DNA of 64,000 bases, taken from NCBI GenBank assembly GCA_030447925.1, contig JAUJNX010000004.1, forward strand, positions 62,001 to 126,000, in the 5' to 3' direction. This stretch comes from Egibacteraceae bacterium. GTDB lineage: Bacteria; Actinomycetota; Nitriliruptoria; Euzebyales; Egibacteraceae. The notes beneath the pieces were generated by a model. It made no database searches. It was not told the DNA's origin and saw only the letters and a program-made list of their open reading frames with translations. Positions 1 to 64,000 of this stretch are shown piece by piece. Numbering within the stretch: the stretch's first letter is position 1; each line of letters opens with the position of its first letter. The position numbers were made by a program, and so were the translations under genes.

Positions 1-564
1 GCCCCCGCCGGCGCCTTCGAGACGCCGCCGACCTGCGTCCTGCACCGCCAGGGCACGCTGGCCGGGCCGCTGTACGCCGGGGTGCGCGAGGAGGACCCGG
101 TCGAGCCGGGCACCGACGTCGACGTCTTCGCCTTCCCGCCGGTGGACGACCGCTGGGGCCGGCCGCTGGTCGGCGCCACCGACGTCGCGGCGCTGGTGTC
201 GGGCAACGCCGCGGCGGAGCGCCTGATCGCGCACCTGGCCACCCCCGCCGCCGGGGAGCGCTGGTTCGCGGCCGACACCGACGCGCCGCTGCTGTCCCCC
301 CACGCCGGCTTCGACCCCGCCGGGTACCCCGACGACGCCCTGCGCGCGCAGGCCGAGATCCTGGCCGACGCTACGACCTTCCGCCCCGACGCGTCGGAGG
401 CGATGCCCGAGTGGCTGGGCGGCTACGCCTTCCACTGGGAGCTGATCGACTGGGTCTACGACCAGCAGGACCTCGCGGAGGCCCTGCGCGACATCGAGGG
501 GGCCCGGCCCCCGCTCATCGACCGGCCGGACGCCTTCCCCACGGAGCCCGAGGTCGGCGGGTGA
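1..564 (+). CDS. Sugar ABC transporter substrate-binding protein, C-terminal part
   Basis: The frame is open from base 1, so the start lies outside the window; 187 residues remain. An early segment TCVLHRQG resembles the CWLHRQ segment of alpha-glucoside-type extracellular sugar-binding proteins, and the tail rich in W, Y and acidic residues (FHWELIDWVYDQ) fits the C-lobe of that family. By family the protein would be a lipoprotein that captures an oligosaccharide outside the membrane and delivers it to an ABC permease; the signal peptide cannot be seen here. A convergent regulator gene starts 10 bp after the stop, so any permease or ATPase partner must lie upstream. The family call rests on short motifs only. 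Confidence 0.55.
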   Translation, partial: APAGAFETPPTCVLHRQGTLAGPLYAGVREEDPVEPGTDVDVFAFPPVDDRWGRPLVGATDVAALVSGNAAAERLIAHLATPAAGERWFAADTDAPLLSPHAGFDPAGYPDDALRAQAEILADATTFRPDASEAMPEWLGGYAFHWELIDWVYDQQDLAEALRDIEGARPPLIDRPDAFPTEPEVGG

Positions 565-574
565 CCCGCCGTGG

Positions 575-1480
575 TCACAGGGAGCGCAGGATCCCGGCCA
601 GGATGTCCTGGGTGCGCTCGGGGGTGTCGGCCTCGACGACCAGGCGGTTCATGGTCAGGGCGTAGCGGTCGACGTCGGCGCGCTTGTCCAGGTACAGCGC
701 GCTGGTGAGCTGCTCCAGGTAGACGACGTCGGGCAGGTCCGGGGCCGCGAAGCGCAGGATGTTGAAGGGCCCGTTGGCGGCCGCGTGGCCCACGCTGCGG
801 TCGTCCAGCACCTGCACGGTGACGTTGGGCAGGTCCAGCAGCTCCGCCAGGTGGGCGAGCTGGGCCCGCAGGACCTGGCGCCCGCCGACCGGGCGGTGCA
901 GCGCGGCCTCGTCCACGACGGCCCACAGCCGCAGCGGCTCCGGCCGCGTCAGGACCGTCTGGCGCCGCAGGCGCAGGTCGACGCGCCGCTCGACCTCCTC
1001 CTCCGGCAGGTCGGGGCTCCACGTGCTGATGAGGGCGCGGGCGAAGTCGGCCGTCTGGACCAGGCCGGGGACGAACTGCACCTCGTGCGCGCGGATCAGG
1101 GTGGCGGCCTGCTCCAGCCCGACGTAGAGCTCGAACCAGGAGGGCATCGCGTCGGAGTACCGGTGCCACCAGCCGGGCGTGTTCGCCTGCCGGGCCAGGT
1201 CGAGGAAGGCCCGGCGCGCGTCCTCGTCGTGGACGCCGTAGAGGGTGAGCAGGTCCGCGATGTCGCGTTGCTTGGAGCCCACGCGCCCCAGCTCCAGGCG
1301 GCTGATCTTGGCGTGGGACGCCCGGATCGCGTAGCCGGCGTCCTTGGGGGTCACGCCAGCGGCCTCGCGGAGCAGTCGCAGGCGGGCGCCGAGGGCGATG
1401 CGCAGGACCGTCGGCCCGCCGTCCACCGCCGCACCCAGTTCCGCAACCGACGGCACGCGCGCCGGCTGTCCTCCCGCCAT
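575..1480 (-). CDS. XRE-family regulator with DUF5753 domain
   Basis: The 301-residue protein has an N-terminal helix-turn-helix at about residues 25-85 (LRLLREAAGVTPKDAG, SHAKISRLELGR) and a C-terminal DUF5753 domain at about 110-295 (VPGLVQTADFARAL, RRQTVLTRPEPLRLWAVVDE, GPFNILRF, VVYLEQ). This is the usual actinobacterial architecture of DNA-binding regulators encoded beside a DUF397 protein, and such a gene lies just upstream on the same strand. ATG at 1480 is preceded by a purine-rich GGGGGGAGCAGGGAGC stretch. A CATACT hexamer at 1513-1518 (minus strand) may be its -10 element. The target genes are not known. Confidence 0.88.
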   Translation of the reverse strand: MAGGQPARVPSVAELGAAVDGGPTVLRIALGARLRLLREAAGVTPKDAGYAIRASHAKISRLELGRVGSKQRDIADLLTLYGVHDEDARRAFLDLARQANTPGWWHRYSDAMPSWFELYVGLEQAATLIRAHEVQFVPGLVQTADFARALISTWSPDLPEEEVERRVDLRLRRQTVLTRPEPLRLWAVVDEAALHRPVGGRQVLRAQLAHLAELLDLPNVTVQVLDDRSVGHAAANGPFNILRFAAPDLPDVVYLEQLTSALYLDKRADVDRYALTMNRLVVEADTPERTQDILAGILRSL

Positions 1481-1575
1481 GCTCCCTGCTCCCCCCGGAG
1501 GAAATGCCGCGAGTATGGCACGGGGCCCGATGGCCGTACAGCCCGGACGGCCACCAAGCCCGCGCGCCGGCGGCC

Positions 1576-1797
1576 CTACGCGGGACCCGTGCCGAGCAGG
1601 TCGTCGAACTCGCCGTCCTTCACCCCGCGGAGGAAGGCGTCGATCTCCGCGCGGGTGTAGACGAGCGCCGGGCCCTCCGGGTGCCGCGAGTTGCGCAGCG
1701 CGATCCCGCCGTCCGGCAGGGTCGCGACCTCGACGCAGTTCCCCTGCGCGCTGCTGTGGGCGCTCTTGCGCCACCGGACATCGTCGAACACCCGCAT
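1576..1797 (-). CDS. DUF397 domain protein
   Basis: The 73-residue protein carries the DUF397 signature: WRKSAHSSAQGNCVEVA, then a glycine turn, IALRNSRHPEGPALVYTRAE and a C-terminal helix (FLRGVKDGEF). DUF397 proteins are small partners of XRE-DUF5753 regulators in actinobacteria, and the regulator follows 95 bp downstream on the same strand. The AAGGAG motif directly abuts the ATG at 1797, so translation may really begin at the GTG two codons later (1791), which is 6 nt from that motif. The biochemical role of the family is poorly known. Confidence 0.85.
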   Translation of the reverse strand: MRVFDDVRWRKSAHSSAQGNCVEVATLPDGGIALRNSRHPEGPALVYTRAEIDAFLRGVKDGEFDDLLGTGPA

Positions 1798-1946
1798 CTC
1801 CTTGGTGGACGGTTGTCTGCACTTGCATCTGCGCGTACCAACGCACCGTACGCCATGGCGTGACCACCTGACCACCGTTCGAACGTCCTTGCAGACGTAG
1901 CTTGCATCGGTCGTCACCGTCCGCCACCATCCGGGCAGGTCGAGGA

Positions 1947-1960
1947 CCGATCCCGATCGG
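1947..1960. promoter_or_regulatory. Inverted repeat ahead of small gene
   Basis: CCGATC-CC-GATCGG is a perfect 6-2-6 inverted repeat that ends 2 bp before the GGAG motif of the following gene. It could bind a dimeric regulator or form a short hairpin beside the ribosome-binding site. A TAGCTT hexamer at 1897-1902 could be the -10 element of the transcript. No regulator can be assigned. Confidence 0.35.
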
Positions 1961-1971
1961 ATGGAGTGCGC

Positions 1972-2322
1972 GTGATCTTCCGGCCCTGGCGCCAGGACGA
2001 CCGCCCCACCTGGTGGGCACGGGTCCAGCACGAGCTGACGGGGCCGCTGGACTGCGAGGGGCGCGACGCCGTCCGCCAGCAGGCGCTGCAGACGGGTCTC
2101 GCGCGCTTCGCGCTGGTGGTCCAGGACGGCGCCACGGTATCGACCTACCTGCTGGTCAAGGCGGACAGCGACCAGGAAGCCGAGGAGGTGTCGACCGCGA
2201 TCGTGGAGGCCGCCCACCGCGAGGCCGGGCACGGCCTGCTGGGCCCCAGGATCCTGCGGGCGGCCACGCCGTACCACGCGGGGACGTGGTACGGCACCTC
2301 CGGGTCGACCGCCGCCAGCTAG
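1972..2322 (+). CDS. Small hypothetical protein
   Basis: A 116-residue soluble protein of no recognised family, mixed alpha/beta in appearance, with a conserved-looking centre (ARFALVVQDGATVSTYLLVKAD) and a tryptophan-rich start (RPWRQDDRPTWWARVQHEL). The chosen GTG at 1972 has GGAG five bases upstream; the GTG at 1966 would overlap that motif. The stop overlaps the stop of the convergent membrane gene by 4 bp. The gene lies between the DUF397 gene and the glycosyltransferase block, with its own possible promoter and inverted repeat. Codon bias is that of its neighbours, which supports a real gene, but no function can be given. Confidence 0.5.
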   Translation: MIFRPWRQDDRPTWWARVQHELTGPLDCEGRDAVRQQALQTGLARFALVVQDGATVSTYLLVKADSDQEAEEVSTAIVEAAHREAGHGLLGPRILRAATPYHAGTWYGTSGSTAAS

Positions 2323-3862
2323 GGGACGACGCGCTCGTAGACGACGAAGGCCTCGTCGTCGACCACGCGGTCCTTGCTGTACACGCCACCCTCGACCAGC
2401 AGGACGCGCCGGTAGCCCGGCAGGTCGGGGTACTCGCGCTCGGAGTCGAACTTCACCGGCCACACCCACACGTCGGGCTGGTTCAGGTAGGCGTCGATGA
2501 CGGCCAGGTCGAGCTGGCCGGTCTTGTCCGCGCGCCACACCCAGTACGACGGCTCGACGCCGCTGTTGAAGTTGTCGAAGACGTTGCCGTCGAAGTGGGG
2601 CAGCGCCGCCAGCGCGGGCCAGTCGGCGGTCCACACCTCCGTCGTCGACGGGAGGGTGGCCAGGTACCGGGCCAGCTCGCGCCCGCCCGAGTAGGACTCG
2701 GTCCAGTCATAGGCGTAGGTGCGGCCCCACCAGACGACCTGGACCGCCAGCACGCAGGCGATGCCGGCCAGCGCGACGCGGCGCAGGCGCCGGTCGTCGC
2801 CGCCGCGGTCGCGCCCGAAGCTGATCCACAGCACCGTGACCCAGACCAGGAACGGCAGCTCCTCGTGGTGGGGGGCGTGGTACTTGAGGGCCAGGAACAG
2901 CAGCAGGACCGTGGTCGGCAGCGCCCACAGCGCCAGGGTGCGCGTGCGCCGGAACCACGGGACGGTGGCGGCCAGGGCAACCGCGGTCAGCCAGCCGGTG
3001 CCCGTGAGGCTGCGGTCCAGCAGCCACAGGATGCTCTCCCCGCGCAGGTCCCAGCCGGCCGACAGGGGCGACAGGTCCGCGGGCGGCCACAGGACCACGG
3101 CCGTGACCGCCACCTGCAGCGCCAGCGCGGCGCCGGCGACCAGGTGGTGGCGCCGGCGGCGGGCGTCCAGGCGGCGCCAGGTGCGGCGCAGCTCCCAGGC
3201 CCGCAGCGCGGCGAACGACCCGGCGATCAGCAGCCCGTGGAGGCTGACCCCCGCGAGGAGGGCGAGCAGGACGGTGAGCCGGCCCACCCGGCGCGCCCGC
3301 GCCGGCCAGGTCGCCGCCAGCGCGAACAGCAGCGGCGGCAGCAGCACGTAGCTGCGCGCCACGACGGCCTCCTGGTAGCCCAGGGCGAAGCTGAACAGCA
3401 GGCCCGCCTTCACCCACAGGGGGAACGGCCCGTGGCGGACCAGCAGCACGGCCCCGGCCACGGCGATGGCGGGAACGGCCCGTGGCGGACCAGCAGCACG
3501 GCCCCGGCCACGGCGATGGCCGCCGACACCCAGCCCAGGCCCTCGTAGGGCATGCCGATGCGCGTCAGGGCGAACAGCAGCAGGTGCCACAGGCCGGGGT
3601 TGCCCTCGTAGCGCAGGCGCTCGGCGAACAGCTCCACCAGCCCGCTGTCGCGGGCGAGCAGCCAGGCCTGGGCCTCGTCGAACCAGGCCTCGTGCCGGGG
3701 GACGATCAGCGCGAGCTGCAGGACGAAGGCGCCGAGCAGCAGCCACGGCGCGGCCCCGACCAGCCCGTCGCCCACCCGCGTCCAGCGGTTGGGGCCGGGG
3801 GGCGGCGGGAGCGGGACGGCCGCCGGCCGCGCCCGCTCGCGGAGGAGGGTCGCGCTGCTCAC
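2319..3862 (-). pseudogene. GT-C-like membrane protein broken by 50-bp duplication
   Basis: This is the fourth copy of the WFDEAQAW polytopic membrane family in the window. The N-terminal frame runs from GTG 3862 (VSSATLLRERAR; WFDEAQAW near residue 60) to about AGAVLLVRHGPFP, and the C-terminal frame continues with PLWVKAGLLFSFALGYQ to the stop at 2319. The two are separated by a perfect 50-bp tandem duplication (3421-3520), which shifts the frame by two. Removing one copy gives a clean 497-codon protein, close to its intact relatives. The start overlaps the upstream gene's stop as GTGA, so it belonged to that operon. By analogy it is a lipid-linked-sugar transferase of the GT-C fold, but that is inference. 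It may be a true pseudogene, a reversible slipped-strand switch or an assembly error. Confidence 0.8.
3421..3520. repeat. Perfect 50-bp tandem duplication
   Basis: Bases 3421-3470 are repeated exactly at 3471-3520; each copy begins GGGAACGGCCCGTGG and ends CGGCGATGGC. Because 50 is not a multiple of three, the duplication shifts the reading frame of the minus-strand gene that contains it. The lack of any mismatch between copies means it is recent or artefactual. Confidence 0.97.
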
Positions 3863-5490
3863 CGCTGCACCGGTTCCAGGACCACGAAGGCGTCGAGGTC
3901 GTGCAGGCCGCGCTCGCGGCGCAGCTGGTTCTCCGCCCGGACGACCCGCTGGGACCCCCACAGCGGCGGGCCCGACCGGCGGCTGATCTCGCCGGGGAAC
4001 ACGTGGGTCGCGGCGTAGCCGGGGATGCGCGGCGGGTCCAGCTGGTAGGGGAACTTCACGGCCCACACGACCACGTCGGGCCGCCCCAGCGCCACGTCGA
4101 TGAGCCGCCCGCGCAGCTGGAGCTCGTCGTGGTCCTGGTCCTGCCACAGGTAGTAGCCGGGGCCCTCGCCGCGGTTGTAGTTGGCGTACGGGTTGTCCCG
4201 GAACCAGGGCAGGACCGCGATCGACTGCCAGTTGCTGCCGTAGACCACGGTGCCCTCCGGCAGGGCCGCCAGGTGGGCGGCCAGCGCCGGCGTGCCCGAG
4301 TACGGCTCGGCCCAGTCGTCCTCGTAGGCCTGCCACCACCACCAGCCCTGCACGGCCAGCACCGCCGCGAGCGCGAGCAGCGCCGCCCGGCGGGCCCGGG
4401 TGCCCCCGGCCGAGCGGGGGAGGTCGCGGTCGCGGTCCAGCGCGATCCACAGGACGGCCACGAGCACGAGGAACGGCAGGCCCTCGTGGTGCGGGGCGTG
4501 GTACTTGAAGCTGGACAGGGCCAGCAGCGCGACCGTGGGCAGCGCCAGCAGGGCGAGCGTGCGCGTCCTGCGCAGGAGCGGGACGAGCAGCGCGAGGGCG
4601 GCGGCGAGCAGCAGCTCGCTGCGGGCCAGCGACGACGCCAGCAGATACCACATGCGCTCGAAACCGTAGATGTCGAGGTAGGACTCGGCGCCGCCGTTGG
4701 CCAGGTCGGCCGGGGGCACGAGCACGACGACGAGGAGCGCGACGAGCGCGACGAGCGCGGCGCCGGCGCGCAGGTGCGCCCGCAGGACCCCCGGTGCCAG
4801 GTCACGGCGGCGCCGCCAGAGGTCCAGGCCGTGCAGGCCGCCGAGCGCCCCGGCGACGAGCAGCCCGTGCAGGCTGACGTTGGCGAGCAGGCCGAGCAGC
4901 ACCGCCAGGCGCCCGACCCGCGCCTCGCGGTCGCGCCAGGCGGCGGCCACGGCGAACAGCAGCAGCGGCATCAGCGTGTAGCTGCGGGCGACGGCGGCGT
5001 ACTGGTAGCCGATCGGATAGGCGAACAGCAGGCCGGCCTTGGCCCACAGGGGGAACGGCCCGCGGCGCACGAGCAGCACCGCCCCCGCCAGCGCGCAGGC
5101 GGCGCCGATCCAGCCCAGGGCGGTGATCGGCAGCCCCGCCTTGGCGAAGGGCATGAGCAGCAGGTGCCACAGGCCGGGGCTGCCCTCGTAGCGCAGGCGC
5201 TGGGCGAACAGCTCGACCAGGCCGCTGTCGCGGGCGAGGAGCCACGCCTGGGCCTCGTCGAACCAGACCTCGTGGCGGGGGACGATCAGCGCGAGCTGGA
5301 CGGCGAACGCGCCGAGCAGGCCCGCCTGGGCCAGGCCGGGCAGCCACGACGGCAGCCGCGGCGCGGACCGCGTGCGCGCCGCGGTCGACGGGGGTCGTTC
5401 CCGCGTGCGAGGTCCCGGCCCCCGCACCAGCGTCCCGCTCACCGCACCTCCCACACCGGACCCAGCACGAACCGCGACGGTGCGGCTCAT
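3859..5490 (-). CDS. GT-C-like polytopic membrane protein (WFDE family)
   Basis: A 543-residue protein with a basic N-terminal cytoplasmic tail (residues 1-50), a first membrane segment near 55-70, and then WFDEAQAWLLARDSGLVEL (about 76-94), which would sit in the first outer loop where GT-C enzymes carry their catalytic acidic residues. About nine to eleven hydrophobic segments follow, then a soluble C-terminal part with YGSNWQSIAVLPWFRDNPYANYN and PDVVVWAVKFPYQ. These features are shared with the genes at 2319, 5518 and 15183. No exact database family is recognised; a role as a polyprenyl-phosphate-sugar-dependent glycosyltransferase is inferred from the GT-C-like design and nearby polyprenol-P-mannose synthase. 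It is probably co-transcribed with the gene ending 27 bp upstream. Confidence 0.7.
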   Translation of the reverse strand: MSRTVAVRAGSGVGGAVSGTLVRGPGPRTRERPPSTAARTRSAPRLPSWLPGLAQAGLLGAFAVQLALIVPRHEVWFDEAQAWLLARDSGLVELFAQRLRYEGSPGLWHLLLMPFAKAGLPITALGWIGAACALAGAVLLVRRGPFPLWAKAGLLFAYPIGYQYAAVARSYTLMPLLLFAVAAAWRDREARVGRLAVLLGLLANVSLHGLLVAGALGGLHGLDLWRRRRDLAPGVLRAHLRAGAALVALVALLVVVLVPPADLANGGAESYLDIYGFERMWYLLASSLARSELLLAAALALLVPLLRRTRTLALLALPTVALLALSSFKYHAPHHEGLPFLVLVAVLWIALDRDRDLPRSAGGTRARRAALLALAAVLAVQGWWWWQAYEDDWAEPYSGTPALAAHLAALPEGTVVYGSNWQSIAVLPWFRDNPYANYNRGEGPGYYLWQDQDHDELQLRGRLIDVALGRPDVVVWAVKFPYQLDPPRIPGYAATHVFPGEISRRSGPPLWGSQRVVRAENQLRRERGLHDLDAFVVLEPVQR

Positions 5491-5517
5491 CCCCCGGCGC
5501 GCATACCCCTGGAAAGC

Positions 5518-6996
5518 CTACGACGACCCTCCGAGGACGCGGGTCCGCTCATAGACCACGACGTCGTCCCGTCGGACAGGTCCGTCCCGTCCCATCTGTA
5601 CCCCGTCGAAGCGGCGCACCGGGCGGTAGCCCGGCAGCTCGGGGGTGTCCGCCCCCGCCACACCCCAGACCACGACGTCGGGGCGGGTGCGCGCCACCTC
5701 GTCCAGGTCCATGCCGTGGGGCAGGCCGCCGGGCGTGTGGGTCCAGTAGCCGGGCAGCCGGCCGCCGCGCAGGTTCGCGTACGGGTTGCCGTCCAGGTAG
5801 GGCAGGGCCGCGACGATGCGCGGGTCGTAGCCGTGCACGACGACGTCGTCGTCCAGCCCGGCCAGGTAGGCGGCGATCCCCGGGCCGCCCGAGTACGGCC
5901 CGGTGACGTCCGCCCGCCACGCGCGCGCCCAGCCCAGGACCTGGAGGGCGACGAGGGGGACCAGGGCCGCCAGCGCGAGCGTCCGCCACCACCCCTCCGG
6001 CCCGGCCGCGCCCGTCGCCCGGCGGGCCAGGGCGATCCACAGGGCGTGGACCAGGACCAGGAACGGCAGCGCGTCGTGGTGGGGCGCGTGGTAGCGGACC
6101 GCGGAGAACACCAGCAGCGCCAGCGTGGGCAGCGCCCAGCGCGCGAGCACCCCCGCGCGCGCCAGCAGGACCGCGCTGCCCGCCACCGCGAGCGCGGTCA
6201 GCGCCGGCACGCCGGTGAGCGCGAGGTCCAGGAACAGCCCCACGTCGCGGACGCCGGCCAGGCCCGGACGGGTGCCGGTGCCCGGGAGCGTGTCGCCGGG
6301 GGGCCACAGCAGCGCCACGGTGATCGCGCCGACCGCCGCCAGACCCGCACCCGCGAGCAGGTGGCGGCGGCGCGACGCGGCGGTCAGCGACGGCCAGGCG
6401 CGCGCCGTGCCGACGGCGTCGACCGCCGCCAGCGACCCGGCGACCAGCAGCCCGTGGACGCTGGTCGACGCGACCAGCGCGAGCAGCAGCGCGTGCAGGC
6501 CGATGCGGTCGTGGCGGCGCTCGTGCAGCACGGCCAAGGCGAACAGCAGGGGCGGGAGCAGCACGTAGCTGCGCGCCACCGCCGCGTACTGGTAGCCCAG
6601 CGGGAACGACAGCAGCAGCCCGGCCCGCAGCCACAGCGGGAACGGCGAGCGCAGCGCCAGCAGCGCCGCCCCGGTCACCGCGGCCGCCGCGGCCAGCACC
6701 GCCATCGACGCGTAGGGCAGCCCCAGCTTCGCGGGCACCAGCAGCAGGGCGTGCCACAGGCCGGGGGTGCCCTCGTAGCGCAGCAGCCGCGCGAACAGGT
6801 CCACGACGCCGGCGTCGCGGGCCAGCAGCCACGCCTGCGCCTCGTCGAACCAGGGCTCGTGGCGGGCGACGGCCACGGCCAGCAGCGCGGCGTAGACCGC
6901 GAGCAGCAGGGGCGGCACCAGGCGCGCGACCCGGGCCGGCGCCGTGCGCGTGCCCAGGACCGCCCGCGGGTGCGCGGCGATCGCGCCGCCGCTCAC
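5518..6996 (-). CDS. GT-C-like polytopic membrane protein (WFDE family)
   Basis: A 492-residue paralogue of the preceding gene product: short N-terminus, WFDEAQAWLLARDAGVVDLF at about residues 49-68, RLLRYEGTPGLWHALLLVPAK, GYQYAAVARSYVLLPPLLFAL, YHAPHHDALPFLVL, and a C-terminal half with ALPYLDGNPYANL and PDVVVWGVAGADTPELPGYRP. GTG 6996 has AGGAG close upstream. A minus-strand TAGGAT at 7033-7038 inside CCTAGGAT is a likely -10 element about 37 bp before the start, making this the first gene of a three-gene minus-strand operon (5518, 3859, 2319). Function is inferred as membrane glycosyltransfer. Confidence 0.7.
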   Translation of the reverse strand: MSGGAIAAHPRAVLGTRTAPARVARLVPPLLLAVYAALLAVAVARHEPWFDEAQAWLLARDAGVVDLFARLLRYEGTPGLWHALLLVPAKLGLPYASMAVLAAAAAVTGAALLALRSPFPLWLRAGLLLSFPLGYQYAAVARSYVLLPPLLFALAVLHERRHDRIGLHALLLALVASTSVHGLLVAGSLAAVDAVGTARAWPSLTAASRRRHLLAGAGLAAVGAITVALLWPPGDTLPGTGTRPGLAGVRDVGLFLDLALTGVPALTALAVAGSAVLLARAGVLARWALPTLALLVFSAVRYHAPHHDALPFLVLVHALWIALARRATGAAGPEGWWRTLALAALVPLVALQVLGWARAWRADVTGPYSGGPGIAAYLAGLDDDVVVHGYDPRIVAALPYLDGNPYANLRGGRLPGYWTHTPGGLPHGMDLDEVARTRPDVVVWGVAGADTPELPGYRPVRRFDGVQMGRDGPVRRDDVVVYERTRVLGGSS

Positions 6997-7064
6997 CGCT
7001 CCTGTCCCCTCCCGTCGTCCATCGGTCAGGCGATCCTAGGTCAGTCGCGTGTCAGCATCGGGGC

Positions 7065-8393
7065 GTGACCCGCGAGGACCGCTCCCCGCTCCTGGCCGTC
7101 GCCGTCCTGGCGGCGGGCGCCGCCGTGGCCACCTGGGCGCGCGCGGGCCTGGCCTGGGACGGCAGCTACATCCTGTTCGCCACCCTCAACGAGCAGGTGC
7201 CCTTCGTCACCCACTTCCGCCTGAGCAGCAACCTGCTGCTCGCCCCCGTGCTGCTCGCGAGCCGGTTCACCGACGACCTGGACCTCCTGGCCGCGGTCTT
7301 CACCGCGTCGTTCGCGGTCGTCGCCCCGCTGGCGCTGGCGCTGTGCTGGGTCGTCACCCGCCGGCGGCGCCCGGACCTGTTCGTCTGGGGCGCGCTCGGG
7401 ATCGGGCTGGTCACCCTGCCCGGCCAGTTCTTCCTGGTCAGCGAGGCCATCGCCGCGATCCAGCTGACCTGGCCCGTGGTGCTGTGGATCGGCGGCGGGA
7501 CCGCGCGCCGGCACCTGCCGCTGGCCGTGGTGCTGCTCGTCGTCGTCACCTTCCTGCACCCCGCGGCCGGGGGCCTGCTCGGCATCGTGGCCGTACTGCT
7601 CGTCCTCCAGTCGGCCGTCGACACCCGCGCCCGCTGGTGGCGCCTGGGCGCCGCCGCGGCCCTGCTGGCCGCCGGCGCCCTGCGCGTGCTGGCCATCGAG
7701 GAGACCGGCTACGAGGCCGAGACGTTCAACCTCTACTGGGTGCAGACCTGGTTCGACCGGGCGGTGCGGGGCCTGCCGCTCCTGGCGCTCGCGGCGACCA
7801 GCGCCCTCGCGCTGCTCGTCGTGCTGGCCGGTCGCTGGCGCCGCGGGGGGCCCGCCCTCCCCGCCCTGGCCGGCGGCGCGGTCGGCGCCGCGGGGATGGC
7901 GCTGCTGGTCTGGGCCCTGGAGAACCGCTGGGGCTACGCCCTGGACTACCGCGGCTGGGCGCCGCTGGTCAGCGCGCCGTTCCTGCTGCTCGCCGGGCTC
8001 GACGCGCTGGGGCTGCCCCGGCCCGCCGACCGGTCCGCCCTCGGGGTGGTGCCGGTGCTCTGCGCGCTGGCGTTCTCCGCCGTTCTCGGGGTGCAGAGCC
8101 TGCGCTGGACCGACGCGACGGCGGCGCTGGAGGCGGCCGTCGCCGCCCTGCCCGGGCCGTGCGAGGAGAACGCCGACCTGCCGATCCTCGCGGGCACACC
8201 GCTGTGGCACTGGGCGGTGCGGCCGATGAGCCTGCTGGTCCAGGACCGCTCGCCCGACCGGATCGTCATGGGCGACCCGCTGCCCTGCACCGACATCCGG
8301 CCCGGCGCCCCGCTGCCCCTGGCGCCCTACGAGACCACGCCGCGCGACGGCGGGTGGTTCGACCTGCGCGCGCTGTCCTCCGGGGCGGCGTGA
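7065..8393 (+). CDS. Polytopic membrane protein, unknown
   Basis: A 442-residue integral membrane protein with about ten hydrophobic segments (LLAVAVLAAGAAVATW, LLLAPVLLASRF, AVVAPLALALCWVV, FVWGALGIGLVTL, LPLAVVLLVVVTFLHPAAG and others) and a soluble C-terminus (CEENADLPILAGTPLWHW). It lacks the WFDE motif of its neighbours; the first outer loop holds WDGSYILFATLNEQVPFVTHFRLS. No family is recognised. The GTG at 7065 has no ribosome-binding site, but CAGCAT lies 6 nt before it, so a leaderless message is possible. The stop overlaps the next start as GTGA, so the two are coupled. The setting suggests a role in glycan assembly. Confidence 0.65.
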   Translation: MTREDRSPLLAVAVLAAGAAVATWARAGLAWDGSYILFATLNEQVPFVTHFRLSSNLLLAPVLLASRFTDDLDLLAAVFTASFAVVAPLALALCWVVTRRRRPDLFVWGALGIGLVTLPGQFFLVSEAIAAIQLTWPVVLWIGGGTARRHLPLAVVLLVVVTFLHPAAGGLLGIVAVLLVLQSAVDTRARWWRLGAAAALLAAGALRVLAIEETGYEAETFNLYWVQTWFDRAVRGLPLLALAATSALALLVVLAGRWRRGGPALPALAGGAVGAAGMALLVWALENRWGYALDYRGWAPLVSAPFLLLAGLDALGLPRPADRSALGVVPVLCALAFSAVLGVQSLRWTDATAALEAAVAALPGPCEENADLPILAGTPLWHWAVRPMSLLVQDRSPDRIVMGDPLPCTDIRPGAPLPLAPYETTPRDGGWFDLRALSSGAA

Positions 8394-9964
8394 GGGCGCG
8401 GCGGCTGGTCCTGCCCGCGATCCTGGTCGCGGCGGCCGCGGTGCGGCTGTGGCTGCTGGCCTCCCCCGTCGGGCGGCTGGACGGCGACGAGGCCGCCGCC
8501 GGCATGGCCGCCCAGGGGATCCTCGAGGGCCGCTACCCGCTGTACTTCCCCGACCCGCTTGCCTACTTCGGGGCGCTGGAGCAGTACCTCCAGGCGCCGC
8601 TGCTGGCGCTGGACCCCACCAGCCCGTTCCTCCTGCGCCTGCCACAGGTGGCGCTGTCGGTGGCGTCGTGCTGGCTCGTCGCCGTGGTCGCGCGGCGCTG
8701 CCTGGCGGCGCCGGGCGACCCGACCTGGGCCGGGGAGACCGCGGCGGCGCTGTTCGCCGTCGGCCCGTTCTTCTCGCTGGCCTGGAGCTTCAAGACCCGC
8801 ACCTACACCGCGGCGCTGTTCCTGGGCCTCGCCGGGCTGGCCCTCGCCCTGGGCGTCCGGCCCGACGACCGCCGCCCCGTCCTGCGCGCCGCCGCCTTCG
8901 GCCTGGTCTGCGGGCTGGCGTTCTGGACCAACTGGACCTCGGCGTTCCTGCTGCTGCCCGCGGGGCTGTACTGGTTCGGCGCGGCGGGCCGGCGCCGGTG
9001 GGCGCTGCTCCTGCCCGCGGCGGCGGCGTTCGCGGTCGGGGCCGCGCCGTTCCTGGTGGTCGCGCTGCGCGGGCGGCCACCGACGTTCCTGGACCGCGTG
9101 GTCACGCCCTCGACGATCCCCCAGCGCGCCGAGGCGCTGTTCGGGTCGGTCCTGGGCCAGTTCGTCGGCGTCCGCCGCCCCATCCCCGCGGGTGCGGACA
9201 CCCCCGTCCTGCCCGAGCCACTCCCCCTCGTCGTCGTGGGGGTCCTGCTCGCGCTCGTCGTGGTCGCGGCCCTGCGGCGGTCGCGGGGGCTGCTGCGCCT
9301 CGTGACCCTGCGCGGCGGGGCCGCGCCCGGCGACGCGCTGCTGCTGGCCGCGCTGCTCGCGCCGGTGCTCTACGTCGCCTCCCGGTTCGCGTTCCTCACC
9401 GAGGAGCCGCGCTACCTGGTGGTGCTCTACGGCGCGCTGCCGGTCGGCCTGGCTGCGCTCGTGCCGCGGGGCCGCGCGGGGCGCGCGGGGCCGGTGGTCG
9501 CCGGGCTGCTGGTCGCCGCGCTGGCGCTGTCCACCGTCGACGGGACCGTCGCCACCCTGCGCACCGACGGGCTGGCGGGGACCTGGCGCTCGCAGGCGCA
9601 GTCCGAGGACCTGCCCGCCGTCCTCGCCGCCCTGGAGGACGAGGGCGTCGACGCGGTCTGGGCCGACTACTGGCTGGCCCACCCGCTGGCCTTCGTCGCC
9701 CGCGACCGGATCATCGCGGCCACCTGGGAGCAGCCGCGCTTCCCCGAGCACTACGACGCGGCCCGCGCCGACCCCGCCCCCGCCTACGCCGCTCGCGTCG
9801 GTCCCCAGACCGACGACCTCGCCGCCGCGCTGGACGCGGCGGGCGCGACCTCCCGCCGCCGGGTCGTGCGCAGCGTCACCCTCTTCCTCGACGTCACCCC
9901 CCCGGTCCAACCCACCCGCCAAGCCCTCTCGGTCTTCGACGCCGGTCTCGCCCCCGCCCCCTGA
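8390..9964 (+). CDS. GT39-like membrane glycosyltransferase
   Basis: A 524-residue polytopic protein. After the first membrane segment comes GRLDGDEAAAGMAAQG (about 28-43), an acidic outer-loop motif of the kind used by GT39/GT83-type (ArnT/PMT-like) enzymes that take sugar from a polyprenyl phosphate. About ten membrane segments follow, then a soluble tail (AVWADYWLAHPLAFVARDRI, RFPEHYDAARADPAPAY). The GTG at 8390 overlaps the previous stop by four bases. The acceptor and sugar are unknown; mannose is plausible because a polyprenol-P-mannose synthase is encoded at 18335. Confidence 0.7.
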   Translation: MRARRLVLPAILVAAAAVRLWLLASPVGRLDGDEAAAGMAAQGILEGRYPLYFPDPLAYFGALEQYLQAPLLALDPTSPFLLRLPQVALSVASCWLVAVVARRCLAAPGDPTWAGETAAALFAVGPFFSLAWSFKTRTYTAALFLGLAGLALALGVRPDDRRPVLRAAAFGLVCGLAFWTNWTSAFLLLPAGLYWFGAAGRRRWALLLPAAAAFAVGAAPFLVVALRGRPPTFLDRVVTPSTIPQRAEALFGSVLGQFVGVRRPIPAGADTPVLPEPLPLVVVGVLLALVVVAALRRSRGLLRLVTLRGGAAPGDALLLAALLAPVLYVASRFAFLTEEPRYLVVLYGALPVGLAALVPRGRAGRAGPVVAGLLVAALALSTVDGTVATLRTDGLAGTWRSQAQSEDLPAVLAALEDEGVDAVWADYWLAHPLAFVARDRIIAATWEQPRFPEHYDAARADPAPAYAARVGPQTDDLAAALDAAGATSRRRVVRSVTLFLDVTPPVQPTRQALSVFDAGLAPAP

Positions 9965-9996
9965 CCCGCGGCGCGGCGTCCCCGGCCGGGCAGTTG

Positions 9997-10707
9997 TCAC
10001 CAGCCCCGCCGCTGCCACCCCTCGACGTGGGGGCGCTCCGCGGCGACGGTCGTGTCGCGGCCGTGGCCCGGGTGGATCACGGTGGCGGGGGGCAGGGCCA
10101 GGAGCCTGCGGGCGGAGGCCATGACCGCGCCGAAGTCCGACAGGGGCCACGCCGCGCCGGTCAAGCCCGGCCCGACGGGGAACAGCGTGTCGCCGGTGAG
10201 GACGTGCCCGGGGAGCGACAGGCTCACCCCGCCGGGCGTGTGACCCGGCGTGTGCCAGACCGTGGCCGCGAGGGGGCCGATCCGCAGGACCTGGCGATCG
10301 GCGACGGGGGCGTGCGCGCCGTCCCAGCAGCGCGCACCGGCGCGCGGGCGCAGGAGGTCCGGGGCGTCGGCGAGCAGGTCCGCGGTGGCCGTGCCGGCGT
10401 CCCAGTGCCCGTGCAGGCGGAGGTGGTCCAGCTCGCCCGGCCACACCGCCGCGTCGTCGGGGTGGGCGAGCACCGGCACCCCCAGGGCCTCGGCCACCTC
10501 CGCCACGGCGAGGACGTGGTCGAAGTGGGCGTGGGTCAGCAGCACGGCGGTGACGGTCAGGTCGGCGACGGCGTCCAGGATGCGGGCGGCCTCGTCGCCC
10601 GGGTCCACGAGCAGCGCCGCGCGGTCGCCACGCGCGCCGACCACCCAGCAGTTGGTGCCCAGCGCGCCGACGACGATCCGGCGCAGGGCGACCTCAGGCG
10701 GCGGCAC
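9997..10707 (-). CDS. MBL-fold metallo-hydrolase (glyoxalase II-like)
   Basis: A 236-residue soluble metallo-beta-lactamase-fold hydrolase with the full metal-binding set: THAHFDH (58-64), HTPGHTPGG, GDTLFPVG and HPGHG. Such proteins are usually glyoxalase II-like thioester hydrolases using two metal ions; the exact substrate cannot be told from motifs. The start overlaps the 3' end of the DsbA-like gene by 14 bp, so it is the last gene of a three-gene redox operon. It converges on the GT39-like gene with a 32-bp gap that shows no convincing terminator. Confidence 0.88.
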   Translation of the reverse strand: MPPPEVALRRIVVGALGTNCWVVGARGDRAALLVDPGDEAARILDAVADLTVTAVLLTHAHFDHVLAVAEVAEALGVPVLAHPDDAAVWPGELDHLRLHGHWDAGTATADLLADAPDLLRPRAGARCWDGAHAPVADRQVLRIGPLAATVWHTPGHTPGGVSLSLPGHVLTGDTLFPVGPGLTGAAWPLSDFGAVMASARRLLALPPATVIHPGHGRDTTVAAERPHVEGWQRRGW

Positions 10708-11380
10708 GGCGCAGCAGGTCGTCCACGACGCCGGGGTCGTCGTGGTCGACCACGGGGTAGCCCTCCGCCCACGGTCCCTCCCAGTGCACGCTGATGCCGG
10801 GGTTGGTGACGCTGGTCCCGTCGGGCAGTCGCAGGGTGGGGCTGCCGGGGATGGCGTCGGTCTGGGCGACCGCGTGGTCGTCCATGACGTCGCGGCGGTG
10901 CCGGCCGCTGTCGATCGCCGCGGCCAGGGCGGGGACGTCCACCGCCGCGGTGGCTGCGGCCACGTCCAGGATCACCTGCCGGTGGGCGATGGAGCGCGAC
11001 TCCAGCCAGAAGGCGCGGCGCAGCGCCCGATCCAGCACCTCGGCGGCCACGGGGCCCTGCCCCTTGGCCGCGTGGACGGCCTCGGCGGCGAGCAGGACGG
11101 TGTGGGGGTAGACGTCGTCGGGTGCGGTCCAGACGCGGAAGCCGGCGTCGGGTGCGACCTGGCCCAGGCCGACCGCCTCGGTGTCGGTGCCGCGCCGCGG
11201 GTGCGGCCCGTTGAACAGCTCCAGCGCGAAGGTGTGGTGGTCCAGGCGCACCCGGTCGCCGAGGCCCAGGCGCGCGCGGGCCTCCCACAGGCGGTGGACG
11301 GTCACGTGGCTGAACGGGCAGAGCAGGTCGGTCCACAGCTGGATGGTCCCGGCTGCCACGGGCGGGGGCGCGGGTGTCAT
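10694..11380 (-). CDS. DsbA-family thioredoxin-like protein
   Basis: A 228-residue thioredoxin-fold protein: a beta strand IQLWTDLLCPFSHV (13-26) carrying a single-cysteine CPFS active site, a helical insertion, and a cis-proline loop IPGSPTLRLPDG near the C-terminus. The overall plan matches the FrnE/DsbA group, including mycothiol-dependent reductases of actinobacteria. The second cysteine of CxxC is a serine, so it should not form an active-site disulfide; it may act as a monothiol transferase or isomerase. There is no signal peptide, so it is cytoplasmic. The ATG at 11380 overlaps the stop of the upstream PPOX gene as ATGA. Confidence 0.82.
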   Translation of the reverse strand: MTPAPPPVAAGTIQLWTDLLCPFSHVTVHRLWEARARLGLGDRVRLDHHTFALELFNGPHPRRGTDTEAVGLGQVAPDAGFRVWTAPDDVYPHTVLLAAEAVHAAKGQGPVAAEVLDRALRRAFWLESRSIAHRQVILDVAAATAAVDVPALAAAIDSGRHRRDVMDDHAVAQTDAIPGSPTLRLPDGTSVTNPGISVHWEGPWAEGYPVVDHDDPGVVDDLLRRAAA

Positions 11381-11862
11381 GCGGGCTCCTGGTGCTCGGT
11401 GCCGGGCGGGTTGGTGGCGAAGCGCTCCGGGGTGACCAGGACCGCGGCCCGCCGCTCGGCGGCCATCACCCGGTCGTACTCGGCGAGGTCGGGGTGGCTC
11501 CCGCCCGCGGCGGCGTAGATGTCGCGCAGCAGGACCGGCAGCCGGGCCGCGTCGAACCCCGGGAGCGGGTCGTCGGGACCGGCAAGCGCCGCGAGGCCGT
11601 GGACCGCGACCCACTCCCAGCCCGCGCGGAACACCAGCGTCGCCCGCCGGTCCCGGCGCAGGTTGGCCAGCTTGGCGGTGGCGCCGCGGGCGACCAGCCC
11701 GATCACCGGGACCCCGGTGACGGGGTGGGGCAGGATCCCGGCGTTGACCACCGACACTGAGGGCAGGCCGTCCGCCCGCAGGGTCACGAGGACCGCCAGC
11801 CAGCGCTCGGGAGCACCGTGGGCGCGGACCAGCGCCAGCCCGTCCGCCGTCGACAGCGCCAT
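11377..11862 (-). CDS. PPOX-class FMN/F420-binding family protein
   Basis: About 161 residues with the split-barrel fold of the pyridoxamine-5'-phosphate-oxidase-like superfamily: WLAVLVTLRADGLPSVSVVN, VIGLVARGATAKLANLRRDRRATLVF, WEWVAVHGLAAL. In actinobacteria these bind FMN or F420 and act as reductases of unknown substrates. ATG 11862 is chosen over GTG 11901 because the -10 element TAGAGT (11904-11909) and the operator cover the GTG, which would be cut off from the transcript; GGGGAGGGG lies about 10 nt before the ATG. It leads the redox operon 11377-10694-9997. Confidence 0.8.
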   Translation of the reverse strand: MALSTADGLALVRAHGAPERWLAVLVTLRADGLPSVSVVNAGILPHPVTGVPVIGLVARGATAKLANLRRDRRATLVFRAGWEWVAVHGLAALAGPDDPLPGFDAARLPVLLRDIYAAAGGSHPDLAEYDRVMAAERRAAVLVTPERFATNPPGTEHQEPA

Positions 11863-11889
11863 GCCCTGGAACCCCTCCCCGCTGAGAAT

Positions 11890-11933
11890 GTGCGTTCGCA
11901 CGCACTCTAGCGGGCGGGTGCGCGCGCACGCAA
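11890..11933 (-). promoter_or_regulatory. Promoter with palindromic operator
   Basis: On the minus strand TTGCGT (11928-11933), an 18-bp spacer and TAGAGT (11904-11909) form a good vegetative-type promoter for the PPOX-DsbA-hydrolase operon. A perfect inverted repeat GTGCGT-TCGC-ACGCAC (11890-11905) overlaps the -10 edge and the expected start point, an ideal position for a TetR- or MarR-type repressor. No such regulator gene is seen in the window, so the repressor would be encoded elsewhere. Confidence 0.65.
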
Positions 11934-11968
11934 CGGGCGGTGCCGCTCCGCCGGCCGCTCCGACCCCG

Positions 11969-13264
11969 CTACGCGGCGGGTCTGGCCGGCTCCGGCGCGA
12001 GGTCGGCGGGGGCCGGGTCCGGGGCGGCGGGGCCCGGGGCGGCGCGGCGGGTGGCGCGCCAGAGGGCGACGGCGGACCAGAGGGCGGCGGTGATGAGCAG
12101 GGCGTTGCGGATGGCGAGGACCAGCAGGGCGCGGCGGCCCAGGCCGAGGAGCTGCTCGTAGAGGACCGGGTAGACGACCTGGGTCGCCAGCGCCACCGGC
12201 AGCAGGACGAGCACCGGGCGGCGCAGCGGCAGGCCGGTCGCGGCCAGCGCGGCAGCGCCGAGCCCCAGCGCCCAGACGAGGTACTGGGGGCTCAGCACGC
12301 TGCCGGTGGCGAGCAGCAGCAGGATGGTGGCGCACAGGCCGGCGGCCAGCCCGCTGCCGGGGTCGGTGCGCACGGCCCGGACCGTCAGCCAGGTGCCCGC
12401 CGCCAGCGCAGCGAGCGCCCCGACGGTCGCCACCTGCTCGACGGCGGGGGCGATCCAGCCGTCGACGTGCCAGGCGCCGAACACCTCCAGCGGCCGGACC
12501 GACGCGCCCAGGCGGGCGGCGACCAGCAGCGGCGTGGCCCACACGCTCTCGATCTGGATCCCGCGCTCCAGGTGGTAGCCCAGGACCGACCGGGCCATGG
12601 CCACGACCCCCGGCCCCGCCAGCGCGAGCGTCGCCAGCCCGCCCACCACCCCGCCGACGACCAGGCGGACGGCTGATCGGCGCGACGCCGCGGATCCGGC
12701 CGCCCCCGCCAGCGCGGCGGCGAGGGCGGGGACGGCCAGGAGCCCCGGGAAGACCTTGGCCGCCGCGCCGTAGCCCAGCAGCGCACCCGCGGTCCCCCAC
12801 CGCCGCGCGGTCCCGCGCTCGACGGCCCAGACGGCCGCGGCGGTGGGGAGCAGGTCCAGGCGCAGGAACGCCAGCGGCCCGAGGAGCGCGACGCCCAGGA
12901 CCCACACCCACGCGCCGGTGAGGCCGCGCCCGGTGCGGCCGGCCAGGCGCAGGACCGCCGCGAGGACCGCGGCGTCCAGCAGGAGGCAGACCACGACGAA
13001 GGCGAGCCGGTACCGGCCCGGGTCCCCGCCCGCGAGCTGCGGCGCCAGGATCACGGGCAGCACCCCCGGCGGGTACTCGATGGCGACGTCCAGGTAGGGC
13101 CGGCCACCGGCCAGGAGGGCGTCGGCGTAGCGGTCGTAGAGGAAGGTGTCGCCGAGGACTTGCACGCCGAGCCCGAACGGGTAGCGGTCGCCGGCGGCGA
13201 ACGCCGCCAGGATCGCCCGGGTCACGACGTGGGCGCCGAGCAGGACGGCCAGCCGCGCCCTCAC
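11969..13264 (-). CDS. GT87 (DUF2029) mannosyltransferase
   Basis: A 431-residue polytopic protein with the GT87 hallmark in the first outer loop: DTFLYDRYADALLAGGRPY followed by DVAIEYPPGVLP (about residues 39-70), then LRLDLLPTAAAVWAV and AKVFPGLLAVP, all typical of polyprenol-phosphate-mannose-dependent mannosyltransferases such as mycobacterial PimE-like enzymes. GTG 13264 overlaps the previous stop as GTGA. The cytoplasmic C-terminus is Pro/Ala rich. Family membership is clear; the acceptor glycan or lipid is not. Confidence 0.85.
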   Translation of the reverse strand: MRARLAVLLGAHVVTRAILAAFAAGDRYPFGLGVQVLGDTFLYDRYADALLAGGRPYLDVAIEYPPGVLPVILAPQLAGGDPGRYRLAFVVVCLLLDAAVLAAVLRLAGRTGRGLTGAWVWVLGVALLGPLAFLRLDLLPTAAAVWAVERGTARRWGTAGALLGYGAAAKVFPGLLAVPALAAALAGAAGSAASRRSAVRLVVGGVVGGLATLALAGPGVVAMARSVLGYHLERGIQIESVWATPLLVAARLGASVRPLEVFGAWHVDGWIAPAVEQVATVGALAALAAGTWLTVRAVRTDPGSGLAAGLCATILLLLATGSVLSPQYLVWALGLGAAALAATGLPLRRPVLVLLPVALATQVVYPVLYEQLLGLGRRALLVLAIRNALLITAALWSAVALWRATRRAAPGPAAPDPAPADLAPEPARPAA

Positions 13265-15186
13265 GGCGCCGCCGTCACGGTCAGGCCCAGGGCGTCGTCG
13301 ACCGGCTCGGCGGTCCAGGGGCCGCTGGGGGACGGGGCCCGCCACGGCGATCCGGGGGCCAGGACGGCGACCTGCCCGCCGTCGACGCGCGCGGCGGTGC
13401 GCTGCTCGGCGACGGCCGCGGAGGCCAGGTCGGGGGTGGGCCCCTGCGCGACGCCGATCGCCAGCGGCCCGCCGGCGCCGAGGTCCAGGTCGTCCTCGGC
13501 CCGGGCGGGTCCGGCGACCGCAGGTCCGGTCGCGGCCGGGCGCAGCCCGTCGGGCCCCAGCAGCCAGTCGACCGCGTAGGTGGCGCCGAGGCGCGAGTCC
13601 TGGTCCAGGATCCAGCGGTCGCTGCGCCGCCCGTCGGTGGCGTAGACGCTGACCACGCGCTGGCCGGTCGTGTTCGTCACCGTGGTGCGGACCGCCAGCT
13701 CGGGGCGGAACAGGGCGCGGTCGGGGAAGCGCTGGGGCAGGACCAGGTTCGCCGCGCCGCTGTCGGCGGCGTAGATCACGGGGTCCGCCAGGTCGACGTC
13801 GTTCACCAGGTGCGGCCGCGGGTGGCCGATCCAGGGGCCGTCGCGCTCGGAGGGGATGAGCACGACCGCCGGCCCGTCCACGGCGGCGTCGACGGCGGCC
13901 AGCTCGGCGGCGTGGTCGTCGCGGAACCCGGCGTTGAGCGCGATGCGCTCCGGCAGGCGCACGGCGGTGGCGGCGAGCAGCGCGCAGCCGATCAGCACGG
14001 CCGCGGTGCGCCGCCGGCGCCACACGTCGGCCAGCCCGGCGGCGATCAGGACCGCCAGGGGCGCGAGGGCCGGCAGGTAGTACTGCGGGCCGAACAGCGC
14101 CACCCCCATGGTCGCCAGCGCGTTGCCCCACCAGAAGAAGTAGCCGACGGGGAAGACCGCGACGAGCGCGAGCAGGAGCCAGGCGGCCCGGCGCGCCAGC
14201 AGCGCCCAGCCCAGGATCGCCAGCGGCACCACGAGCAGCCCGCCGAAGGTCCAGCCCGGCAGCGCGAGCACCGTCGCGGCCGTGGTCCGCACCGCCTCGG
14301 CCAGGTCGTACTGCACCGGCGGGGCGCCCACGACGATGGACCGCGGCCCGAAGCCGAACTGGTTGCCCGGCGCGGCGGCCTGGAGGGCGAAGCGCAGCGG
14401 CTCGCCGGTGGTCGCGACGTTGTAGGCCAGGATGGCGGCGAGGACGGGCAGTGCCCCGGCGAGCCCCCAGCCGACCGTGCGCAGCAGCCGCGGGCGGTCG
14501 CGCGCGAGGGAGACGAGGACGGCGACCCCGACCGGCAGCGCGAAGAGCACGGCGTCGTAGCTGCGCGCGAAGGCCGCCAGGCCGGCCAGGACGCCCGCCG
14601 CCAGCGCCCAGCCGGCCCGCCCGGTGCGCGCGGCGCGCAGCAGGCAGACGGCGAAGGCCAGCTGCACGGCGACGGCGAAGGGGTAGGCCAGCAGCGTGGC
14701 GGTCTGGAACAGGAAGAACGGCGACGCCAGGACCAGCGCGCCCGCGAGCACGGCCAGCCAGCGGTCGCCGGTGACCTCGCGGGCGAACAGCACCACGAGC
14801 ACGATCGCCACCGCCGCGGTGAGCGCGGCAGCGGGGCGCATCGACCCCGACAGCAGCTCCGACGCCGCCAGCACGGCGGGCCAGACCGGCGGGAACACCG
14901 GCACCAGCCGGTCGCCGATCCGCCCCGAGATCCACGGCCGGAAGAAGGGCTCGTAGACGTCGGCGGGCAGGGTCAGGCGCCCGTCGAGCAGGAGGCGGGC
15001 CTGGTAGGCGTAGCCCGGCTCGTCGTTGTTGGCCGAGAAGGTGGGGAACAGCCAGCCCGACAGCACCAGCGAGGCGACCAGCGCCGCGAGCGCCATCAGC
15101 GCGACGAGCCCGATCCAGACCCAGCCCGGCAGGGCGCGGGGGGCCGCGGCGACGGCGCTGCGCGGCAGGGTCGCGGTCCCGGTCAC
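13261..15186 (-). CDS. GT39-like membrane glycosyltransferase, long form
   Basis: A 641-residue protein. Membrane segment 1 (about 23-46) is followed by FSANNDEPGYAYQARLLLDG (about 50-69), with NNDEP as the acidic outer-loop motif of GT39/GT-C enzymes; about ten further membrane segments follow (YNVATTGEPLRFALQAAAPG and YFFWWGNALATMGVALFGPQ lie in loops). A large outer C-terminal domain from about residue 440 (ALFRPELAVRTTVTNTTGQR) looks beta-rich. It is coupled by GTGA overlaps to both the upstream WFDE paralogue and the downstream GT87 gene, suggesting joint action on one polyprenol-linked pathway. Confidence 0.75.
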   Translation of the reverse strand: MTGTATLPRSAVAAAPRALPGWVWIGLVALMALAALVASLVLSGWLFPTFSANNDEPGYAYQARLLLDGRLTLPADVYEPFFRPWISGRIGDRLVPVFPPVWPAVLAASELLSGSMRPAAALTAAVAIVLVVLFAREVTGDRWLAVLAGALVLASPFFLFQTATLLAYPFAVAVQLAFAVCLLRAARTGRAGWALAAGVLAGLAAFARSYDAVLFALPVGVAVLVSLARDRPRLLRTVGWGLAGALPVLAAILAYNVATTGEPLRFALQAAAPGNQFGFGPRSIVVGAPPVQYDLAEAVRTTAATVLALPGWTFGGLLVVPLAILGWALLARRAAWLLLALVAVFPVGYFFWWGNALATMGVALFGPQYYLPALAPLAVLIAAGLADVWRRRRTAAVLIGCALLAATAVRLPERIALNAGFRDDHAAELAAVDAAVDGPAVVLIPSERDGPWIGHPRPHLVNDVDLADPVIYAADSGAANLVLPQRFPDRALFRPELAVRTTVTNTTGQRVVSVYATDGRRSDRWILDQDSRLGATYAVDWLLGPDGLRPAATGPAVAGPARAEDDLDLGAGGPLAIGVAQGPTPDLASAAVAEQRTAARVDGGQVAVLAPGSPWRAPSPSGPWTAEPVDDALGLTVTAAP

Positions 15187-16736
15187 GGGGCGCGCTCGTA
15201 GACGACGAACGCGTCGCGCTCGAGCACGCGGTTCTTCCAGTACAGGTTGCCCTCGTACAGCGCCGTGCGGCGGTACCCGGGCAGCTCCGGCAGGTTCTCC
15301 TGCCACGGGAACTTCACGCCCCAGACGACGACGTCGGGCTGCCCGAGCCACACGTCGATGACCCGCCCGGCCATCTGCAGGTCGGTCGACCACGTGTAGT
15401 AGGCCGGCAGCCCGCCGCCGTTGTAGTTCGCGAACGGGTTGTCGTCGCGGTACGGCAGCGCGCCGACGGCGTGGAAGCTGGTGGCGTAGACCTCGGTGCC
15501 CTCCGGCAGGCCGTCCAGGTGCGCGGCGAGCTGCGCGCTGGCCGAGTAGGGCTCCTGCCAGTCGAACCACCACGACTGCGCCCACCACACCGTCTGGACG
15601 ACCAGCACCCCCGCGAGGACCGACAGGGCCGCCAGGCGCAGCCACCCGCGCGGCCGGTCCCGGCCGGGGACGGCCTGGCCGAAGCTGACCCACAGCGCGA
15701 ACACCCAGACCATGAACGGCAGGCCGTCGTGCCACGGCGAGTGGTAGCGCAGGGCCGACAGCGACGCGAGGGCCACCGTCGGCAGCAGCCACAGCGCCAG
15801 CGTCCCGGTGCGCGCGAACCAGGCGGCCGACACCACCACGGCAATGCCCGAGGCGAGCACGTTGCCGGTGAGGCTGGAGTTGACCACGCCGGGGGCGAAC
15901 AGGGCCCAGTGGGTCGGGCTGAACGGCGTCGCCCGCGCGTTGGCGAGGTCGGCGGGCGGGAACAGGACCGCGACCAGGACCGCCGCCAGCGCGAGCAGGC
16001 CGGCGCCCGCCAGCAGGTGCTCGCGGTGCGCGGCCCGGTCCAGCCGGCGCCAGGCGAGCAGGGCCTCCACCGTGCGGATCGCGGCGAGGCAGCCCGCGAC
16101 CAGGAAGCCGTGCAGCGTGACCGTGGCCAGCATCGCGAGGGCCAGCGCGAGCCGCCCGACATGGCGCTCGCGGTCCGGCCAGGCCAGCGCCACCAGGAAC
16201 AGCGCGAGCGGGATGAGGGTGTAGCTGCGCGCGACCGCGGCGTACTGGTAACCGATGACGTAGGAGCACAGCAGCCCCGCGCGCAGGACCAGCGGGAAGG
16301 GGCTGCGGAAGGCCAGCAGCGCCGCTCCCGCGGTCGCGGCCACGGCGCCGATCAGCTGCATCGTCCAGTACGGGGCGCCGAGCTTGGCCGGCAGCATCAG
16401 CAGCGCGTGCCACAGCGGAGGGCTGCCCTCGTAGCGCAGCAGGTCGCGCGCCAGCTCCCACGGCGTCGCGTCGCGCGCCAGCAGCCAGGCCTGCCCCTCG
16501 TCGAACCACGGCTCGTGGCGCGGGACGATCAGCGCGAGCTGGACGACGAACAGCCCGAACACGGCCCAGCTGCCCAGGCGCCGAGCCCGCGGGGAGGGGT
16601 CGAGCAGCCGCCGCGCGACCCCGGAGGCGCCCACCCGCCGCAGCAGGGCGTCGGGTTCCGGCACGCGCCCGCCCAGCGGCACACGGCCGGGGCGGAGCAG
16701 CTGCCGAGAGGGGCCGATGGTCTCACTCGTCGCCAC
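15183..16736 (-). CDS. GT-C-like polytopic membrane protein (WFDE family)
   Basis: A 517-residue paralogue of the genes at 3859 and 5518: WFDEGQAWLLARDATPWELA at about 77-96 (alanine of the motif replaced by glycine), LLRYEGSPPLWHALLMLPAK, GYQYAAVARSYTLIPLALF, LALRYHSPWHDGLPFMVW-like region, then DDNPFANYNGGGLPAYYTW and PDVVVWGVKFPWQENLPELPG. GTG 16736 is chosen because a GGTGGGGGG stretch precedes it; longer in-frame extensions run into the previous gene. It lies 22 bp after the Glf-like gene, probably in one operon. Confidence 0.72.
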   Translation of the reverse strand: MATSETIGPSRQLLRPGRVPLGGRVPEPDALLRRVGASGVARRLLDPSPRARRLGSWAVFGLFVVQLALIVPRHEPWFDEGQAWLLARDATPWELARDLLRYEGSPPLWHALLMLPAKLGAPYWTMQLIGAVAATAGAALLAFRSPFPLVLRAGLLCSYVIGYQYAAVARSYTLIPLALFLVALAWPDRERHVGRLALALAMLATVTLHGFLVAGCLAAIRTVEALLAWRRLDRAAHREHLLAGAGLLALAAVLVAVLFPPADLANARATPFSPTHWALFAPGVVNSSLTGNVLASGIAVVVSAAWFARTGTLALWLLPTVALASLSALRYHSPWHDGLPFMVWVFALWVSFGQAVPGRDRPRGWLRLAALSVLAGVLVVQTVWWAQSWWFDWQEPYSASAQLAAHLDGLPEGTEVYATSFHAVGALPYRDDNPFANYNGGGLPAYYTWSTDLQMAGRVIDVWLGQPDVVVWGVKFPWQENLPELPGYRRTALYEGNLYWKNRVLERDAFVVYERAP

Positions 16737-16758
16737 GGCCCCCCACCGCCGGGTGGTG

Positions 16759-18261
16759 CTAGACGCTGGCGACGCGCTTGGGCGTCGCCCGCCCCGCGTC
16801 GTCGTGGTCGTCACGGACCTCCTCGTGGTACTCCGCGTCGGTGTTGACCTTCCACGGGTCCCAGCTCTCGCCGAGGATGTTCCGTGCGGCCAGGAGCGCC
16901 GCCATCATCGAGTGGTCCTGGTTGTTGTACTTGTGCATGCCGTTTCGGCCGACCAGCTGCAGGTTGGTCGCGGCCTTCTCCAGCCACTGGCGGATGGTCG
17001 CGACGTGGTCCTTGTAGTCGTCGTCGTAGACCGGGTAGGCCTTCTTCATCCGCACGACCGTGCCGTCGACGACGTCGGCGGCCTTGGCCAGGCCGATGGC
17101 CTCCAGCTCGCGCTTGCCCAGGGCGATGAGGTCCTCGTCCGCCGACGTCCACAGCCCGTCGCCCTCGAAGCAGAAGTACTCCAGCCCCAGGGCGCTCTGC
17201 GACGGGTCGGGGACCATGAACGGCGACCAGTTCTTGTAGTTCTGGATGCGCCCGAGCTGGACGGACGGGTCGTGGATGTAGATCCAGTTGTCCGGGAAGA
17301 CGTCGGCCTTGTCGACGACGAGGACGACGGTGAAGTAGTCCCGGTACCCGAGGGCGTCGGCCGCCCGGCGCACCTCCTCGGGCGCCACCGGCTCCATCAT
17401 GTGGACCAGCTCACGCATTGGCAGGGTCGAGATGTAGTCGGAACCCGTGACGCTGCTGCGCTGCCCGTCGCGCTCGATGACGATCTCGGTGACCCGGCCA
17501 TCGGCGTGCTTGATCGCGACCACCCGCGACCCGAGGGTGACGCTGTTGCCGCGGGCCCGGACCTTCTCGGTCGCCTGCTCCCACATCATGCCGGGACCGT
17601 GCTTGGGGTACTCGAACTCGTCGATGAGGGTCTTGATGACCTCGCCGTCCTTGCCCCGCTTCGAGCCGGTGTTGAACGCGTTGCGGATGGCCTCCAGAAG
17701 CGACAGGCCCTTGATGCGCTGCGCGGCGAAGTCGGCCGAGATCTGGTCGCAGGGCATGCCCCACACCTTCTCGGTGTAGGTCTTGAAGAAGTGCCGGTAC
17801 AGCCGGTAGCCGAAGTTGTTGACGACCCAGTCCTCCACGCTGCGGACCTGCTTGCGTGGGAGCACCTTGTAGCGCAGGTAGGACAGCACGGACAGGGCGG
17901 CCTCCAGGACGCCCAGCTTGAACAGGGCGTCGAACGCCTTGATGGGGTAGGCGAAGAACTTCCCGCGGTAGAAGATCCGCGACATCCGGGGCACGTGGAG
18001 CCAGTCCTCGGGGTCCAGGATCTCGTGCCAGACCTTCTTGACCTCGTCGGCCTTGGTGAAGAAGCGGTGACCGCCGATGTCGAAGCGGAAGCCCTTGTAG
18101 GACGCGGTGCGCGAGATGCCGCCCACGAAGACGGGGTCGGCCTCGTGCACCTCCACGCCGACGTCGTTCTTCGTGAGCTCCCAGGCGGCCGTCAGGCCGG
18201 CCGGCCCGGCGCCCATGATCACCACATGGGTCTGCTGCTGGTCGGGGACGGTGGAGCTCAT
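16759..18261 (-). CDS. FAD-dependent oxidoreductase, UDP-galactopyranose mutase-like
   Basis: A 500-residue flavoprotein: Rossmann FAD site VVIMGAGPAGLTAAWEL (about 13-29), then GGISRTASYKGFRFDIGGHRFF, the re-face segment of the amine-oxidase/Glf superfamily, KTYTEKVWGMPCDQISADF and a C-terminal GRNGMHKYNNQDHSMM that closes over FAD. The family includes Glf-like proteins and annotated protoporphyrinogen-oxidase-like enzymes found in exopolysaccharide loci; 500 residues is longer than typical Glf (about 380). It likely alters a lipid- or nucleotide-linked sugar, but the substrate is unproven. GGAGAG lies about 11 nt before the ATG. Confidence 0.8.
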   Translation of the reverse strand: MSSTVPDQQQTHVVIMGAGPAGLTAAWELTKNDVGVEVHEADPVFVGGISRTASYKGFRFDIGGHRFFTKADEVKKVWHEILDPEDWLHVPRMSRIFYRGKFFAYPIKAFDALFKLGVLEAALSVLSYLRYKVLPRKQVRSVEDWVVNNFGYRLYRHFFKTYTEKVWGMPCDQISADFAAQRIKGLSLLEAIRNAFNTGSKRGKDGEVIKTLIDEFEYPKHGPGMMWEQATEKVRARGNSVTLGSRVVAIKHADGRVTEIVIERDGQRSSVTGSDYISTLPMRELVHMMEPVAPEEVRRAADALGYRDYFTVVLVVDKADVFPDNWIYIHDPSVQLGRIQNYKNWSPFMVPDPSQSALGLEYFCFEGDGLWTSADEDLIALGKRELEAIGLAKAADVVDGTVVRMKKAYPVYDDDYKDHVATIRQWLEKAATNLQLVGRNGMHKYNNQDHSMMAALLAARNILGESWDPWKVNTDAEYHEEVRDDHDDAGRATPKRVASV

Positions 18262-18334
18262 GAGAAGGCGCTCTCCAGACTTGGCGGCATGCGTCGTCGG
18301 CGTACAGGGATGCGGTTCCCCGAGGGTAGGTGCC

Positions 18335-19090
18335 CTAGACCGCGTGCGGCAATGCGGCGACGCTGTCCGGGTGGACCCCGGCCGCCCGGCGCGGCCCCGC
18401 CAGCCCCCATCGTGCCGTGCGCCACAGCGCCTCGACGACGATCGACCGGGTGAACTTCGATGCGCCCTCGGAGCGCTCCGTGAACGTGATGGGCAGCTCG
18501 ACGACGCGGAAGCCCGCGCGCCAGGAGCGCAGGGCCATCTCCAGCTGGAACGCGTACCCGTCACTGACCACCGTGGCCAGGTCGACGGCCTCCAGGACGG
18601 GCCGGCGGAAGGCGCGGAAGCCGGCGGTCGCGTCGGTCACCGGCAGCCCCGTGAGCAGGTTCACGTAGCGGTTGCCCCAGCGCGACACCAGCAGGCGGTG
18701 CGCCGGCCAGTTCTCGACCCGGCCGCCGGGGACGTAGCGCGACCCGATCACCAGGTCCGCGCCGTCGGTGGCCGCGATCAGGCGGCGCAGGTCGGCCGGG
18801 TCGTGGGACAGGTCGGCGTCCATCTCGCACAGCACCTGGTACTGGCGGGCCAGGCCCCAGGCGAAGCCGGCGCGGTAGGCCGGGCCCAGCCCGCCCTTGC
18901 CGGGCCGGTGCAGGACGTGCACGCGGGCGTCAGCCGCGGCCAGCCGGTCGGCGATCGCGCCCGTCCCGTCCGGCGATGCGTCGTCGACGACCAGGACGTC
19001 CAGGTCGGGCGTGGCGTCCAGGGCGCGGAGGACCGCGCGCTCGATGGTCGCCGACTCGTTGTAGGTGGGGATGACTACCAGGGCATGCAC
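18335..19090 (-). CDS. ppm1: Polyprenol monophosphomannose synthase
   Basis: A 251-residue GT2 enzyme without membrane segments: VVIPTYNESATIERAV (5-20), VLVVDDASPDGTGAIADRL, GKGGLGPAYRAGFAWGL, the metal-binding MDADLSHDP (90-98), VIGSRYVPGGRVENW and TAGFRAFRRPVLE. This is the DPM1/Ppm1 catalytic domain, which moves mannose from GDP-mannose to polyprenyl phosphate on the cytoplasmic face. Its product is the donor for GT39- and GT87-type enzymes, several of which are encoded nearby. TAGCCT lies 7 nt before the ATG with no ribosome-binding site, consistent with a leaderless message. Confidence 0.93.
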   Translation of the reverse strand: MHALVVIPTYNESATIERAVLRALDATPDLDVLVVDDASPDGTGAIADRLAAADARVHVLHRPGKGGLGPAYRAGFAWGLARQYQVLCEMDADLSHDPADLRRLIAATDGADLVIGSRYVPGGRVENWPAHRLLVSRWGNRYVNLLTGLPVTDATAGFRAFRRPVLEAVDLATVVSDGYAFQLEMALRSWRAGFRVVELPITFTERSEGASKFTRSIVVEALWRTARWGLAGPRRAAGVHPDSVAALPHAV

Positions 19091-19097
19091 GCGGGGC

Positions 19098-19103
19098 AGG
19101 CTA
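19098..19103 (-). promoter_or_regulatory. -10 element of leaderless promoter
   Basis: TAGCCT on the minus strand ends 7 nt before the ATG of the polyprenol-phosphate-mannose synthase, so transcription should begin at or next to the start codon. The surrounding GCTAGCCT recurs at other starts in the window. No clear -35 is visible. Confidence 0.5.
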
Positions 19104-19194
19104 GCGCGGCGACCCCCTGTCCGGGCGGTCGACCCCCCTGGCCGGGCTCCCGCTAGCCTTGGCCGCTGTCCCGTTCCACCGAGGAGAGAGAGGC

Positions 19195-20493
19195 GTGGCC
19201 GACACCGTAGCGGTCCCCACGACCGTCACCGCGTCGCGATCGCCGCGGCAGCCCACCCGGCGCGCGACCCAGTGGGTCCTGTTCGGCTCGCTGGCCTCGG
19301 GCATCGGCGCCCTGCTGTTCCAGATCCTCGGCGTCGAGGCCCTGGGCGAGGAGGCCTACCAGCCCATCACGGTGCTGTGGACCATCCAGTACCTGGCGGG
19401 GACGGTGGTCCTGTTCTCCGCCGAGGCGTTCGTGGCCCGGTCGCTGCACCGCGGCGTCGCCCCCGACGCGCTGGACCGGTCGGTCCGGGTGATCGCGGCC
19501 TGGGTGGCGGTGTCGGCGCTGCTGATCGCGGGCCTCACCTGGTTCCTGCGCGACCAGCTGTACGCCGGGGCGGGCGACCTCGCGGGCGTGGCGGCGCTGC
19601 TCATCCTCAGCTACGGGGCCTTCTACGTCATCAAGGGGCGCATGGCCGGGACCAACCGGTTCCGGTCCTACGGCGCGGCCACCGCGCTGGAGTCCCTCGG
19701 GCGGATCCTGGTGGCCCTCCCGGCGCTGCTGCTGTTCGACTCGACCCGGGCCCTGGCGTGGGTCATGCCGCTCGGGCCGGCGCTCGTCGCCGCCTGGTGG
19801 GTCTACGACCGCGGGCGGGCGCTGCCGGCGGACCCGGAGGCCGCCGGGGAGCTGGCCGGCCCGGAGGACAGCGGCGCGACGCGCTTCCTGGCCGCGACCA
19901 CCGCCGCGAACGCCGTCTCCCAGACGCTGCTGGCCGCCGGGCCGCTGGTGCTCATCCCCCTCGGCGCCAGCGCCGCGGAGATCTCGGGCTTCTTCCTGGT
20001 CGTCACGCTCGCGCGCGTCCCCCTGGTGTTCGCCATCAGCGGGCTGCTGTCGCGGGTCATGGGCCCCCTGACGCGCCTGGCCCGCGAGGCCCAGGACGCC
20101 AAGCTGCGGCGGATCGCCGTGCTGGCCGCGCCGGTCACGCTGGGGCTCGCGCTGGTCGGCGCGGCCGTCGCGTACCCGATCGGCCCGCCGGTCCTCGCCG
20201 TCGTCCTGCGCATCACCCGGCCCGACGCGACCTTCGTCGCGCTCACGGTCTTCGGGGTGATCCTGGCCACGGGGTCGCTGCTGCTGAACCAGATCCTCAT
20301 CGCCCGCCGGTCCGAGGGGCGCCTGGTGGCGCCGTGGCTGACCGCGCTGGTCGTGGCCGCCCTGACGGTCATCCTCGCCCCGGGGTCCCCCACCCTCCGG
20401 GTGTCCGTCGGCTTCGTCGCCGGCGAGGTCGTCGCCCTGGCGGGCCTGCTGGTGGCCGTCCTGCGCGCCCCTCGGCTGGACGTCCGCGCCTGA
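19195..20493 (+). CDS. Wzx/MurJ-like polysaccharide flippase-type membrane protein
   Basis: A 432-residue protein with about twelve membrane segments and no long soluble region, of the MOP (polysaccharide transporter) type: WVLFGSLASGIGALLFQILGVEALGEEAYQPITVLWT at the start, then AVSQTLLAAGPLVLIPLGASAAEISGFFLV in the second half, the two related six-helix halves expected. Such proteins flip polyprenyl-PP-linked glycans. GTG 19195 has an excellent GAGGAGAGAG upstream (19181-19190), and TAGCCT at 19154-19159 is a plausible -10 element, so this gene is leadered, unlike the divergent synthase gene. Family call from topology and weak similarity only. Confidence 0.7.
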   Translation: MADTVAVPTTVTASRSPRQPTRRATQWVLFGSLASGIGALLFQILGVEALGEEAYQPITVLWTIQYLAGTVVLFSAEAFVARSLHRGVAPDALDRSVRVIAAWVAVSALLIAGLTWFLRDQLYAGAGDLAGVAALLILSYGAFYVIKGRMAGTNRFRSYGAATALESLGRILVALPALLLFDSTRALAWVMPLGPALVAAWWVYDRGRALPADPEAAGELAGPEDSGATRFLAATTAANAVSQTLLAAGPLVLIPLGASAAEISGFFLVVTLARVPLVFAISGLLSRVMGPLTRLAREAQDAKLRRIAVLAAPVTLGLALVGAAVAYPIGPPVLAVVLRITRPDATFVALTVFGVILATGSLLLNQILIARRSEGRLVAPWLTALVVAALTVILAPGSPTLRVSVGFVAGEVVALAGLLVAVLRAPRLDVRA

Positions 20494-20525
20494 CCCGTCG
20501 CGCCGGGGCGTCGCAGGGCTGTTGC

Positions 20526-20531
20526 TAGCAT
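20526..20531 (+). promoter_or_regulatory. -10 element of leaderless promoter
   Basis: TAGCAT (in TTGCTAGCAT) ends 6 nt before the ATG of the sulfotransferase-like gene, which has no ribosome-binding site. Position and sequence fit leaderless transcription. Confidence 0.5.
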
Positions 20532-20537
20532 GCGGCT

Positions 20538-22205
20538 ATGTCCGATTTCAGGCTTATCTCCATCGTAGGTATGCACCGGAGCGGGACCTCGCTGGCGGCC
20601 CGCGTCCTGCAACTCCTCGGCGTGGAGCTGGGCCCGGAGGACGCCCTGCTCGGGCCCGCGGCCGAGAACCCGCACGGCTTCCGCGAGCACGTCGGCCTGA
20701 GCGCGGTCAACAGGGAGCTGCTCGGCCTGCTGGGAGGGTCCTGGGCCGACCCCCCGCTGCCCCCGAGGGGCTGGGAGCGCGACGCCCGCTGGGACCCGCA
20801 CCGCGTCCGCGCCGCCGCCGAGCTCGCCGCCGCGTTCGGCGGCCGGTCCCCGGCCGCGTGGAAGGACCCGCGGACCTCGCTGCTGCTGCCGTTCTGGTCG
20901 ACGGCCGCCGCGATCGACGCCGTCGTCCTGGTCGTGCGCGACCCGGCGGAGGTCGCGGCCTCCCTGGCCGTGCGCAACGGCATGGAGCCCCAGCGGGCCG
21001 CCCACCTGTGGCTGCGCTACACGGTGGCGGCGTGGCACGGCGCGGCGGCGCCGGTCCTGCTGCGCCACGACGAGCTGTTCACCCGCCTGGACGCGGCCGT
21101 CGACGCCCTGGTCGCCGCGCTTGCCCTGCCCGCGCCGGACGGCGCGACCCGCGCGGGCATCGAGGCCGCCCGCGACCACGCGCTGCGCCACCACCGCGAC
21201 CCGGGCTTCGGCGACGGGCCGCAGATGCGGCTGGCCAAGGCCGTCCACCGCGCACTGGTCGCGGGCGACCGCGCCGCGGTGGATGGGCTCGCCGACCACC
21301 TCGACGAGCGCTGGCGCGACGACCTGCAGCGCGCGGCCCGGGAGCGACGCGCGGCGGCGGAGCTCGACGGCCTCCGCGAGCAGGTCCGCCAGCTGGACGA
21401 GGAGCTGGAGGACCGCGGGGACCGGCTGGACCGGGCCGGCGCCGACCTGACGCGCGCGCGGCGGGAGGCCGCCGAGGCCCGGCGCGCGGCCGAGCGCGAC
21501 CGGGCCGCTCCTCGCGCGGCTGCGGGCGCGCCGGTCGGTGCGCGTGGCGCTGCGGATCGCCGACGGGCGCGCCCCGCTGGCCGCCGCCGTGCGCAGGGCC
21601 GCGGTGCCCCTCGCCCGCGCCTTCCCCGGCGCCGCCGACCTGCTCCCCGACCGCGTGCGCGGCGCCCTCGCGACGCCGGAGGCCGCCCCGGCGCCCCGCG
21701 CCGCGGCCGTCGCGCCGTTCCCCGTGGCCGCGGCGTTGTTCGCCGTGCCCGGCGCGCTGCTCGAGCGGCTCGCGGCCCGGGTCCCGCTGACCGTCGTCGT
21801 GCCGATCCACAACGCGGCCGCCGACGTGGCCGTGTGCCTCGACGCGCTGGTCCGCAACACCACCGTGCCCTGCGACCTGCTCCTCCTCGACGACGCGAGC
21901 ACCGAGCCCGCCGTCGCCGAGGTCCTCGCCCGGCACGCCGACCGCCCCGGCGTGCGGGTCCTGCGCAACGACCGCAACCTCGGCTTCACCGCGACGGTGA
22001 ACCGGGGCTTCGCCGAGACCGACGGCGACGTCGTGCTGCTGAACAGCGACGCGGAGGTCGGCCCGCGCTGGCTGGAGAACCTGCTGCTGGCCGTGCACGC
22101 CGACGAGCGCATCGCGACCGCGACCGCGGTGTCGGACAACGCGGGGGCGTTCTCCGTGCCGCGACCGGGCGTGCGCAACCCGGCGCCCGCGTGGCTGGGG
22201 CATGA
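20538..22205 (+). CDS. Sulfotransferase-like protein with coiled coil; 5' part of split fusion gene
   Basis: Residues 1 to about 250 form a sulfotransferase-type P-loop domain: IVGMHRSGTSLAARVLQLLG (phosphosulfate-binding loop) and DAVVLVVRDPAEVAASLAVR (3'-phosphate-binding strand). About 255-322 is an Arg/Glu/Ala coiled coil (LREQVRQLDEELEDRGDRLD). After about base 21505 the frame turns into Arg/Pro/Ala low complexity up to 22205, while the neighbouring frame continues sensibly as PLLARLRARRSVRVALRIADG. One extra G in the GGG at about 21504-21508 explains this, so the true product is probably a 1453-residue fusion ending at 24900. In actinobacteria and other bacteria such domains precede GTs in surface-glycan loci. 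Activity on a glycan is inferred. Confidence 0.6.
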   Translation: MSDFRLISIVGMHRSGTSLAARVLQLLGVELGPEDALLGPAAENPHGFREHVGLSAVNRELLGLLGGSWADPPLPPRGWERDARWDPHRVRAAAELAAAFGGRSPAAWKDPRTSLLLPFWSTAAAIDAVVLVVRDPAEVAASLAVRNGMEPQRAAHLWLRYTVAAWHGAAAPVLLRHDELFTRLDAAVDALVAALALPAPDGATRAGIEAARDHALRHHRDPGFGDGPQMRLAKAVHRALVAGDRAAVDGLADHLDERWRDDLQRAARERRAAAELDGLREQVRQLDEELEDRGDRLDRAGADLTRARREAAEARRAAERDRAAPRAAAGAPVGARGAADRRRARPAGRRRAQGRGAPRPRLPRRRRPAPRPRARRPRDAGGRPGAPRRGRRAVPRGRGVVRRARRAARAARGPGPADRRRADPQRGRRRGRVPRRAGPQHHRALRPAPPRRREHRARRRRGPRPARRPPRRAGPAQRPQPRLHRDGEPGLRRDRRRRRAAEQRRGGRPALAGEPAAGRARRRAHRDRDRGVGQRGGVLRAATGRAQPGARVAGA

Positions 22206-24900
22206 CGAGGTCGCCCGCCTGGTCACGCGGACCAGCGGGCGAACCTACCCGCGCACCCCCACCGGCAACGGGTTCTGCCTGTACGTGCGCCGGGCGGCCC
22301 TGGAGGCGGTCGGCACGTTCGACGTCGCGCGCTTCCCGCGCGGCTACGGCGAGGAGAACGACTTCTGCATGCGGGCGCTGCACGCGGGCTGGAGCCACGT
22401 CGTCGACGACGCCACCCATGTCGCCCACCGGCGGGAGGCGAGCTTCGGCCCCGAGAAGCTCCAGCTCATCAAGGACGGGCGGGCCCAGGTCGACGCGCGC
22501 TTCCCCGACTACACAGCGCGGGTGCGGGCGTTCCTGTCCTCCCCCGAGCTGCGCGCGGTGCAGGAGCGCGTCGACCGGGCCTTCACCGACGACGCCGCCC
22601 GGTGGGCCGCGCGGCCCCGGCTGCTGTTCGTCCTCCACGAGGGCAGCGGCGGCACGCCGCAGACCAACCTGGACCTGATGCGCGCCCTGTCGGACCGCTA
22701 CGAGTGCTTCGCCCTGACCGCGAACCCGGACCACCTGCGGCTGTGGCACCTCGACGGCGAGCTCACCGCGATCGCGCACTGGCCCCGCGAGCGCACCTGG
22801 CAGGTGACCGACACCACCGACGCGGACTACCGCCGGATCGTCGCCGAGGTCCTGGTCCGCCACGACATCGCCCTGGTCCACGTCCGCCACCTGCTCGCCC
22901 ACACGCTGGACCTGCCCGCGGTGGCCGCCGCCCTGTCGGTGCCGGTGGTGCTGTCGTTCCACGACTTCTACCTGTGCTGCCCCACCGTCCATCTGCTGGA
23001 CGACCGCAAGCGCTTCTGCGGGGGGACGTGCACCCCCGGCGCGGGCGACTGCGCCGTGCCCTCGGGCTGGATGAAGGAGACCCCGCCGCTCAAGCACCGC
23101 TGGGTGAAGACCTGGCAGCACGAGGTCGGCGGGATGCTCGCCTCCGTCGACGCCGCGGTCACGACCTCGGTGACCGCGCGCGACGTCCACCTGGCCACCT
23201 ACCCCCAGCTCGCCACCCGCCCCTTCCCCGTCATCGAGCACGGCCGTGACCTGGCGCGGGAGCGGCCCGTGGCCGTGCCGCCCCCCGCGCAGGGGCGCAT
23301 CCGGATCCTGGCGTCGGGCAACCTCGACGTGCACAAGGGCACCGACTTCCTGGAGGCGCTGGCGGCGCTGGACGGCGGGCGGCGGCTGGAGTTCCACTTC
23401 CTGGGCAAGGTCGCCCGCGACCGCCTCGACGGGGTGGGCGTGCGCCACGGCCCGTACCGCCGCGAGGAGTTCGCCGCCAAGGCGCGGGCGATCCGGCCCT
23501 CGTTCGCCGCGATCTTCTCGATCTGGCCCGAGACCTACAGTCACACACTGTCCGAGGCGTGGTCGGTCGGGCTGCCGGTGCTGGCGACCGACCTGGGCGC
23601 CCTGCGCGAGCGCGTCCGCGCCCACGGCGGCGGCTGGCTGCTGGACCCCGCGGATCCCGAGCGCGCCTACCGCGAGATCCTGCGCATCGCGGGTGACCCG
23701 GCCGGCTGGCACGAGGCCGCCCGGCAGGCCGCGGCGGTGTCGCTGCGGTCCACCGCGCGGATGGCGGAGGACTACGACGCGCTCTACCGCGACGTCCTGC
23801 GGCGCCGGCGCACGTTCGCCGAGCACGGCACCGGACCCCAGGTCGTGCGCGTCGGCGCCGTGGTCCCCACCGGCGCGTCGGGGCCGTCGCCGTCCGCCCA
23901 CATCCGCGTCCTGCGCCGGCTCAGCCACCCCGACGTCGTCCCGGCCGTCCTGCACGCGCTCGCCGGCCCCGCCGAGGTCGAGGACGGGCGCTTCGACGTG
24001 CTCCTCGTGCAGCGCACGGCGGTGGCGCCCCACCTGGTCGACGACCTGCTGGACCGCAGGCGGCGGGCGGGACTGGCGCTGGTCTACGAGCTCGACGACG
24101 ACCTGCTGGACGTCGGCGGCGCGCGCGCCCCTCAATACGGCCCGTTCCGCGACACCGTGGAACGCCTGCTCGCCGAGGCCGACCTCGTGACCGTGAGCAC
24201 CGCCGCGCTCGCCGAGCGGGTGGCGGGGCTGGCCCGGGCGGTGGAGGTGGTCCCGAACCTGCTCGACGAGCGGCTGTGGCTGGCACCCCCGGCCGTCCCG
24301 GAGCGTCGGCGCGGGGCGGACGAGCCGCTCCGGCTGGTCTACGTGGGCAGCCGCACCCACGCGGCGGACCTGGCGCTGGTGCGCCCGGCGCTCGCGCGCC
24401 TGGCCGCCGCCGGCCGCCCGGTCGAGCTCTCCGTCGTCGGCGGGGAGAAGCCCGGGCCCGGGCAGGCGTGGTACCGGCGGGTCGACATCCCCCTGGGCGC
24501 GCGCAGCTACCCGGCGTTCGTGCGCTGGCTGCGCGAGCAGGCGCCGCGCTGGGACGCGGGGCTGGCCCCGCTGGCCCCCACCCCGTTCAACGCGTGCAAG
24601 AGCGACCTCAAGGTCCTGGAGTACGCCGCCCTGGGCCTGCCGGTGGTCGCGAGCCGCTTCGGGCCCTACGCGGCGACGGTCCGCGACGGCGAGACGGGGT
24701 TGCTCGCCGGCGACGACCCCGCGGCCTGGGCGGACGCGATCGCCCGCCTCGCCGACCCCGCCCTGCGCGCCGCGCTGTCCGCCGCCGCCCTCGCCGAGGT
24801 CGTCGAGCACCGCCTGCTGCGCCACGGCGCCCGCTCCTACGCCGCCCTGCTCGCCGCCGTCCGCGCCCCCGCGCCGGCGGTGGCGGGACGCGTGGTTTGA
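21538..24900 (+). CDS. Multidomain glycosyltransferase GT2-GT4-GT4
   Basis: As it stands the open frame from GTG 21538 gives 1120 residues. Domain 1 (about 80-330) is GT2 of the rhamnosyltransferase type: VPLTVVVPIHNAAADV, LLLLDDAST, GDVVLLNSDAEVGPRWLENL, GNGFCLYVRR, GYGEENDFCMRAL. Domain 2 (about 360-750) is GT4-like: RLLFVLHEGSGGTPQTNLDL, VVLSFHDFYLCCPTVHLLDD, RIRILASGNLDVHKGTDFL, FSIWPETYSHTLSEAWSVGL. Domain 3 (about 765-1115) is a second GT4/GT1-like unit: SPSAHIRVLRRLSHPDVVPA, LALVYELDDDLL, RLVYVGSRTHAADLALV, APTPFNACKSDLKVLEYAAL. It is therefore able in principle to add several sugars. The 5' end is probably fused to the sulfotransferase domain (see 20538). Confidence 0.8.
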   Translation: MRVALRIADGRAPLAAAVRRAAVPLARAFPGAADLLPDRVRGALATPEAAPAPRAAAVAPFPVAAALFAVPGALLERLAARVPLTVVVPIHNAAADVAVCLDALVRNTTVPCDLLLLDDASTEPAVAEVLARHADRPGVRVLRNDRNLGFTATVNRGFAETDGDVVLLNSDAEVGPRWLENLLLAVHADERIATATAVSDNAGAFSVPRPGVRNPAPAWLGHDEVARLVTRTSGRTYPRTPTGNGFCLYVRRAALEAVGTFDVARFPRGYGEENDFCMRALHAGWSHVVDDATHVAHRREASFGPEKLQLIKDGRAQVDARFPDYTARVRAFLSSPELRAVQERVDRAFTDDAARWAARPRLLFVLHEGSGGTPQTNLDLMRALSDRYECFALTANPDHLRLWHLDGELTAIAHWPRERTWQVTDTTDADYRRIVAEVLVRHDIALVHVRHLLAHTLDLPAVAAALSVPVVLSFHDFYLCCPTVHLLDDRKRFCGGTCTPGAGDCAVPSGWMKETPPLKHRWVKTWQHEVGGMLASVDAAVTTSVTARDVHLATYPQLATRPFPVIEHGRDLARERPVAVPPPAQGRIRILASGNLDVHKGTDFLEALAALDGGRRLEFHFLGKVARDRLDGVGVRHGPYRREEFAAKARAIRPSFAAIFSIWPETYSHTLSEAWSVGLPVLATDLGALRERVRAHGGGWLLDPADPERAYREILRIAGDPAGWHEAARQAAAVSLRSTARMAEDYDALYRDVLRRRRTFAEHGTGPQVVRVGAVVPTGASGPSPSAHIRVLRRLSHPDVVPAVLHALAGPAEVEDGRFDVLLVQRTAVAPHLVDDLLDRRRRAGLALVYELDDDLLDVGGARAPQYGPFRDTVERLLAEADLVTVSTAALAERVAGLARAVEVVPNLLDERLWLAPPAVPERRRGADEPLRLVYVGSRTHAADLALVRPALARLAAAGRPVELSVVGGEKPGPGQAWYRRVDIPLGARSYPAFVRWLREQAPRWDAGLAPLAPTPFNACKSDLKVLEYAALGLPVVASRFGPYAATVRDGETGLLAGDDPAAWADAIARLADPALRAALSAAALAEVVEHRLLRHGARSYAALLAAVRAPAPAVAGRVV

Positions 24901-24970
24901 GCAGCATGACCGGTAGGCCGGGAAGAGTAGAGTTGTTGCGAGAAGTACGCCCGCTCGGCCGAGGACCCTC

Positions 24971-26134
24971 GTGCGCATCCTCATGCTCGTGATCTCCGAC
25001 GTCGTCGGCGACGCGCGGGTGCTGCGGGAGAGCGCGACGTTGGCGGGCGCGGGGCACCGGGTGCACGTCGTGGGCCGGGGACCGGCGCCGGCGGACCCGG
25101 CCCTGCCGCCCGGGGTCACGGCGGCGTGGGTGGGCGGGGCACCGGCGCGTCCCGGCGGCCGGCGGCTGCGCGCCAGCGGGCCGGGACGGGCGGCCCGGTG
25201 GGCGCTGCTGCCGGCCCACCGGCGGGCGGCCGAGGCGCGCTGGGTCGCAGCCGCCCGTGCCGCGGTCGCGGGCGAGCGGCCCGACGTCGTCCACGCCCAC
25301 GACGCGCCGACCCTGGGGCTGGGTGCGGCCGTCGCCCGGCGCACCGGCGCGCGGCTGGTGTACGACGCCCACGAGTACTGGCCGGGACGCCGGCGCGAGG
25401 GCCGGCCGACACCGCTGGCCGACCGGGCGGAGCGGCGGGCCGAGGGCCGCCGGGGCGCCCGGGCGGACCTGGTCGTGACCGTCAGCGACGCGCTCGCCGG
25501 GCGGCTGCGCCGCGACCACGGCTGGCCCCGGGTGGCGGTGGTCCGCAACACCTTCCCCGCGGGGCCCGCCGCCGGGCCCGGCGCAGCGACGGCGGGCCCC
25601 CCGCGGGGCCTGGTGTACGCCGGCCGGGTGGCCGCGGGGCGGGACCTGGGGACGCTCGCCCGCGCCGCGCCCCGCCTGGCCCCGCTCACCGTCACGGTCC
25701 TGGGACCCGGTGACGCCCGCGGCCTGGACCTGCGCGGGATCGACGTGCGCCCCGCGCTAGCGATCGACGACGTCGACGCGGTGCTGCGCGACGCGGGACT
25801 CGCGCTCGTCCCCCTCGAGGACGGCTGGGAGAACCACCGCGTCGCCCTCCCGAACAAGCTCTTCCAGGCGGTCCGCGCGGGCGTGCCGGTCGTCGCCGCG
25901 GACCTGCCCGCCCTCCGCGCGGTCGTGCGCGCCCACGACCTGGGCACGCTGTACCGGCCCGGGGACCCCGACGCCCTGGTCGCCGCCGTGCGCCGGGCGT
26001 GCGCCGACCACGCGCGCCACGCGGCGGCGGTCCGGCGCGCCGCGCCGGCGCTGTCCTGGGAGGCCGACGCGGACCGGCTGCTCGCCGCCTACGCGGCGCT
26101 GGAGCCCGCGCCCGCCGGGAGCGGCGCGCGGTGA
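24971..26134 (+). CDS. GT4-family glycosyltransferase
   Basis: A 387-residue soluble GT-B enzyme: N-lobe MRILMLVISDVVGDARVLRE, PDVVHAHDAPTLGLG, LVYDAHEYWPGRR, DLVVTVSDALAGRL; C-lobe GLVYAGRVAAGRDLGTLARA, VALPNKLFQAVRAGVPVVA with the acidic/EX-type sugar-nucleotide region weakly conserved. GTG 24971 has GAGG at 24961-24964; TAGAGT at 24928-24933 may be the -10 of the long operon that follows. Its stop overlaps the next start as GTGA. The donor and acceptor are not predictable. Confidence 0.82.
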   Translation: MRILMLVISDVVGDARVLRESATLAGAGHRVHVVGRGPAPADPALPPGVTAAWVGGAPARPGGRRLRASGPGRAARWALLPAHRRAAEARWVAAARAAVAGERPDVVHAHDAPTLGLGAAVARRTGARLVYDAHEYWPGRRREGRPTPLADRAERRAEGRRGARADLVVTVSDALAGRLRRDHGWPRVAVVRNTFPAGPAAGPGAATAGPPRGLVYAGRVAAGRDLGTLARAAPRLAPLTVTVLGPGDARGLDLRGIDVRPALAIDDVDAVLRDAGLALVPLEDGWENHRVALPNKLFQAVRAGVPVVAADLPALRAVVRAHDLGTLYRPGDPDALVAAVRRACADHARHAAAVRRAAPALSWEADADRLLAAYAALEPAPAGSGAR

Positions 26135-27498
26135 CCCGGGTCCTGTACGCGCCGCGCAACATCGCGGGGCAGGCGACGGAGTACGCCGCGGCCGTGCGCC
26201 CGCTGGGGTTCGCCGCGGAGGTCTGGAGCTACGGGGACCCGGCCTTCGACTTCGGCGCCGACCGCGTCCTGGACCGCGAGCGCCTGCTCACCGACCCGCG
26301 CCACCGCTGGGACGTCGTCGACGAGGCCGTGCGCCGCTTCGACGTCTTCCACTTCCAGTACGGGCGCTCCCTGCTGGACGCCCAGGCGCCCGGGCTCCCC
26401 GACCTGTGGGACCTGCCGCTGCTGAGGTCGCTGGGCAAGCGCGTGATCATGCACTTCCGCGGGTCCGACGTGCGCCTGCGGTCGGTGCACCTGGCCCGCG
26501 AGCCGCACTCCTACTTCCGCCTCGCCGACGTCCCCTGCGACGAGCCGCGCATCGTCGCGCGCATCGCGATCTGCCGCCGCTACTGCGACCGCACGTTCGT
26601 CTCCACCCCCGGGCTGCTGGACTACGTGCCCGACGCCACCTGGGTGCCCCACGTCGTGGACGTCCCCGCCCTCGCGACCGCCCGCGGGCCCGAGCCGCAG
26701 GTCCCGGTCGTGGTCCACGTCCCGTCCAGCCGCGCGACCAAGGGCTCCGACGTCGTCGACCCCGCCCTGCGCTCGCTGGAGGCCGAGGGCGCCATCCGCT
26801 ACCGCGCCCTGTCGGGGCTGTCGCGGGCGGGGCTGCTGGCCGCGCTGCGGTCCGCCGACGTGGTGGTCGACAGCCTGACCATCGGCGACCACGGGCTCAT
26901 CGCCGTCGAGGCGATGGCCGTGGGCGCTGTGGCCGTCGCCCACGTCCACCCGCGCAACCGCGACCGCAACCCCGGCGTCCCGGTCGTCGAGGCCACCGTC
27001 GAGGACCTCGCCGAGGTGGTGCGCGGCCTGGCCGCCGACCCGGCGCGGCGGGCGGCGCTGCGCGAGCGGGGCCGCGCCTGGGTCGCGGCCCGCCACGACC
27101 GGCCCGTCGTCGGCGCGCTGCTGGCCGAGGCCTACCGGGCACCGCCGACCCGGCCGGCGCTGGGGCCGATCGACTGGCCCCGGTCCGACGGGCAGCGGCG
27201 CGTCGCGGAGCTGGAGGCCGAGGTCGAGCGGCTGCGCCGCGACGTCGACCCCCTGACCGCCGGGGTCGGCCTGCTCACCCGCAGCGCCCCGCGCTTCGCC
27301 GTCGAGCGGCTGCTCGCCAGGATCGCGCAGCTGGAGGCGGCCCTGGCCGCCTCCGAGCCCGCCTCGCCCCTGCTGCGCCGCGGCGGCCGGGCGCTGGCCG
27401 CGCCCGCCCGCGGGGTCCGCGAGGTCCTCCGCGAGCACCCCGCCCTGCACCGCCTCGCGCGCTCCGCGGCGCGCCGCGTCCCCGGCCTGCGCGCGTGA
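26131..27498 (+). CDS. Glycosyltransferase-like protein (PRN-AGQ family)
   Basis: A 455-residue protein starting RVLYAPRNIAGQATEYAAAV, with VFHFQYGRSLLD, VIMHFRGSDVRLRSVHLARE, STPGLLDYVPDATWVPHVVD, VVVHVPSSRATKGSDVVDP and ADVVVDSLTIGDHGLIAVEA. These look like a GT-B enzyme (GT1/GT4-like) with a phosphate-loop equivalent in SSRATKG. The C-terminal 100 residues add a coiled coil (VAELEAEVERLRRD) and a basic helix. The same motifs recur in the second half of the protein encoded at 28849-31489, so the window holds two members of one family that I cannot name. Coupled by GTGA overlaps on both sides. Confidence 0.7.
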   Translation: MTRVLYAPRNIAGQATEYAAAVRPLGFAAEVWSYGDPAFDFGADRVLDRERLLTDPRHRWDVVDEAVRRFDVFHFQYGRSLLDAQAPGLPDLWDLPLLRSLGKRVIMHFRGSDVRLRSVHLAREPHSYFRLADVPCDEPRIVARIAICRRYCDRTFVSTPGLLDYVPDATWVPHVVDVPALATARGPEPQVPVVVHVPSSRATKGSDVVDPALRSLEAEGAIRYRALSGLSRAGLLAALRSADVVVDSLTIGDHGLIAVEAMAVGAVAVAHVHPRNRDRNPGVPVVEATVEDLAEVVRGLAADPARRAALRERGRAWVAARHDRPVVGALLAEAYRAPPTRPALGPIDWPRSDGQRRVAELEAEVERLRRDVDPLTAGVGLLTRSAPRFAVERLLARIAQLEAALAASEPASPLLRRGGRALAAPARGVREVLREHPALHRLARSAARRVPGLRA

Positions 27499-28852
27499 GC
27501 AGGGTCCTCATGCTCGTGCTCAACCCCATGACGGCGGACAGCCGCGTGGACAAGGAGGCGAGCGCGCTGGGCGCCGCGGGCCACGACGTCACCGTCGTCG
27601 CCACCGCGGCGGCGGGGCTGCCGGGCGTCGAGCAGCGCGGGGGCTACCGCGTGCTGCGCCTGCCCTACCGCCGGACGGTCAAGGACCGCGTGGTCGGCCG
27701 GTCGCGGGCACTGGCGGCGGAGGCGGCGGCGCGGCGATCGCTGCTGGGCGCCGCCCGGGCGCACGGGGCGTCCGGCCCCGCCTGGGACGCCGCGCACGCC
27801 CGCCATGCCGCGGGGGCGCTGGGGCTGCGCGCCGCCGGCGCCGCGGTCCGCCTCGGCGGCGGCGCGGTGCTGAAGACCGCGCGGACCGGCCTGCTCCCCG
27901 TCGAGTACTGGCACGGGACCGCGTCGGCGCTCCCCCGGCGGGTCGCGCGGCCCGACGTGGTCCACGCCCACGACCTCGGCACCCTCGCCGCCGCGGTGCG
28001 CCTGGCGCGGCGCTGGCACCGCCGCCACCCCGGCCGGCCCCGCCCGCGGGTGGTCTACGACAGCCACGAGCTGTACGTCGAGCAGCAGACCAGCTGGACG
28101 CGCCGGGAACGCCTGGCCTGGCGGGCGCACGAGGCCCGCTGGATCGGCGCCGCCGACCTGGTGGTCACCGTCTCCGACGGCATCGCCGACGAGCTGGCCC
28201 GCCGCTACCGCCTGCGCGCCCGCCCGCTGGTGCTGTTCAACTCCCCCGACGTGGAGCGCGCGGGCGCCGCGCCGCGCGCGCTGCGCGACGACGTCGGCGC
28301 GGACGGGACCCCGCTGGTCGCCTACGCGGGGACGGTCAAGGCGGGCCGCGGAGTCGGGCTGGTGGTCGACGCCATGGCCCACTCCCCCGCGTGGCACCTC
28401 GCCCTGGTCGGCCCGGGGTCGTCGACCGGTGACGTCCTGGACCGGGCGCCGCCGCGGGCGTCGCCGGCCGGGTCCACGTCCTGCCCGCCGTGCCCGCCGC
28501 GCAGCTGCCCGGCTACCTGCGCAGCGCCGACCTCGGCGTGCACCTGCTGGAGCCCACCTGCCGCAACCACGAGCTGGCGCTGCCGAACAAGCTGTTCGAC
28601 TACGTCGCCGCCGGCCTGCCGGTCGTGGTCAGCCGCCTGCCGGAGATGGCGGGCTTCGTCGAGCGCCACCGCCTCGGCCTGGTCGCCGCCAGCCTGGACG
28701 CGCCCGCCGTGGGCGCGACCATCGACGCCGCCCTGCGCCGCCGCGCCGAGCTGGCCCCCGGCCCGGCCGTGACCCGCACCGTCGCCGCCCACTACGGCTG
28801 GCCCAGCCAGCGCGCCCGCCTGCTGGCCGCCTACGAGGACCTCCTGCGATGA
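27495..28852 (+). pseudogene. GT4-family glycosyltransferase, frameshifted
   Basis: The N-lobe frame starts at GTG 27495 (overlapping the previous stop): VLMLVLNPMTADSRVDKEAS, PDVVHAHDLGTLAAAV, VVYDSHELYVEQQTSW, DLVVTVSDGIADELA, PLVAYAGTVKAGRGVGLVVD. It runs to LVGPGSSTGDVLDR near base 28445. The C-lobe continues in another frame: AAAGVAGRVHVLPAVPAAQL, GYLRSADLGVHLLEPTCRNH, ELALPNKLFDYVAAGLPVVV, ending at 28852. One base appears to be missing in CCGGGCGCC at 28443-28450; restoring it gives a 452-residue GT4. Motifs are well kept on both sides, so this is recent decay or a consensus error. Confidence 0.8.
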
Positions 28853-31489
28853 CCGCAAACCCGCCCCACGTCGTGATGCTCGTCGCCAACGACGTGACCG
28901 TCGACACGCGCGTGAAGAAGATGGCGGTGAGCCTCGCCGAGGGCGGCTACCGGGTGACCGTGCTGGGGCTGTCTTCGACCGGCAAGCGCGTGGAGAGCTG
29001 GCTGGGCGAGGCCTGGATCGTGCGCCTCCCCGTCCTGTTCGCGCTGCGCGACCACGCCCGGCGGCGGTCCCGGGCTCCCCGGCGTCCGGCTGCCCCGCGT
29101 CGCGTACGCGACCAAGGCCGACCTGATCGTCGCCAAGCGCCGACGCAAGGTCGCGGAGCGGGAGGTCGCGGCGGCGAAGGGCCGCGCCCAGCGCCGGATC
29201 GCGGAGCTCGCGCCGGCCGCGGACCGCAGCGCCCGCGCCCGCGCGCTGCGCCTCGGGGTGCGGCTGGGCGTCGAGGTGCGCCGGGCGGCGCTGCGGCCCC
29301 GCCGCCTGGTGGTTCAGGTGCGCGAGCGCCGCTACCGGCAGGGTCTGGAGGTGCCGGTGACGCGTCCCCCCGCCCGGGCGTCGCGGCTGCGGGCCGGCTG
29401 GCGGCGGGTGCTGCCCTTCCTCGAGGACTACGAGCTGGCGTTCGGGCCGGAGATCGATGCCCTGGAGCCCGACGTCCTCCACGCCCACGATGTCCACCTG
29501 ATCGGGGTGGCGGAGCGTGCCGCGGCCCGCGCCCGCACGCGCGGCCGCGCGGTGCCGTGGATCTACGACGCGCACGAGTACGTGCCGGGCGTGGCCCACC
29601 ACCGCCCCCGCGAGCTGCGCGCCTACACCGACCTGGAGCGCGAGTACATCCGGCGGGCCGACCGGGTGATCACGGTGTCGGAGCCGCTGGCGGCGGTGCT
29701 GCAGCGCTCGCACCGGCTGGCCCGCCGCCCCGACGTGGTGATGAACATCACCACGGTCGCCGAGCCCGCCGAGGGGCCTGCGCCGTCGGTGCGCCGCGCG
29801 GCCGGACTCCCCGACGGCGTGCCGGTGATCGTCTACAGCGGCGGGGTCAACCACAGCCGCGGCGTGCACACCCTGGTCGAGGCGCTGCCCCTCCTGCCGG
29901 AGGTCCACGCCGCGGTGGTCAGCAACAGCTCGTGGATGCGCCACCTCGAGCGCACCGCCGAGGAGCTGGGCTGCCGCGACCGCCTGCACGTCCTGCCCTA
30001 CGTCCCCAACGACCTGGTGGCGGCGTACCTGTCGTCGGCGACCATCGGCATCAGCCCGATCCTGCACTTCGGCAACTACGAGGTGGCGCTGCCGAACAAG
30101 TACTTCGAGTACCTGCACGCGCGCCTGCCGATCCTCACCAGCGACGTGCGCGCGATGGCCGCGCTGACCCGCGAGCTGGGCGTCGGGGAGGTCTTCCGCG
30201 CCGGGGACCCCCAGGACCTCGCCGCGGCGGCGCGCCGGATCCTCGCCGACATCGATCGCTACACCGCGCCGCTGCGGGACCCGTCCCCGGTGCTCGAGCG
30301 CTACCGCTGGGAGCACGAGGAGCAGCGGCTGCTCGCGGTGTACGCCGACCTGCTGGGGCCGCGCCCGGCGGCCGCGGCCGCCGAGGGGGCACCGCCGGGG
30401 CCGCGCCGGCCGCGGACCGCGATGTCCGCCGAGCAGTCGACGCGGCGCGCAGGGCCGGCGGTGGTGATCGGCCCGCGCAACACCGCGGGGCAGGCCTGGG
30501 CCTGGGCGCGCGCGCTGGAGCGCGAGGGCGCCGTCGCGTCCGCGCGGTCGCTGGCCGTCGAGCGGGGGTCGGCGCTCGCCTTTCCCGCCGACGAGGACGT
30601 GCCGGTGCAGAGCTGGAAGGACCTGGAGTGGCAGCTGGCCCACCTGCGCCGGGTGCTGGGCAGCGCGACCCACGTCCTGCTGGAGTCGGGCTCCGGCCTG
30701 TTCGGCCTGCTCAACGGCGGGTCGTTCGCGGGCGACCTGCCCGTCCTGCGCGCCCACGGGATCGCCGTCGCCCTGGTCTTCCACGGCTCCGAGGTCCGCA
30801 GCCCCCGCCTGCACCGCGCGCTCGAGCCGTGGTCCCCCTTCCCCGAGGACCTGCTGCCGTCCCGGCTGCCGGGTGAGCAGGACGTGGAGCGGCTCCTGGA
30901 GCAGGTCGCGGCGTTCGACGGGCCGCGCTTCGTGACCACCCTGGACCTGGCCGACCACGTGCCTGGCGCGACCTGGCTGCCGGTCACCGTCGCCACGCCC
31001 GAGCACCCCGCCGGCGGCGTGCTGGAGCGCCCGGTGCCGGTCGTCGTGCACGCCGGCACCAGCGACCTGCTGAAGGGGTCGGCGCACGCCGACGCGGTCG
31101 GGGAGGAGCTGGCGGCGCGGGGGGTCATCGCGTACCGGCGGTTGCGGGACGTCGCGCCGGGCGACATGCCCGCGGCGCTGGCGGACGCCGACGTCGTGCT
31201 GGACCAGTTCGCCCTGGGCGACTACGGGGTGCTGGCCTGCCAGGCGATGGCGGCGGGCCGTGTGGTGATCGGCCACGTCGCCGACCGGGTGCGCAAGCGC
31301 CTGCCCGCGGAGCTGCCCATCGTCCAGGCCACGCCCGCCGACCTGCGCGAGGTCCTGCTCGACGTCGTGCAGGAGCGCGACCGGGCGCGCGCGGTCGCCG
31401 CCCAGGGCGCCGAGTACGCCCGCACCTTCCACGACGGCCGCCACGCGGTCGAGCAGCTCCGCCCGTTCCTCACCGAGGAGGCGTCGTGA
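28849..31489 (+). pseudogene. GT4 fused to PRN-AGQ glycosyltransferase, frameshifted
   Basis: ATG 28849 overlaps the previous stop as ATGA. The first frame gives HVVMLVANDVTVDTRVKKMA and VESWLGEAWIVRLPVLFALR; at a CCCC run (29077-29080) one extra base moves the meaning to the frame GVRLPRVAYATKADLIVAKR that continues without stop to 31489. Restored length is 879 residues. Residues 1 to about 515 are GT4: VLHAHDVHLIGVAERAAAR, WIYDAHEYVPGVAHH, ADRVITVSEPLAAVL, VIVYSGGVNHSRGVHTLVEA, NYEVALPNKYFEYLHARLPI. From about 525 a second unit begins (VVIGPRNTAGQAWAWARALE, LVFHGSEVRSPRLHRA, VVVHAGTSDLLKGSAH, LDQFALGDYGVLACQAMAAG), homologous to the gene at 26131. An internal ATG at 30422 could start the second unit alone. 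Confidence 0.78.
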
Positions 31490-32328
31490 GCACCGCGGTC
31501 GAGCCGCTGCAGGTCTTCGAGCCGCACACGCGGCAGGTGCCCCCGCTGGGCCCCTACCTGCGCGAGCTGTGGCGGCGGCGCCGGTTCGCCGTGCACCTGG
31601 CCCGCATGAACCTCAAGGCCGCCAGCTACGACACCGCCTTCGGGCAGCTGTGGCAGGTGCTGAACCCGCTGCTGCTGGCCGGGGTGTACTACGTGCTGTT
31701 CGGCATCATCCTGGGCGGCGACCGCGGCGGCCCCGACTACCTGTCGGTGCTCCTGGCCGGGCTGTTCGCGTTCACCTTCACGCGCAACGCCCTCGGCCTG
31801 GGGGCGACCTCGATCGTCAGCGGCGGGCGGCTGATCCTCAACACCGCCTTCCCCCGGGCGCTGCTGCCGCTGTCGGCGGTCGCGTCGGCGCTGCTGCTCT
31901 ACGTGCCGATGCTGGGCGTCTACGGCGTCTTCCACCTGATCGGCGGGCAGCCCGTCGGCTGGCAGCTGCTGTGGGTGCCGCTGCTCGTCGCGATCCACAC
32001 CGTGTTCAACCTCGGCCTGGCGCTGGTGTTCGCGGCCCTGACCGTGTACTTCCGCGACACCTCCAGCTTCCTGCCCTACCTGCTGCGCATCTGGCTGTAC
32101 CTGTCCCCCGTGCTGTGGGCGGTCGACGACACCCCCGAGCGCATCCGGCCGCTGCTGGCGATCAACCCGCTGTTCCCGCTGTTCGGCGCCTGGCACGAGG
32201 TCCTGCTCGACGGCAGGTCGCCGTCGCCGGGCCTGCTGGGCTACGCCGCGCTGTGGGCGGTCGGGCTCCTGCTCGGGGGCGGCTGGTTCTTCCTCACCAG
32301 GGAGCGTGAGTTCGCTGTCCGCATCTGA
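31486..32328 (+). CDS. ABC-2 polysaccharide exporter permease
   Basis: A 280-residue membrane protein with six segments, of the TagG/RfbA/Wzm type: a cytoplasmic amphipathic start (GPYLRELWRRRRFAVHLARM), the conserved YDTAFGQLWQVLNPLLLAGV, FAFTFTRNALGLGATSIVSG, and a late VYFRDTSSFLPYLLRIWLYL SPVLW stretch followed by NPLFPLFGAWHEVLLDG. It moves a finished polyprenyl-linked glycan or an intermediate across the membrane with the ATPase encoded next. GTG 31486 overlaps the previous stop; the end overlaps the ATPase gene by 23 bp. Confidence 0.92.
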   Translation: MSTAVEPLQVFEPHTRQVPPLGPYLRELWRRRRFAVHLARMNLKAASYDTAFGQLWQVLNPLLLAGVYYVLFGIILGGDRGGPDYLSVLLAGLFAFTFTRNALGLGATSIVSGGRLILNTAFPRALLPLSAVASALLLYVPMLGVYGVFHLIGGQPVGWQLLWVPLLVAIHTVFNLGLALVFAALTVYFRDTSSFLPYLLRIWLYLSPVLWAVDDTPERIRPLLAINPLFPLFGAWHEVLLDGRSPSPGLLGYAALWAVGLLLGGGWFFLTREREFAVRI

Positions 32329-33091
32329 CCCCGCCGTGCGCGTGACCGACCTGTCCGTCCGCTACCGGACCACCGCGGAGAAGGTGCCGACGCTGAAGAG
32401 CGCCCTGGTGCGGCTCGGGCGCCGGGAGCGGGCGGTCCGGGTCGTCGAGGCGCTGAAGGGCGTGTCGTTCGAGGTCCCCCAGGGCGCCGTCCTCGGCGTC
32501 ATCGGCGCGAACGGCGCCGGCAAGTCGACCCTGCTGCGCACGATCGCGGGCATCCTGCCGCCCGACACCGGCCGGGTCGAGGTCCGCGGCAAGGTGACGA
32601 CGCTGCTGGCGCTGGGCGTCGGCTTCAACGGCAACCTCAGCGGGCGCGAGAACGTGGTGCTCGGCGGCATGGCCGCGGGGCTGGACCGCGCCGACATCGA
32701 GGCGCGCTACGACGAGATCACCGCGTTCGCCGACCTCGGCGACTTTCTCGACCTGCCGATGAAGACCTACTCCTCGGGCATGTACGGGCGCCTGGCGTTC
32801 GCCGTCGCGGTCCACCTGGACCCGGGCATCCTGCTCATCGACGAGGCCCTGTCCACCGGCGACGCGGCGTTCCGCAAGAAGTCCGAGGCCAAGATGCGCG
32901 AGCTGTGCGCGGAGGCCCGCACGATCCTGCTGGTCAGCCACGGGCTGGCGACGGTGCGCCAGCTCGCGACCGACTGCCTGTGGCTGCACCGCGGCACCGT
33001 GATGGGCCACGGCGACCCCACGTCGACCATCCGCGACTACACCCGGTTCGTCGACGTCGGCGAGGACGCGGTGGCCCTGGACTCCGTCTGA
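32306..33091 (+). CDS. Polysaccharide ABC exporter ATPase
   Basis: A 261-residue ATPase of the TagH/RfbE/Wzt type: Walker A GANGAGKST (about 74-82), the LALGVGFNGNLSGRENV segment typical of this family, signature YSSGMYGRLAFAVAV, Walker B ILLIDEALSTGD, and switch histidine in LLVSHGLATV. It has no C-terminal carbohydrate-binding extension, so termination of the chain would not be recognised by the ATPase itself. The GTG start lies inside the permease gene. The 3' end overlaps the convergent epimerase gene by 55 bp. Confidence 0.93.
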   Translation: MSSLSASDPAVRVTDLSVRYRTTAEKVPTLKSALVRLGRRERAVRVVEALKGVSFEVPQGAVLGVIGANGAGKSTLLRTIAGILPPDTGRVEVRGKVTTLLALGVGFNGNLSGRENVVLGGMAAGLDRADIEARYDEITAFADLGDFLDLPMKTYSSGMYGRLAFAVAVHLDPGILLIDEALSTGDAAFRKKSEAKMRELCAEARTILLVSHGLATVRQLATDCLWLHRGTVMGHGDPTSTIRDYTRFVDVGEDAVALDSV

Positions 33092-34143
33092 CCGGCCGCG
33101 AGCGCCGCCACGACCGCCTCGGCGGCGCGGCCGTCGCCGTAGGGGGCCGCGGGAGTGGGGGCGGGGGGAGGGCGGGTGACCGCGCCGGCCAGCCCCGGCG
33201 GGTCGGCCAGGACGTTCCACCCGCCGGCCAGGGTCTCGGGCCACTCGGTCTCCGACCGCAGGGTGGTGCAGGGGACGTGCAGCAGGAACGCCTCCTTCTG
33301 CAGGCCCCCGCTGTCGGTCACCAGGCCGCGTGCGCCGGCCAGGAGCTGGACGGTCGCGCGGTAGGGCTGGGGGGGCAGGGCGCGGACGGCGCCGCGGGCG
33401 AGGTCGATCCCGGCCTCCGCCGCCCGCGCGGCCAGGCGCGGGTGGACGAGCAGGAGCACCGGTGACGCGAGCCCGGCCAGCGCGTCGGCGACGGCCCGCA
33501 GGCGGACAGGGTCGTCGGTGTTCTCCGCGCGGTGCAGCGTGGCGACCAGGTACGCGCCCGGCTCGGGCACCCCGGCGGGCAGCGCGACGGGCTCGCGGGC
33601 GACCTCGTCGCGGACGCGCAGGAGCACGTCGGCCATCACGTCGCCCACCAGCCGGGTGCGGTCGGCGAGCCCCTCGCGGGCGAGGTTGGCCACCGCCAGG
33701 GCGGTCGGCGCGAGCAGCAGGTCGGCGGCGTGGTCGGTGAGGACCCGATTGTGCTCCTCGGGCATCCGCCGGTTGCGCGAGCGCAGCCCCGCCTCGAGGT
33801 GGGCCAGCGGCAGGTGGCGCTTCACCGCCGCGAGCGCGCCGGCGAGCGTGGAGTTGGTGTCGCCGTAGAGCAGCACCCAGTCGGGCGCCTCGGCGACGAG
33901 CACGTCCTCCAGCGCGGCGAGCATCGCGGCGGTCTGGCGCCCGTGGGTGCCGGAGCCGATGCCGAGGGAGACCGCGGGGGCGGGGATCCCCAGCTCGGTG
34001 AAGAACACGTCGGACAGCCGCGGGTCGTAGTGCTGGCCGGTGTGGACGACGGTGTGGTCGTGGCCGGCCGCGGTGAGCGCGGCCGCGACGGGTGCCAGCT
34101 TGACGAACTGGGGCCGGGCCCCGACCACGCTGACGACCCTCAC
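33037..34143 (-). CDS. wbpI: Non-hydrolysing UDP-sugar 2-epimerase, WbpI-like
   Basis: A 368-residue GT-B-fold epimerase: VVGARPQFVKLAPVAAAL, HTGQHYDPRLSDVFFTELGI, LGIGSGTHGRQTAAMLAALE, LLYGDTNSTLAGALAAVK, HLEAGLRSRNRRMPEEHNRV, TLHRAEN and TDSGGLQKEAFLLHVPC. The SDVFFxELGIP and LGIGSGTHG stretches are more like WbpI (UDP-2,3-diacetamido-GlcA 2-epimerase) than like WecB. That matches the WbpE-, WbpB- and WbpA-like genes on the other side of the next gene. GTG 34143 has GGGGAGG just upstream. Divergent from the gene at 34179 with a 35-bp gap. Confidence 0.82.
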   Translation of the reverse strand: MRVVSVVGARPQFVKLAPVAAALTAAGHDHTVVHTGQHYDPRLSDVFFTELGIPAPAVSLGIGSGTHGRQTAAMLAALEDVLVAEAPDWVLLYGDTNSTLAGALAAVKRHLPLAHLEAGLRSRNRRMPEEHNRVLTDHAADLLLAPTALAVANLAREGLADRTRLVGDVMADVLLRVRDEVAREPVALPAGVPEPGAYLVATLHRAENTDDPVRLRAVADALAGLASPVLLLVHPRLAARAAEAGIDLARGAVRALPPQPYRATVQLLAGARGLVTDSGGLQKEAFLLHVPCTTLRSETEWPETLAGGWNVLADPPGLAGAVTRPPPAPTPAAPYGDGRAAEAVVAALAAGQTESRATASSPTSTNRV

Positions 34144-34178
34144 GCGCCTCCCCTCGCTGGTACCGCATACTACTCGTA

Positions 34179-35278
34179 GTGTCACATAAGGGGTTCGATG
34201 TGGTCGTGGCGTCCACCGGCCACGATGTCGCCGACGCGCGCCTGCACCGGATCTGCGGGGCGCTGGTGGACGCCGGGCTGCGCGTGGGCCTGGAGGGGCT
34301 CGGCGACCCGGCGGGCGGCCCCGCGGGGGTGGCGGTCCGGGCCCGGCCGCGGCCGGGGCGGCTGGGCCGCCTCGCGCGGGCGCTCGCGCTGCCCCGCGCC
34401 GTCACCGCCCCCGTCCTGGTCGTCGTCGACCCGGAGCTGGCCGCCCCCGGGCTGGCCTGGCGCCGGGGCGGCGCGGGCCGCCGGCTGGTCGTCGACGTCC
34501 ACGAGGATTACGGGGCCCTGCTCGCCGACCGCGCCTGGAGCACCGGGGCGCGCCGGCGGGCGGCCGCCGCGCTGGTGGCCGGCTCGGTCCGGGCCGCGGC
34601 CGCGCGCCGACCTCACCGTCGTCGCCGACGACCACGTCCCGCCGCTGACCGCCCGCGCGCGGACGGGTGGTCCGCAACCTGCCCCGCCCCGGCGACCTGC
34701 CCGCGCCGGGCGAGCCGGACCCCGAGCCCCGCGCGCTGTACGTCGGTGACGTGCGCCCCAGCCGCGGGCTGGCCGCGATGGTGGACGCCGTCCTGGCCGC
34801 GCCGCCCTGGCGGCTGGACATCGTCGGGCCGGTCGCCGACGCGGACGCGGACGAGGTGCGCGGGCGCGCCGGGGAGCGCGTGCGCCTGCACGGCCGCCTG
34901 CCCTCGCGCCGCGCGTGGGCGCTGGCCCGCGGGGCGTGGGCCGGGCTGGCGCTGCTCGACGACACCCCGGCCTTCCGGGCCGCGGTGCCCACCAAGTGCT
35001 ACGAGTACCTCGGCAGCGGCCTGGCGGTCCTGGCCACGCCCCTCCCCCGCGTCGCGGACCTGCTCGCGCGCTCCGGCGCGGGCGCGGTCGCCGCGGGAGC
35101 GGAGGAGGCGGGCGCGGTCCTGCGCCGCTGGGCCGCCGACCCCGCCGCCCTCGCCGCCCACCGCGCGGCAGCCCGCCGGTGGGCCGAGCGGGAGCTGACC
35201 GGCCGGGACCCCTTCGCCGACCTGGCCACCGCCGTCCGCGCGCTCCTTCCCCCGGAGATCGTCCGGAATTCGACATAA
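34179..35278 (+). pseudogene. GT4-like glycosyltransferase, two frameshifts
   Basis: Three frames carry one protein. From GTG 34179: FDVVVASTGHDVADARLHRI, RRLVVDVHEDYGALLADRAW, then to about 34603. A middle piece in the next frame reads ADLTVVADDHVPPLTARART to about 34664. The last frame reads VVRNLPRPGDLPAPGE, ALYVGDVRPSRGLAAMVDAV, FRAAVPTKCYEYLGSGLAVL and ends at 35278. Each shift is explained by one extra base (in GCCGCGCGCC near 34603 and in the GGG of ACGGGTGG near 34665); removing both yields 365 residues. CATACT lies 7 nt before the GTG, suggesting a leaderless start. Function: a small GT4-type transferase of the local glycan. Confidence 0.75.
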
Positions 35279-35299
35279 CGGTCTCCTTCTCACTACGAT
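35270..35299 (+). promoter_or_regulatory. Promoter of the WbpE-WbpB-WbpA-like operon
   Basis: TCGACA (35270-35275), an 18-bp spacer and TACGAT (35294-35299) make a good vegetative-type promoter in an unusually AT-rich stretch. The start point would be near 35306, leaving a leader of about 28 nt with GGGGAG at 35318-35323. Confidence 0.6.
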
Positions 35300-35333
35300 A
35301 AGTAGCGGAGCCAATCCGGGGAGTAGATTGCAC

Positions 35334-36464
35334 GTGACGCAGACGCGCGGAGCCGTCGGGATCCCGCTGGCCCGGCCGCTGATCGGGGACGGGGAGCGCG
35401 CCGCGGTGGACCGCGTGCTGCGGTCCGGTGGGCTGGCGCAGGGGCCGGAGGTCGCCGCCTTCGAGGCGGAGTTCGCGGCGCTGGTGGGCGGGCGGACCTG
35501 CGTGGCGGTAAGCTCGGGGACCACGGCGCTGCACCTCGGCATGCTCGCCGCGGGGATCGGGCCGGGCGACGAGGTCATCGTGCCGTCGTTCAGCTTCGCG
35601 GCCTCGGCGAACGCCGTCCGGCTGTGCGGGGCGACCCCGGTGTTCGCCGACATCCGCCCCGGCACGTTCTGCCTGGACCCCGCCGCGGCGGCCGGCGCCA
35701 TCAGCGCCCGGACCGCGGCGATCATGGCCGTGCACCTGTACGGGCAGACCGCGGAGGTCCGCGCGCTCCGTGACCTCGCCGCCCGCCACGACCTCCTGCT
35801 CGTCGAGGACGCCGCCCAGGCGCACGGCGCCGCGCTGGACGGGCTGCCCGCCGGGGCGTGGGGCGGGCTGGCCGCCTTCAGCTTCTACCCGACCAAGAAC
35901 ATGACCTGCGGCGAGGGCGGGATGGTCGTCACCGACGACGACCGCGTGGCCCGGCAGGTCCGGCTGCTGCGCAACCAGGGCATGGAGCAGCGCTACCGCA
36001 ACGAGATCGTCGGCTTCAACGCCCGGCTCACCGACCTGGCGGCCGCGATCGGGCGGGTGCAGCTGCGCCGGCTGGCGGACTGGAACACCGCCCGGCGCCG
36101 CAACGCCGCCGACCTCGACGCGGAGCTCGCCGGCGTCGAGGGCGTCGTGACGCCGGCCGTCGCCCCCGGCATGACGCACGCCTACCACCAGTACACGGTC
36201 CGGGCCGACGACCGCGACGCGCTCCTGGCCGCGGTCGGTGAGCGCGGCGTGGGCTGCGGCGTCTACTACCCGACGCCCATCCACCGCCTGCCCGCCTACG
36301 CCGAGCAGCACGCCGGCGACGACCTCCCCGAGACCGACCGCGCGGCGGCCGAGGTCCTGTCGCTGCCGGTCCGCCCGGACCTGACCCCCGCCGAGGTCGC
36401 CACGGTCGTGGACGCGGTCACCGGCGCCCGCGCCGCGGGGGCCCGCACGGCGGTGCGCGCGTGA
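35334..36464 (+). CDS. wbpE: DegT/DnrJ/EryC1/StrS sugar aminotransferase, WbpE-like
   Basis: A 376-residue PLP enzyme: start IPLARPLIGDGERAAVDRVL and SGGLAQGPEVAAFE, VAVSSGTTALHLGMLAAG, EVIVPSFSFAASANAV, LVEDAAQAHGA, and the PLP lysine in FSFYPTKNMTCGEGGMV (K188), then GFNARLTDLAAAIGRVQL and GVGCGVYYPTPIH. This is the profile of WbpE-type enzymes that aminate the 3-keto-UDP-GlcNAcA made by the Gfo/Idh/MocA enzyme encoded next. GTG 35334 is chosen at 10 nt from GGGGAG; TTG 35328 is an alternative. The stop overlaps the next gene by 4 bp. Confidence 0.9.
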   Translation: MTQTRGAVGIPLARPLIGDGERAAVDRVLRSGGLAQGPEVAAFEAEFAALVGGRTCVAVSSGTTALHLGMLAAGIGPGDEVIVPSFSFAASANAVRLCGATPVFADIRPGTFCLDPAAAAGAISARTAAIMAVHLYGQTAEVRALRDLAARHDLLLVEDAAQAHGAALDGLPAGAWGGLAAFSFYPTKNMTCGEGGMVVTDDDRVARQVRLLRNQGMEQRYRNEIVGFNARLTDLAAAIGRVQLRRLADWNTARRRNAADLDAELAGVEGVVTPAVAPGMTHAYHQYTVRADDRDALLAAVGERGVGCGVYYPTPIHRLPAYAEQHAGDDLPETDRAAAEVLSLPVRPDLTPAEVATVVDAVTGARAAGARTAVRA

Positions 36465-37507
36465 CCGCCCCGGTGCTGCGCGCGGGGGTGCTGGGCCTGG
36501 GGATGATGGGGCGCAACCACGTCCGGGTCCTGCGCAACCTCGACGGCGTGGAGCTGGTCGGCGTCGCCGACCCGTCCGGTGACCTCCACCGCGCCGCCGA
36601 CGGCCTGCCGTGCCTGCCCGACCTCGACGCGCTCCTGGAGCTGGGCCTGGACCTGTGCGTCGTGGCCACCCCGACCGCCGAGCACGAGCGCAGCGGGCTG
36701 GCCCTGGCCACCGCGGGCGTCGCCGCCCTGGTCGAGAAGCCCCTGGCCGAGGACACCCAGGCCGCCGTGCGCCTGGCGCGCGCGTTCGAGGACGCCGGGC
36801 TGGTCGGCTGCGTCGGCCACATCGAGCGCTACAATCCGGCCCTGCGGTCGCTGCACCAGCGCCTGGCCGCCGGCGACCTGGGCGAGCTGTTCCAGATCGC
36901 CACCCGCCGCCAGGGCCCGTTCCCCAACCGCATCCGCGACGTCGGGGTCACCAAGGACCTCGCGACCCACGACATCGACCTCACCGGCTGGGTCGCCGGC
37001 ACCCCGTTCGCGTCGGTCAGCGCCCGCACCGCCCACAAGACCGGGCGGATGTACGAGGACCTGCTCGCGGTGACCGGCCTGCTGGCCGACGGGACGGTGA
37101 CCAACCACCTCGTGAACTGGCTCACCCCCACCAAGGAGCGCGTGACGATGGTCACCGGCGAGCGCGGCTGCTTCGTCGCCGACACCCTCACCGCGGACCT
37201 CACCTTCTACGCCAACGGCCAGGTGCCGACGTCCTGGGACGCGATCTCGGCGTTCCGCGGCGTGACCGAGGGCGACATGATCCGCTACGCGCTGGCCAAG
37301 CCCGAACCGCTGGCGGTCGAGCTGGCCGCCTTCCGCGACGCGGTGCGCGGGGACGGCGGCGAGGTCGTGACCATGCGCGAGGGGGTGCTCGCGGTGCAGA
37401 TCGCCGAGGCCTGCCTGGAGTCCGCGCTCAAGGGCGTGACCGTGGACCTGGCCGCGGCCGACGCCCCGCACCGCACGGTGGACCTCACCGAGGCGGCGCG
37501 CCGGTGA
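36461..37507 (+). CDS. wbpB: Gfo/Idh/MocA oxidoreductase, WbpB-like
   Basis: A 348-residue NAD-dependent dehydrogenase: N-terminal Rossmann motif GVLGLGMMGRNHVRVLR (about 9-25), the family EKP triad (92-94), GHIERYNPALRSLHQ, and the catalytic region DVGVTKDLATHDIDL. This subgroup (WbpB/WlbA) oxidises C3 of UDP-GlcNAc uronate. Between a WbpE-like aminotransferase and a nucleotide-sugar dehydrogenase, with 4-bp overlaps on both sides, it is very likely part of the diamino-uronate pathway. Confidence 0.88.
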   Translation: MTAPVLRAGVLGLGMMGRNHVRVLRNLDGVELVGVADPSGDLHRAADGLPCLPDLDALLELGLDLCVVATPTAEHERSGLALATAGVAALVEKPLAEDTQAAVRLARAFEDAGLVGCVGHIERYNPALRSLHQRLAAGDLGELFQIATRRQGPFPNRIRDVGVTKDLATHDIDLTGWVAGTPFASVSARTAHKTGRMYEDLLAVTGLLADGTVTNHLVNWLTPTKERVTMVTGERGCFVADTLTADLTFYANGQVPTSWDAISAFRGVTEGDMIRYALAKPEPLAVELAAFRDAVRGDGGEVVTMREGVLAVQIAEACLESALKGVTVDLAAADAPHRTVDLTEAARR

Positions 37508-38796
37508 CGACCACCTGCGTCGTCGCGCTCGGCAAGATCGGCCTGCCGCTCGCGGTCCGCTACGCCCAGGCGGGCCACGACGTCGTCGGCGCCGACATCG
37601 ACCCCGACGTGGTCGCCCTGGTCGGCAAGGGCGAGCCGCCCTTCCCCGGCGAGGAGGGGCTGGCCGAGGGGCTCGGCGAGGTCCTGGCCGCGGGGCGCCT
37701 GACCGCCACCACCGACACCGCCGCGGCGGTCGCGGCGAGCAGCACCGTCGTGGTGGTCGTCCCCCTGGTCCTGGACGCGGCCGGGAGGCCCGACTTCCGC
37801 GCGATCGACGCGGCCACCGCCGCGATCGCCGACGGGCTGCGCCCGGGCACGCTGGTGAGCTACGAGACCACCCTGCCGGTCGGCACCACCCGGACGCGCC
37901 TGGCGCCCGCGCTGGCCCGGCGCTCCGGGCTGACCCCCGGCGTCGACCTGCACGTGGCCTTCAGCCCGGAGCGGGTCAACAGCGGGCGGATCTTCGCCGA
38001 CCTGCGCCGCTACCCCAAGCTGGTCGGGGCGCTGGACCCCGCCGGCGCCGCGCGCGCGACCGCCTTCTACCGCGACGTGCTGGACTTCGACCCGCGCCCG
38101 GACCTGCCCCGCCCCAACGGCGTCTGGGACCTGGGCAGCACCGAGGCCGCGGAGCTGGCCAAGCTGGCCGAGACCACCTACCGCGACGTCAACATCGCCC
38201 TGGCCAACGAGTTCGCGGCCCACGCCGAGACCCTGGGCATCGACGTCCACGCCGTGATCGCCGCGGCCAACAGCCAGCCCTACAGCCACGTCCACCGCCC
38301 CGGCGTCGCCGTGGGCGGGCACTGCATCCCGGTCTACCCGCGCCTGTACCTGGCCGGGGACCCGGGGGCGCGGCTGCCCGCGGCGGGGCGGGCGATCAAC
38401 GAGGCCGTGCCCGGTCGCGTCGTGGACCGCCTGGCGCGCCACCTCGGCGGGCTGGACGGGCTGCGCGTGACGGTGCTGGGCGCCGCCTACCGCGGCGGGG
38501 TCAAGGAGACCGCGTACTCGGGGGTGTTCCCCCTGGTCGCGGAGCTGGCGGCGCGCGGGGCGGCGCCCGCGGTCCACGACCCGCTGTACGACGACGCCGA
38601 GCTGACCGAGCTCGGCCTGGTCCCCTTCGCCCTCGGCGAGCCCTGTGACGCGGCCGTGGTGCACACCGACCACGACGACTACGCGCGGCTGGGCCAGGAC
38701 GACCTGCCGGGCGTGCGCGCCGTCATCGACGGCCGGTCGGTCCTGGCGCCCGCGCGCTGGCCCGACGTCGACGTGCTGGTGCTGGGCCGGGGCTGA
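37504..38796 (+). CDS. Nucleotide-sugar 6-dehydrogenase (UDP-HexNAc type)
   Basis: A 430-residue enzyme of the UDP-glucose/UDP-ManNAc/UDP-GlcNAc dehydrogenase family: CVVALGKIGLPLAVRYAQAG (first glycine of GxGxxG is alanine), VSYETTLPVGTTRTRL, FSPERVNSGRI, ELAKLAETTYRDVNIALANE, and the catalytic cysteine in GVAVGGHCIPVYP. It oxidises C6 of a UDP-N-acetylhexosamine to the uronic acid with two NAD. A second member lies at 49390 with the more classical GLGYVG and HCIPIDP motifs. The last 74 bp overlap the convergent GT2 gene. Confidence 0.88.
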   Translation: MTTTCVVALGKIGLPLAVRYAQAGHDVVGADIDPDVVALVGKGEPPFPGEEGLAEGLGEVLAAGRLTATTDTAAAVAASSTVVVVVPLVLDAAGRPDFRAIDAATAAIADGLRPGTLVSYETTLPVGTTRTRLAPALARRSGLTPGVDLHVAFSPERVNSGRIFADLRRYPKLVGALDPAGAARATAFYRDVLDFDPRPDLPRPNGVWDLGSTEAAELAKLAETTYRDVNIALANEFAAHAETLGIDVHAVIAAANSQPYSHVHRPGVAVGGHCIPVYPRLYLAGDPGARLPAAGRAINEAVPGRVVDRLARHLGGLDGLRVTVLGAAYRGGVKETAYSGVFPLVAELAARGAAPAVHDPLYDDAELTELGLVPFALGEPCDAAVVHTDHDDYARLGQDDLPGVRAVIDGRSVLAPARWPDVDVLVLGRG

Positions 38797-39760
38797 CCCG
38801 CCGGCGCGGCCCGGCCAGCAGGCCGGCCCCCCAGGCGGTGTGCATGGTCGCGAAGCTGGCGGCGAGCTGCAGCCCGGCGGTCCCCACCCCCGCGATGCGC
38901 GCCGAGACGCCCGCCACCACGGCGAGGTAGGCGGCGGGGACCACCAGGCTGCGGCCGCCGGTCGGCACGGCCAGGGCGATCCCCAGCGCGTTCGCGGCGA
39001 CGGCCGCGGGGGGGACCACCTGGCGCCAGCGCAGCGACCGGGGGTGGCGGCGCAGGACCTCGCGCTTCCACTGGCCGTACTCGTAGTACTGGCGCCACAG
39101 CGACCGCACGGTGGACCGCGGGTGGTAGGTGACCTCCAGGTCCGGGGAGAACCAGACCAGGCCCCCCGCCGCGCGCAGCCGCCAGTTCAGCTCGTAGTCC
39201 TGGTTGCGCAGCAGGGTCTCGTCGTAGCCGCCCACGCGCTCGAGGGCCTCGCGGCGGAAGACGCCCAGGTAGACGGTGTCCACGGGGCCCGCCGGCCCGC
39301 CGTAGTGGAAGCGGGCGTCGCCGGTGCCGAAGCGCGACGACATCGCCCGCGCGACCGCGGCGGGGAAGCCGCGCGCGGCGGTCGCCCGCTGGATCCCGCC
39401 GACGTTGTCGGCCCCGGTGGCGCGCAGCACCTCCACCGCGCGGCGCAGGTAGCCGGGGGCGGGCTCGCAGTGGGCGTCGACGCGGGCGACCACGTCGCCG
39501 GAGCAGTCGGCCAGCGCCCGGTTCAGCCCCGCCGACGCGGTCCCCGCCGGGTTGGGCACGACCCGGACGCGCAGGTCGCCCGCGGCCAGCTCGGCCGCGG
39601 CGTCCAGGGTGCCGTCGCGGGAGGGCGCCACCGCCACCACGACCTCGAGCGGCCCGGGGTAGTCCTGGTCCAGCGCGGCGCGGACCGCACCCGGCAGCCG
39701 CTCGGCGTCATCGCGGGCGGGGATGACCACCGAGACCGCCGGATACTGCTCCTCTGCCAC
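38723..39760 (-). CDS. GT2 glycosyltransferase, ExoA-like
   Basis: A 345-residue GT2 enzyme: SVVIPARDDAERLPGAVRA, PLEVVVAVAPSRDGT, GDVVARVDAHCEPAPGYLRR (the DxD-like element is DAH), GPVDTVYLGVFRREALERVG, DETLLRNQDYELNWRLRAAG, with the ED/Q-x-E-W motif as QDYELNW. Two or three hydrophobic segments near 250-310 suggest membrane attachment, as in ExoA of succinoglycan synthesis. GTG 39760 follows TACTAT by 7 nt. It is closely related to the divergent gene at 39829. Confidence 0.85.
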   Translation of the reverse strand: MAEEQYPAVSVVIPARDDAERLPGAVRAALDQDYPGPLEVVVAVAPSRDGTLDAAAELAAGDLRVRVVPNPAGTASAGLNRALADCSGDVVARVDAHCEPAPGYLRRAVEVLRATGADNVGGIQRATAARGFPAAVARAMSSRFGTGDARFHYGGPAGPVDTVYLGVFRREALERVGGYDETLLRNQDYELNWRLRAAGGLVWFSPDLEVTYHPRSTVRSLWRQYYEYGQWKREVLRRHPRSLRWRQVVPPAAVAANALGIALAVPTGGRSLVVPAAYLAVVAGVSARIAGVGTAGLQLAASFATMHTAWGAGLLAGPRRRVSPGPAPARRRRASARAPGPTGRR

Positions 39761-39767
39761 GTCACAA

Positions 39768-39821
39768 ATAGTACATAGCTGGATAAGCGCCGGATCGACG
39801 CCGGCGACGGTCCGCTAGCGT
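39768..39821. promoter_or_regulatory. Divergent leaderless promoter pair
   Basis: On the minus strand TACTAT (39768-39773) ends 7 nt before GTG 39760; on the plus strand TAGCGT (39816-39821) ends 7 nt before ATG 39829. Neither gene has a ribosome-binding site. The 68-bp intergenic region is AT-rich for this genome. Confidence 0.5.
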
Positions 39822-39828
39822 CCGGGGG

Positions 39829-40947
39829 ATGGCGCCCTCCCCCGATCCGCGCGTGACGGTGAGCGTGATCCTCCCCGTGCTGGACGAGGTGCGCACCATC
39901 GACGGCTGCCTCGCCTCGCTGCTGGACCAGGACTACGACGGGCCCCTGGAGATCGTCGTGGCCGACGGCGGCTCGACCGACGGGACGCGGGCGCGGCTGG
40001 CGGCCGCGCGCGCCCACGCGGGCGACCGCCTCCGGCTCCTGGACAACCCCGGCCGGCTGCAGGCCCACGGGCTGGGCCTGGCCGCGCGGCACGCCCGCGG
40101 CGAGGTGCTGGTGCGCGCCGACGCCCACACCACCTACGCCCCCGACTACGTGCGCCGGTCGGTCACGGCGCTACGGGAGTCCGGCGCCGCGGCGGTCGGC
40201 GGTCGGCTGGTGCCCGAGGGCCGGACGCGCGGCGAGCGCGCCGCCGCCCTGGCCATGCGCTCGCCCCTGGGCGTCGGGCCCGGCCGCTTCCACCACGCCC
40301 GGAGGCGGGAGGAGGTCGACACCGTCTACCTGGGCGCGTGGCGGCGGGAGGACCTGCTCGGCCTCGGCGGGTTCCGCCCGCTGCCGTCGGGGGCGGGCGA
40401 GGACGCCGACCTGGCCTGGCGCATCCGCCGGGCCGGTGGGCGCATCCTGCTGGACCCCGCGATCCGCTCGACCTACCGCCCGCGCGGCAGCGTCGCCGCG
40501 GTCGCCCGCCAGCACTGGCGCTACGGCCTGGCGAAGGCCGAGATGCTGTGGCTCAACGGGGTGCTGCCCTCGCCGCGGCCGCTGGCGCCCGCGGCGCTGG
40601 TCACCGCGCTGGGCGCGGGCCTGGCCACCGCGGCGGCGGGACGGACCCGGCTGCCGTTGCTCGGCGTGGTGGCGTCGTGGACGGCGGTGCTCGGCGCGGT
40701 GGCGGTGCGCCCCGACCGCCCCGCGCCCCTGGCGGCGGAGGTCGCCGCGGACACCGCGGCCATGCACCTGTCCTACGGCGCCGCGCTGCTGTGGGGGCTC
40801 GCCCGCGGGCCGGGACCCGTCCGCCACCTGCGCGCGCCCGCCCCGGACCGCCCCGCCCCGGCCCCCGCGGCCGGCCACCGCCGCGCCCGCCCCGCCCGCC
40901 CGGTCCCCGCCCCGCCGGCCGACCGCCGGCGGACCGCGCGCCGCTGA
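39829..40947 (+). CDS. GT2 glycosyltransferase, ExoA-like
   Basis: A 372-residue GT2 enzyme: SVILPVLDEVRTIDGCLASL, LEIVVADGGSTDGTRARLAA, GEVLVRADAHTTYAPDYVRR, VDTVYLGAWRREDLLGLGG, AGEDADLAWRIRRAGGRIL (the acidic ED motif). Hydrophobic segments at about 245-320 suggest a membrane-bound C-terminal half; the last 45 residues are Pro/Arg/Ala low complexity. It resembles the divergent gene product at 38723, with which it shares VDTVYLG and the order of motifs. It probably adds a sugar to a lipid-linked acceptor on the inner face. Confidence 0.85.
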   Translation: MAPSPDPRVTVSVILPVLDEVRTIDGCLASLLDQDYDGPLEIVVADGGSTDGTRARLAAARAHAGDRLRLLDNPGRLQAHGLGLAARHARGEVLVRADAHTTYAPDYVRRSVTALRESGAAAVGGRLVPEGRTRGERAAALAMRSPLGVGPGRFHHARRREEVDTVYLGAWRREDLLGLGGFRPLPSGAGEDADLAWRIRRAGGRILLDPAIRSTYRPRGSVAAVARQHWRYGLAKAEMLWLNGVLPSPRPLAPAALVTALGAGLATAAAGRTRLPLLGVVASWTAVLGAVAVRPDRPAPLAAEVAADTAAMHLSYGAALLWGLARGPGPVRHLRAPAPDRPAPAPAAGHRRARPARPVPAPPADRRRTARR

Positions 40948-40982
40948 CGCGGGGTGGCCGGTTTCCCCGGTCGGGGAGCGGT

Positions 40983-40988
40983 TAGTGT
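40983..40988 (+). promoter_or_regulatory. -10 element of leaderless promoter
   Basis: TAGTGT ends 7 nt before GTG 40996, which lacks a ribosome-binding site; GTTTCC at 40961-40966 may serve as a weak -35. Confidence 0.4.
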
Positions 40989-40995
40989 TCCGGCG

Positions 40996-41888
40996 GTGTC
41001 GAGCGTGTGCGTGCACGTCGTGCTGTTCAACAACCAGATCGCGGCGGTCTGGCGGCTGCTGAGCGCCGTCGGCGCCATGGCCCGCCACGCCCGCGACCGC
41101 CGCGGCCTGGACGGCGTGCGGCTGGCGATCGGCGATTCCTCGTCCACGCCGGTGCTGTCGGCGCAGGACGCGGCGCAGCTGGACGTCCACGGGCGGGCGG
41201 CCGGGCTGGACGCGGTCACCTACGACTTCTTCGACGCCAACCTCGGGTCCTCGGGCGGCAACAACCGCCTGGGCGCCACCGGGGACGAGGACCACGTCCT
41301 GGTGCTGAACCCCGACACCTACCCGGCGCCGACGATGCTGTCCGAGCTGCTCGCCGTCGCCGCCGACGACCACGTCGGCATCGCCGAGGCGCGCCAGCTC
41401 CCCTGGAGCACCCCAAGCGCTACGACCTGCGCCGCGGCGACACCGGCTGGGCCAGCGGGTGCTGCATGCTGCTGCGCCGGTCGCTGTTCCGGCGGCTGTC
41501 GGGCTTCGACAGCGAGCACTTCTTCCTGTACTGCGACGACGTCGACCTGTCCTGGCGCGTGCGCCTGGCGGGCCTGCGCGTCGTCCACGTGCCCACCGCG
41601 GTCGTCTTCCACGACAAGCGCATCAGCGACGACGCGGCCCTGCTCCCGACCGAGGCCGAGCACTTCTACGCGCTGCTCGGCCGCCTGATGCTCGCCCGCA
41701 AGTACGACCGCGCCGACGTGCTCGCCGAGACCGTCGCCGCCGTCACCGCGGGCGGCACCGCCGCCCAGCGCGAGGCGCTGGAGGAGTACCGCCGGCGGGA
41801 GGCCGACGGGCGGATGCCCGACCCGCTCGCCGGCGCCGACCGCGTCGCGGAGTTCGTCGGCGGCGAGTACGCCGTCCACCGGTACTAG
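40996..41888 (+). pseudogene. GT2 rhamnosyltransferase-type protein, frameshifted
   Basis: The first frame (GTG 40996) reads VCVHVVLFNNQIAAVWRLL, YDFFDANLGSSGGNNRLGA and DHVLVLNPDTYPAPTMLSE up to IAEARQLP near 41400. The second frame continues LEHPKRYDLRRGDTGWASGC, MLLRRSLFRRLSGFDSEHFF and LYCDDVDLSWRVRLAGLRVV to 41888. One C appears lost from the run at 41400-41403; restoring it gives a 297-residue GT2 of the WbbL-like type (NPD as DxD, acidic DDVDLSWR). Followed after 12 bp by the methyltransferase-GT2 gene. Confidence 0.78.
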
Positions 41889-41900
41889 GAGCCTGCGCCG

Positions 41901-43613
41901 ATGACCAGGGCCGAGCAGTACCGGCTGCGCTTCGCGTGGGACTCGACCTACGGGCGCGTCGTGGGGCTCCTCGCCGACCTGCAGGTGCCCGCGGGGCTGG
42001 TGCTGGACCTCGGCTGCGGGTACGGCCCGGCGGCCGAGCCGCTGCGCGAGCGCGGCTTCGACTACGTGGGCTGCGACCTCGCCGCCGAGGGGCGCGCCGA
42101 CCTCGAGGCGCGCGGGTTCGCCACCCACGAGCTGGACCTGGAGGACGTCGCCGGCCTGGGCGACCGGCTGCGCGCGATCGTCGCGGGCCGGCGGGTCGCC
42201 GCGATCCTGCTGCTGGACACCCTGGAGCACCTGCGCGACACCGACGCGTTCCTGGACGCCCTGCGCGACGTGTCGCTGGACCTCGACCGGCCCCACCTGC
42301 TCGTCAGCGTGCCCAACGTCGCCCACTACGACGTCGGCGCCAAGCTGCTGATGGGCCGCTGGGACGTCACCCCGACCGGGCTGCTGGACGCCACCCACGT
42401 GCAGTTCTTCACCGAGGGCCGGCTGATCGGCGACCTCGCCGGCCGCGGCTGGCGCCAGGTGCAGGAGCGCGACCTCGGGCTGTACCGCAGCGACCAGCAC
42501 TTCCCCGCCGACCACCCGGCGCTGCAGGAGGGCGCGCCGCTGCACGACCTGCTGCTGGACCTGCGCCGGCGGGTGGACGGGACCGCCACCGTCAACCAGT
42601 TCGTGCGCGCCTTCGCCCACCTGCGCGTCGGCGCCGCCGAGCCGCCCGCCGCCGTCCCGACCCCGTTCGCGTCGGTCCTGGTGCGCACCCAGGGGCTGCG
42701 CCCCGACAGCCTGCTCGAGGCGCTGACCTGCCTGGCCGCGCAGACGGTCGACGACTTCGAGGTGCTGCTGCTCGTGCACACCTCCGACACCGCGGTGCTC
42801 GCGGGCGTCCGCGACCTCGTCGCGCTGTTCGCGCCGCAGTTCGCCGCGCGCGTCCGGGTCCTGCAGGTCCAGGGCGGCGGCCGGGCGCGGCCCCTGAACC
42901 TGGGCCTGGAAGCGGCCGCCGGCCGCTACGTGGCGTTCCTGGACGACGACGACCTGGTGACGGCGGACTGGATCGAGGTGTTCACCCAGGCATCCGCGGC
43001 CGCTCCGGCCCGCGTGCTGCGCAGCGTCACCGTCGACCGCCGGGTGGTGCGGGTGCGCGGGGACCGCCACGTCGGGTCCTACGTGACGACCAGCGGGCTG
43101 GAGGCGACGCACGCGCGCACCTTCGACCTCGTCCAGCACCTGTTCATGAACCAGACCCCGATCTGCTCGGTGGCGCTGCCCCGGGAGGCGCTGCGCACCT
43201 TCGGGCTGGCCTTCGACGAGGGCCTGGCGGTGCTGGAGGACTGGCAGCTGCTGCTGCAGCTGGTCCTGCTCTGCGGGGTCCACGACACCGGGCGGACGAC
43301 CAGCGTCTACCACCGCTGGGAGGGCGCGGACAGCTCGTGGGGCGCGATCGACCCGCGCATCTGGGACGGCATCCGCCTGGCGATCCTCCAGCGCTTCGAC
43401 GCCGCCCCGCTGCTGCTGCCGCCGGGCAGCGCCACCCGCATCGCCCGCCTGCAGGAGGACCTGGCCGCCCTGCGCGGCCCCGGCGCCGCACCCGCCCCGG
43501 CCCCGCTGCGCGCCCGGCTGCGCGCCCGCGCCCGCGCCGCCGCGCCGGACTGGGCGATCCGGCTGTACCGCCACGCCCGGGCGCGGCGCATCCTGCGGTC
43601 GCTGCCACGATGA
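41901..43613 (+). CDS. SAM methyltransferase-GT2 fusion protein
   Basis: A 570-residue bifunctional protein. Residues about 1-230 are a class I methyltransferase: VLDLGCGYGPAAEPLRERGF (SAM motif I), DYVGCDLAAEGRADLEARGF, ILLLDTLEHLRDTDAFLDAL, LLVSVPNVAHY. Residues about 250-480 are a GT2-like domain: FASVLVRTQGLRPDSLLEAL, GRARPLNLGLEAAAGRYVAF, LDDDDLVTADWIEVF (DDDD metal site), VLEDWQLLLQLVLLCGV. A basic helical tail follows. It may add and methylate a sugar in one step. ATG 41901 has GGAG about 10 nt upstream, and the stop overlaps the next ATG. Confidence 0.85.
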   Translation: MTRAEQYRLRFAWDSTYGRVVGLLADLQVPAGLVLDLGCGYGPAAEPLRERGFDYVGCDLAAEGRADLEARGFATHELDLEDVAGLGDRLRAIVAGRRVAAILLLDTLEHLRDTDAFLDALRDVSLDLDRPHLLVSVPNVAHYDVGAKLLMGRWDVTPTGLLDATHVQFFTEGRLIGDLAGRGWRQVQERDLGLYRSDQHFPADHPALQEGAPLHDLLLDLRRRVDGTATVNQFVRAFAHLRVGAAEPPAAVPTPFASVLVRTQGLRPDSLLEALTCLAAQTVDDFEVLLLVHTSDTAVLAGVRDLVALFAPQFAARVRVLQVQGGGRARPLNLGLEAAAGRYVAFLDDDDLVTADWIEVFTQASAAAPARVLRSVTVDRRVVRVRGDRHVGSYVTTSGLEATHARTFDLVQHLFMNQTPICSVALPREALRTFGLAFDEGLAVLEDWQLLLQLVLLCGVHDTGRTTSVYHRWEGADSSWGAIDPRIWDGIRLAILQRFDAAPLLLPPGSATRIARLQEDLAALRGPGAAPAPAPLRARLRARARAAAPDWAIRLYRHARARRILRSLPR

Positions 43614-45568
43614 TCGGGCCGGGGCCGGCGGCGACGGTGGTGGTGGTCGCCTTCCACCGCCCGGCGCCGCTGGACCGGCTGCTCGCCGGGCTCGCCGACC
43701 CGGCGCTGGAGCGCGTCGTCGTCGACGTCGAGGACGACCCCGCCGTGGCCGCCGTCTGCGCCGCGCGGGGCGTGACCCGGGTGGCGGTGGCGGCCAACGT
43801 CGGCTACGCCGCGGCGGTCAACCGCGGCGCGGCCCGCGCCGCCGCCCCGGTGGTGGTCTTCGCCAACGACGACCTGGAGGCCGACGCCGCGACGGTGCTG
43901 CGCCTGGCCGGGGCGGTGGCCGCGGGCGAGGCCGACGTCGCGGTCCCGCGGGTCCGCGACGCGGCCGGTGCGGTCGAGCGCACCGTCGCCGCCCTGCCCA
44001 CTCCGGGGGCGCTGGCCCGCGAGTGGCTGCTGCTCCCCGACCGCCCCGTGCCGCTGCTGCGCGCGGTCCTGCGCGTCCACAAGTGGCGGCTGCCGGACCG
44101 CCCGGAGCGGATCGACGCGGCGTCGGCCCTGCTGGTCGCGGTGCGCCGGGACCTGCTGGCCGCCACCCCGCTGCCCGAGGACTACTTCCTGTACTGGGAG
44201 GAGTCGGAGTGGTTCTGGCACCTGCGCCGGGCGGGGGCGGTCGTGCAGTACCGGCCCGACTGCACGGTGCGCCACCTGGGCGGGCGCGGCGACGTGCGCC
44301 CGGAGAAGTCCCGGCTGCTGGCCGCCAACGCGCTGCGCTGTGTGCGCCGCACCCAGGGGCCCGCCGCCGCGGCCGCCGCCGTCCCGGTCGTCATCGCCTG
44401 GAACCTGCGCCTGCTCGCCGTGGCGCTGGCCCGCCTCGCCCTGCGCCCCGGGGCCCACGCCGCGCGCGCTGGTCCGCGCCCGCGCCGCGGGGGTGGCGGC
44501 GGCCCTGGCCGCCGGGCTGGGCCGGGCGTGACGCTGCTGCTGGTCGACTGGCTGGGGCGCGGCGGGATCGCGCAGTCCAGCGCGTCCTGGCTGGCGGAGG
44601 CGCGGCGCGCGGGGGTCGAGGCGGCGGCGGTCACCCGCGCCGGCCGTGAGCTGGAGGCGGTGGCGGGGTCCCCGCCGCGCGGCCACCCGTTGCTCGCCCA
44701 CCGCGCGCTGGCCGCCACCGCCGCCCGCGCCATCCGCGAGCGCCGGCCCGAGGTCGTCGTCGTCCAGAACCACGTCGTGCCGCTGCTGGAGCGGCCCGTC
44801 CACGCCGCCGCCCGCGCCGTCGGCGCGCGGCTGGTCCTGGTCGTCCACGACCACCGGCTGCACACCGCCGCCGCGGGCTGGGGCGCGGGCCTGCGCGGGC
44901 TGGTCCGCGGCGCGGACCTGGTCGTGGCCCACAGCGCCTACGTCGCCGAGCGCCTCCCGCGCCGCGACGTCGCCGTCACCCCCCTGCCCGTCCCCCTGGG
45001 CGTCGTCCCCGCACCCCTGCCCCTGCGGGCACGCCCCCCCGGTCCCCTCGTCGCCGTGCACTTCGGCGTCGTGCGGCGCCGCTACAAGGGCACCGCGACC
45101 GTCACCGCGCTCGCGCGGGCCGGGGTCCCCGGCTGGACCTTCGCGGTCGCCGGCGCGGGCGCGCCCCCGGCCGCCCCGTGGCTGGCGTCCGTGGCGGGCT
45201 ACGTAGACACCGGCGTGCTGCTGGACCTCGTCGCCCGCTCCGACGCCACCGTCCTGCCCTACCGGCTGGCGACCCAGAGCGGGTCGGCGGTCCTGGCCAT
45301 GGCGGTGGGGTCGGTGTGCGTGGCGAGCGCCGTCGGCGGCCTGGCCGAGCAGCTCGACGGGGGCCGCGCCGGGGTCCTGGTGCCCGCGGGGGCGGGGACG
45401 GGCGCCTGGCGCGCCGCGCTCGAAGCGCTGGCGGACGACGCCCGCCGGGCGGCGCTGGCGGCGGCGGCCTGGCGCCTGGTCTGGGACCGCCACGACCGCT
45501 TCGTCGCGTTCCTGCGCCGCGAGGTCCTCACCGGGCTGCGGCGCGGTACGCCGCCACGGTCGCCCTGA
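43610..45568 (+). CDS. GT2-GT4 reading frame, probably two genes joined by an indel
   Basis: As read, one 652-residue frame begins at ATG 43610. Residues 1 to about 280 are GT2 (ATVVVVAFHRPAPLDRLLAG, VAVAANVGYAAAVNRGAARA, VVFANDDLEADAATVLRLAG, PEDYFLYWEESEWFWHLRRA). From about 308 a GT4 unit follows (VTLLLVDWLGRGGIAQSSAS, VVVVQNHVVPLLERPVH, LVLVVHDHRLHTAA, YKGTATVTALARAGVPGW, GSAVLAMAVGSVCVAS). The junction (AARAGPRPRRGGGGG) is low complexity. Removing one G from the run at 44450-44453 gives a normal GT2 end LVRARAAGVAAALAAGLGRA with stop at 44531 and a GT4 gene from GTG 44528, overlapping by GTGA like the other genes here. I favour two genes, 43610-44531 and 44528-45568. Confidence 0.75.
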   Translation: MIGPGPAATVVVVAFHRPAPLDRLLAGLADPALERVVVDVEDDPAVAAVCAARGVTRVAVAANVGYAAAVNRGAARAAAPVVVFANDDLEADAATVLRLAGAVAAGEADVAVPRVRDAAGAVERTVAALPTPGALAREWLLLPDRPVPLLRAVLRVHKWRLPDRPERIDAASALLVAVRRDLLAATPLPEDYFLYWEESEWFWHLRRAGAVVQYRPDCTVRHLGGRGDVRPEKSRLLAANALRCVRRTQGPAAAAAAVPVVIAWNLRLLAVALARLALRPGAHAARAGPRPRRGGGGGPGRRAGPGVTLLLVDWLGRGGIAQSSASWLAEARRAGVEAAAVTRAGRELEAVAGSPPRGHPLLAHRALAATAARAIRERRPEVVVVQNHVVPLLERPVHAAARAVGARLVLVVHDHRLHTAAAGWGAGLRGLVRGADLVVAHSAYVAERLPRRDVAVTPLPVPLGVVPAPLPLRARPPGPLVAVHFGVVRRRYKGTATVTALARAGVPGWTFAVAGAGAPPAAPWLASVAGYVDTGVLLDLVARSDATVLPYRLATQSGSAVLAMAVGSVCVASAVGGLAEQLDGGRAGVLVPAGAGTGAWRAALEALADDARRAALAAAAWRLVWDRHDRFVAFLRREVLTGLRRGTPPRSP

Positions 45569-46487
45569 TCCCGGCCGCCAGGTCGACCTGCGGCGCGAAG
45601 CCGAGCGCGCGCAGCTTCGCGGTGTCCAGGACCCGGTAGGGCGCGCCCTCCGGCCGGTCGGGGTCGAAGACGAGGTCCAGGGCGGGGTCCACGGCGTCGC
45701 GGACCAGGGTCGCGAGCTCGCGGATGGTCACCGCCTCGGACGCGTCGATGTTGTAGGCCTCGCCGCCCGACCCGGCCTGCAGCACCGCGGCCAGCGCGCG
45801 GGCCGCGTCGTCGACGTGCAGGAAGCTGCGCACGGCGTCACCGCGGCCCCAGACCTCCAGGCGCCCGCGCGGCCCCGCCTCCACGGCCCGGCGGATCAGC
45901 GAGTGGACCACCGTGGCCCGGGCCGGGTCGAACGACCCGCCGGGCCCGTACAGGCCGGTGAAGCGCGCGCTGGTGACCGCGAACGCCCCGGCGTCGGCGT
46001 ACCAGGTGGCCAGCAGCTCGTCGGTGAGCTTGGACCAGGCGTAGCCGGAGACCTGGTCGCGGAAGGGCGTGACGCACGGGGCGGTCTCGGGGATCGGGTG
46101 GCTGTCGTGCTCGGCGTAGACCACCGCGGAGGACGCGACCAGCACCCGCGCCACGCCCGCGCGCGCCGACGCCTCCAGGACCCCGCGCGTGGCGCGCTGG
46201 TTGTCCAGGAAGACGTCGGCGTCGAACACGCGCTGGAACTGGATCCCGCCGGACCGCGCGGCGAGGTGGACCACGACGTGGGCGCCGTCGAGCGCGTCGC
46301 GCAGCCCGGCGGGGTCGAGCAGGTCGACGGCGCGGTGCCGGCCGGGCAGCGGCTCGTCGCCGCCGCGGCCGGGCCGGTGGAGCACCGTGACGTCGAAGCC
46401 CTGCGCGTGCAGGAGCGCGACGAGGCGCCGCCCCACGTACCCGCGCCCGCCGGTGACGGCGACCCGGCGGCCGCGCCCAGGGTCCAC
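45528..46487 (-). CDS. NAD-dependent sugar epimerase/dehydratase
   Basis: A 319-residue short-chain dehydrogenase of the extended type: VAVTGGRGYVGRRLVALL (NAD-binding GxxGxxG), VVHLAARSGG, VLVASSAVVYAEHD, catalytic YAWSK, RFTGLYGPGGSFDPARATVV, SFLHVDDAARALAAVL and GEAYNIDASEAVTIRELATL. Members act on nucleotide sugars as 4-epimerases, 4,6-dehydratases or 4-reductases; the exact reaction is not given by motifs. GTG 46487 starts 8 nt after the stop of the PA14 gene, so the two are probably co-transcribed. The 3' end overlaps the convergent GT4 frame by 41 bp. Confidence 0.87.
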   Translation of the reverse strand: MDPGRGRRVAVTGGRGYVGRRLVALLHAQGFDVTVLHRPGRGGDEPLPGRHRAVDLLDPAGLRDALDGAHVVVHLAARSGGIQFQRVFDADVFLDNQRATRGVLEASARAGVARVLVASSAVVYAEHDSHPIPETAPCVTPFRDQVSGYAWSKLTDELLATWYADAGAFAVTSARFTGLYGPGGSFDPARATVVHSLIRRAVEAGPRGRLEVWGRGDAVRSFLHVDDAARALAAVLQAGSGGEAYNIDASEAVTIRELATLVRDAVDPALDLVFDPDRPEGAPYRVLDTAKLRALGFAPQVDLAAGIRATVAAYRAAAR

Positions 46488-46495
46488 GCGGGCGC

Positions 46496-47659
46496 TCAGG
46501 TGCGCGGTCGGCGGCGCGGCGGGACGACCTCGACGGGCTCGGCGTGCGGGAGCACCGTCGTGGTCCCGTCGCGCGCCCGCCCCGACGCCGGCGCCGGCGG
46601 GGCCGCCGCCGCCGCCCGCCGCCGGCGCCAGATCAGCAGCAGGTTGGCCAGCAGCAGCCCCACGCCCAGGACCAGCAGGCCCAGGATCGCCGCCTGGATC
46701 GGCTCGGCAGGGTCCCGCGCCGCCGCCGCGACCGCGGGGACGGCGGCGGGGGCGATGACGAGGTTCTGCGGGACGCTGTTGTTGGCCTCGTCGACCTCGT
46801 CGACGCGGTCGACCTCGTCGACCTCCGCGGTCACCTGGAACTCGCCCTCCTGCGCCGTCCAGGCCGTCGTCGAGGTCAGGTTCACGACCTCGCCCGGCTG
46901 GATGGGTCCGGCGTGCTCGGCGGCCGCCAGCTCGCCGGGGCCGGACAGGAACTGCACGCTGACGGGCACCCCGGGCGGGGTGGGGCTCTGCCCCTGGTTC
47001 ACCACGGTGGCGGTGAACAGCAGCGGGCTGCCCGCCTGGGTCGCGCCGCTCACGCCGCTGGCCACGACCGCGAGGTCGGGCGGCCCGGGGGGTGGCGGCG
47101 GGGCGGGCGTGGCCACGGGGGTGGGCGCGGTCAAAGGCGTGTCGGGCGGGTAGAGCCGCTCGGTGGGGACGAGCTGGCGCGGCTGGCTGGCGCTCTCCCA
47201 GGCCAGGAAGATGATCGCCTCGCCGCCGACGTCGAAGTAGTCGAGCTGGATCTCGTGCAGCCGGCCCGCCTCCAGCGTCACGCTGCCCGAGTCCTCGGTC
47301 TGGGCGTGCTCGGTGAGGTTGCGCAGGACGACCTCGCCGTCGATGCGCAACCGGACCCCGTCGTCGGACGAGGTCGTGAAGGTGTACTCCTCGGTGAACT
47401 CCGGCTGGACGTAGCCGGTCCACACCACGCCGAAGGTGTCGCCCTTGCCGGTGAGCGGGATGCCGTCGGGGATCCCGCGCCCCCAGTCGAAGGCGATGGT
47501 GGGATCGAGCCGCTCCGTGACGACGTCGCCGAAGTCGGGGTTGTCGAAGTAGCGCCCCAGCAGGCCCGTCCCGGCGGCCTGCTGCTGGCCGGCCGCCGGC
47601 CCCGCGGCCAGCAGCGTCAGGACCAGCACCCCCGCCGCCGCCATCAGTGATCTGCGCAT
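46496..47659 (-). CDS. PA14/CARDB-domain membrane-anchored surface protein
   Basis: A 387-residue protein with a signal peptide (MRRSLMAAAGVLVLTLLAAG, cleavage after about AAGQQ), a PA14-like domain at about 30-165 (GLLGRYFDNPDFG, SSDDGVRLRIDGEVVLRN, HEIQLDYFDVGGEAIIFLAW), a Pro-rich linker, a CARDB-like Ig domain at about 190-300 (PDLAVVASGVSGATQAGSPL, VDEVDEANNSVPQNLVI), a membrane segment near 325-345 (AAILGLLVLGVGLLLANLLL) and a basic cytoplasmic tail. PA14 domains bind carbohydrate in many proteins, so it may hold glycan on the outer face. ATG 47659 follows AAGG; TATGCT at 47736-47741 is a likely -10. Confidence 0.82.
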   Translation of the reverse strand: MRRSLMAAAGVLVLTLLAAGPAAGQQQAAGTGLLGRYFDNPDFGDVVTERLDPTIAFDWGRGIPDGIPLTGKGDTFGVVWTGYVQPEFTEEYTFTTSSDDGVRLRIDGEVVLRNLTEHAQTEDSGSVTLEAGRLHEIQLDYFDVGGEAIIFLAWESASQPRQLVPTERLYPPDTPLTAPTPVATPAPPPPPGPPDLAVVASGVSGATQAGSPLLFTATVVNQGQSPTPPGVPVSVQFLSGPGELAAAEHAGPIQPGEVVNLTSTTAWTAQEGEFQVTAEVDEVDRVDEVDEANNSVPQNLVIAPAAVPAVAAAARDPAEPIQAAILGLLVLGVGLLLANLLLIWRRRRAAAAAPPAPASGRARDGTTTVLPHAEPVEVVPPRRRPRT

Positions 47660-47735
47660 CCCCCGCCTTCGCACGCACGCGCGGTGTGCCCACGTGGACG
47701 ACCGCTCCGGCTCCCGCTCCCCACGGCCGGTCGGC

Positions 47736-47801
47736 AGCATAGGGCGGGCGCCGGGTGAACGCCCACCCGGACATAAGGGGCACAGAGCCCCCTGCTAGCC
47801 T
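47736..47801. promoter_or_regulatory. Divergent promoters, PA14 gene and second ABC exporter
   Basis: On the minus strand TATGCT (47736-47741) would serve the PA14 gene with a leader of about 70 nt. On the plus strand TAGCCT (47796-47801) ends 7 nt before ATG 47809, a leaderless arrangement. Between them lie ACATAAGGGG (47771-47780), also present at 34184-34193, and a small hairpin GGGGC-ACAGA-GCCCC (47777-47791). Confidence 0.45.
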
Positions 47802-47808
47802 GCCGAGG

Positions 47809-48651
47809 ATGACCGCAGTGGCGTCTGGCCTGCCCGTCTACGACTCCGCGGCCCGCCGCCCGCCGCTGCTGACGGAGTTCTCCAACCTCCGCGAGCACCG
47901 CGGCCTGCTGCGCCTGCTGGTCGTCCGCGACCTCACCGTGCGCTACAAGCGCTCGGCGCTGGGGATCTGGTGGACGATGCTGAACCCGCTGCTCACCACG
48001 GCGGTCATGTTCGCGGTCTTCAGCCAGGTCTTCCGCTTCGAGCTCCCCGAGGGCGAGCCGTTCGTGCTCTACCTGCTGTCCGGCGTGGTGGTGGCCGGGT
48101 TCTTCGCCCAGGGCGTGATCGCCGCGGGCTCCAGCATCGTGAACAGCGCGGGGATCCTCACCAAGGTCTACGTGCCGCCCGAGGTCTTCGCGCTGGCCGC
48201 GGCCACCGCGGCGGGCGCGAACTTCGCCATCAACCTGGTGCCGCTGCTGGTGATCCAGCTCGTCATCGGCTGGGGCATCCCCTGGACGGTCGTGCTGGTG
48301 CCCCTGCCCGCGCTGCTGCTGCTCGCCCTGGTCACCGGCGTCGGGCTGCTGGTCGCGGCCGGCGCGGTCTACTTCTACGACGTCCTGGACCTCACCGGCG
48401 TGCTGCTCACCCTCCTGGGCTACCTCACGCCGACCTTCTACCCGGTCACGATCGTCCCCGACCGGTTCCGGCCGTTCATCGAGGCCAACCCGCTCTACGG
48501 CTTCCTGCTGGCGTTCCGCAGCCTGGTCTACCTCGGGCGGGTCCCGCCCTGGTACGTCTGGGTGTCGATGGGCGTGACCGCGGCCGCCGCGCTGCTGGTG
48601 GGCGCGTGGGCGTTCTCGCGCAGCTGGCGCCGTCTGGTCGTGCTGCTGTGA
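47809..48651 (+). CDS. ABC-2 polysaccharide exporter permease (second system)
   Basis: A 280-residue permease with six membrane segments and the family landmarks LLRLLVVRDLTVRYKRSALG followed by IWWTMLNPLLTTAVMFAVFS, LLSGVVVAGFFAQGVIAAGS, ILTKVYVPPEVFALAAATAA, and YFYDVLDLTGVLLTLLGYLT plus NPLYGFLLAFRSLVYLG. Its sequence differs clearly from the permease at 31486, so it serves a different glycan. The GTG of the ATPase gene overlaps its stop. Confidence 0.92.
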   Translation: MTAVASGLPVYDSAARRPPLLTEFSNLREHRGLLRLLVVRDLTVRYKRSALGIWWTMLNPLLTTAVMFAVFSQVFRFELPEGEPFVLYLLSGVVVAGFFAQGVIAAGSSIVNSAGILTKVYVPPEVFALAAATAAGANFAINLVPLLVIQLVIGWGIPWTVVLVPLPALLLLALVTGVGLLVAAGAVYFYDVLDLTGVLLTLLGYLTPTFYPVTIVPDRFRPFIEANPLYGFLLAFRSLVYLGRVPPWYVWVSMGVTAAAALLVGAWAFSRSWRRLVVLL

Positions 48652-49382
48652 CCGCGCCGGTGGTCCAGGCGGACGCGCTCGCGCTGGAGTACCGGCTGGC
48701 GCGCCAGCGGACGGGGTCGGCCAAGGAGTTCGCGATCCGGCTGCTGCGCCGCCAGGTCACCTACGAGCGCCTGCGCGCCCTGGACGGCGTGTCGTTCCGC
48801 GTCGACCCCGGCGAGGTCCTCGGCGTCGTCGGCCACAACGGTGCCGGGAAGTCGACGCTGCTGAAGATCGTCGCGCGCGTCCTGCCCCCGACCGGGGGGC
48901 GGATCGTCGTCCGCGGGACGGTCGCGCCGATGATCGAGCTGGGCGCGGGCTTCAACGCCGAGCTGACCGGCCGCGAGAACGTCGTCCTGTACGGCACCCT
49001 GCTCGGCCGCGCACCCGCCGACATGCGCCGCAGGGCCGCGGCGATCGCGGAGTGGGCCGGCCTGGTCGACTTCCTCGACGTGCCCGTCCGCAGCTACTCC
49101 ACCGGCATGCTGGCCCGGCTCGGCTTCGCCGTGGCCACCGACGTGCGCCCGGACCTGCTCATCGTCGACGAGGTCCTGTCGGTGGGCGACCAGGAGTTCC
49201 AGGCGCGCTCGTCGGCGCGGATCGCGGAGATGATGGCGGCGGGCGCCGCGGTCGTGCTCGTCAGCCACGACCTCGACACCGTCGGGACCCTCGCCCACCG
49301 GGTCCTGTGGCTGGACCACGGCCGGGCCAAGCAGCTGGGTCCGGCCGCGGCGGTCCTGGCCGCCTACCGCGGCGCGGCCTGA
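48648..49382 (+). CDS. Polysaccharide ABC exporter ATPase (second system)
   Basis: A 244-residue ATPase: Walker A GHNGAGKSTLLKIVARVL (about 61-78), IELGAGFNAELTGRENVVLY, signature YSTGMLARLGFAVATDV, Walker B LLIVDEVLSVGD, switch VVLVSHDLDTVGTL. TagH/Wzt type without a C-terminal glycan-binding domain. It pairs with the permease at 47809. Ends 7 bp before the convergent dehydrogenase gene. Confidence 0.93.
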   Translation: MTAPVVQADALALEYRLARQRTGSAKEFAIRLLRRQVTYERLRALDGVSFRVDPGEVLGVVGHNGAGKSTLLKIVARVLPPTGGRIVVRGTVAPMIELGAGFNAELTGRENVVLYGTLLGRAPADMRRRAAAIAEWAGLVDFLDVPVRSYSTGMLARLGFAVATDVRPDLLIVDEVLSVGDQEFQARSSARIAEMMAAGAAVVLVSHDLDTVGTLAHRVLWLDHGRAKQLGPAAAVLAAYRGAA

Positions 49383-49389
49383 CCGGGCG

Positions 49390-50676
49390 TCAGAGACGCT
49401 CGACGCGCGGGCCCGACAGGGTGCCGCTGGTGTCCAGGACCAGGGGCGACAGCCGCGTGATCAGGTCCGGGTCGTAGCTGGCGTGGGCCTGCAGGACGAT
49501 CACGAGGTCGGCGCCGGGCAGCGCCCGGGTCAGGTCGCGGCGCTCCAGGTGGACGCCGTCCACGCGCCAGGCCGGCACGTAGGGGTCGTGGAAGCGCACC
49601 TCGGCGCCCAGCTCCTTGAGCCGGCGGGCGACCGGCCGGGCCGGTGACTCCCGGTCGTCGGAGATGTCCGGCTTGTAGGTGACCCCGAGCAGCAGGATGC
49701 GCGCGTCCTTGACCGCCTTGCCCTGGTCGTTCAGCAGGCGCTGCGCCCGCGAGGTGACGTAGGCGGGCATGCGCTCGTTGATCTCCTGGGCCAGCTCCAC
49801 GAAGCGGAACGGGTAGCCCAGCTGGCGCACGCGGAACGACAGGTAGTTGGGGTCGATCGGGATGCAGTGCCCGCCGACGCCCGGACCGGGGCGGAACGGC
49901 TGGAAGCCGAACGGCTTGGTGGCCGCGGCGTCGATCACGTCCCACAGGTCGATGCCCAGGTCGTGGCAGAAGACCGCCATCTCGTTGACCAGCGCGATGT
50001 TGACGTGGCGGTAGGTGTTCTCCAGCAGCTTGGCCATCTCGGCCTCGCGGGTCCCGCGGGTGCGCACCACCTTGTCGATGAAGCGGCCGTAGAAGGCGAC
50101 CGCGCGGTCGCCGCACTCCTCGGTGACCCCGCCGACGACCTTGGGGGTGTTGCGGATGCCGTAGACCTGGTTGCCCGGGTCGATGCGCTCCGGTGAGAAC
50201 GCGAGGTGGAAGTCGGGGCCGGCCTTCAGCCCGCTGGCGTCCTGGAGGTAGGGCAGGAGCCGGTCCTCCGTCGTGCCGGGGTAGGTCGTCGACTCCAGCA
50301 CCACGAGCTGGCCGGCGTGCAGGTGCGCGCCGACGGTCGCCATCGCGCCGTCCACCGCGCCCAGATCCGGTCCCCCCGTCGCGCTCAGGGGCGTGGGCAC
50401 GCAGATGACCACCGTGTCCGCGCGGGCCAGGACGCTCGTGTCGCCGGTGGGGACGAACCCCCGGGCGAGCAGGTCGGCGACGTCGTCGTCGGTCAGGTCG
50501 TCGACGTGCGACCGTCCCCCGGCGAGGGCGGCCACCCGCTGCGCGTCGATGTCGAGGCCGACCACCGACAGTCCAGCACGGGTCGCCTCCGCCGCCAGCG
50601 GGAGGCCGACATAACCGAGCCCGACGACGACGAGATCCACGCGGTCCGCGTGCGGCAAGGGATCACCGGTCGGCAC
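49390..50676 (-). CDS. wbpA: UDP-N-acetylglucosamine 6-dehydrogenase, WbpA-like
   Basis: A 428-residue nucleotide-sugar dehydrogenase with classical motifs: LVVVGLGYVGLPLAAEATRA (NAD site), VVICVPTPLS, VVLESTTYPGTTEDRLLPYL, LAFSPERIDPGN, KLLENTYRHVNIALVNEMAV, and the catalytic cysteine in PGPGVGGHCIPIDPNYLS. These fit WbpA (UDP-GlcNAc to the uronate, first step to diamino-uronates) better than UDP-glucose dehydrogenase. GTG 50676 is chosen because AAGGAGG lies 5 nt before it; GTG 50682 would overlap that motif. TAGCGT at 50734-50739 (minus strand) is a possible -10. Confidence 0.88.
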   Translation of the reverse strand: MPTGDPLPHADRVDLVVVGLGYVGLPLAAEATRAGLSVVGLDIDAQRVAALAGGRSHVDDLTDDDVADLLARGFVPTGDTSVLARADTVVICVPTPLSATGGPDLGAVDGAMATVGAHLHAGQLVVLESTTYPGTTEDRLLPYLQDASGLKAGPDFHLAFSPERIDPGNQVYGIRNTPKVVGGVTEECGDRAVAFYGRFIDKVVRTRGTREAEMAKLLENTYRHVNIALVNEMAVFCHDLGIDLWDVIDAAATKPFGFQPFRPGPGVGGHCIPIDPNYLSFRVRQLGYPFRFVELAQEINERMPAYVTSRAQRLLNDQGKAVKDARILLLGVTYKPDISDDRESPARPVARRLKELGAEVRFHDPYVPAWRVDGVHLERRDLTRALPGADLVIVLQAHASYDPDLITRLSPLVLDTSGTLSGPRVERL

Positions 50677-50746
50677 GGACACCTCCTTGCACCCGAGTTC
50701 ACACCCGCCGTCACCCTGACGTCACGCACCGATACGCTACAGCGTC

Positions 50747-50765
50747 GGCGGGCGCGGGCCCCGCC
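50747..50765 (-). terminator. Hairpin after the SpoIID gene, possible terminator
   Basis: GGCGGG and CCCGCC form a 6-bp stem around a 7-nt loop, 35 nt beyond the stop at 50800. There is no run of T after it, so termination is uncertain; it may be only a GC-rich chance structure. Confidence 0.25.
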
Positions 50766-50799
50766 TTGAACGACGTCCGCGGGGCACCGACTGTTGCCC

Positions 50800-53218
50800 T
50801 CACAGCGCGGCGGCGAGCTGGTCGCGGACCAGATCGGTGAGCGCGGTGGTCCCGCCGAGGACGATGCCGCGGTCGAAGCGGCCGCCGCGCTCGGCGAGGA
50901 ACACCCCCACCGCCGGGGACGCGGCCAGGTCGCGGCCGTCGACGAGCAGCAGGGGCGCGTCGAGGCGCGCGGCGACGGCGCCCGCCGCCAGGGCGTCGGG
51001 GTAGTCCGACCCCGTGGCCACGACCAGCGGGCGCGGGTCGGCGCCCAGCCGGTCCAGCACCGCCGCGGGGGGGGCCGCCGAGGTCGCGAAGCGGTCGGCG
51101 CCCGCGAGGCGCTCCACGGTGTAGCCGAGCTCCTCCAGGCGGGCGCCCACCGGGTCGGCGACCGCCGCGGGACCGACCGACGACCAGGACGCGCCGGGCG
51201 CCCAGCGCCGCGAGCGCCAGCTCGGTGGGGGCCGGCAGCCGGTCGCGCTCGGTCAGCAGGGTCGGCGGGCCGTCGGGACCGGCCCCCAGCGCGCCGCGGA
51301 CAGCGCGTCGGGGAAGTCGGTGCCGCGGGCCAGGACCACCGTGCCGTCGGCACCGACGCCGGCGGCCCGGGCGGCGGCGGCGGCGGTCGCGAAGCGGTCG
51401 GGGCCGGCGACGCGCTCGACCGCCAGGCCGAGCCCGGCGAGGTCCTCCAGCACGCGCGGGCCGACGGCGACCTCGCCGCCGACCACCACCACGCGGTCGA
51501 CGCCCAGGTCGGTGAGCACGGCGGCGACCTCCCGGGCAGGCCGGCGGGGTCGGTGAGCAGCAGCGGGGCGTCGAGCCCGGCGGCCAGGGCGCCGGCGGCC
51601 AGCGCGTCGGGGTAGTCGCGGCCGGTGGTGACCACGGCGACCTCGGCCTGGTCCCAGTGGCGGCGGGCCGCGGCCACGGCCGTGCCCACGCGTGGGTCTG
51701 ACCGGCGACGCGGTCGACGGGGGCGGGGGGCTCCGGGGCGGGCGGCGGCTCCGGCACCGCGGGGGCGGGACGTCCGGCGGCGGTGGCGCGGGCGGCTCGG
51801 GCGCGGGCGGCTCGGGCGCGGGCGGTGCCGGGCGCGGCTCCGGCGCCACGCCGATCCGCCCCGCGGGACCGCCCGTGGGGCAGCCGTTGGCCGGCGTCGG
51901 CGTTGACCGAGAACAGCGTGGAACGCAGGTCCATGCTGCGGCGGAACTGGTTGCCGTCCACCGTCCGGGTCCGCTCGGTGCCGACGATCGTGACGCCGCC
52001 GTAGCCCAGGTCGAGGTCGCCGACCCGGCAGGCGTTGCCCTGCGGGCCGGGGAAGGTGACCTCCAGCGCGCGGCCGACGCCGAACGCCGCGCCCAGCTCG
52101 TCGGCGGAGACCGTGCGCGACCAGGTGCGCAGCGGGTTGTCCCCGGCGTTCTCCCAGCGCGTGTCGTCGACCGGCTGGTGGTGCGGCAGGACGCCGCCGA
52201 ACACGAACGCGGTGGACTCGCTGTACCCGGCGTGGGACGAGGAGTAGAAGGCGTCGGCCACCTGCCCGTCCACCGTCACCGCCCGCGCCGCGGAGTAGTC
52301 GGGCGACCGGGTCGCGTCCACCGCCGCGCGCCAGCGGGCGCCGAACTGGCCCCGGGACCCCTCACTCTCCTTCTCCCACCCCGAGTAGGCCTGGTCGACG
52401 GTGGTGGCGTACAGGTCGCAGCGGCAGGCCGTCCGGGCGCCCTCGTGGCGCAGCCGCCGGATCACGGCGTAGGAGCGGGCGGCGATGGCCTGGGCCTTGA
52501 GCGCCTCCTCCGGCCACGACGACGGCACCTCCGCAAGGCCGTAGAGGTAGCGGTCGAACGGCGCGACCTCCACGGTCACGAACATGGTCGGGGTCGCGTC
52601 GTACACGCTGTCGAACTCCAGGAACCCCCAGCGGTAGCGGTTGCCCGCGCGGATGATCCTGCGGTCGCCGTCGTCGGCCGACAGCCGCGCGCGCAGCAGC
52701 GCGTAGCGGTCGCCGCCGCGCCAGATCTCGCGGTCGCCGTCGCGGACGACGTAGCGCACGTCGCCGCCCTCGATCGTGAGCCCCACCGTCCAGGTGACAT
52801 CGGGGGCCAGGCGCAGGCCGGTGTCGGTGCACTCCCCGTCGCGGCACAGCTCGAAGGGGATGGTGCCCTCGACGCCGCTGACCCGGCGGGAGGTCGCGTC
52901 GGTGTCCAGGCTCACGCGCACCGCGCCGGGCATCCTGATGGTCCCGACCTGGGCGCCCGGGTAGTAGGTCTCCACGATGGTCTCGGCGTCGCAGCCCAGC
53001 AGGGCGGCACCGCGCGCGCCGTACTGGCTCATGCCGGCCCCGTGGCCCGAGCCCCCGCCGGTGATGCGGAAGTCACCGGGGTCCGGCGTCGCCGGGACGA
53101 TCTGCTCGCCGCCGGACGGCAGGCAGGTGGCCGCCGGCTGCGCCGCGGCGGGGACCGCGGGCAGGGCGGGGAGCGCCAGCAGCGCGAGGACGACCGACAC
53201 CAGGACCAAGCGCTGCAT
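50800..53218 (-). pseudogene. SpoIID/LytB-domain protein with cell-wall-binding repeats 2, frameshifted
   Basis: Intact from ATG 53218 for about 440 residues: signal peptide (LVLVSVVLALLALPALPAVP), then a SpoIID domain (GGGSGHGAGMSQYGARGAAL, FDRYLYGLAEVPSSWPEEAL, KAQAIAARSYAVIRR, FYSSSHAGYSESTAFVFGGV). It then passes through a Pro/Glu linker into three CWB2 repeats read in changing frames: TAVAAARRHWDQAEVAVVTT and GRDYPDALAAGALAAGLDAP; VERVAGPDRFATAAAAARAA and VLARGTDFPDALSA; VERLAGADRFATSAAPPAAV and GSDYPDALAAGAVAARLDAP. Shifts lie near 51895, 51760, 51695, 51530, 51290 and 51180. SpoIID acts on glycan strands in peptidoglycan remodelling; CWB2 anchors to wall polymers. Six shifts with well-kept domains suggest consensus errors as much as decay. 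Confidence 0.8.
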
Positions 53219-53220
53219 GT

Positions 53221-53262
53221 GGGGTCAACCCCTCCGTAGCGTTGCGATGACTCAGCGTCATC
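53221..53262 (-). promoter_or_regulatory. Operator-like palindrome and ribosome-site hairpin
   Basis: Two structures lie before ATG 53218. GGGGT-CA-ACCCC (53221-53232) can fold into a hairpin that takes in part of the GGAGGGG ribosome-binding site. GATGAC-TCAGC-GTCATC (53246-53262) is a 6-5-6 inverted repeat placed just after a TTGATG that could be the -35. They suggest control at transcription and translation. Confidence 0.4.
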
Positions 53263-53309
53263 AACATGCTGGCGCACGAGCGCAGAAGGGGCAAGAGGTA
53301 ACTTTGTTG

Positions 53310-55947
53310 CTAGTTGGGGCTGAAGCGCACCAGGACGCCGGTCAGCAGCGCGCCCCACCAGCACAGCTGGGACACCACGGCGGCGACCGCCGCGCGGCGG
53401 ACCAGCCCGGGTGGCGCGTCGGCGCGCGTCAGCAGCGCCGGGTACGTCGCGGCTGCGCGGCGCAGGCGGTAGGCGTTGAGCCCCCCGACCCCGATGCCGA
53501 GCACGAGCAGCAGCTTGACCCACATCAGCGGCTGCGACAGGTCCGGCGCCAGCAGCGCGCCGCTGACCAGGAGCCCCGCGTAGCCCAGCCAGATGGGCAG
53601 CTCGACGTCGGCGCCGACGCGCAGGACGTCGCCGAGGGGGCGCCGTCCCCGCAGCCAGCGCAGGCCCACCGCGTCGATCGCGACGACCCCGCCGAGGCCG
53701 ACCGCCAGCGATGCGAGGTGGACCAGCACCGCGGCCTGGAACACCAGGCGGGGCGGGTTGAGCTGGCCGCCGACCACCACGGCGTCGGCCCAGACGACCA
53801 CGAGCACCGCCAGGGCCACCAGCGGGCGGGGACCCTTCCCCGACGGGATGGTCGGGTCCGCCGCGGCCGCGCGGCGCCGGCGGGTGCCGGCCTCCTGCGC
53901 CGGAAGGGCCGTCGTGGCCGCCGCGCGGGACGTCGGCTCCTGGACCGGGAGGGCGCTGGTCGCGTCGGCGCGCGGGGTCCGGGTCGTCGGCGCCGAGGCG
54001 GGCAGTACCCCGGTGCCCTCCGCGCGGCGCGCAGGGGCGGCTGGTCGGCGGCGCGGCCGGGAGCACGCCGGCGCCGTCCGCGGCGGCGCGCGGGGGCCGG
54101 GCGCCGGGGGCGCCCAGGCGGGGTCGTCGTCGTCCAGAGGGGCCCGGCGCGCCTCGGGACCGGGCGACGGCTCCCACTGCGGGTCGCGGGGCGCCGGTGC
54201 GCGCACCTCCCCGGGGGGCGGTGCGGCCCAGGGGGCGACATCGTCGCGCGCGGGCGCGCCGGGGGCGGACCAGGCCAACGTGCCGGGCGGCGGGGTGGGG
54301 TCGTCGTCATCCACCGCGGCGGGACGCTCGGCGGCCGCACGCGTGTGCCGCGTCTCGGGTCGCCAGGGAGCGGCGGGGGCCGCCGGGGGTGCGGGCTGCG
54401 CCTCCCAGGGCGGGCGCCAGGGCACGGGGGCCGCGGCCGGCGGGTCGGTGTCGCCCCCGCCCGTCGTCGCCGGCTCCCAGCCGTCGTCGTCCGCGGCGGC
54501 CCGGCGGGTCGAGCCGTCCCACCGCTCCACGGCGGCGGCGGCGGGGGCGGGGGCGGGGTCCGGCTCGGGCTCGGGGGTCCAGCCGCTGGCGGCGCCCTGC
54601 TGGGCGGGCACGTCGTCCCACCCGTCGCCGGCCGCCGGGGGTCGGGCGGGACCGGTGCGGGGGCGGTCGGCGACCACGGCGCCGCGGCCGCCCGCGAGGT
54701 CGCGTCGGTCGGCGTCCACCGCGGACGCCCCGCCGCCGCCCGCGCGCGACGACCACGCCGCCTCGCCGAGCGGCGCCGCGGGCGCCGGGGGCGACCCGTT
54801 GGGCGACCGCGAGGACCACGGCTCGTCCCGTTCCGGCGCCGCGGCCCCCGCCGACCGCGACGACCACGGCGGGTCAGCGGGGGCGGGGCGGCGCCGTTCG
54901 ACGACCGGGACGACCACGGCGCCTCCGACACCGGCGCGGCCGGCGGCGGGCCGTCGGGAGACCTGGACGACCACGGCACGTCGGACACCGGGGGCGGCGC
55001 GGCCGGGCGTGACGACCACGGCTGCTCCCCCGACGGCGGCGGCGCGCCGTTGAGGGACCTGGACGACCACGGCGCGTCCGGCACCGGCGGCGCGGCCGGG
55101 CGTGACGACCACGGCTGCTCCCCCGACGGCGGCGGCGCCCCGCTGGGGGACCTGGACGACCACGGCGCCTCCGGCACCGTCGGCGCGGCCGGGCGTGACG
55201 ACCACGGCTGCTCCCCCGACGGCGGCGGCGCCCCGGTGGGGGACCTGGACGACCACGGCGCCTCCGGCACCGGCGGCGACGCGCCCGGGCTGACCGCCGG
55301 GCGCGACGACCACGGCTGCTCACCCGCAGGCGGCGCATCGTCGGGCGACCCGGACGACCACGGCACGTCGCGCTGCGGCGAGGGCGCGGCCGGGGCGGCA
55401 GGCCGCGACCACGGCTGCTCGCCCGACGGCGGCGGCGCGCCGTTGAGGGACCTGGACGACCACGGCGCGTCCGGCACCGGCGGCGAGGCGGGCGGGGCCG
55501 CCGGGCGCGACGACCACGGCTGCTCGCCCGCCGGCGGCGGCGGGCCGTTCGGGGACCTTGACGACCATGGCGCGTCGGGCACCGGCGGCGGCGGGGCCGG
55601 GCGCGACGACCACGGCTGGTCGCCCGCCGGCGGCGGCGCTGGGCCCGCGGCGGGGGCGCCGCCGGGGCCGGCGGGCGGGACGACCACGGCTCGTCGCGGG
55701 GCGGGGCCCACGGGTCGGCGGCCGGGGGCGGCCCGTCGCGGGGGGTGGGGCGGGCGGCGCGGGAGGTGATGGGGGACGTCGTGGGCGGGACCTCGTCGGA
55801 CGGCGGCCGCCGCCACGCGCCCTCGTCGCGGTCGTCCGCGGGCACGGCAGGAGCACCGGGGGCGGGCTCGCCGGTCATGACGGCGTGCCAGCCACCGCGT
55901 TCGTCGGCGACCTGCCAACCGTTACGGGTCTCCGGCCTGTGCTGCAT
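53310..55947 (-). pseudogene. PWSSR-repeat membrane protein, frameshifted
   Basis: The restored product is about 879 residues. N-terminus (ATG 55947): HRPETRNGWQVADERGGWHA. A long disordered region carries about 19 copies of [DE]xPWSSR[SP], mostly as 31-residue units such as DAPWSSRSLNGAPPPSGEQ. An acidic Pro/Trp-rich stretch follows (DDGWEPATTGGG, DDDDPAWAPPAPGP), then TxALP-type short repeats. The C-terminal 190 residues have about five membrane segments (LVALAVLVVVWADAVVVGG, LVHLASLAVGLGGVVAIDAV, LPIWLGYAGLLVSGALLAPD, MWVKLLLVLGIGVGGLNAYR, VSQLCWWGALLTGVLV). Frames change near 55670, 54890 and twice near 54050-54110. TATGGT lies 7 nt before the ATG. The membrane part faintly recalls CopD-like proteins; function unknown. 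Confidence 0.7.
54745..55690. repeat. Coding tandem repeats, 93-bp unit
   Basis: The block GACGACCACGGC (reverse complement codes PWSSR) recurs about 19 times. The regular core has a 93-bp period, with CGTGACGACCACGGCTGCTC at 55008, 55101 and 55194, then a 108-bp step to about 55302; flanking units are degenerate. Copies differ by scattered substitutions, so this is an old, diverging array rather than a simple duplication. Confidence 0.85.
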
Positions 55948-55972
55948 GCGACCGACCATAGTCCACCGGGTC

Positions 55973-56013
55973 GGGGGTCACACCTCCCCGCCCTGTTGGA
56001 CAGGGTGACCCCC
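55973..56013 (-). terminator. Nested palindrome between rhamnosyltransferase and PWSSR genes
   Basis: GGGGGTCAC (55973-55981) and GTGACCCCC (56005-56013) form a 9-bp stem, inside which CCCTGT-TGG-ACAGGG (55991-56005) forms a second tight stem. It begins 14 bp after the stop of the GT2 gene, where a terminator of the rml operon would be expected, but there is no T run. It also covers the -35 area of the PWSSR gene and could be an operator. Confidence 0.4.
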
Positions 56014-56026
56014 CGGCCGCGCCCCC

Positions 56027-56938
56027 CTACGCGTGCCCGTGCGTCTTCCCCCGCAGGGCCGTCCACGCCATCGCCGCCAGCACCCACGCGACCAGCCCCA
56101 GGCGGATCAGCGGCCGCAGCGCCGCCCGCCGCCCGCGCGCGTACCGGGCGCCGAAGAACCGGTCGAGCGAGCGCGCGTGCTCCACGGCCATGCGGTAGCG
56201 CACCCGCGACACCGACCCGCCGACCGTGTGGAGGATCTCGGTGACCGGTGAGAACACGACCAGCCACCCGGCCTCGCCCATGCGCGCGCACAGGTCGACG
56301 TCCTCGACGAACATGAAGTACCGCGCGTCGAACCCGCCGACGGCGTCGAACGCCTGGCGCCGCACCGCCATGCACGCGCCGCTGACCCAGTCGACGACCC
56401 GCTCGCTGCGGTGGTCCCAGTCGCTCAGGCGGTAGGCGCGCGTCCACGGGTTCTGCGGCCAGAACAGCCCGAACGCGGCGTGCGCGAGCGCCTGCCCGAT
56501 CGACGGGAACGACCGCGCGGACAGCTGCAGCCGCCCGTCGGGGAAGCGGATCAGCGGCCCGAGGACCCCGACCTCGGGCCGGGCCACCAGGAAGTCCCGC
56601 ATCGCCTTTGCCGACCCCGGCGGGAAGCGGGTGTCGGCGTTGGCCAGGACGACGACCTCGGCCGACGACGCGGCGACGCCGGTGTTGGCCGCCTGCCCGA
56701 AGCCGACGTTGGGCAGCGACAGCACCAGGGCGTCGGGGTCGGCCGCCTGCGCCGCGGCGGCGCTGCCGTCGCTGGACCCCGAGTCCACGACCACGATCTG
56801 GTCGGCGCCGGCGTCGCGCAGGGACTCCAGGCACGCGACGAGGTCGTCGCGGGTGTCGTGCACGACGACGACGACGGCGACCCGGACCTCGGCGTCGCCG
56901 GTGCCGGGACGGACGAGGTCCGGCGCGACGGCGCTCAT
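56027..56938 (-). CDS. wbbL: GT2 rhamnosyltransferase, WbbL-like
   Basis: A 303-residue GT2 enzyme: VAVVVVVHDTRDDLVACLES, IVVVDSGSSDGSAAAAQAAD, LSLPNVGFGQAANTGVAAS, VVVLANADTRFPPGSAKAMR (NAD as metal site), FPDGRLQLSARSFPSIGQAL, WVSGACMAVRRQAFDAVGGF, FMFVEDVDLCARMGEAGWLV. This is the profile of dTDP-rhamnose-dependent rhamnosyltransferases such as mycobacterial WbbL, which adds rhamnose to GlcNAc-PP-polyprenol to form the linker of the wall polysaccharide. It ends the LCP-rmlA-rmlB-rmlD operon, as expected if it uses the dTDP-rhamnose made there. Confidence 0.87.
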   Translation of the reverse strand: MSAVAPDLVRPGTGDAEVRVAVVVVVHDTRDDLVACLESLRDAGADQIVVVDSGSSDGSAAAAQAADPDALVLSLPNVGFGQAANTGVAASSAEVVVLANADTRFPPGSAKAMRDFLVARPEVGVLGPLIRFPDGRLQLSARSFPSIGQALAHAAFGLFWPQNPWTRAYRLSDWDHRSERVVDWVSGACMAVRRQAFDAVGGFDARYFMFVEDVDLCARMGEAGWLVVFSPVTEILHTVGGSVSRVRYRMAVEHARSLDRFFGARYARGRRAALRPLIRLGLVAWVLAAMAWTALRGKTHGHA

Positions 56939-57060
56939 GCGTGCACCTCACACGCCGGGCGGCTCGCGAGCACGGACTCCGGCCTTCGGCCCGCGGCGCT
57001 CATGCGTACACCTCACACGCCGGGCGGCTCCCGAGCACGGACTCCGGCCTTCGGCCCGCG
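56931..57060. repeat. 65-bp imperfect tandem repeat
   Basis: Bases 56931-56995 and 56996-57060 match except at two positions; a third partial copy begins at 57061 (GCGCTCA). Each copy begins with GCGCTCATG, the reverse complement of an ATGAGCGC start region, so the duplication includes the start of the rhamnosyltransferase gene. Confidence 0.93.
56935..57003 (-). CDS. 22-residue small ORF B in tandem repeat
   Basis: ATG 57003 opens a 22-residue frame MSAAGRRPESVLASRP followed by ACEVHA; its TGA overlaps the ATG of the rhamnosyltransferase gene (56938) as ATGA. It arises from the 65-bp repeat. It could couple translation from rmlD to wbbL or be only a by-product of the duplication. There is no family and no independent evidence of expression. 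Confidence 0.35.
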   Translation of the reverse strand: MSAAGRRPESVLASRPACEVHA

Positions 57061-57068
57061 GCGCTCAC
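57000..57068 (-). CDS. 22-residue small ORF A in tandem repeat
   Basis: GTG 57068 lies 4 bp after the rmlD stop and opens a 22-residue frame VSAAGRRPESVLGSRP followed by ACEVYA; its TGA overlaps the ATG of small ORF B. It differs from B at the start codon and at two other residues (G/A and Y/H). The two form a chain of stop-start overlaps linking rmlD to wbbL. Confidence 0.35.
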   Translation of the reverse strand: MSAAGRRPESVLGSRPACEVYA

Positions 57069-57072
57069 ATGC

Positions 57073-57924
57073 TCACCTGGCGGCCGCCGGGGCCAGCTCG
57101 GCGACCAGCCGCGGCAGGGACTCCTCCCAGCGCGGTAGGGGCGGCAGGCCCGTCAGCCGCGCCATGAGGTTGTCGAGCACCGAGTTCGCCGGCCGCGGGG
57201 CGGGCGCCCCGTACTCGGCGGTGGTGATCGGCGCGACCGCCACGTCGAGCCCCGCTTCGCGGTAAGCGGCGACGGCGAGCTCGTACCAGGTGCAGGTCCC
57301 GCTGTTGGTCAGGTGGTAGGTCCCGAAGCGCCCGGTGACGGCCAGGCGGCGGATCGCCGGGGCCAGGTCGAACGTGAATGTCGGCGACCCGGTCTGGTCC
57401 GCGACGACCTTGACCGCGTCGCGCTCGCGGCCGACCCGCAGCATGGTGCGCACGAAGTTGCCCCCGTGCGCGCCGAGCACCCACGAGGTGCGCACGATGT
57501 GGTGCCGCGGGAGGGTCTGGCGGACCAGCTGCTCACCCGCCGCCTTGGACCGCCCGTAGACCGACTGCGGGTTGACCGCGTCGAACTCGGTGTAGGGCCG
57601 GTCGGACCGCCCGTCGAACACGTAGTCGGTGGACACGTGCACCATCACCGCGTCGCCCAGCGCGCAGGCCCGCGCCACCCACCACGGCGCCAGCGCGTTG
57701 GCGCGCCACGCCGCGTCGGGCTCGGACTCCGCGGCGTCGACCTTGGTGTGCGCGGCGGCGTGGACGACGAGGTCCGGGGCGTGGTCGCGGACGGACGCGA
57801 CGACCGCGGCCTCGTCGGTGACGTCCAGGTCGGCCCGGGTGAGCCCGACCACGTCGTGGTCGGCGAAGGCCTTCACCAGGTCGTGCCCCAGCTGCCCCCC
57901 GGCGCCGGTGACGACGACCCTCAC
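57073..57924 (-). CDS. rmlD: dTDP-4-dehydrorhamnose reductase
   Basis: A 283-residue short-chain reductase: VVVTGAGGQLGHDLVKAF (NADPH site), TRADLDVTD, PDLVVHAAAHTKVDAAESEP, VHVSTDYVFDGRSDRPYTEF, catalytic YGRSK, VRTSWVLGAHGGNFVRTML, VVADQTGSPTF. These are RmlD signatures; it makes dTDP-L-rhamnose, the last step of the pathway. GTG 57924 overlaps the rmlB stop as GTGA. Confidence 0.95.
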   Translation of the reverse strand: MRVVVTGAGGQLGHDLVKAFADHDVVGLTRADLDVTDEAAVVASVRDHAPDLVVHAAAHTKVDAAESEPDAAWRANALAPWWVARACALGDAVMVHVSTDYVFDGRSDRPYTEFDAVNPQSVYGRSKAAGEQLVRQTLPRHHIVRTSWVLGAHGGNFVRTMLRVGRERDAVKVVADQTGSPTFTFDLAPAIRRLAVTGRFGTYHLTNSGTCTWYELAVAAYREAGLDVAVAPITTAEYGAPAPRPANSVLDNLMARLTGLPPLPRWEESLPRLVAELAPAAAR

Positions 57925-58982
57925 GGCCGCGCCCCGCCCTCGGGCTCCGCCTCCGGGTCGATGCGCGCGTCGGTGGACGGCACGGGCCCGGCCGGGGGCA
58001 GGCCGCGGCGCTGGGTCGCGCCCTGCGCCTTGAGGGGCCGCCACCACCACTCGTTGGCCCGGTACCAGTCGATGGTGGCGTCCAGGGCGGCGTCGAAGGC
58101 CGTCTCCGGCTTCCACCCCAGGGCCCGCACCTTGGCGGTGTCGACCGAATAGCGCAGGTCGTGGCCGGGCCGGTCGGCGACGTGGCGGATCATGTCCTCG
58201 CCCGCGCCGAAGCGGTCGAGCAGGCGCAGGGTCAGCTCGCGGTTGGTCATCTCGTTGCCCGCGCCGACGTTGTAGACCTCGCCGGGCGTGCCCTCGGTCA
58301 GCACCAGCCACTGCGCCGCGACGTTGTCCAGGACGTAGGTCCAGTCGCGCACGTTGCGCCCGTCGCCGTACAGCGGCACCGGCTGGCCGTCGATCAGGTT
58401 GGTGACGAACAGGGGGATGACCTTCTCCGGGAAGTGGTACGGGCCGAAGTTGTTGGCCGTCCGGGTCACCGTGATCGGGTACCCGTAGGTCACCCCGTAG
58501 GAGCGCGCGAGCAGGTCCGCGGACGCCTTGGACGCCGCGTACGGCGAGTTGGGCTCCAGGGCGTCGCCCTCGACGAAGGAGTCCGGCTCGGGGATCGAGC
58601 CGTAGGTCTCGTCGGTGGAGATGTGCAGGACGCGGCCGACATCGGCGCGCATCGCGGCCTCGAAGACGGTGTTCGCGCCCAGCACGTTGGTGGTCACGAA
58701 CTCCGCGGACCCGGTGATGGACCGGTCGACGTGGGTCTCGGCGGCGAAGTTCACGACCGCGTCGTGGCCGGGCAGGACCTCGGCGAGCGCGGCGCCGTCG
58801 ACGATGTCGCCCTGCACGAAGGTGTAGCGCGGGTCGTCGGCGAGGTCGCGCAGCGACGCGGGGTTGCCCGCGTAGGTCAGCTTGTCGTAGTTGGTGACCC
58901 GCACGTCGGGCTGGGTGGTCAGCACGTGGCGGATGAAGTTGGAGCCGATGAACCCGGCCCCGCCGGTGACGAGGATGCGCAT
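57921..58982 (-). CDS. rmlB: dTDP-glucose 4,6-dehydratase
   Basis: A 353-residue enzyme: MRILVTGGAGFIGSNFIRH (NAD site), VTNYDKLTYAGNPASLRDL, VVNFAAETHVDRSITGSAEF, HISTDETYGSI (catalytic T-D-E), YAASK, RTANNFGPYHFPEKVIPLFV, LYGDGRNVRDWTYVLDN, all standard for RmlB, which converts dTDP-glucose to the 4-keto-6-deoxy sugar. ATG 58982 directly follows the rmlA stop (TAGATG). The last 25 residues are an extra Pro/Glu-rich tail. Confidence 0.96.
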   Translation of the reverse strand: MRILVTGGAGFIGSNFIRHVLTTQPDVRVTNYDKLTYAGNPASLRDLADDPRYTFVQGDIVDGAALAEVLPGHDAVVNFAAETHVDRSITGSAEFVTTNVLGANTVFEAAMRADVGRVLHISTDETYGSIPEPDSFVEGDALEPNSPYAASKASADLLARSYGVTYGYPITVTRTANNFGPYHFPEKVIPLFVTNLIDGQPVPLYGDGRNVRDWTYVLDNVAAQWLVLTEGTPGEVYNVGAGNEMTNRELTLRLLDRFGAGEDMIRHVADRPGHDLRYSVDTAKVRALGWKPETAFDAALDATIDWYRANEWWWRPLKAQGATQRRGLPPAGPVPSTDARIDPEAEPEGGARP

Positions 58983-60059
58983 CTAGACCAGTCCCACCTT
59001 GCTGTGGTCGCCCAGCATCAGCCGGTACGCGTGCGGCTTGCGGTCGGTGCGCCCGACCTCGACGTTGCGCCCGATCAGCGAGTCGACGAGCCGGCGCATG
59101 TCGCGGATCGTGGTCTGCTCCAGGACGACGCTGTGCTCGATCTCGGAGTCCTCGATCACGCACGAGTGGTAGATCGCCGTGTACGGCCCGACGAAGGTGT
59201 TCACCAGGCGCGTGCCCTTGCCGATGATGGCGGGCCCGCGCACGAAGGTGTTGACCAGCTGCGCGCCCTCCTCGATGACGACGCGGCCCTGGACCTCGCT
59301 GCGCTCGTCGAGGTGGCCGTCGATGCGCTGCTCGTAGGACTCCAGGACGATGCGGTTCGCCTCGAGCAGGTCGTAGAGCTTGCCGGTGTCCTTCCACCGC
59401 GCCGCCCACCAGCCCTCGATGACGTGGGAGCGCACCGTGTCGCCCTCGTCGATGAGCCACTGGATCGCGTCGGTGATCTCCAGCTCGCCGCGGTCGCTCG
59501 GCTTGATCGCGTGCGCCGCCTCCAGGATGCGGGCGGAGAACACGTAGCACCCGACCAGCGCCAGGTCGCTCTGCGGGTCCTCGGGCTTCTCCACCAGGCG
59601 GGTCACGTCGCCGTTGGGGCCCAGCTCCGCGACGCCGAACTGGCGCGGGTCGCCGACCGGGGACAGCAGGATCTGCGCGGCCGGTCGCGTGGTCCGGAAC
59701 TCCTCCACGAACTCCGCGATCCCGCCGACGATGAGGTTGTCGCCGAGATACATCACGAAGTCGTCGTCGCCCAGGAACGCCTCGGCCGTCAGCACCGCAT
59801 GGGCGAGGCCGAGCGGCTGGGGCTGGTGGACGTAGGTGGCGGAGATGCCGAAGCGGGAGCCGTCGCCGACGTGGGCGCGGATCTCCTCGTGGGTCTCCCC
59901 GACGATGATCCCGACGTCGGTGATGCCCGCGTCGCGGATCGCCTCCAGGCCGAACTCCAGGATCGGCTTGTTGCCGACCGGCACGAGCTGCTTGGCGCTC
60001 GTGTTGGTGATCGGGCGGAGGCGCGTGCCGGCGCCTCCCGACAGCACCAGGGCCTTCAT
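58983..60059 (-). CDS. rmlA: Glucose-1-phosphate thymidylyltransferase, long form
   Basis: A 358-residue nucleotidyltransferase: MKALVLSGGAGTRLRPITNT, SAKQLVPVGNKPILEFGLEA, FVMYLGDNLIVGGIAEFVEE, RLVEKPEDPQSDLALVGCYV, and a C-terminal left-handed beta-helix (VVIEEGAQLVNTFVRGPAII, YTAIYHSCVIEDSEIEHSVV). The long form with beta-helix is common in actinobacteria and archaea; it makes dTDP-glucose and may instead use another sugar phosphate. ATG 60059 has GAGGAG about 9 nt upstream, and the gene follows the LCP gene by 17 bp. Confidence 0.9.
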   Translation of the reverse strand: MKALVLSGGAGTRLRPITNTSAKQLVPVGNKPILEFGLEAIRDAGITDVGIIVGETHEEIRAHVGDGSRFGISATYVHQPQPLGLAHAVLTAEAFLGDDDFVMYLGDNLIVGGIAEFVEEFRTTRPAAQILLSPVGDPRQFGVAELGPNGDVTRLVEKPEDPQSDLALVGCYVFSARILEAAHAIKPSDRGELEITDAIQWLIDEGDTVRSHVIEGWWAARWKDTGKLYDLLEANRIVLESYEQRIDGHLDERSEVQGRVVIEEGAQLVNTFVRGPAIIGKGTRLVNTFVGPYTAIYHSCVIEDSEIEHSVVLEQTTIRDMRRLVDSLIGRNVEVGRTDRKPHAYRLMLGDHSKVGLV

Positions 60060-60076
60060 CGCCTGACTCCTCGGGT

Positions 60077-61447
60077 CTAGCAGGCGACGTCCGAGGTCGA
60101 CGCGCCCGCGAAGGTGGGGCTGGGTTCCGGCGCGGGTGCGGCCGGGGTCTCCGCGGGAGCAGGTGGACTGGTCGCGACCGACCCGCTCCCGGGCGCGGGA
60201 GCGCTGGCGGGCGCCTCCGCGCCCGCAGACCCTACCTCGCCCGGCGAGGGGGGCGCCGCACCGGCCACCGCGGCGGGCTGGTCGATCGTCCCCAGCCGGA
60301 ACCGCCGGAACAGCGCCTCGGCCGGTTCCTCCTGCACGACCAGGACCTCGGCGTCGCCGTACTCGTCGTCCACGGCCGGGACGGTGAAGGTCTGGAGCCG
60401 GTCGCCCGCGAGGTCGCGGAAGGTCCACGCGTAGCGGGCCATCTCCAGCGTGGTGAGGCTGTCGTCGGCGCTGATGGACTGCTGCAGCACGCGCACGAGG
60501 TCCAGGACCCGGGTGGGGTTGGACAGCGTCTCGGCGCTGGCGGCCTGGGCCACCAGCTCGCGCAGGAAGCGCTGCTGGCGGGCGATGCGCCCGAAGTCGC
60601 TGTCGATGTGGCGGGCGCGGACGAACCCGAGCGCCTTCTGGCCGTCGAAGGTCGTGCACCCGGCGGGGATGTCGAGGCCGGCGTAGGCGTCCTCCAGCGG
60701 CTCCTCGACGTGGAAGGTCACGCCGCCGACGGCGTCGACCGCCCCGATGAAGCCCTGGAAGTCGACCTGGACGTAGTGGTCGATGCGCACGCCGGTCAAC
60801 CGCCGGATCGTCTCCACCAGGCAGGTCGGCCCGTCGCTGTCGCCGCTGTCCTCGCCGACGCCGAACGCGTCGTTGATCCGGCCCTCCGACCCGTCGCAGC
60901 GGGTGACGAGCAGGTCGCGCGGGAAGCTGAGGACCGACGCGGTGTCGTTCTCCGCGTCGGCCTGCACGAGCATGAGGGTGTCGGTGAGGTTGGTGCCGTC
61001 CTCGCCGTCGGTGCCCAGGCGCAGCAGGTCGTCCTCGCTGAGGCCGGCGCGCGAGTCGGTGCCGACGACCAGGAAGTTGGTGAGGCCCGCGACCTCCGAG
61101 AGGGCGGGCTCCGAGGCCTCGGCCGCCTGGAGCTGCTCGGCGCCGAGCCCCCCGACCGCCAGCCGGTTGACCGGGCTGCCCCCGAGCCACGCGGCCGCCG
61201 CGACGGTCCCCGCGGCGGTCAGCGACAGGACGAGGACGAACGCGATGGGCAGCCAGATGCGCCGTCCGGACCGCCTGCGCGGCGGCTTGCCCGCCCCGCC
61301 GACCACCGCGGGCCCGAACTGACCCGTCGGGTCGTCCCCCGCGGGCTCGCGGGAGGGCTGGCGCGGTTGCCCCAGATGGGTCGACACGGACGGTGCAGGC
61401 CTCGTTCGGTGGGAGGGGCGGAGCGGAAGTCCGGGCTCCGGCAGCAT
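60077..61447 (-). CDS. LytR-CpsA-Psr (LCP) wall-polymer ligase
   Basis: A 456-residue protein: cytoplasmic Pro/Arg-rich N-terminus, one membrane segment (IWLPIAFVLVLSLTAAGTVA, about 60-80), then an extracellular LCP domain: NFLVVGTDSRAGLSEDD, LTDTLMLVQADAENDTASVL, SFPRDLLVTRCDGSEGRIND, VDFQGFIGAVDAVGGVTFHV, GFVRARHIDSDFGRIARQQR (catalytic arginines). The tail is Pro/Ala rich. LCP enzymes move a polyprenyl-PP-linked polymer to peptidoglycan. ATG 61447 is chosen because TACCGT (61455-61460, minus strand) lies 7 nt before it. It heads the LCP-rmlA-rmlB-rmlD-wbbL operon. Confidence 0.93.
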   Translation of the reverse strand: MLPEPGLPLRPSHRTRPAPSVSTHLGQPRQPSREPAGDDPTGQFGPAVVGGAGKPPRRRSGRRIWLPIAFVLVLSLTAAGTVAAAAWLGGSPVNRLAVGGLGAEQLQAAEASEPALSEVAGLTNFLVVGTDSRAGLSEDDLLRLGTDGEDGTNLTDTLMLVQADAENDTASVLSFPRDLLVTRCDGSEGRINDAFGVGEDSGDSDGPTCLVETIRRLTGVRIDHYVQVDFQGFIGAVDAVGGVTFHVEEPLEDAYAGLDIPAGCTTFDGQKALGFVRARHIDSDFGRIARQQRFLRELVAQAASAETLSNPTRVLDLVRVLQQSISADDSLTTLEMARYAWTFRDLAGDRLQTFTVPAVDDEYGDAEVLVVQEEPAEALFRRFRLGTIDQPAAVAGAAPPSPGEVGSAGAEAPASAPAPGSGSVATSPPAPAETPAAPAPEPSPTFAGASTSDVAC

Positions 61448-61454
61448 CCCGAAG

Positions 61455-61525
61455 ACGGTAGCACGTTGCCTTCTCGTCACCTGCTGCCCATCCCGCCCCG
61501 CCCCGGGGTGCGGCCGGGGCAGGAT
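61455..61525. promoter_or_regulatory. Divergent leaderless promoter pair
   Basis: Minus strand: TACCGT (61455-61460) ends 7 nt before ATG 61447 of the LCP gene. Plus strand: CAGGAT (61520-61525) ends 7 nt before ATG 61533 of the TIGR03089 gene. Neither start has a ribosome-binding site. Confidence 0.45.
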
Positions 61526-61532
61526 GTCGGGC

Positions 61533-62807
61533 ATGCCGCCGCCTCCCCGCCCCCTGCCCCCGTCCGTGCCCGCCCTGGCCCGCGATCGCGTGCGGGGAAG
61601 CGGCGACCAGCCGTTCCTGACCTTCTACGACGACCGCACCGGCGAGCGCACGGAGCTGGGCCACGCGACCTTCGACAACTGGGTGGCCAAGACCGCGAAC
61701 CTGCTGGTCGACGAGCTGGACGTCCGGCGCGGCGACTCCGTCGGGCTGGTCCTGGGGTCGCACTGGACCACCGTCGCGGTCGCCTTCGCCTGCTGGCGGG
61801 TCGGGGTCGCGGCGGTGCCGCTGGACCCCGCGGCCGGCACGGCGGACCTGGGGCGCGCGCTCGCGGCCGTCGGGGCGCGCAGCGCCTTCGTGGGCGAGGA
61901 CACCGCGGCCCCCGACCCCCTGAGCCGCCCGGCGTCTGAGGTGCACGGAACGGACCACGTCCTGCAGTTCGTGCGCATCGGCGCGGGCCCCGGCGGGCGG
62001 GCGTCGGACCCCGCGGCCGCCGGCGACGGGGCGCTGGGCTACGGCGAGGAGGTGCTCGCGTTCGGCGACGACTACGACGACCCGGGCGTCGGCGCCGGCG
62101 ACGTGGCGCTGCTGGTCGGCACGCCGCGGTCGTGGGTGCGCCTGACCCAGGGCAACCTGCTCGCCGCCGCGGCGGGCCTGGCCGACTGGGGGCTGGAGGC
62201 CGGGGACCGGCTGCTGGTCGCGCAGTCGACCCAGACCGTGGACGGGCTGGCGCTGGGGCTGCTGGGGCCGTTCCTGGCCGGGGCGTCGGTGGTGCTGGTG
62301 CGCGGGCTGGACCCCGCCGGGTTCTGGGCCAAGGCGGTGGCGGAGCGGGCCACGCTGGCGCTGGTGCCGGCCGACGTGCTGGCGGTGCTGCCCCCGCCCG
62401 AGCGGACCCACGGCGTGCGCCACCTGCTGGTCCCCGCCGGGGCGGGCCGCGACGCGGTCGGTGCGGCCGCCGCGCGCACCGGCGTCCCCGTCGCCCCCGG
62501 TCACGGCGTGGTCGCCGCGACCTGCGCCTCCAGCCTGGTCCCCGCCGACGCCGGCCCCGCCACCCGCGACTGGCTGTCGCGCTACGCGGCCCCGACCGTG
62601 GGCACGCCGCTGGCCGGCACGGAGCTCACCGTGCAGGCGCTGGACGGCACCTCCCTGGCCGAGGGCGATCGCGGCGAGCTGTGCGTCCGCGGCCCGGTCG
62701 TCACCCCCGACGCGGGTGACGACTGGCTGCACACCGGCGACGAGGGCTTCGTGGAGACCGGCCCCGACGGCCGCCCCTGGGCCTTCGTCACCGGCGCGGT
62801 GATCTAG
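61533..62807 (+). CDS. TIGR03089 family protein
   Basis: A 424-residue protein with the overall plan of an AMP-binding (acyl-CoA-synthetase-like) fold: QPFLTFYDDRTGERTELGHA, GDSVGLVLGSHWTTVAVAFA, AGDVALLVGTPRSWVRLTQG, GTPLAGTELTVQALDGTSLA, LCVRGPVVT, DWLHTGDEGFVETGPDGRPW. The ATP-binding P-loop (S/T-SGTTGxPK) is replaced by LLVGTPRSW, and the C-terminal catalytic lysine domain is missing, so it should not be an active ligase. This matches the actinobacterial TIGR03089 family, which as I recall sits beside the LCP gene in mycobacteria too (Rv3267-Rv3268). Role unknown. Confidence 0.85.
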   Translation: MPPPPRPLPPSVPALARDRVRGSGDQPFLTFYDDRTGERTELGHATFDNWVAKTANLLVDELDVRRGDSVGLVLGSHWTTVAVAFACWRVGVAAVPLDPAAGTADLGRALAAVGARSAFVGEDTAAPDPLSRPASEVHGTDHVLQFVRIGAGPGGRASDPAAAGDGALGYGEEVLAFGDDYDDPGVGAGDVALLVGTPRSWVRLTQGNLLAAAAGLADWGLEAGDRLLVAQSTQTVDGLALGLLGPFLAGASVVLVRGLDPAGFWAKAVAERATLALVPADVLAVLPPPERTHGVRHLLVPAGAGRDAVGAAAARTGVPVAPGHGVVAATCASSLVPADAGPATRDWLSRYAAPTVGTPLAGTELTVQALDGTSLAEGDRGELCVRGPVVTPDAGDDWLHTGDEGFVETGPDGRPWAFVTGAVI

Positions 62808-63241
62808 GCGCCGGGGCCGGGGGCGCGATCGAGGTAGCGGACCACCTCGGCCGCGAAGCGATCGAAGTCGTCGAGGCGGGTCGCCAGCAGCCCGTGGACG
62901 AACGCGGGATCGATGTCCTCGTAGACGTGCACGAGCCGGTTGCGCATCCGCGCCATCGGCTCCAGGCTCGCGGCGAAGTCGGGATCCAGGATCCCGCCTC
63001 GGCCCAGCAGCACGAACACCTCGGCGTACGTGGTCGGCTGGCCCAGCCCGCGGGCCGCGACAAGGTGGTGGCCGACGCTCAGCGCCGTCTCGATGGCGAG
63101 CTGGAGGAACCGCTCGCCGCTCCCGTAGTTCCGCGGGTCGGCGCGGTAGTCGTCGAGGGGCGTGCCGGCGAGGTCCCGCAGGATGGCGACATAGCCAGCG
63201 AGGAGCGCGAAGAGCTGGTCGACGCGGGCGCGATCAACCAC
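62804..63241 (-). CDS. hepT: HepT-like toxin (HEPN RNase)
   Basis: A 145-residue helical HEPN protein of the DUF86/HepT family. The catalytic RNase motif Rx4HxY is complete: R100-NRLV-H105-V-Y107, in the stretch ARMRNRLVHVYEDID. QLAIETALSVGHHLVAARGL is the conserved helix before it. By family it cleaves RNA and is neutralised when the MntA nucleotidyltransferase adds AMP to the tyrosine. Its start overlaps the MntA gene by 8 bp; its stop overlaps the convergent TIGR03089 stop by 4 bp. Confidence 0.9.
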   Translation of the reverse strand: MVDRARVDQLFALLAGYVAILRDLAGTPLDDYRADPRNYGSGERFLQLAIETALSVGHHLVAARGLGQPTTYAEVFVLLGRGGILDPDFAASLEPMARMRNRLVHVYEDIDPAFVHGLLATRLDDFDRFAAEVVRYLDRAPGPGA

Positions 63242-63662
63242 GGCTGAGGGCGCCCCTGCGGGCCCGCTCGCGGGTCATGGCCAGGTACTCGTCGTGGAAG
63301 GGGCGGAAGTCGAGGAACGCGCGCTCGACGCGCTCCCGGAAGGCCACCCGCTCCCGCTCGTCACGGCTGAAGACGACCACGCCCTCCCCCAGCACGCGGA
63401 ACTGCAGCCACAGCGGAGCCCGGTGGAGGCCCAGGAGGTCGACGTCGTCCCGTCCCAGCGCGCGGGCGATGTCGCCCTCGACGCGCGCCTCGTCGAGGAG
63501 CGTCGCCCCGCCGTCGAGGTACACCGCCAGATCGAGGTCGCTGCCCTGTCGCGCGTCCCCCCGGGCGACCGACCCGAACAGGTAGGCGAACCGCACCAGG
63601 GGCTGGGAGGCGAGCACGTCCCGCACGCGGTCCCGAAGACGCGTGACCTCGATCGCGGACAT
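63234..63662 (-). CDS. mntA: MntA-like nucleotidyltransferase antitoxin
   Basis: A 142-residue minimal nucleotidyltransferase: LFGSVARGDARQGSDLDLAV holds GS-x10-DxD (G30, S31, D42, D44), the metal and nucleotide site. The C-terminal helix is rich in Arg/Glu (SRDERERVAFRERVERAFLD). In the MntA-HepT system it adds AMP to the toxin and so inactivates it. It precedes and overlaps the toxin gene, the usual order for such pairs. GATACT lies 6 nt before the ATG, so the message may be leaderless. Confidence 0.9.
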   Translation of the reverse strand: MSAIEVTRLRDRVRDVLASQPLVRFAYLFGSVARGDARQGSDLDLAVYLDGGATLLDEARVEGDIARALGRDDVDLLGLHRAPLWLQFRVLGEGVVVFSRDERERVAFRERVERAFLDFRPFHDEYLAMTRERARRGALSRG

Positions 63663-63739
63663 GCCGCCAGTATCGCTGGTCAGGGCGCGCGAGGCCCTCG
63701 CCCGCGAGGCGGCCTCCTCCCCGGCCGCCACCTGACTGG

Positions 63740-64000
63740 TCAGGAGCGGACCCGGTCGACGATGCCGACCCGGGCGACCTCGTCCTGGCCGAGCCGGCAC
63801 CGCGCCATCCCCTCGTGGGCCCCGTAGCCGCCACCGGCGGTGACGAGCTCGCCCTCGCGGGCCACGAGCTGCCCGCCGGGGCCGACCAGCTCGGCGGGAT
63901 CGAAGCGTGCCGCGTGGCCGGCGGGCCACCACACCGCGAGGGGCCCGTCGGCCGTCTCCAGCCAGAGGCACCCCCCGTCGACGCCCGCGTCCCCGGCCAG
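63740..64000 (-). CDS. Hypothetical protein, C-terminal part
   Basis: The frame runs in from beyond the window; 86 residues remain, beginning LAGDAGVDGGCLWLETADGP and ending QDEVARVGIVDRVRS. The body (LAVWWPAGHAARFDPAELVG, GGQLVAREGELVTAGGGYGA) looks like a small beta-rich domain. I do not recognise a family. It lies 77 bp upstream of mntA on the same strand. Confidence 0.5.
   Translation of the reverse strand: MAGDAGVDGGCLWLETADGPLAVWWPAGHAARFDPAELVGPGGQLVAREGELVTAGGGYGAHEGMARCRLGQDEVARVGIVDRVRS

Follow-up and report, generated by a model that had tools for sequence, protein, structure and literature searches.

The locus and its reading frames

The window, that is, the whole 64,000-nucleotide stretch of DNA analysed here, contains on its minus strand an envelope-sugar neighbourhood, in which a gene encoding a tryptophan-motif array joined to a membrane domain (below, the arm gene) is embedded. 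The same-strand order is rmlA-rmlB-rmlD-GT2, the arm gene, SpoIID/CWB2 and UDP-glucose dehydrogenase; the neighbours were assigned with Pfam, and the parts of the arm gene were joined by the GC phase and the motif register.

58986-60065, minus strand: RmlA-like nucleotidyltransferase, upstream
57924-58982, minus strand: RmlB-like dehydratase, upstream
57076-57999, minus strand: RmlD, upstream
56030-56938, minus strand: glycosyltransferase family 2, upstream
53310..55959, minus strand: inferred whole arm gene, with about 883 aa on the assumption of a single missing base per break
55660..55959, minus strand: segment 1, the N-terminus, which has a GWxVADExGGWHA head, and PWSSR copy 1; frame 0, third-position GC phase 1
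55615..55675, minus strand: frame break 1, W-to-W spacing of 74 nt, one base short
54890..55651, minus strand: segment 2, motifs 2-16 in alternating A and B half-units of a 93-bp tandem repeat; third-position GC phase 2
54869..54905, minus strand: frame break 2, in a C-rich run, W-to-W spacing of 50 nt versus 51
53310..54884, minus strand: segment 3, motifs 17-19, an acidic Trp region, juxtamembrane repeats, the membrane domain and the stop; open frame, GC phase 0
within 49399..53218, minus strand: protein with SpoIID and cell-wall-binding CWB2 domains, frame-split, downstream
49399-50652, minus strand: UDP-glucose dehydrogenase, downstream

The arm gene may start at an ATG at 55959 or at 55947. 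The gap between the glycosyltransferase gene and the arm gene is about 68 nt, hence read-through transcription is possible. A scan for promoters and terminators returned none. In particular, the leaderless promoter that had been proposed for the ATG gained no support, as no sigma-70-like site was found, and a lone TATGGT seen by eye upstream of the ATG at 55947, at a distance of 7 nt, is weak.

A continuous frame was not confirmed: the region 55959-53310 contains no single ORF and consists of three open segments in three frames, holding motif 1, motifs 2-16, and motifs 17-19 with the membrane domain, respectively. The GC-richest codon phase shifts from 1 to 2 to 0 along the gene, in step with the frames of the motifs, and the third-position GC content is about 0.9 or more in the coding phases, being lower only at the extreme N-terminus. 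The distances between the Trp codons in the array are multiples of three, the exceptions being those of 74 and 50 nt at the two breaks. Since each of these would be divisible by three with one more base, the simplest account of each break is a single missing base.

The motif array and its conservation

The following features lie along the arm gene, from the N-terminal to the C-terminal part of its product.

54744..55689, minus strand: array of 19 [DE]x[PA]WSSR-type motifs
54110..54743, minus strand: acidic region rich in Pro and Ala, containing DDDD blocks and another 11 Trp residues
53871..54110, minus strand: juxtamembrane repeats A[DE]xTx[AV]LP[AV], then RRRR
53313..53852, minus strand: predicted five-helix membrane domain, N-in/C-out (AlphaFold2, homologue alignment, loop charges)

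This layout agrees with the initial annotation in two respects: about 19 copies of a [DE]xPWSSR-type motif had been claimed, and 19 were counted on the minus strand from 55689 to 54744; an acidic Trp/Pro region and then a five-helix membrane domain were said to follow the repeats, and both were located. Sixteen of the motifs are exact PWSSR copies, and the others are one AWSSR, one PWSSG and one PWSR (without one Ser codon). The residue at position -3 is acidic in 19/19 copies, and the motifs recur every 14-19 residues on a Pro/Ala spacer. WSSR occurs 17 times in the real arm, compared with an average of 0.03 and a maximum of 2 in shuffled sequences of the same composition.

The proposed tandem unit of 93 bp, or 31 residues, was recovered by Tandem Repeats Finder in its length (93-bp unit, 7.1 copies, score 739), but not as a uniform period, as it really comprises two half-units, A (GEQPWSSRP) and B ([DE]APWSSRS). 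The B-to-A distance is almost always 51 nt, whereas between A and the next B it lies anywhere from 42 to 57 nt.

If the motif is maintained as a protein sequence, codon differences between its copies should be mainly synonymous in the PWSSR frame. In the PWSSR core, 26 of the 28 codon differences from the consensus (18 aligned copies) are synonymous and two are nonsynonymous; the mean synonymous share under the null model is 0.26, and 0/5000 simulations reached 0.93. As the copies are related by duplication, the conservative count is that of distinct codon variants, which gives 6 synonymous and 2 nonsynonymous. The codon choice varies both for Arg (CGC/CGG/AGG) and for the second Ser (TCC/TCG/TCA). 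Over nine codons, the synonymous share in the PWSSR frame is 0.39, the highest of the six frames, the others having 0.06-0.20. Thus, the high synonymous share in this frame supports both constraint on the motif at the protein level and the minus-strand frame as the coding one.

The arm preceding the membrane domain has about 698 residues, as counted after concatenation of the three open segments, and consists of 24% Pro, 19% Ala, 10% Ser and 9% Arg. Its 34 Trp residues (4.9%) are fairly evenly spaced, with a similar pitch in the acidic region and in the motif array, and there are no Tyr, Phe or Lys residues. Judging by this composition, the arm is probably disordered. TGG (Trp) is the sole G+C-rich aromatic codon, and GC pressure may be behind a part of the Trp bias.

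The juxtamembrane repeats form a separate family of 3-4 copies with Thr-Ser-Arg, a candidate cluster of kinase/FHA sites. One of the copies (about 54084-54037) is in another frame, which hints at a further compensating pair of indels.

The membrane domain, its family and the search for the arm

An AlphaFold2 model built from a 12-sequence alignment predicts five helices (mean pLDDT 90.7, pTM 0.80). Lys and Arg are concentrated in loops 2-3 and 4-5 (5 and 6 residues, respectively), with 1, 0 and 1 on the opposite side, and RRRR immediately precedes helix 1. Because of this distribution, the positive-inside rule predicts the arm to be cytoplasmic.

As far as Pfam, NCBIfam and PDB are concerned, the statement that no described family resembles this protein stands, for the arm as well as for the membrane domain. 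Searches of Pfam-A and NCBIfam profiles with the gene and with the membrane domain gave no match above the cut-off, and PDB sequence and profile searches with the membrane domain gave none. The best Foldseek match in PDB was a talin helix bundle with E 0.29 (cut-off E <= 0.001), and comparison of the fold with viral models yielded no significant match.

At the same time, the membrane domain has relatives. In a profile search of contigs, the single-sequence query produced 0 matches, and a two-row profile produced ten. Homologues were found in ten named actinobacteria from Nocardia, Streptomyces, Arthrobacter and Pseudarthrobacter, in 28/200 genomes of the family of one Streptomyces-like match, and in 6/396 genomes across the phylum, this one included; there were 0 in the remaining 65 genomes of the class, and a plasmid search also returned none. 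The domain is 31-41% identical to 11 aligned homologues, with invariant H45, D60, W88, K113 and SQxCWW; wider homologues relax this set in part, e.g. to SQxGWW. The window protein has the conserved H, D, W and K and the SQxCWW motif and hence is a member of this five-helix family. Homologues over the whole domain are short, stand-alone proteins of about 190-230 aa (a usual trait of the family and not a strictly defining one), from which the window protein departs by its arm of about 690 residues. The stand-alone Streptomyces, Arthrobacter and Nocardia proteins share the membrane domain, but their own N-terminal tail is short and has no Trp arm. A comparison across ten further actinobacteria showed no conserved gene neighbourhood around members of the family, save between two close Streptomyces. 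Thus, the membrane domain represents an undescribed, patchily distributed actinobacterial family.

The same genome encodes a paralogue of the membrane domain (43% identity), which groups with the window protein in the tree with full support. This paralogue, on contig C5, adjoins a LigD-like gene (by eye), and no PWSSR motif was seen in its poorly defined N-terminus. Two distant relatives come from other lineages (genomes G121 and G181): in one, a signal peptide and a predicted extracytoplasmic domain precede the membrane domain (415 aa), and the other adjoins a methionine sulfoxide reductase-like gene (by eye).

Relatives of the arm itself were sought with queries covering its N-terminal head and the PWSSR repeats. 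None of the homologues of the membrane domain has an arm, and no PWSSR repeats occur elsewhere in the same genome. Within the class (65 genomes besides this one), there was one marginal match to the repeats (E 0.0096, with two stops), and the matches to the N-terminal head were at the chance level (E 0.008 or worse). A DNA pattern of two motifs in tandem matches 14 times in this genome and also in 21/395 other genomes of the phylum, mostly once in each; for the most part they are isolated pairs, about as frequent as the matches of the reversed control pattern, and no comparable array was found in the 395 genomes. A lack of homologues with the repeats had been set beforehand as a refuting outcome, and no such homologue was found in the genomes searched. 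Since repeat-bearing homologues are absent from these genomes, the arm appears to be a lineage-specific addition and not a trait of the family. A literature search with the motif string returned one unrelated match and nothing relevant, and we know of no regular arrays of Trp-based linear motifs on bacterial membrane proteins.

The pattern search also raised two arrays in other genomes with several matches each. The one in G227 was considered as a relative of the PWSSR array and rejected, the best reading being a DDRDDQ repeat encoded on the opposite strand; this acidic DDRDDQ-type repeat, reached via the antisense of the Trp pattern, belongs to a protein with a signal-like N-terminus. The other, in G193, is a large GC-rich array of TGGTCCTCGAGGGGC units with several open frames and WSSRG in some.

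Possible roles of the arm

Our preferred reading, put forward tentatively, is that the gene product is tethered to the membrane close to the envelope-glycan machinery and serves there as a multivalent scaffold or docking array, with the arm gained in this lineage. A five-helix inner-membrane protein would have acquired a disordered cytoplasmic arm of roughly 690 residues as a multivalent display, in which each [DE]xPWSSR would be a short linear motif made of an acidic residue, Pro, Trp, two Ser and Arg. The display would then gather at the membrane either numerous molecules of a partner or, via Trp-Arg and Trp-Pro contacts, numerous arms like itself. The likeliest use would be the clustering or positioning of factors that assemble envelope glycans, since rmlA-rmlB-rmlD-GT2 are located before the gene, and SpoIID/CWB2 and UDP-glucose dehydrogenase after it.

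Three motifs share an open frame with the membrane domain, which has homologues, and this counts for the scaffold; the arm having no homologue in the searched genomes and the frame breaks splitting the gene count against it. As for the link to glycans, the sugar genes may be mere neighbours, and elsewhere the neighbourhood is not conserved. Of the cytoplasmic multivalent docking arm suggested in the initial annotation, the inside location agrees with the loop charges and the motif is constrained, whereas docking itself, along with multivalent binding or clustering and the link to glycan assembly, is what we infer. A narrower version, in which [DE]xPWSSR would be a dedicated docking ligand for a cytosolic domain, recruiting up to about 19 partners per anchor and organising rhamnose-glycan assembly, seems rather doubtful.

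Alternatively, tandem duplication in a very GC-rich genome could have lengthened a Pro/Ala cytoplasmic tail, serving as a spacer or brush with no specific partner. Pro and Ala make up 44% of the arm, GC pressure favours Trp (TGG) over Tyr and Phe, and the arm is missing from all homologues, all of which fit such a tail. However, a mere spacer would be expected neither to keep WSSR through synonymous change nor to have an acidic residue at -3 in every copy, and we hold this explanation to be unlikely, though still deserving of some weight.

The arm could also be a phospho-switch, phosphorylated by Ser/Thr kinases and read by FHA proteins, comparable to Rv1747 and PknF in Mycobacterium. In this case the juxtamembrane A[DE]xTxxLP repeats would be more likely sites than the SS pairs proposed in the initial annotation, and six FHA domains are encoded in the genome. 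The PknA-dependent Thr sites of M. tuberculosis favour upstream acidic residues and Leu/Val at +3 (PMC7164672), a preference to which the TxxL repeats next to the membrane partly conform. On the other hand, these repeats have just 3-4 copies, and the PWSSR array offers Ser and does not match the reported preference for Thr (PMC7164672), so that a phospho-switch seems improbable.

We also give little credence to the possibility that the gene is decayed, the frame breaks being true mutations and only fragments being made. There are at least two frame breaks and probably the further compensating pair, and the relatives do without the arm. However, in the adjacent SpoIID/CWB2 gene (50493-51849, minus strand), the CWB2 domains are in different frames, a sign of assembly indels, and a codon-model pass over 60 kb showed about 30 frame switches, of which some fall within a single gene, although a part of the switches are ordinary gene overlaps. 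Since the neighbouring gene is also split and the switches are so numerous, an assembly indel error is a more likely cause of the breaks in the arm gene than decay. In addition, decay is at odds with the high third-position GC content outside the N-terminus and with the constraint on the motif.

Finally, it is very hard to credit that the DDHG-type repeats of a 930-aa plus-strand frame, open over 52977-55769 and chosen by codon composition alone for 54888-55313, are coding and the minus-strand motifs their by-product, as the synonymous share there is 0.20 or less versus 0.39, the plus frame would cross the conserved membrane domain in the antisense direction, and three motifs are in the frame of that domain.

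The arm is real, selected and unusual, but comes from a single genome with imperfect sequence. If, as in the scaffold reading, it gathers partners, it would provide a simple natural system for studying how valence sets clustering at the bacterial membrane, with the advantage of one motif of known spacing and copy number. A further reason for interest is the five-helix family itself, which is uncharacterised and in which His, Lys and SQxCWW residues are nearly invariant.

Among known systems, Rv1747 of M. tuberculosis is an ABC transporter with FHA domains that clusters via its disordered cytoplasmic region, a linker that phase-separates and forms nanoclusters (PMC9312465); given this, it is plausible by analogy that the arm protein works in a like manner. 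What the two have in common is that each is a membrane protein of an actinobacterium, with a disordered region on the cytoplasmic side and a presumed role in the envelope. However, Rv1747 has FHA domains and an ABC cassette, and the arm gene encodes neither of these nor any other Pfam domain, so the arm protein was rejected as a member of the Rv1747 type. Clustering of Rv1747 proceeds via the FHA domains and phosphorylation, whereas that of the arm protein would proceed via the Trp motifs.

To our knowledge, scaffolds of the PopZ and CsoS2 type have no membrane anchor. PopZ, CsoS2 and other bacterial disordered scaffolds are likewise long, low-complexity, multivalent chains that gather clients (PMC9312465). 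In the arm protein the motif is Trp-Ser-Ser-Arg, and its likeness to these scaffolds would be a functional one, drawn by analogy.
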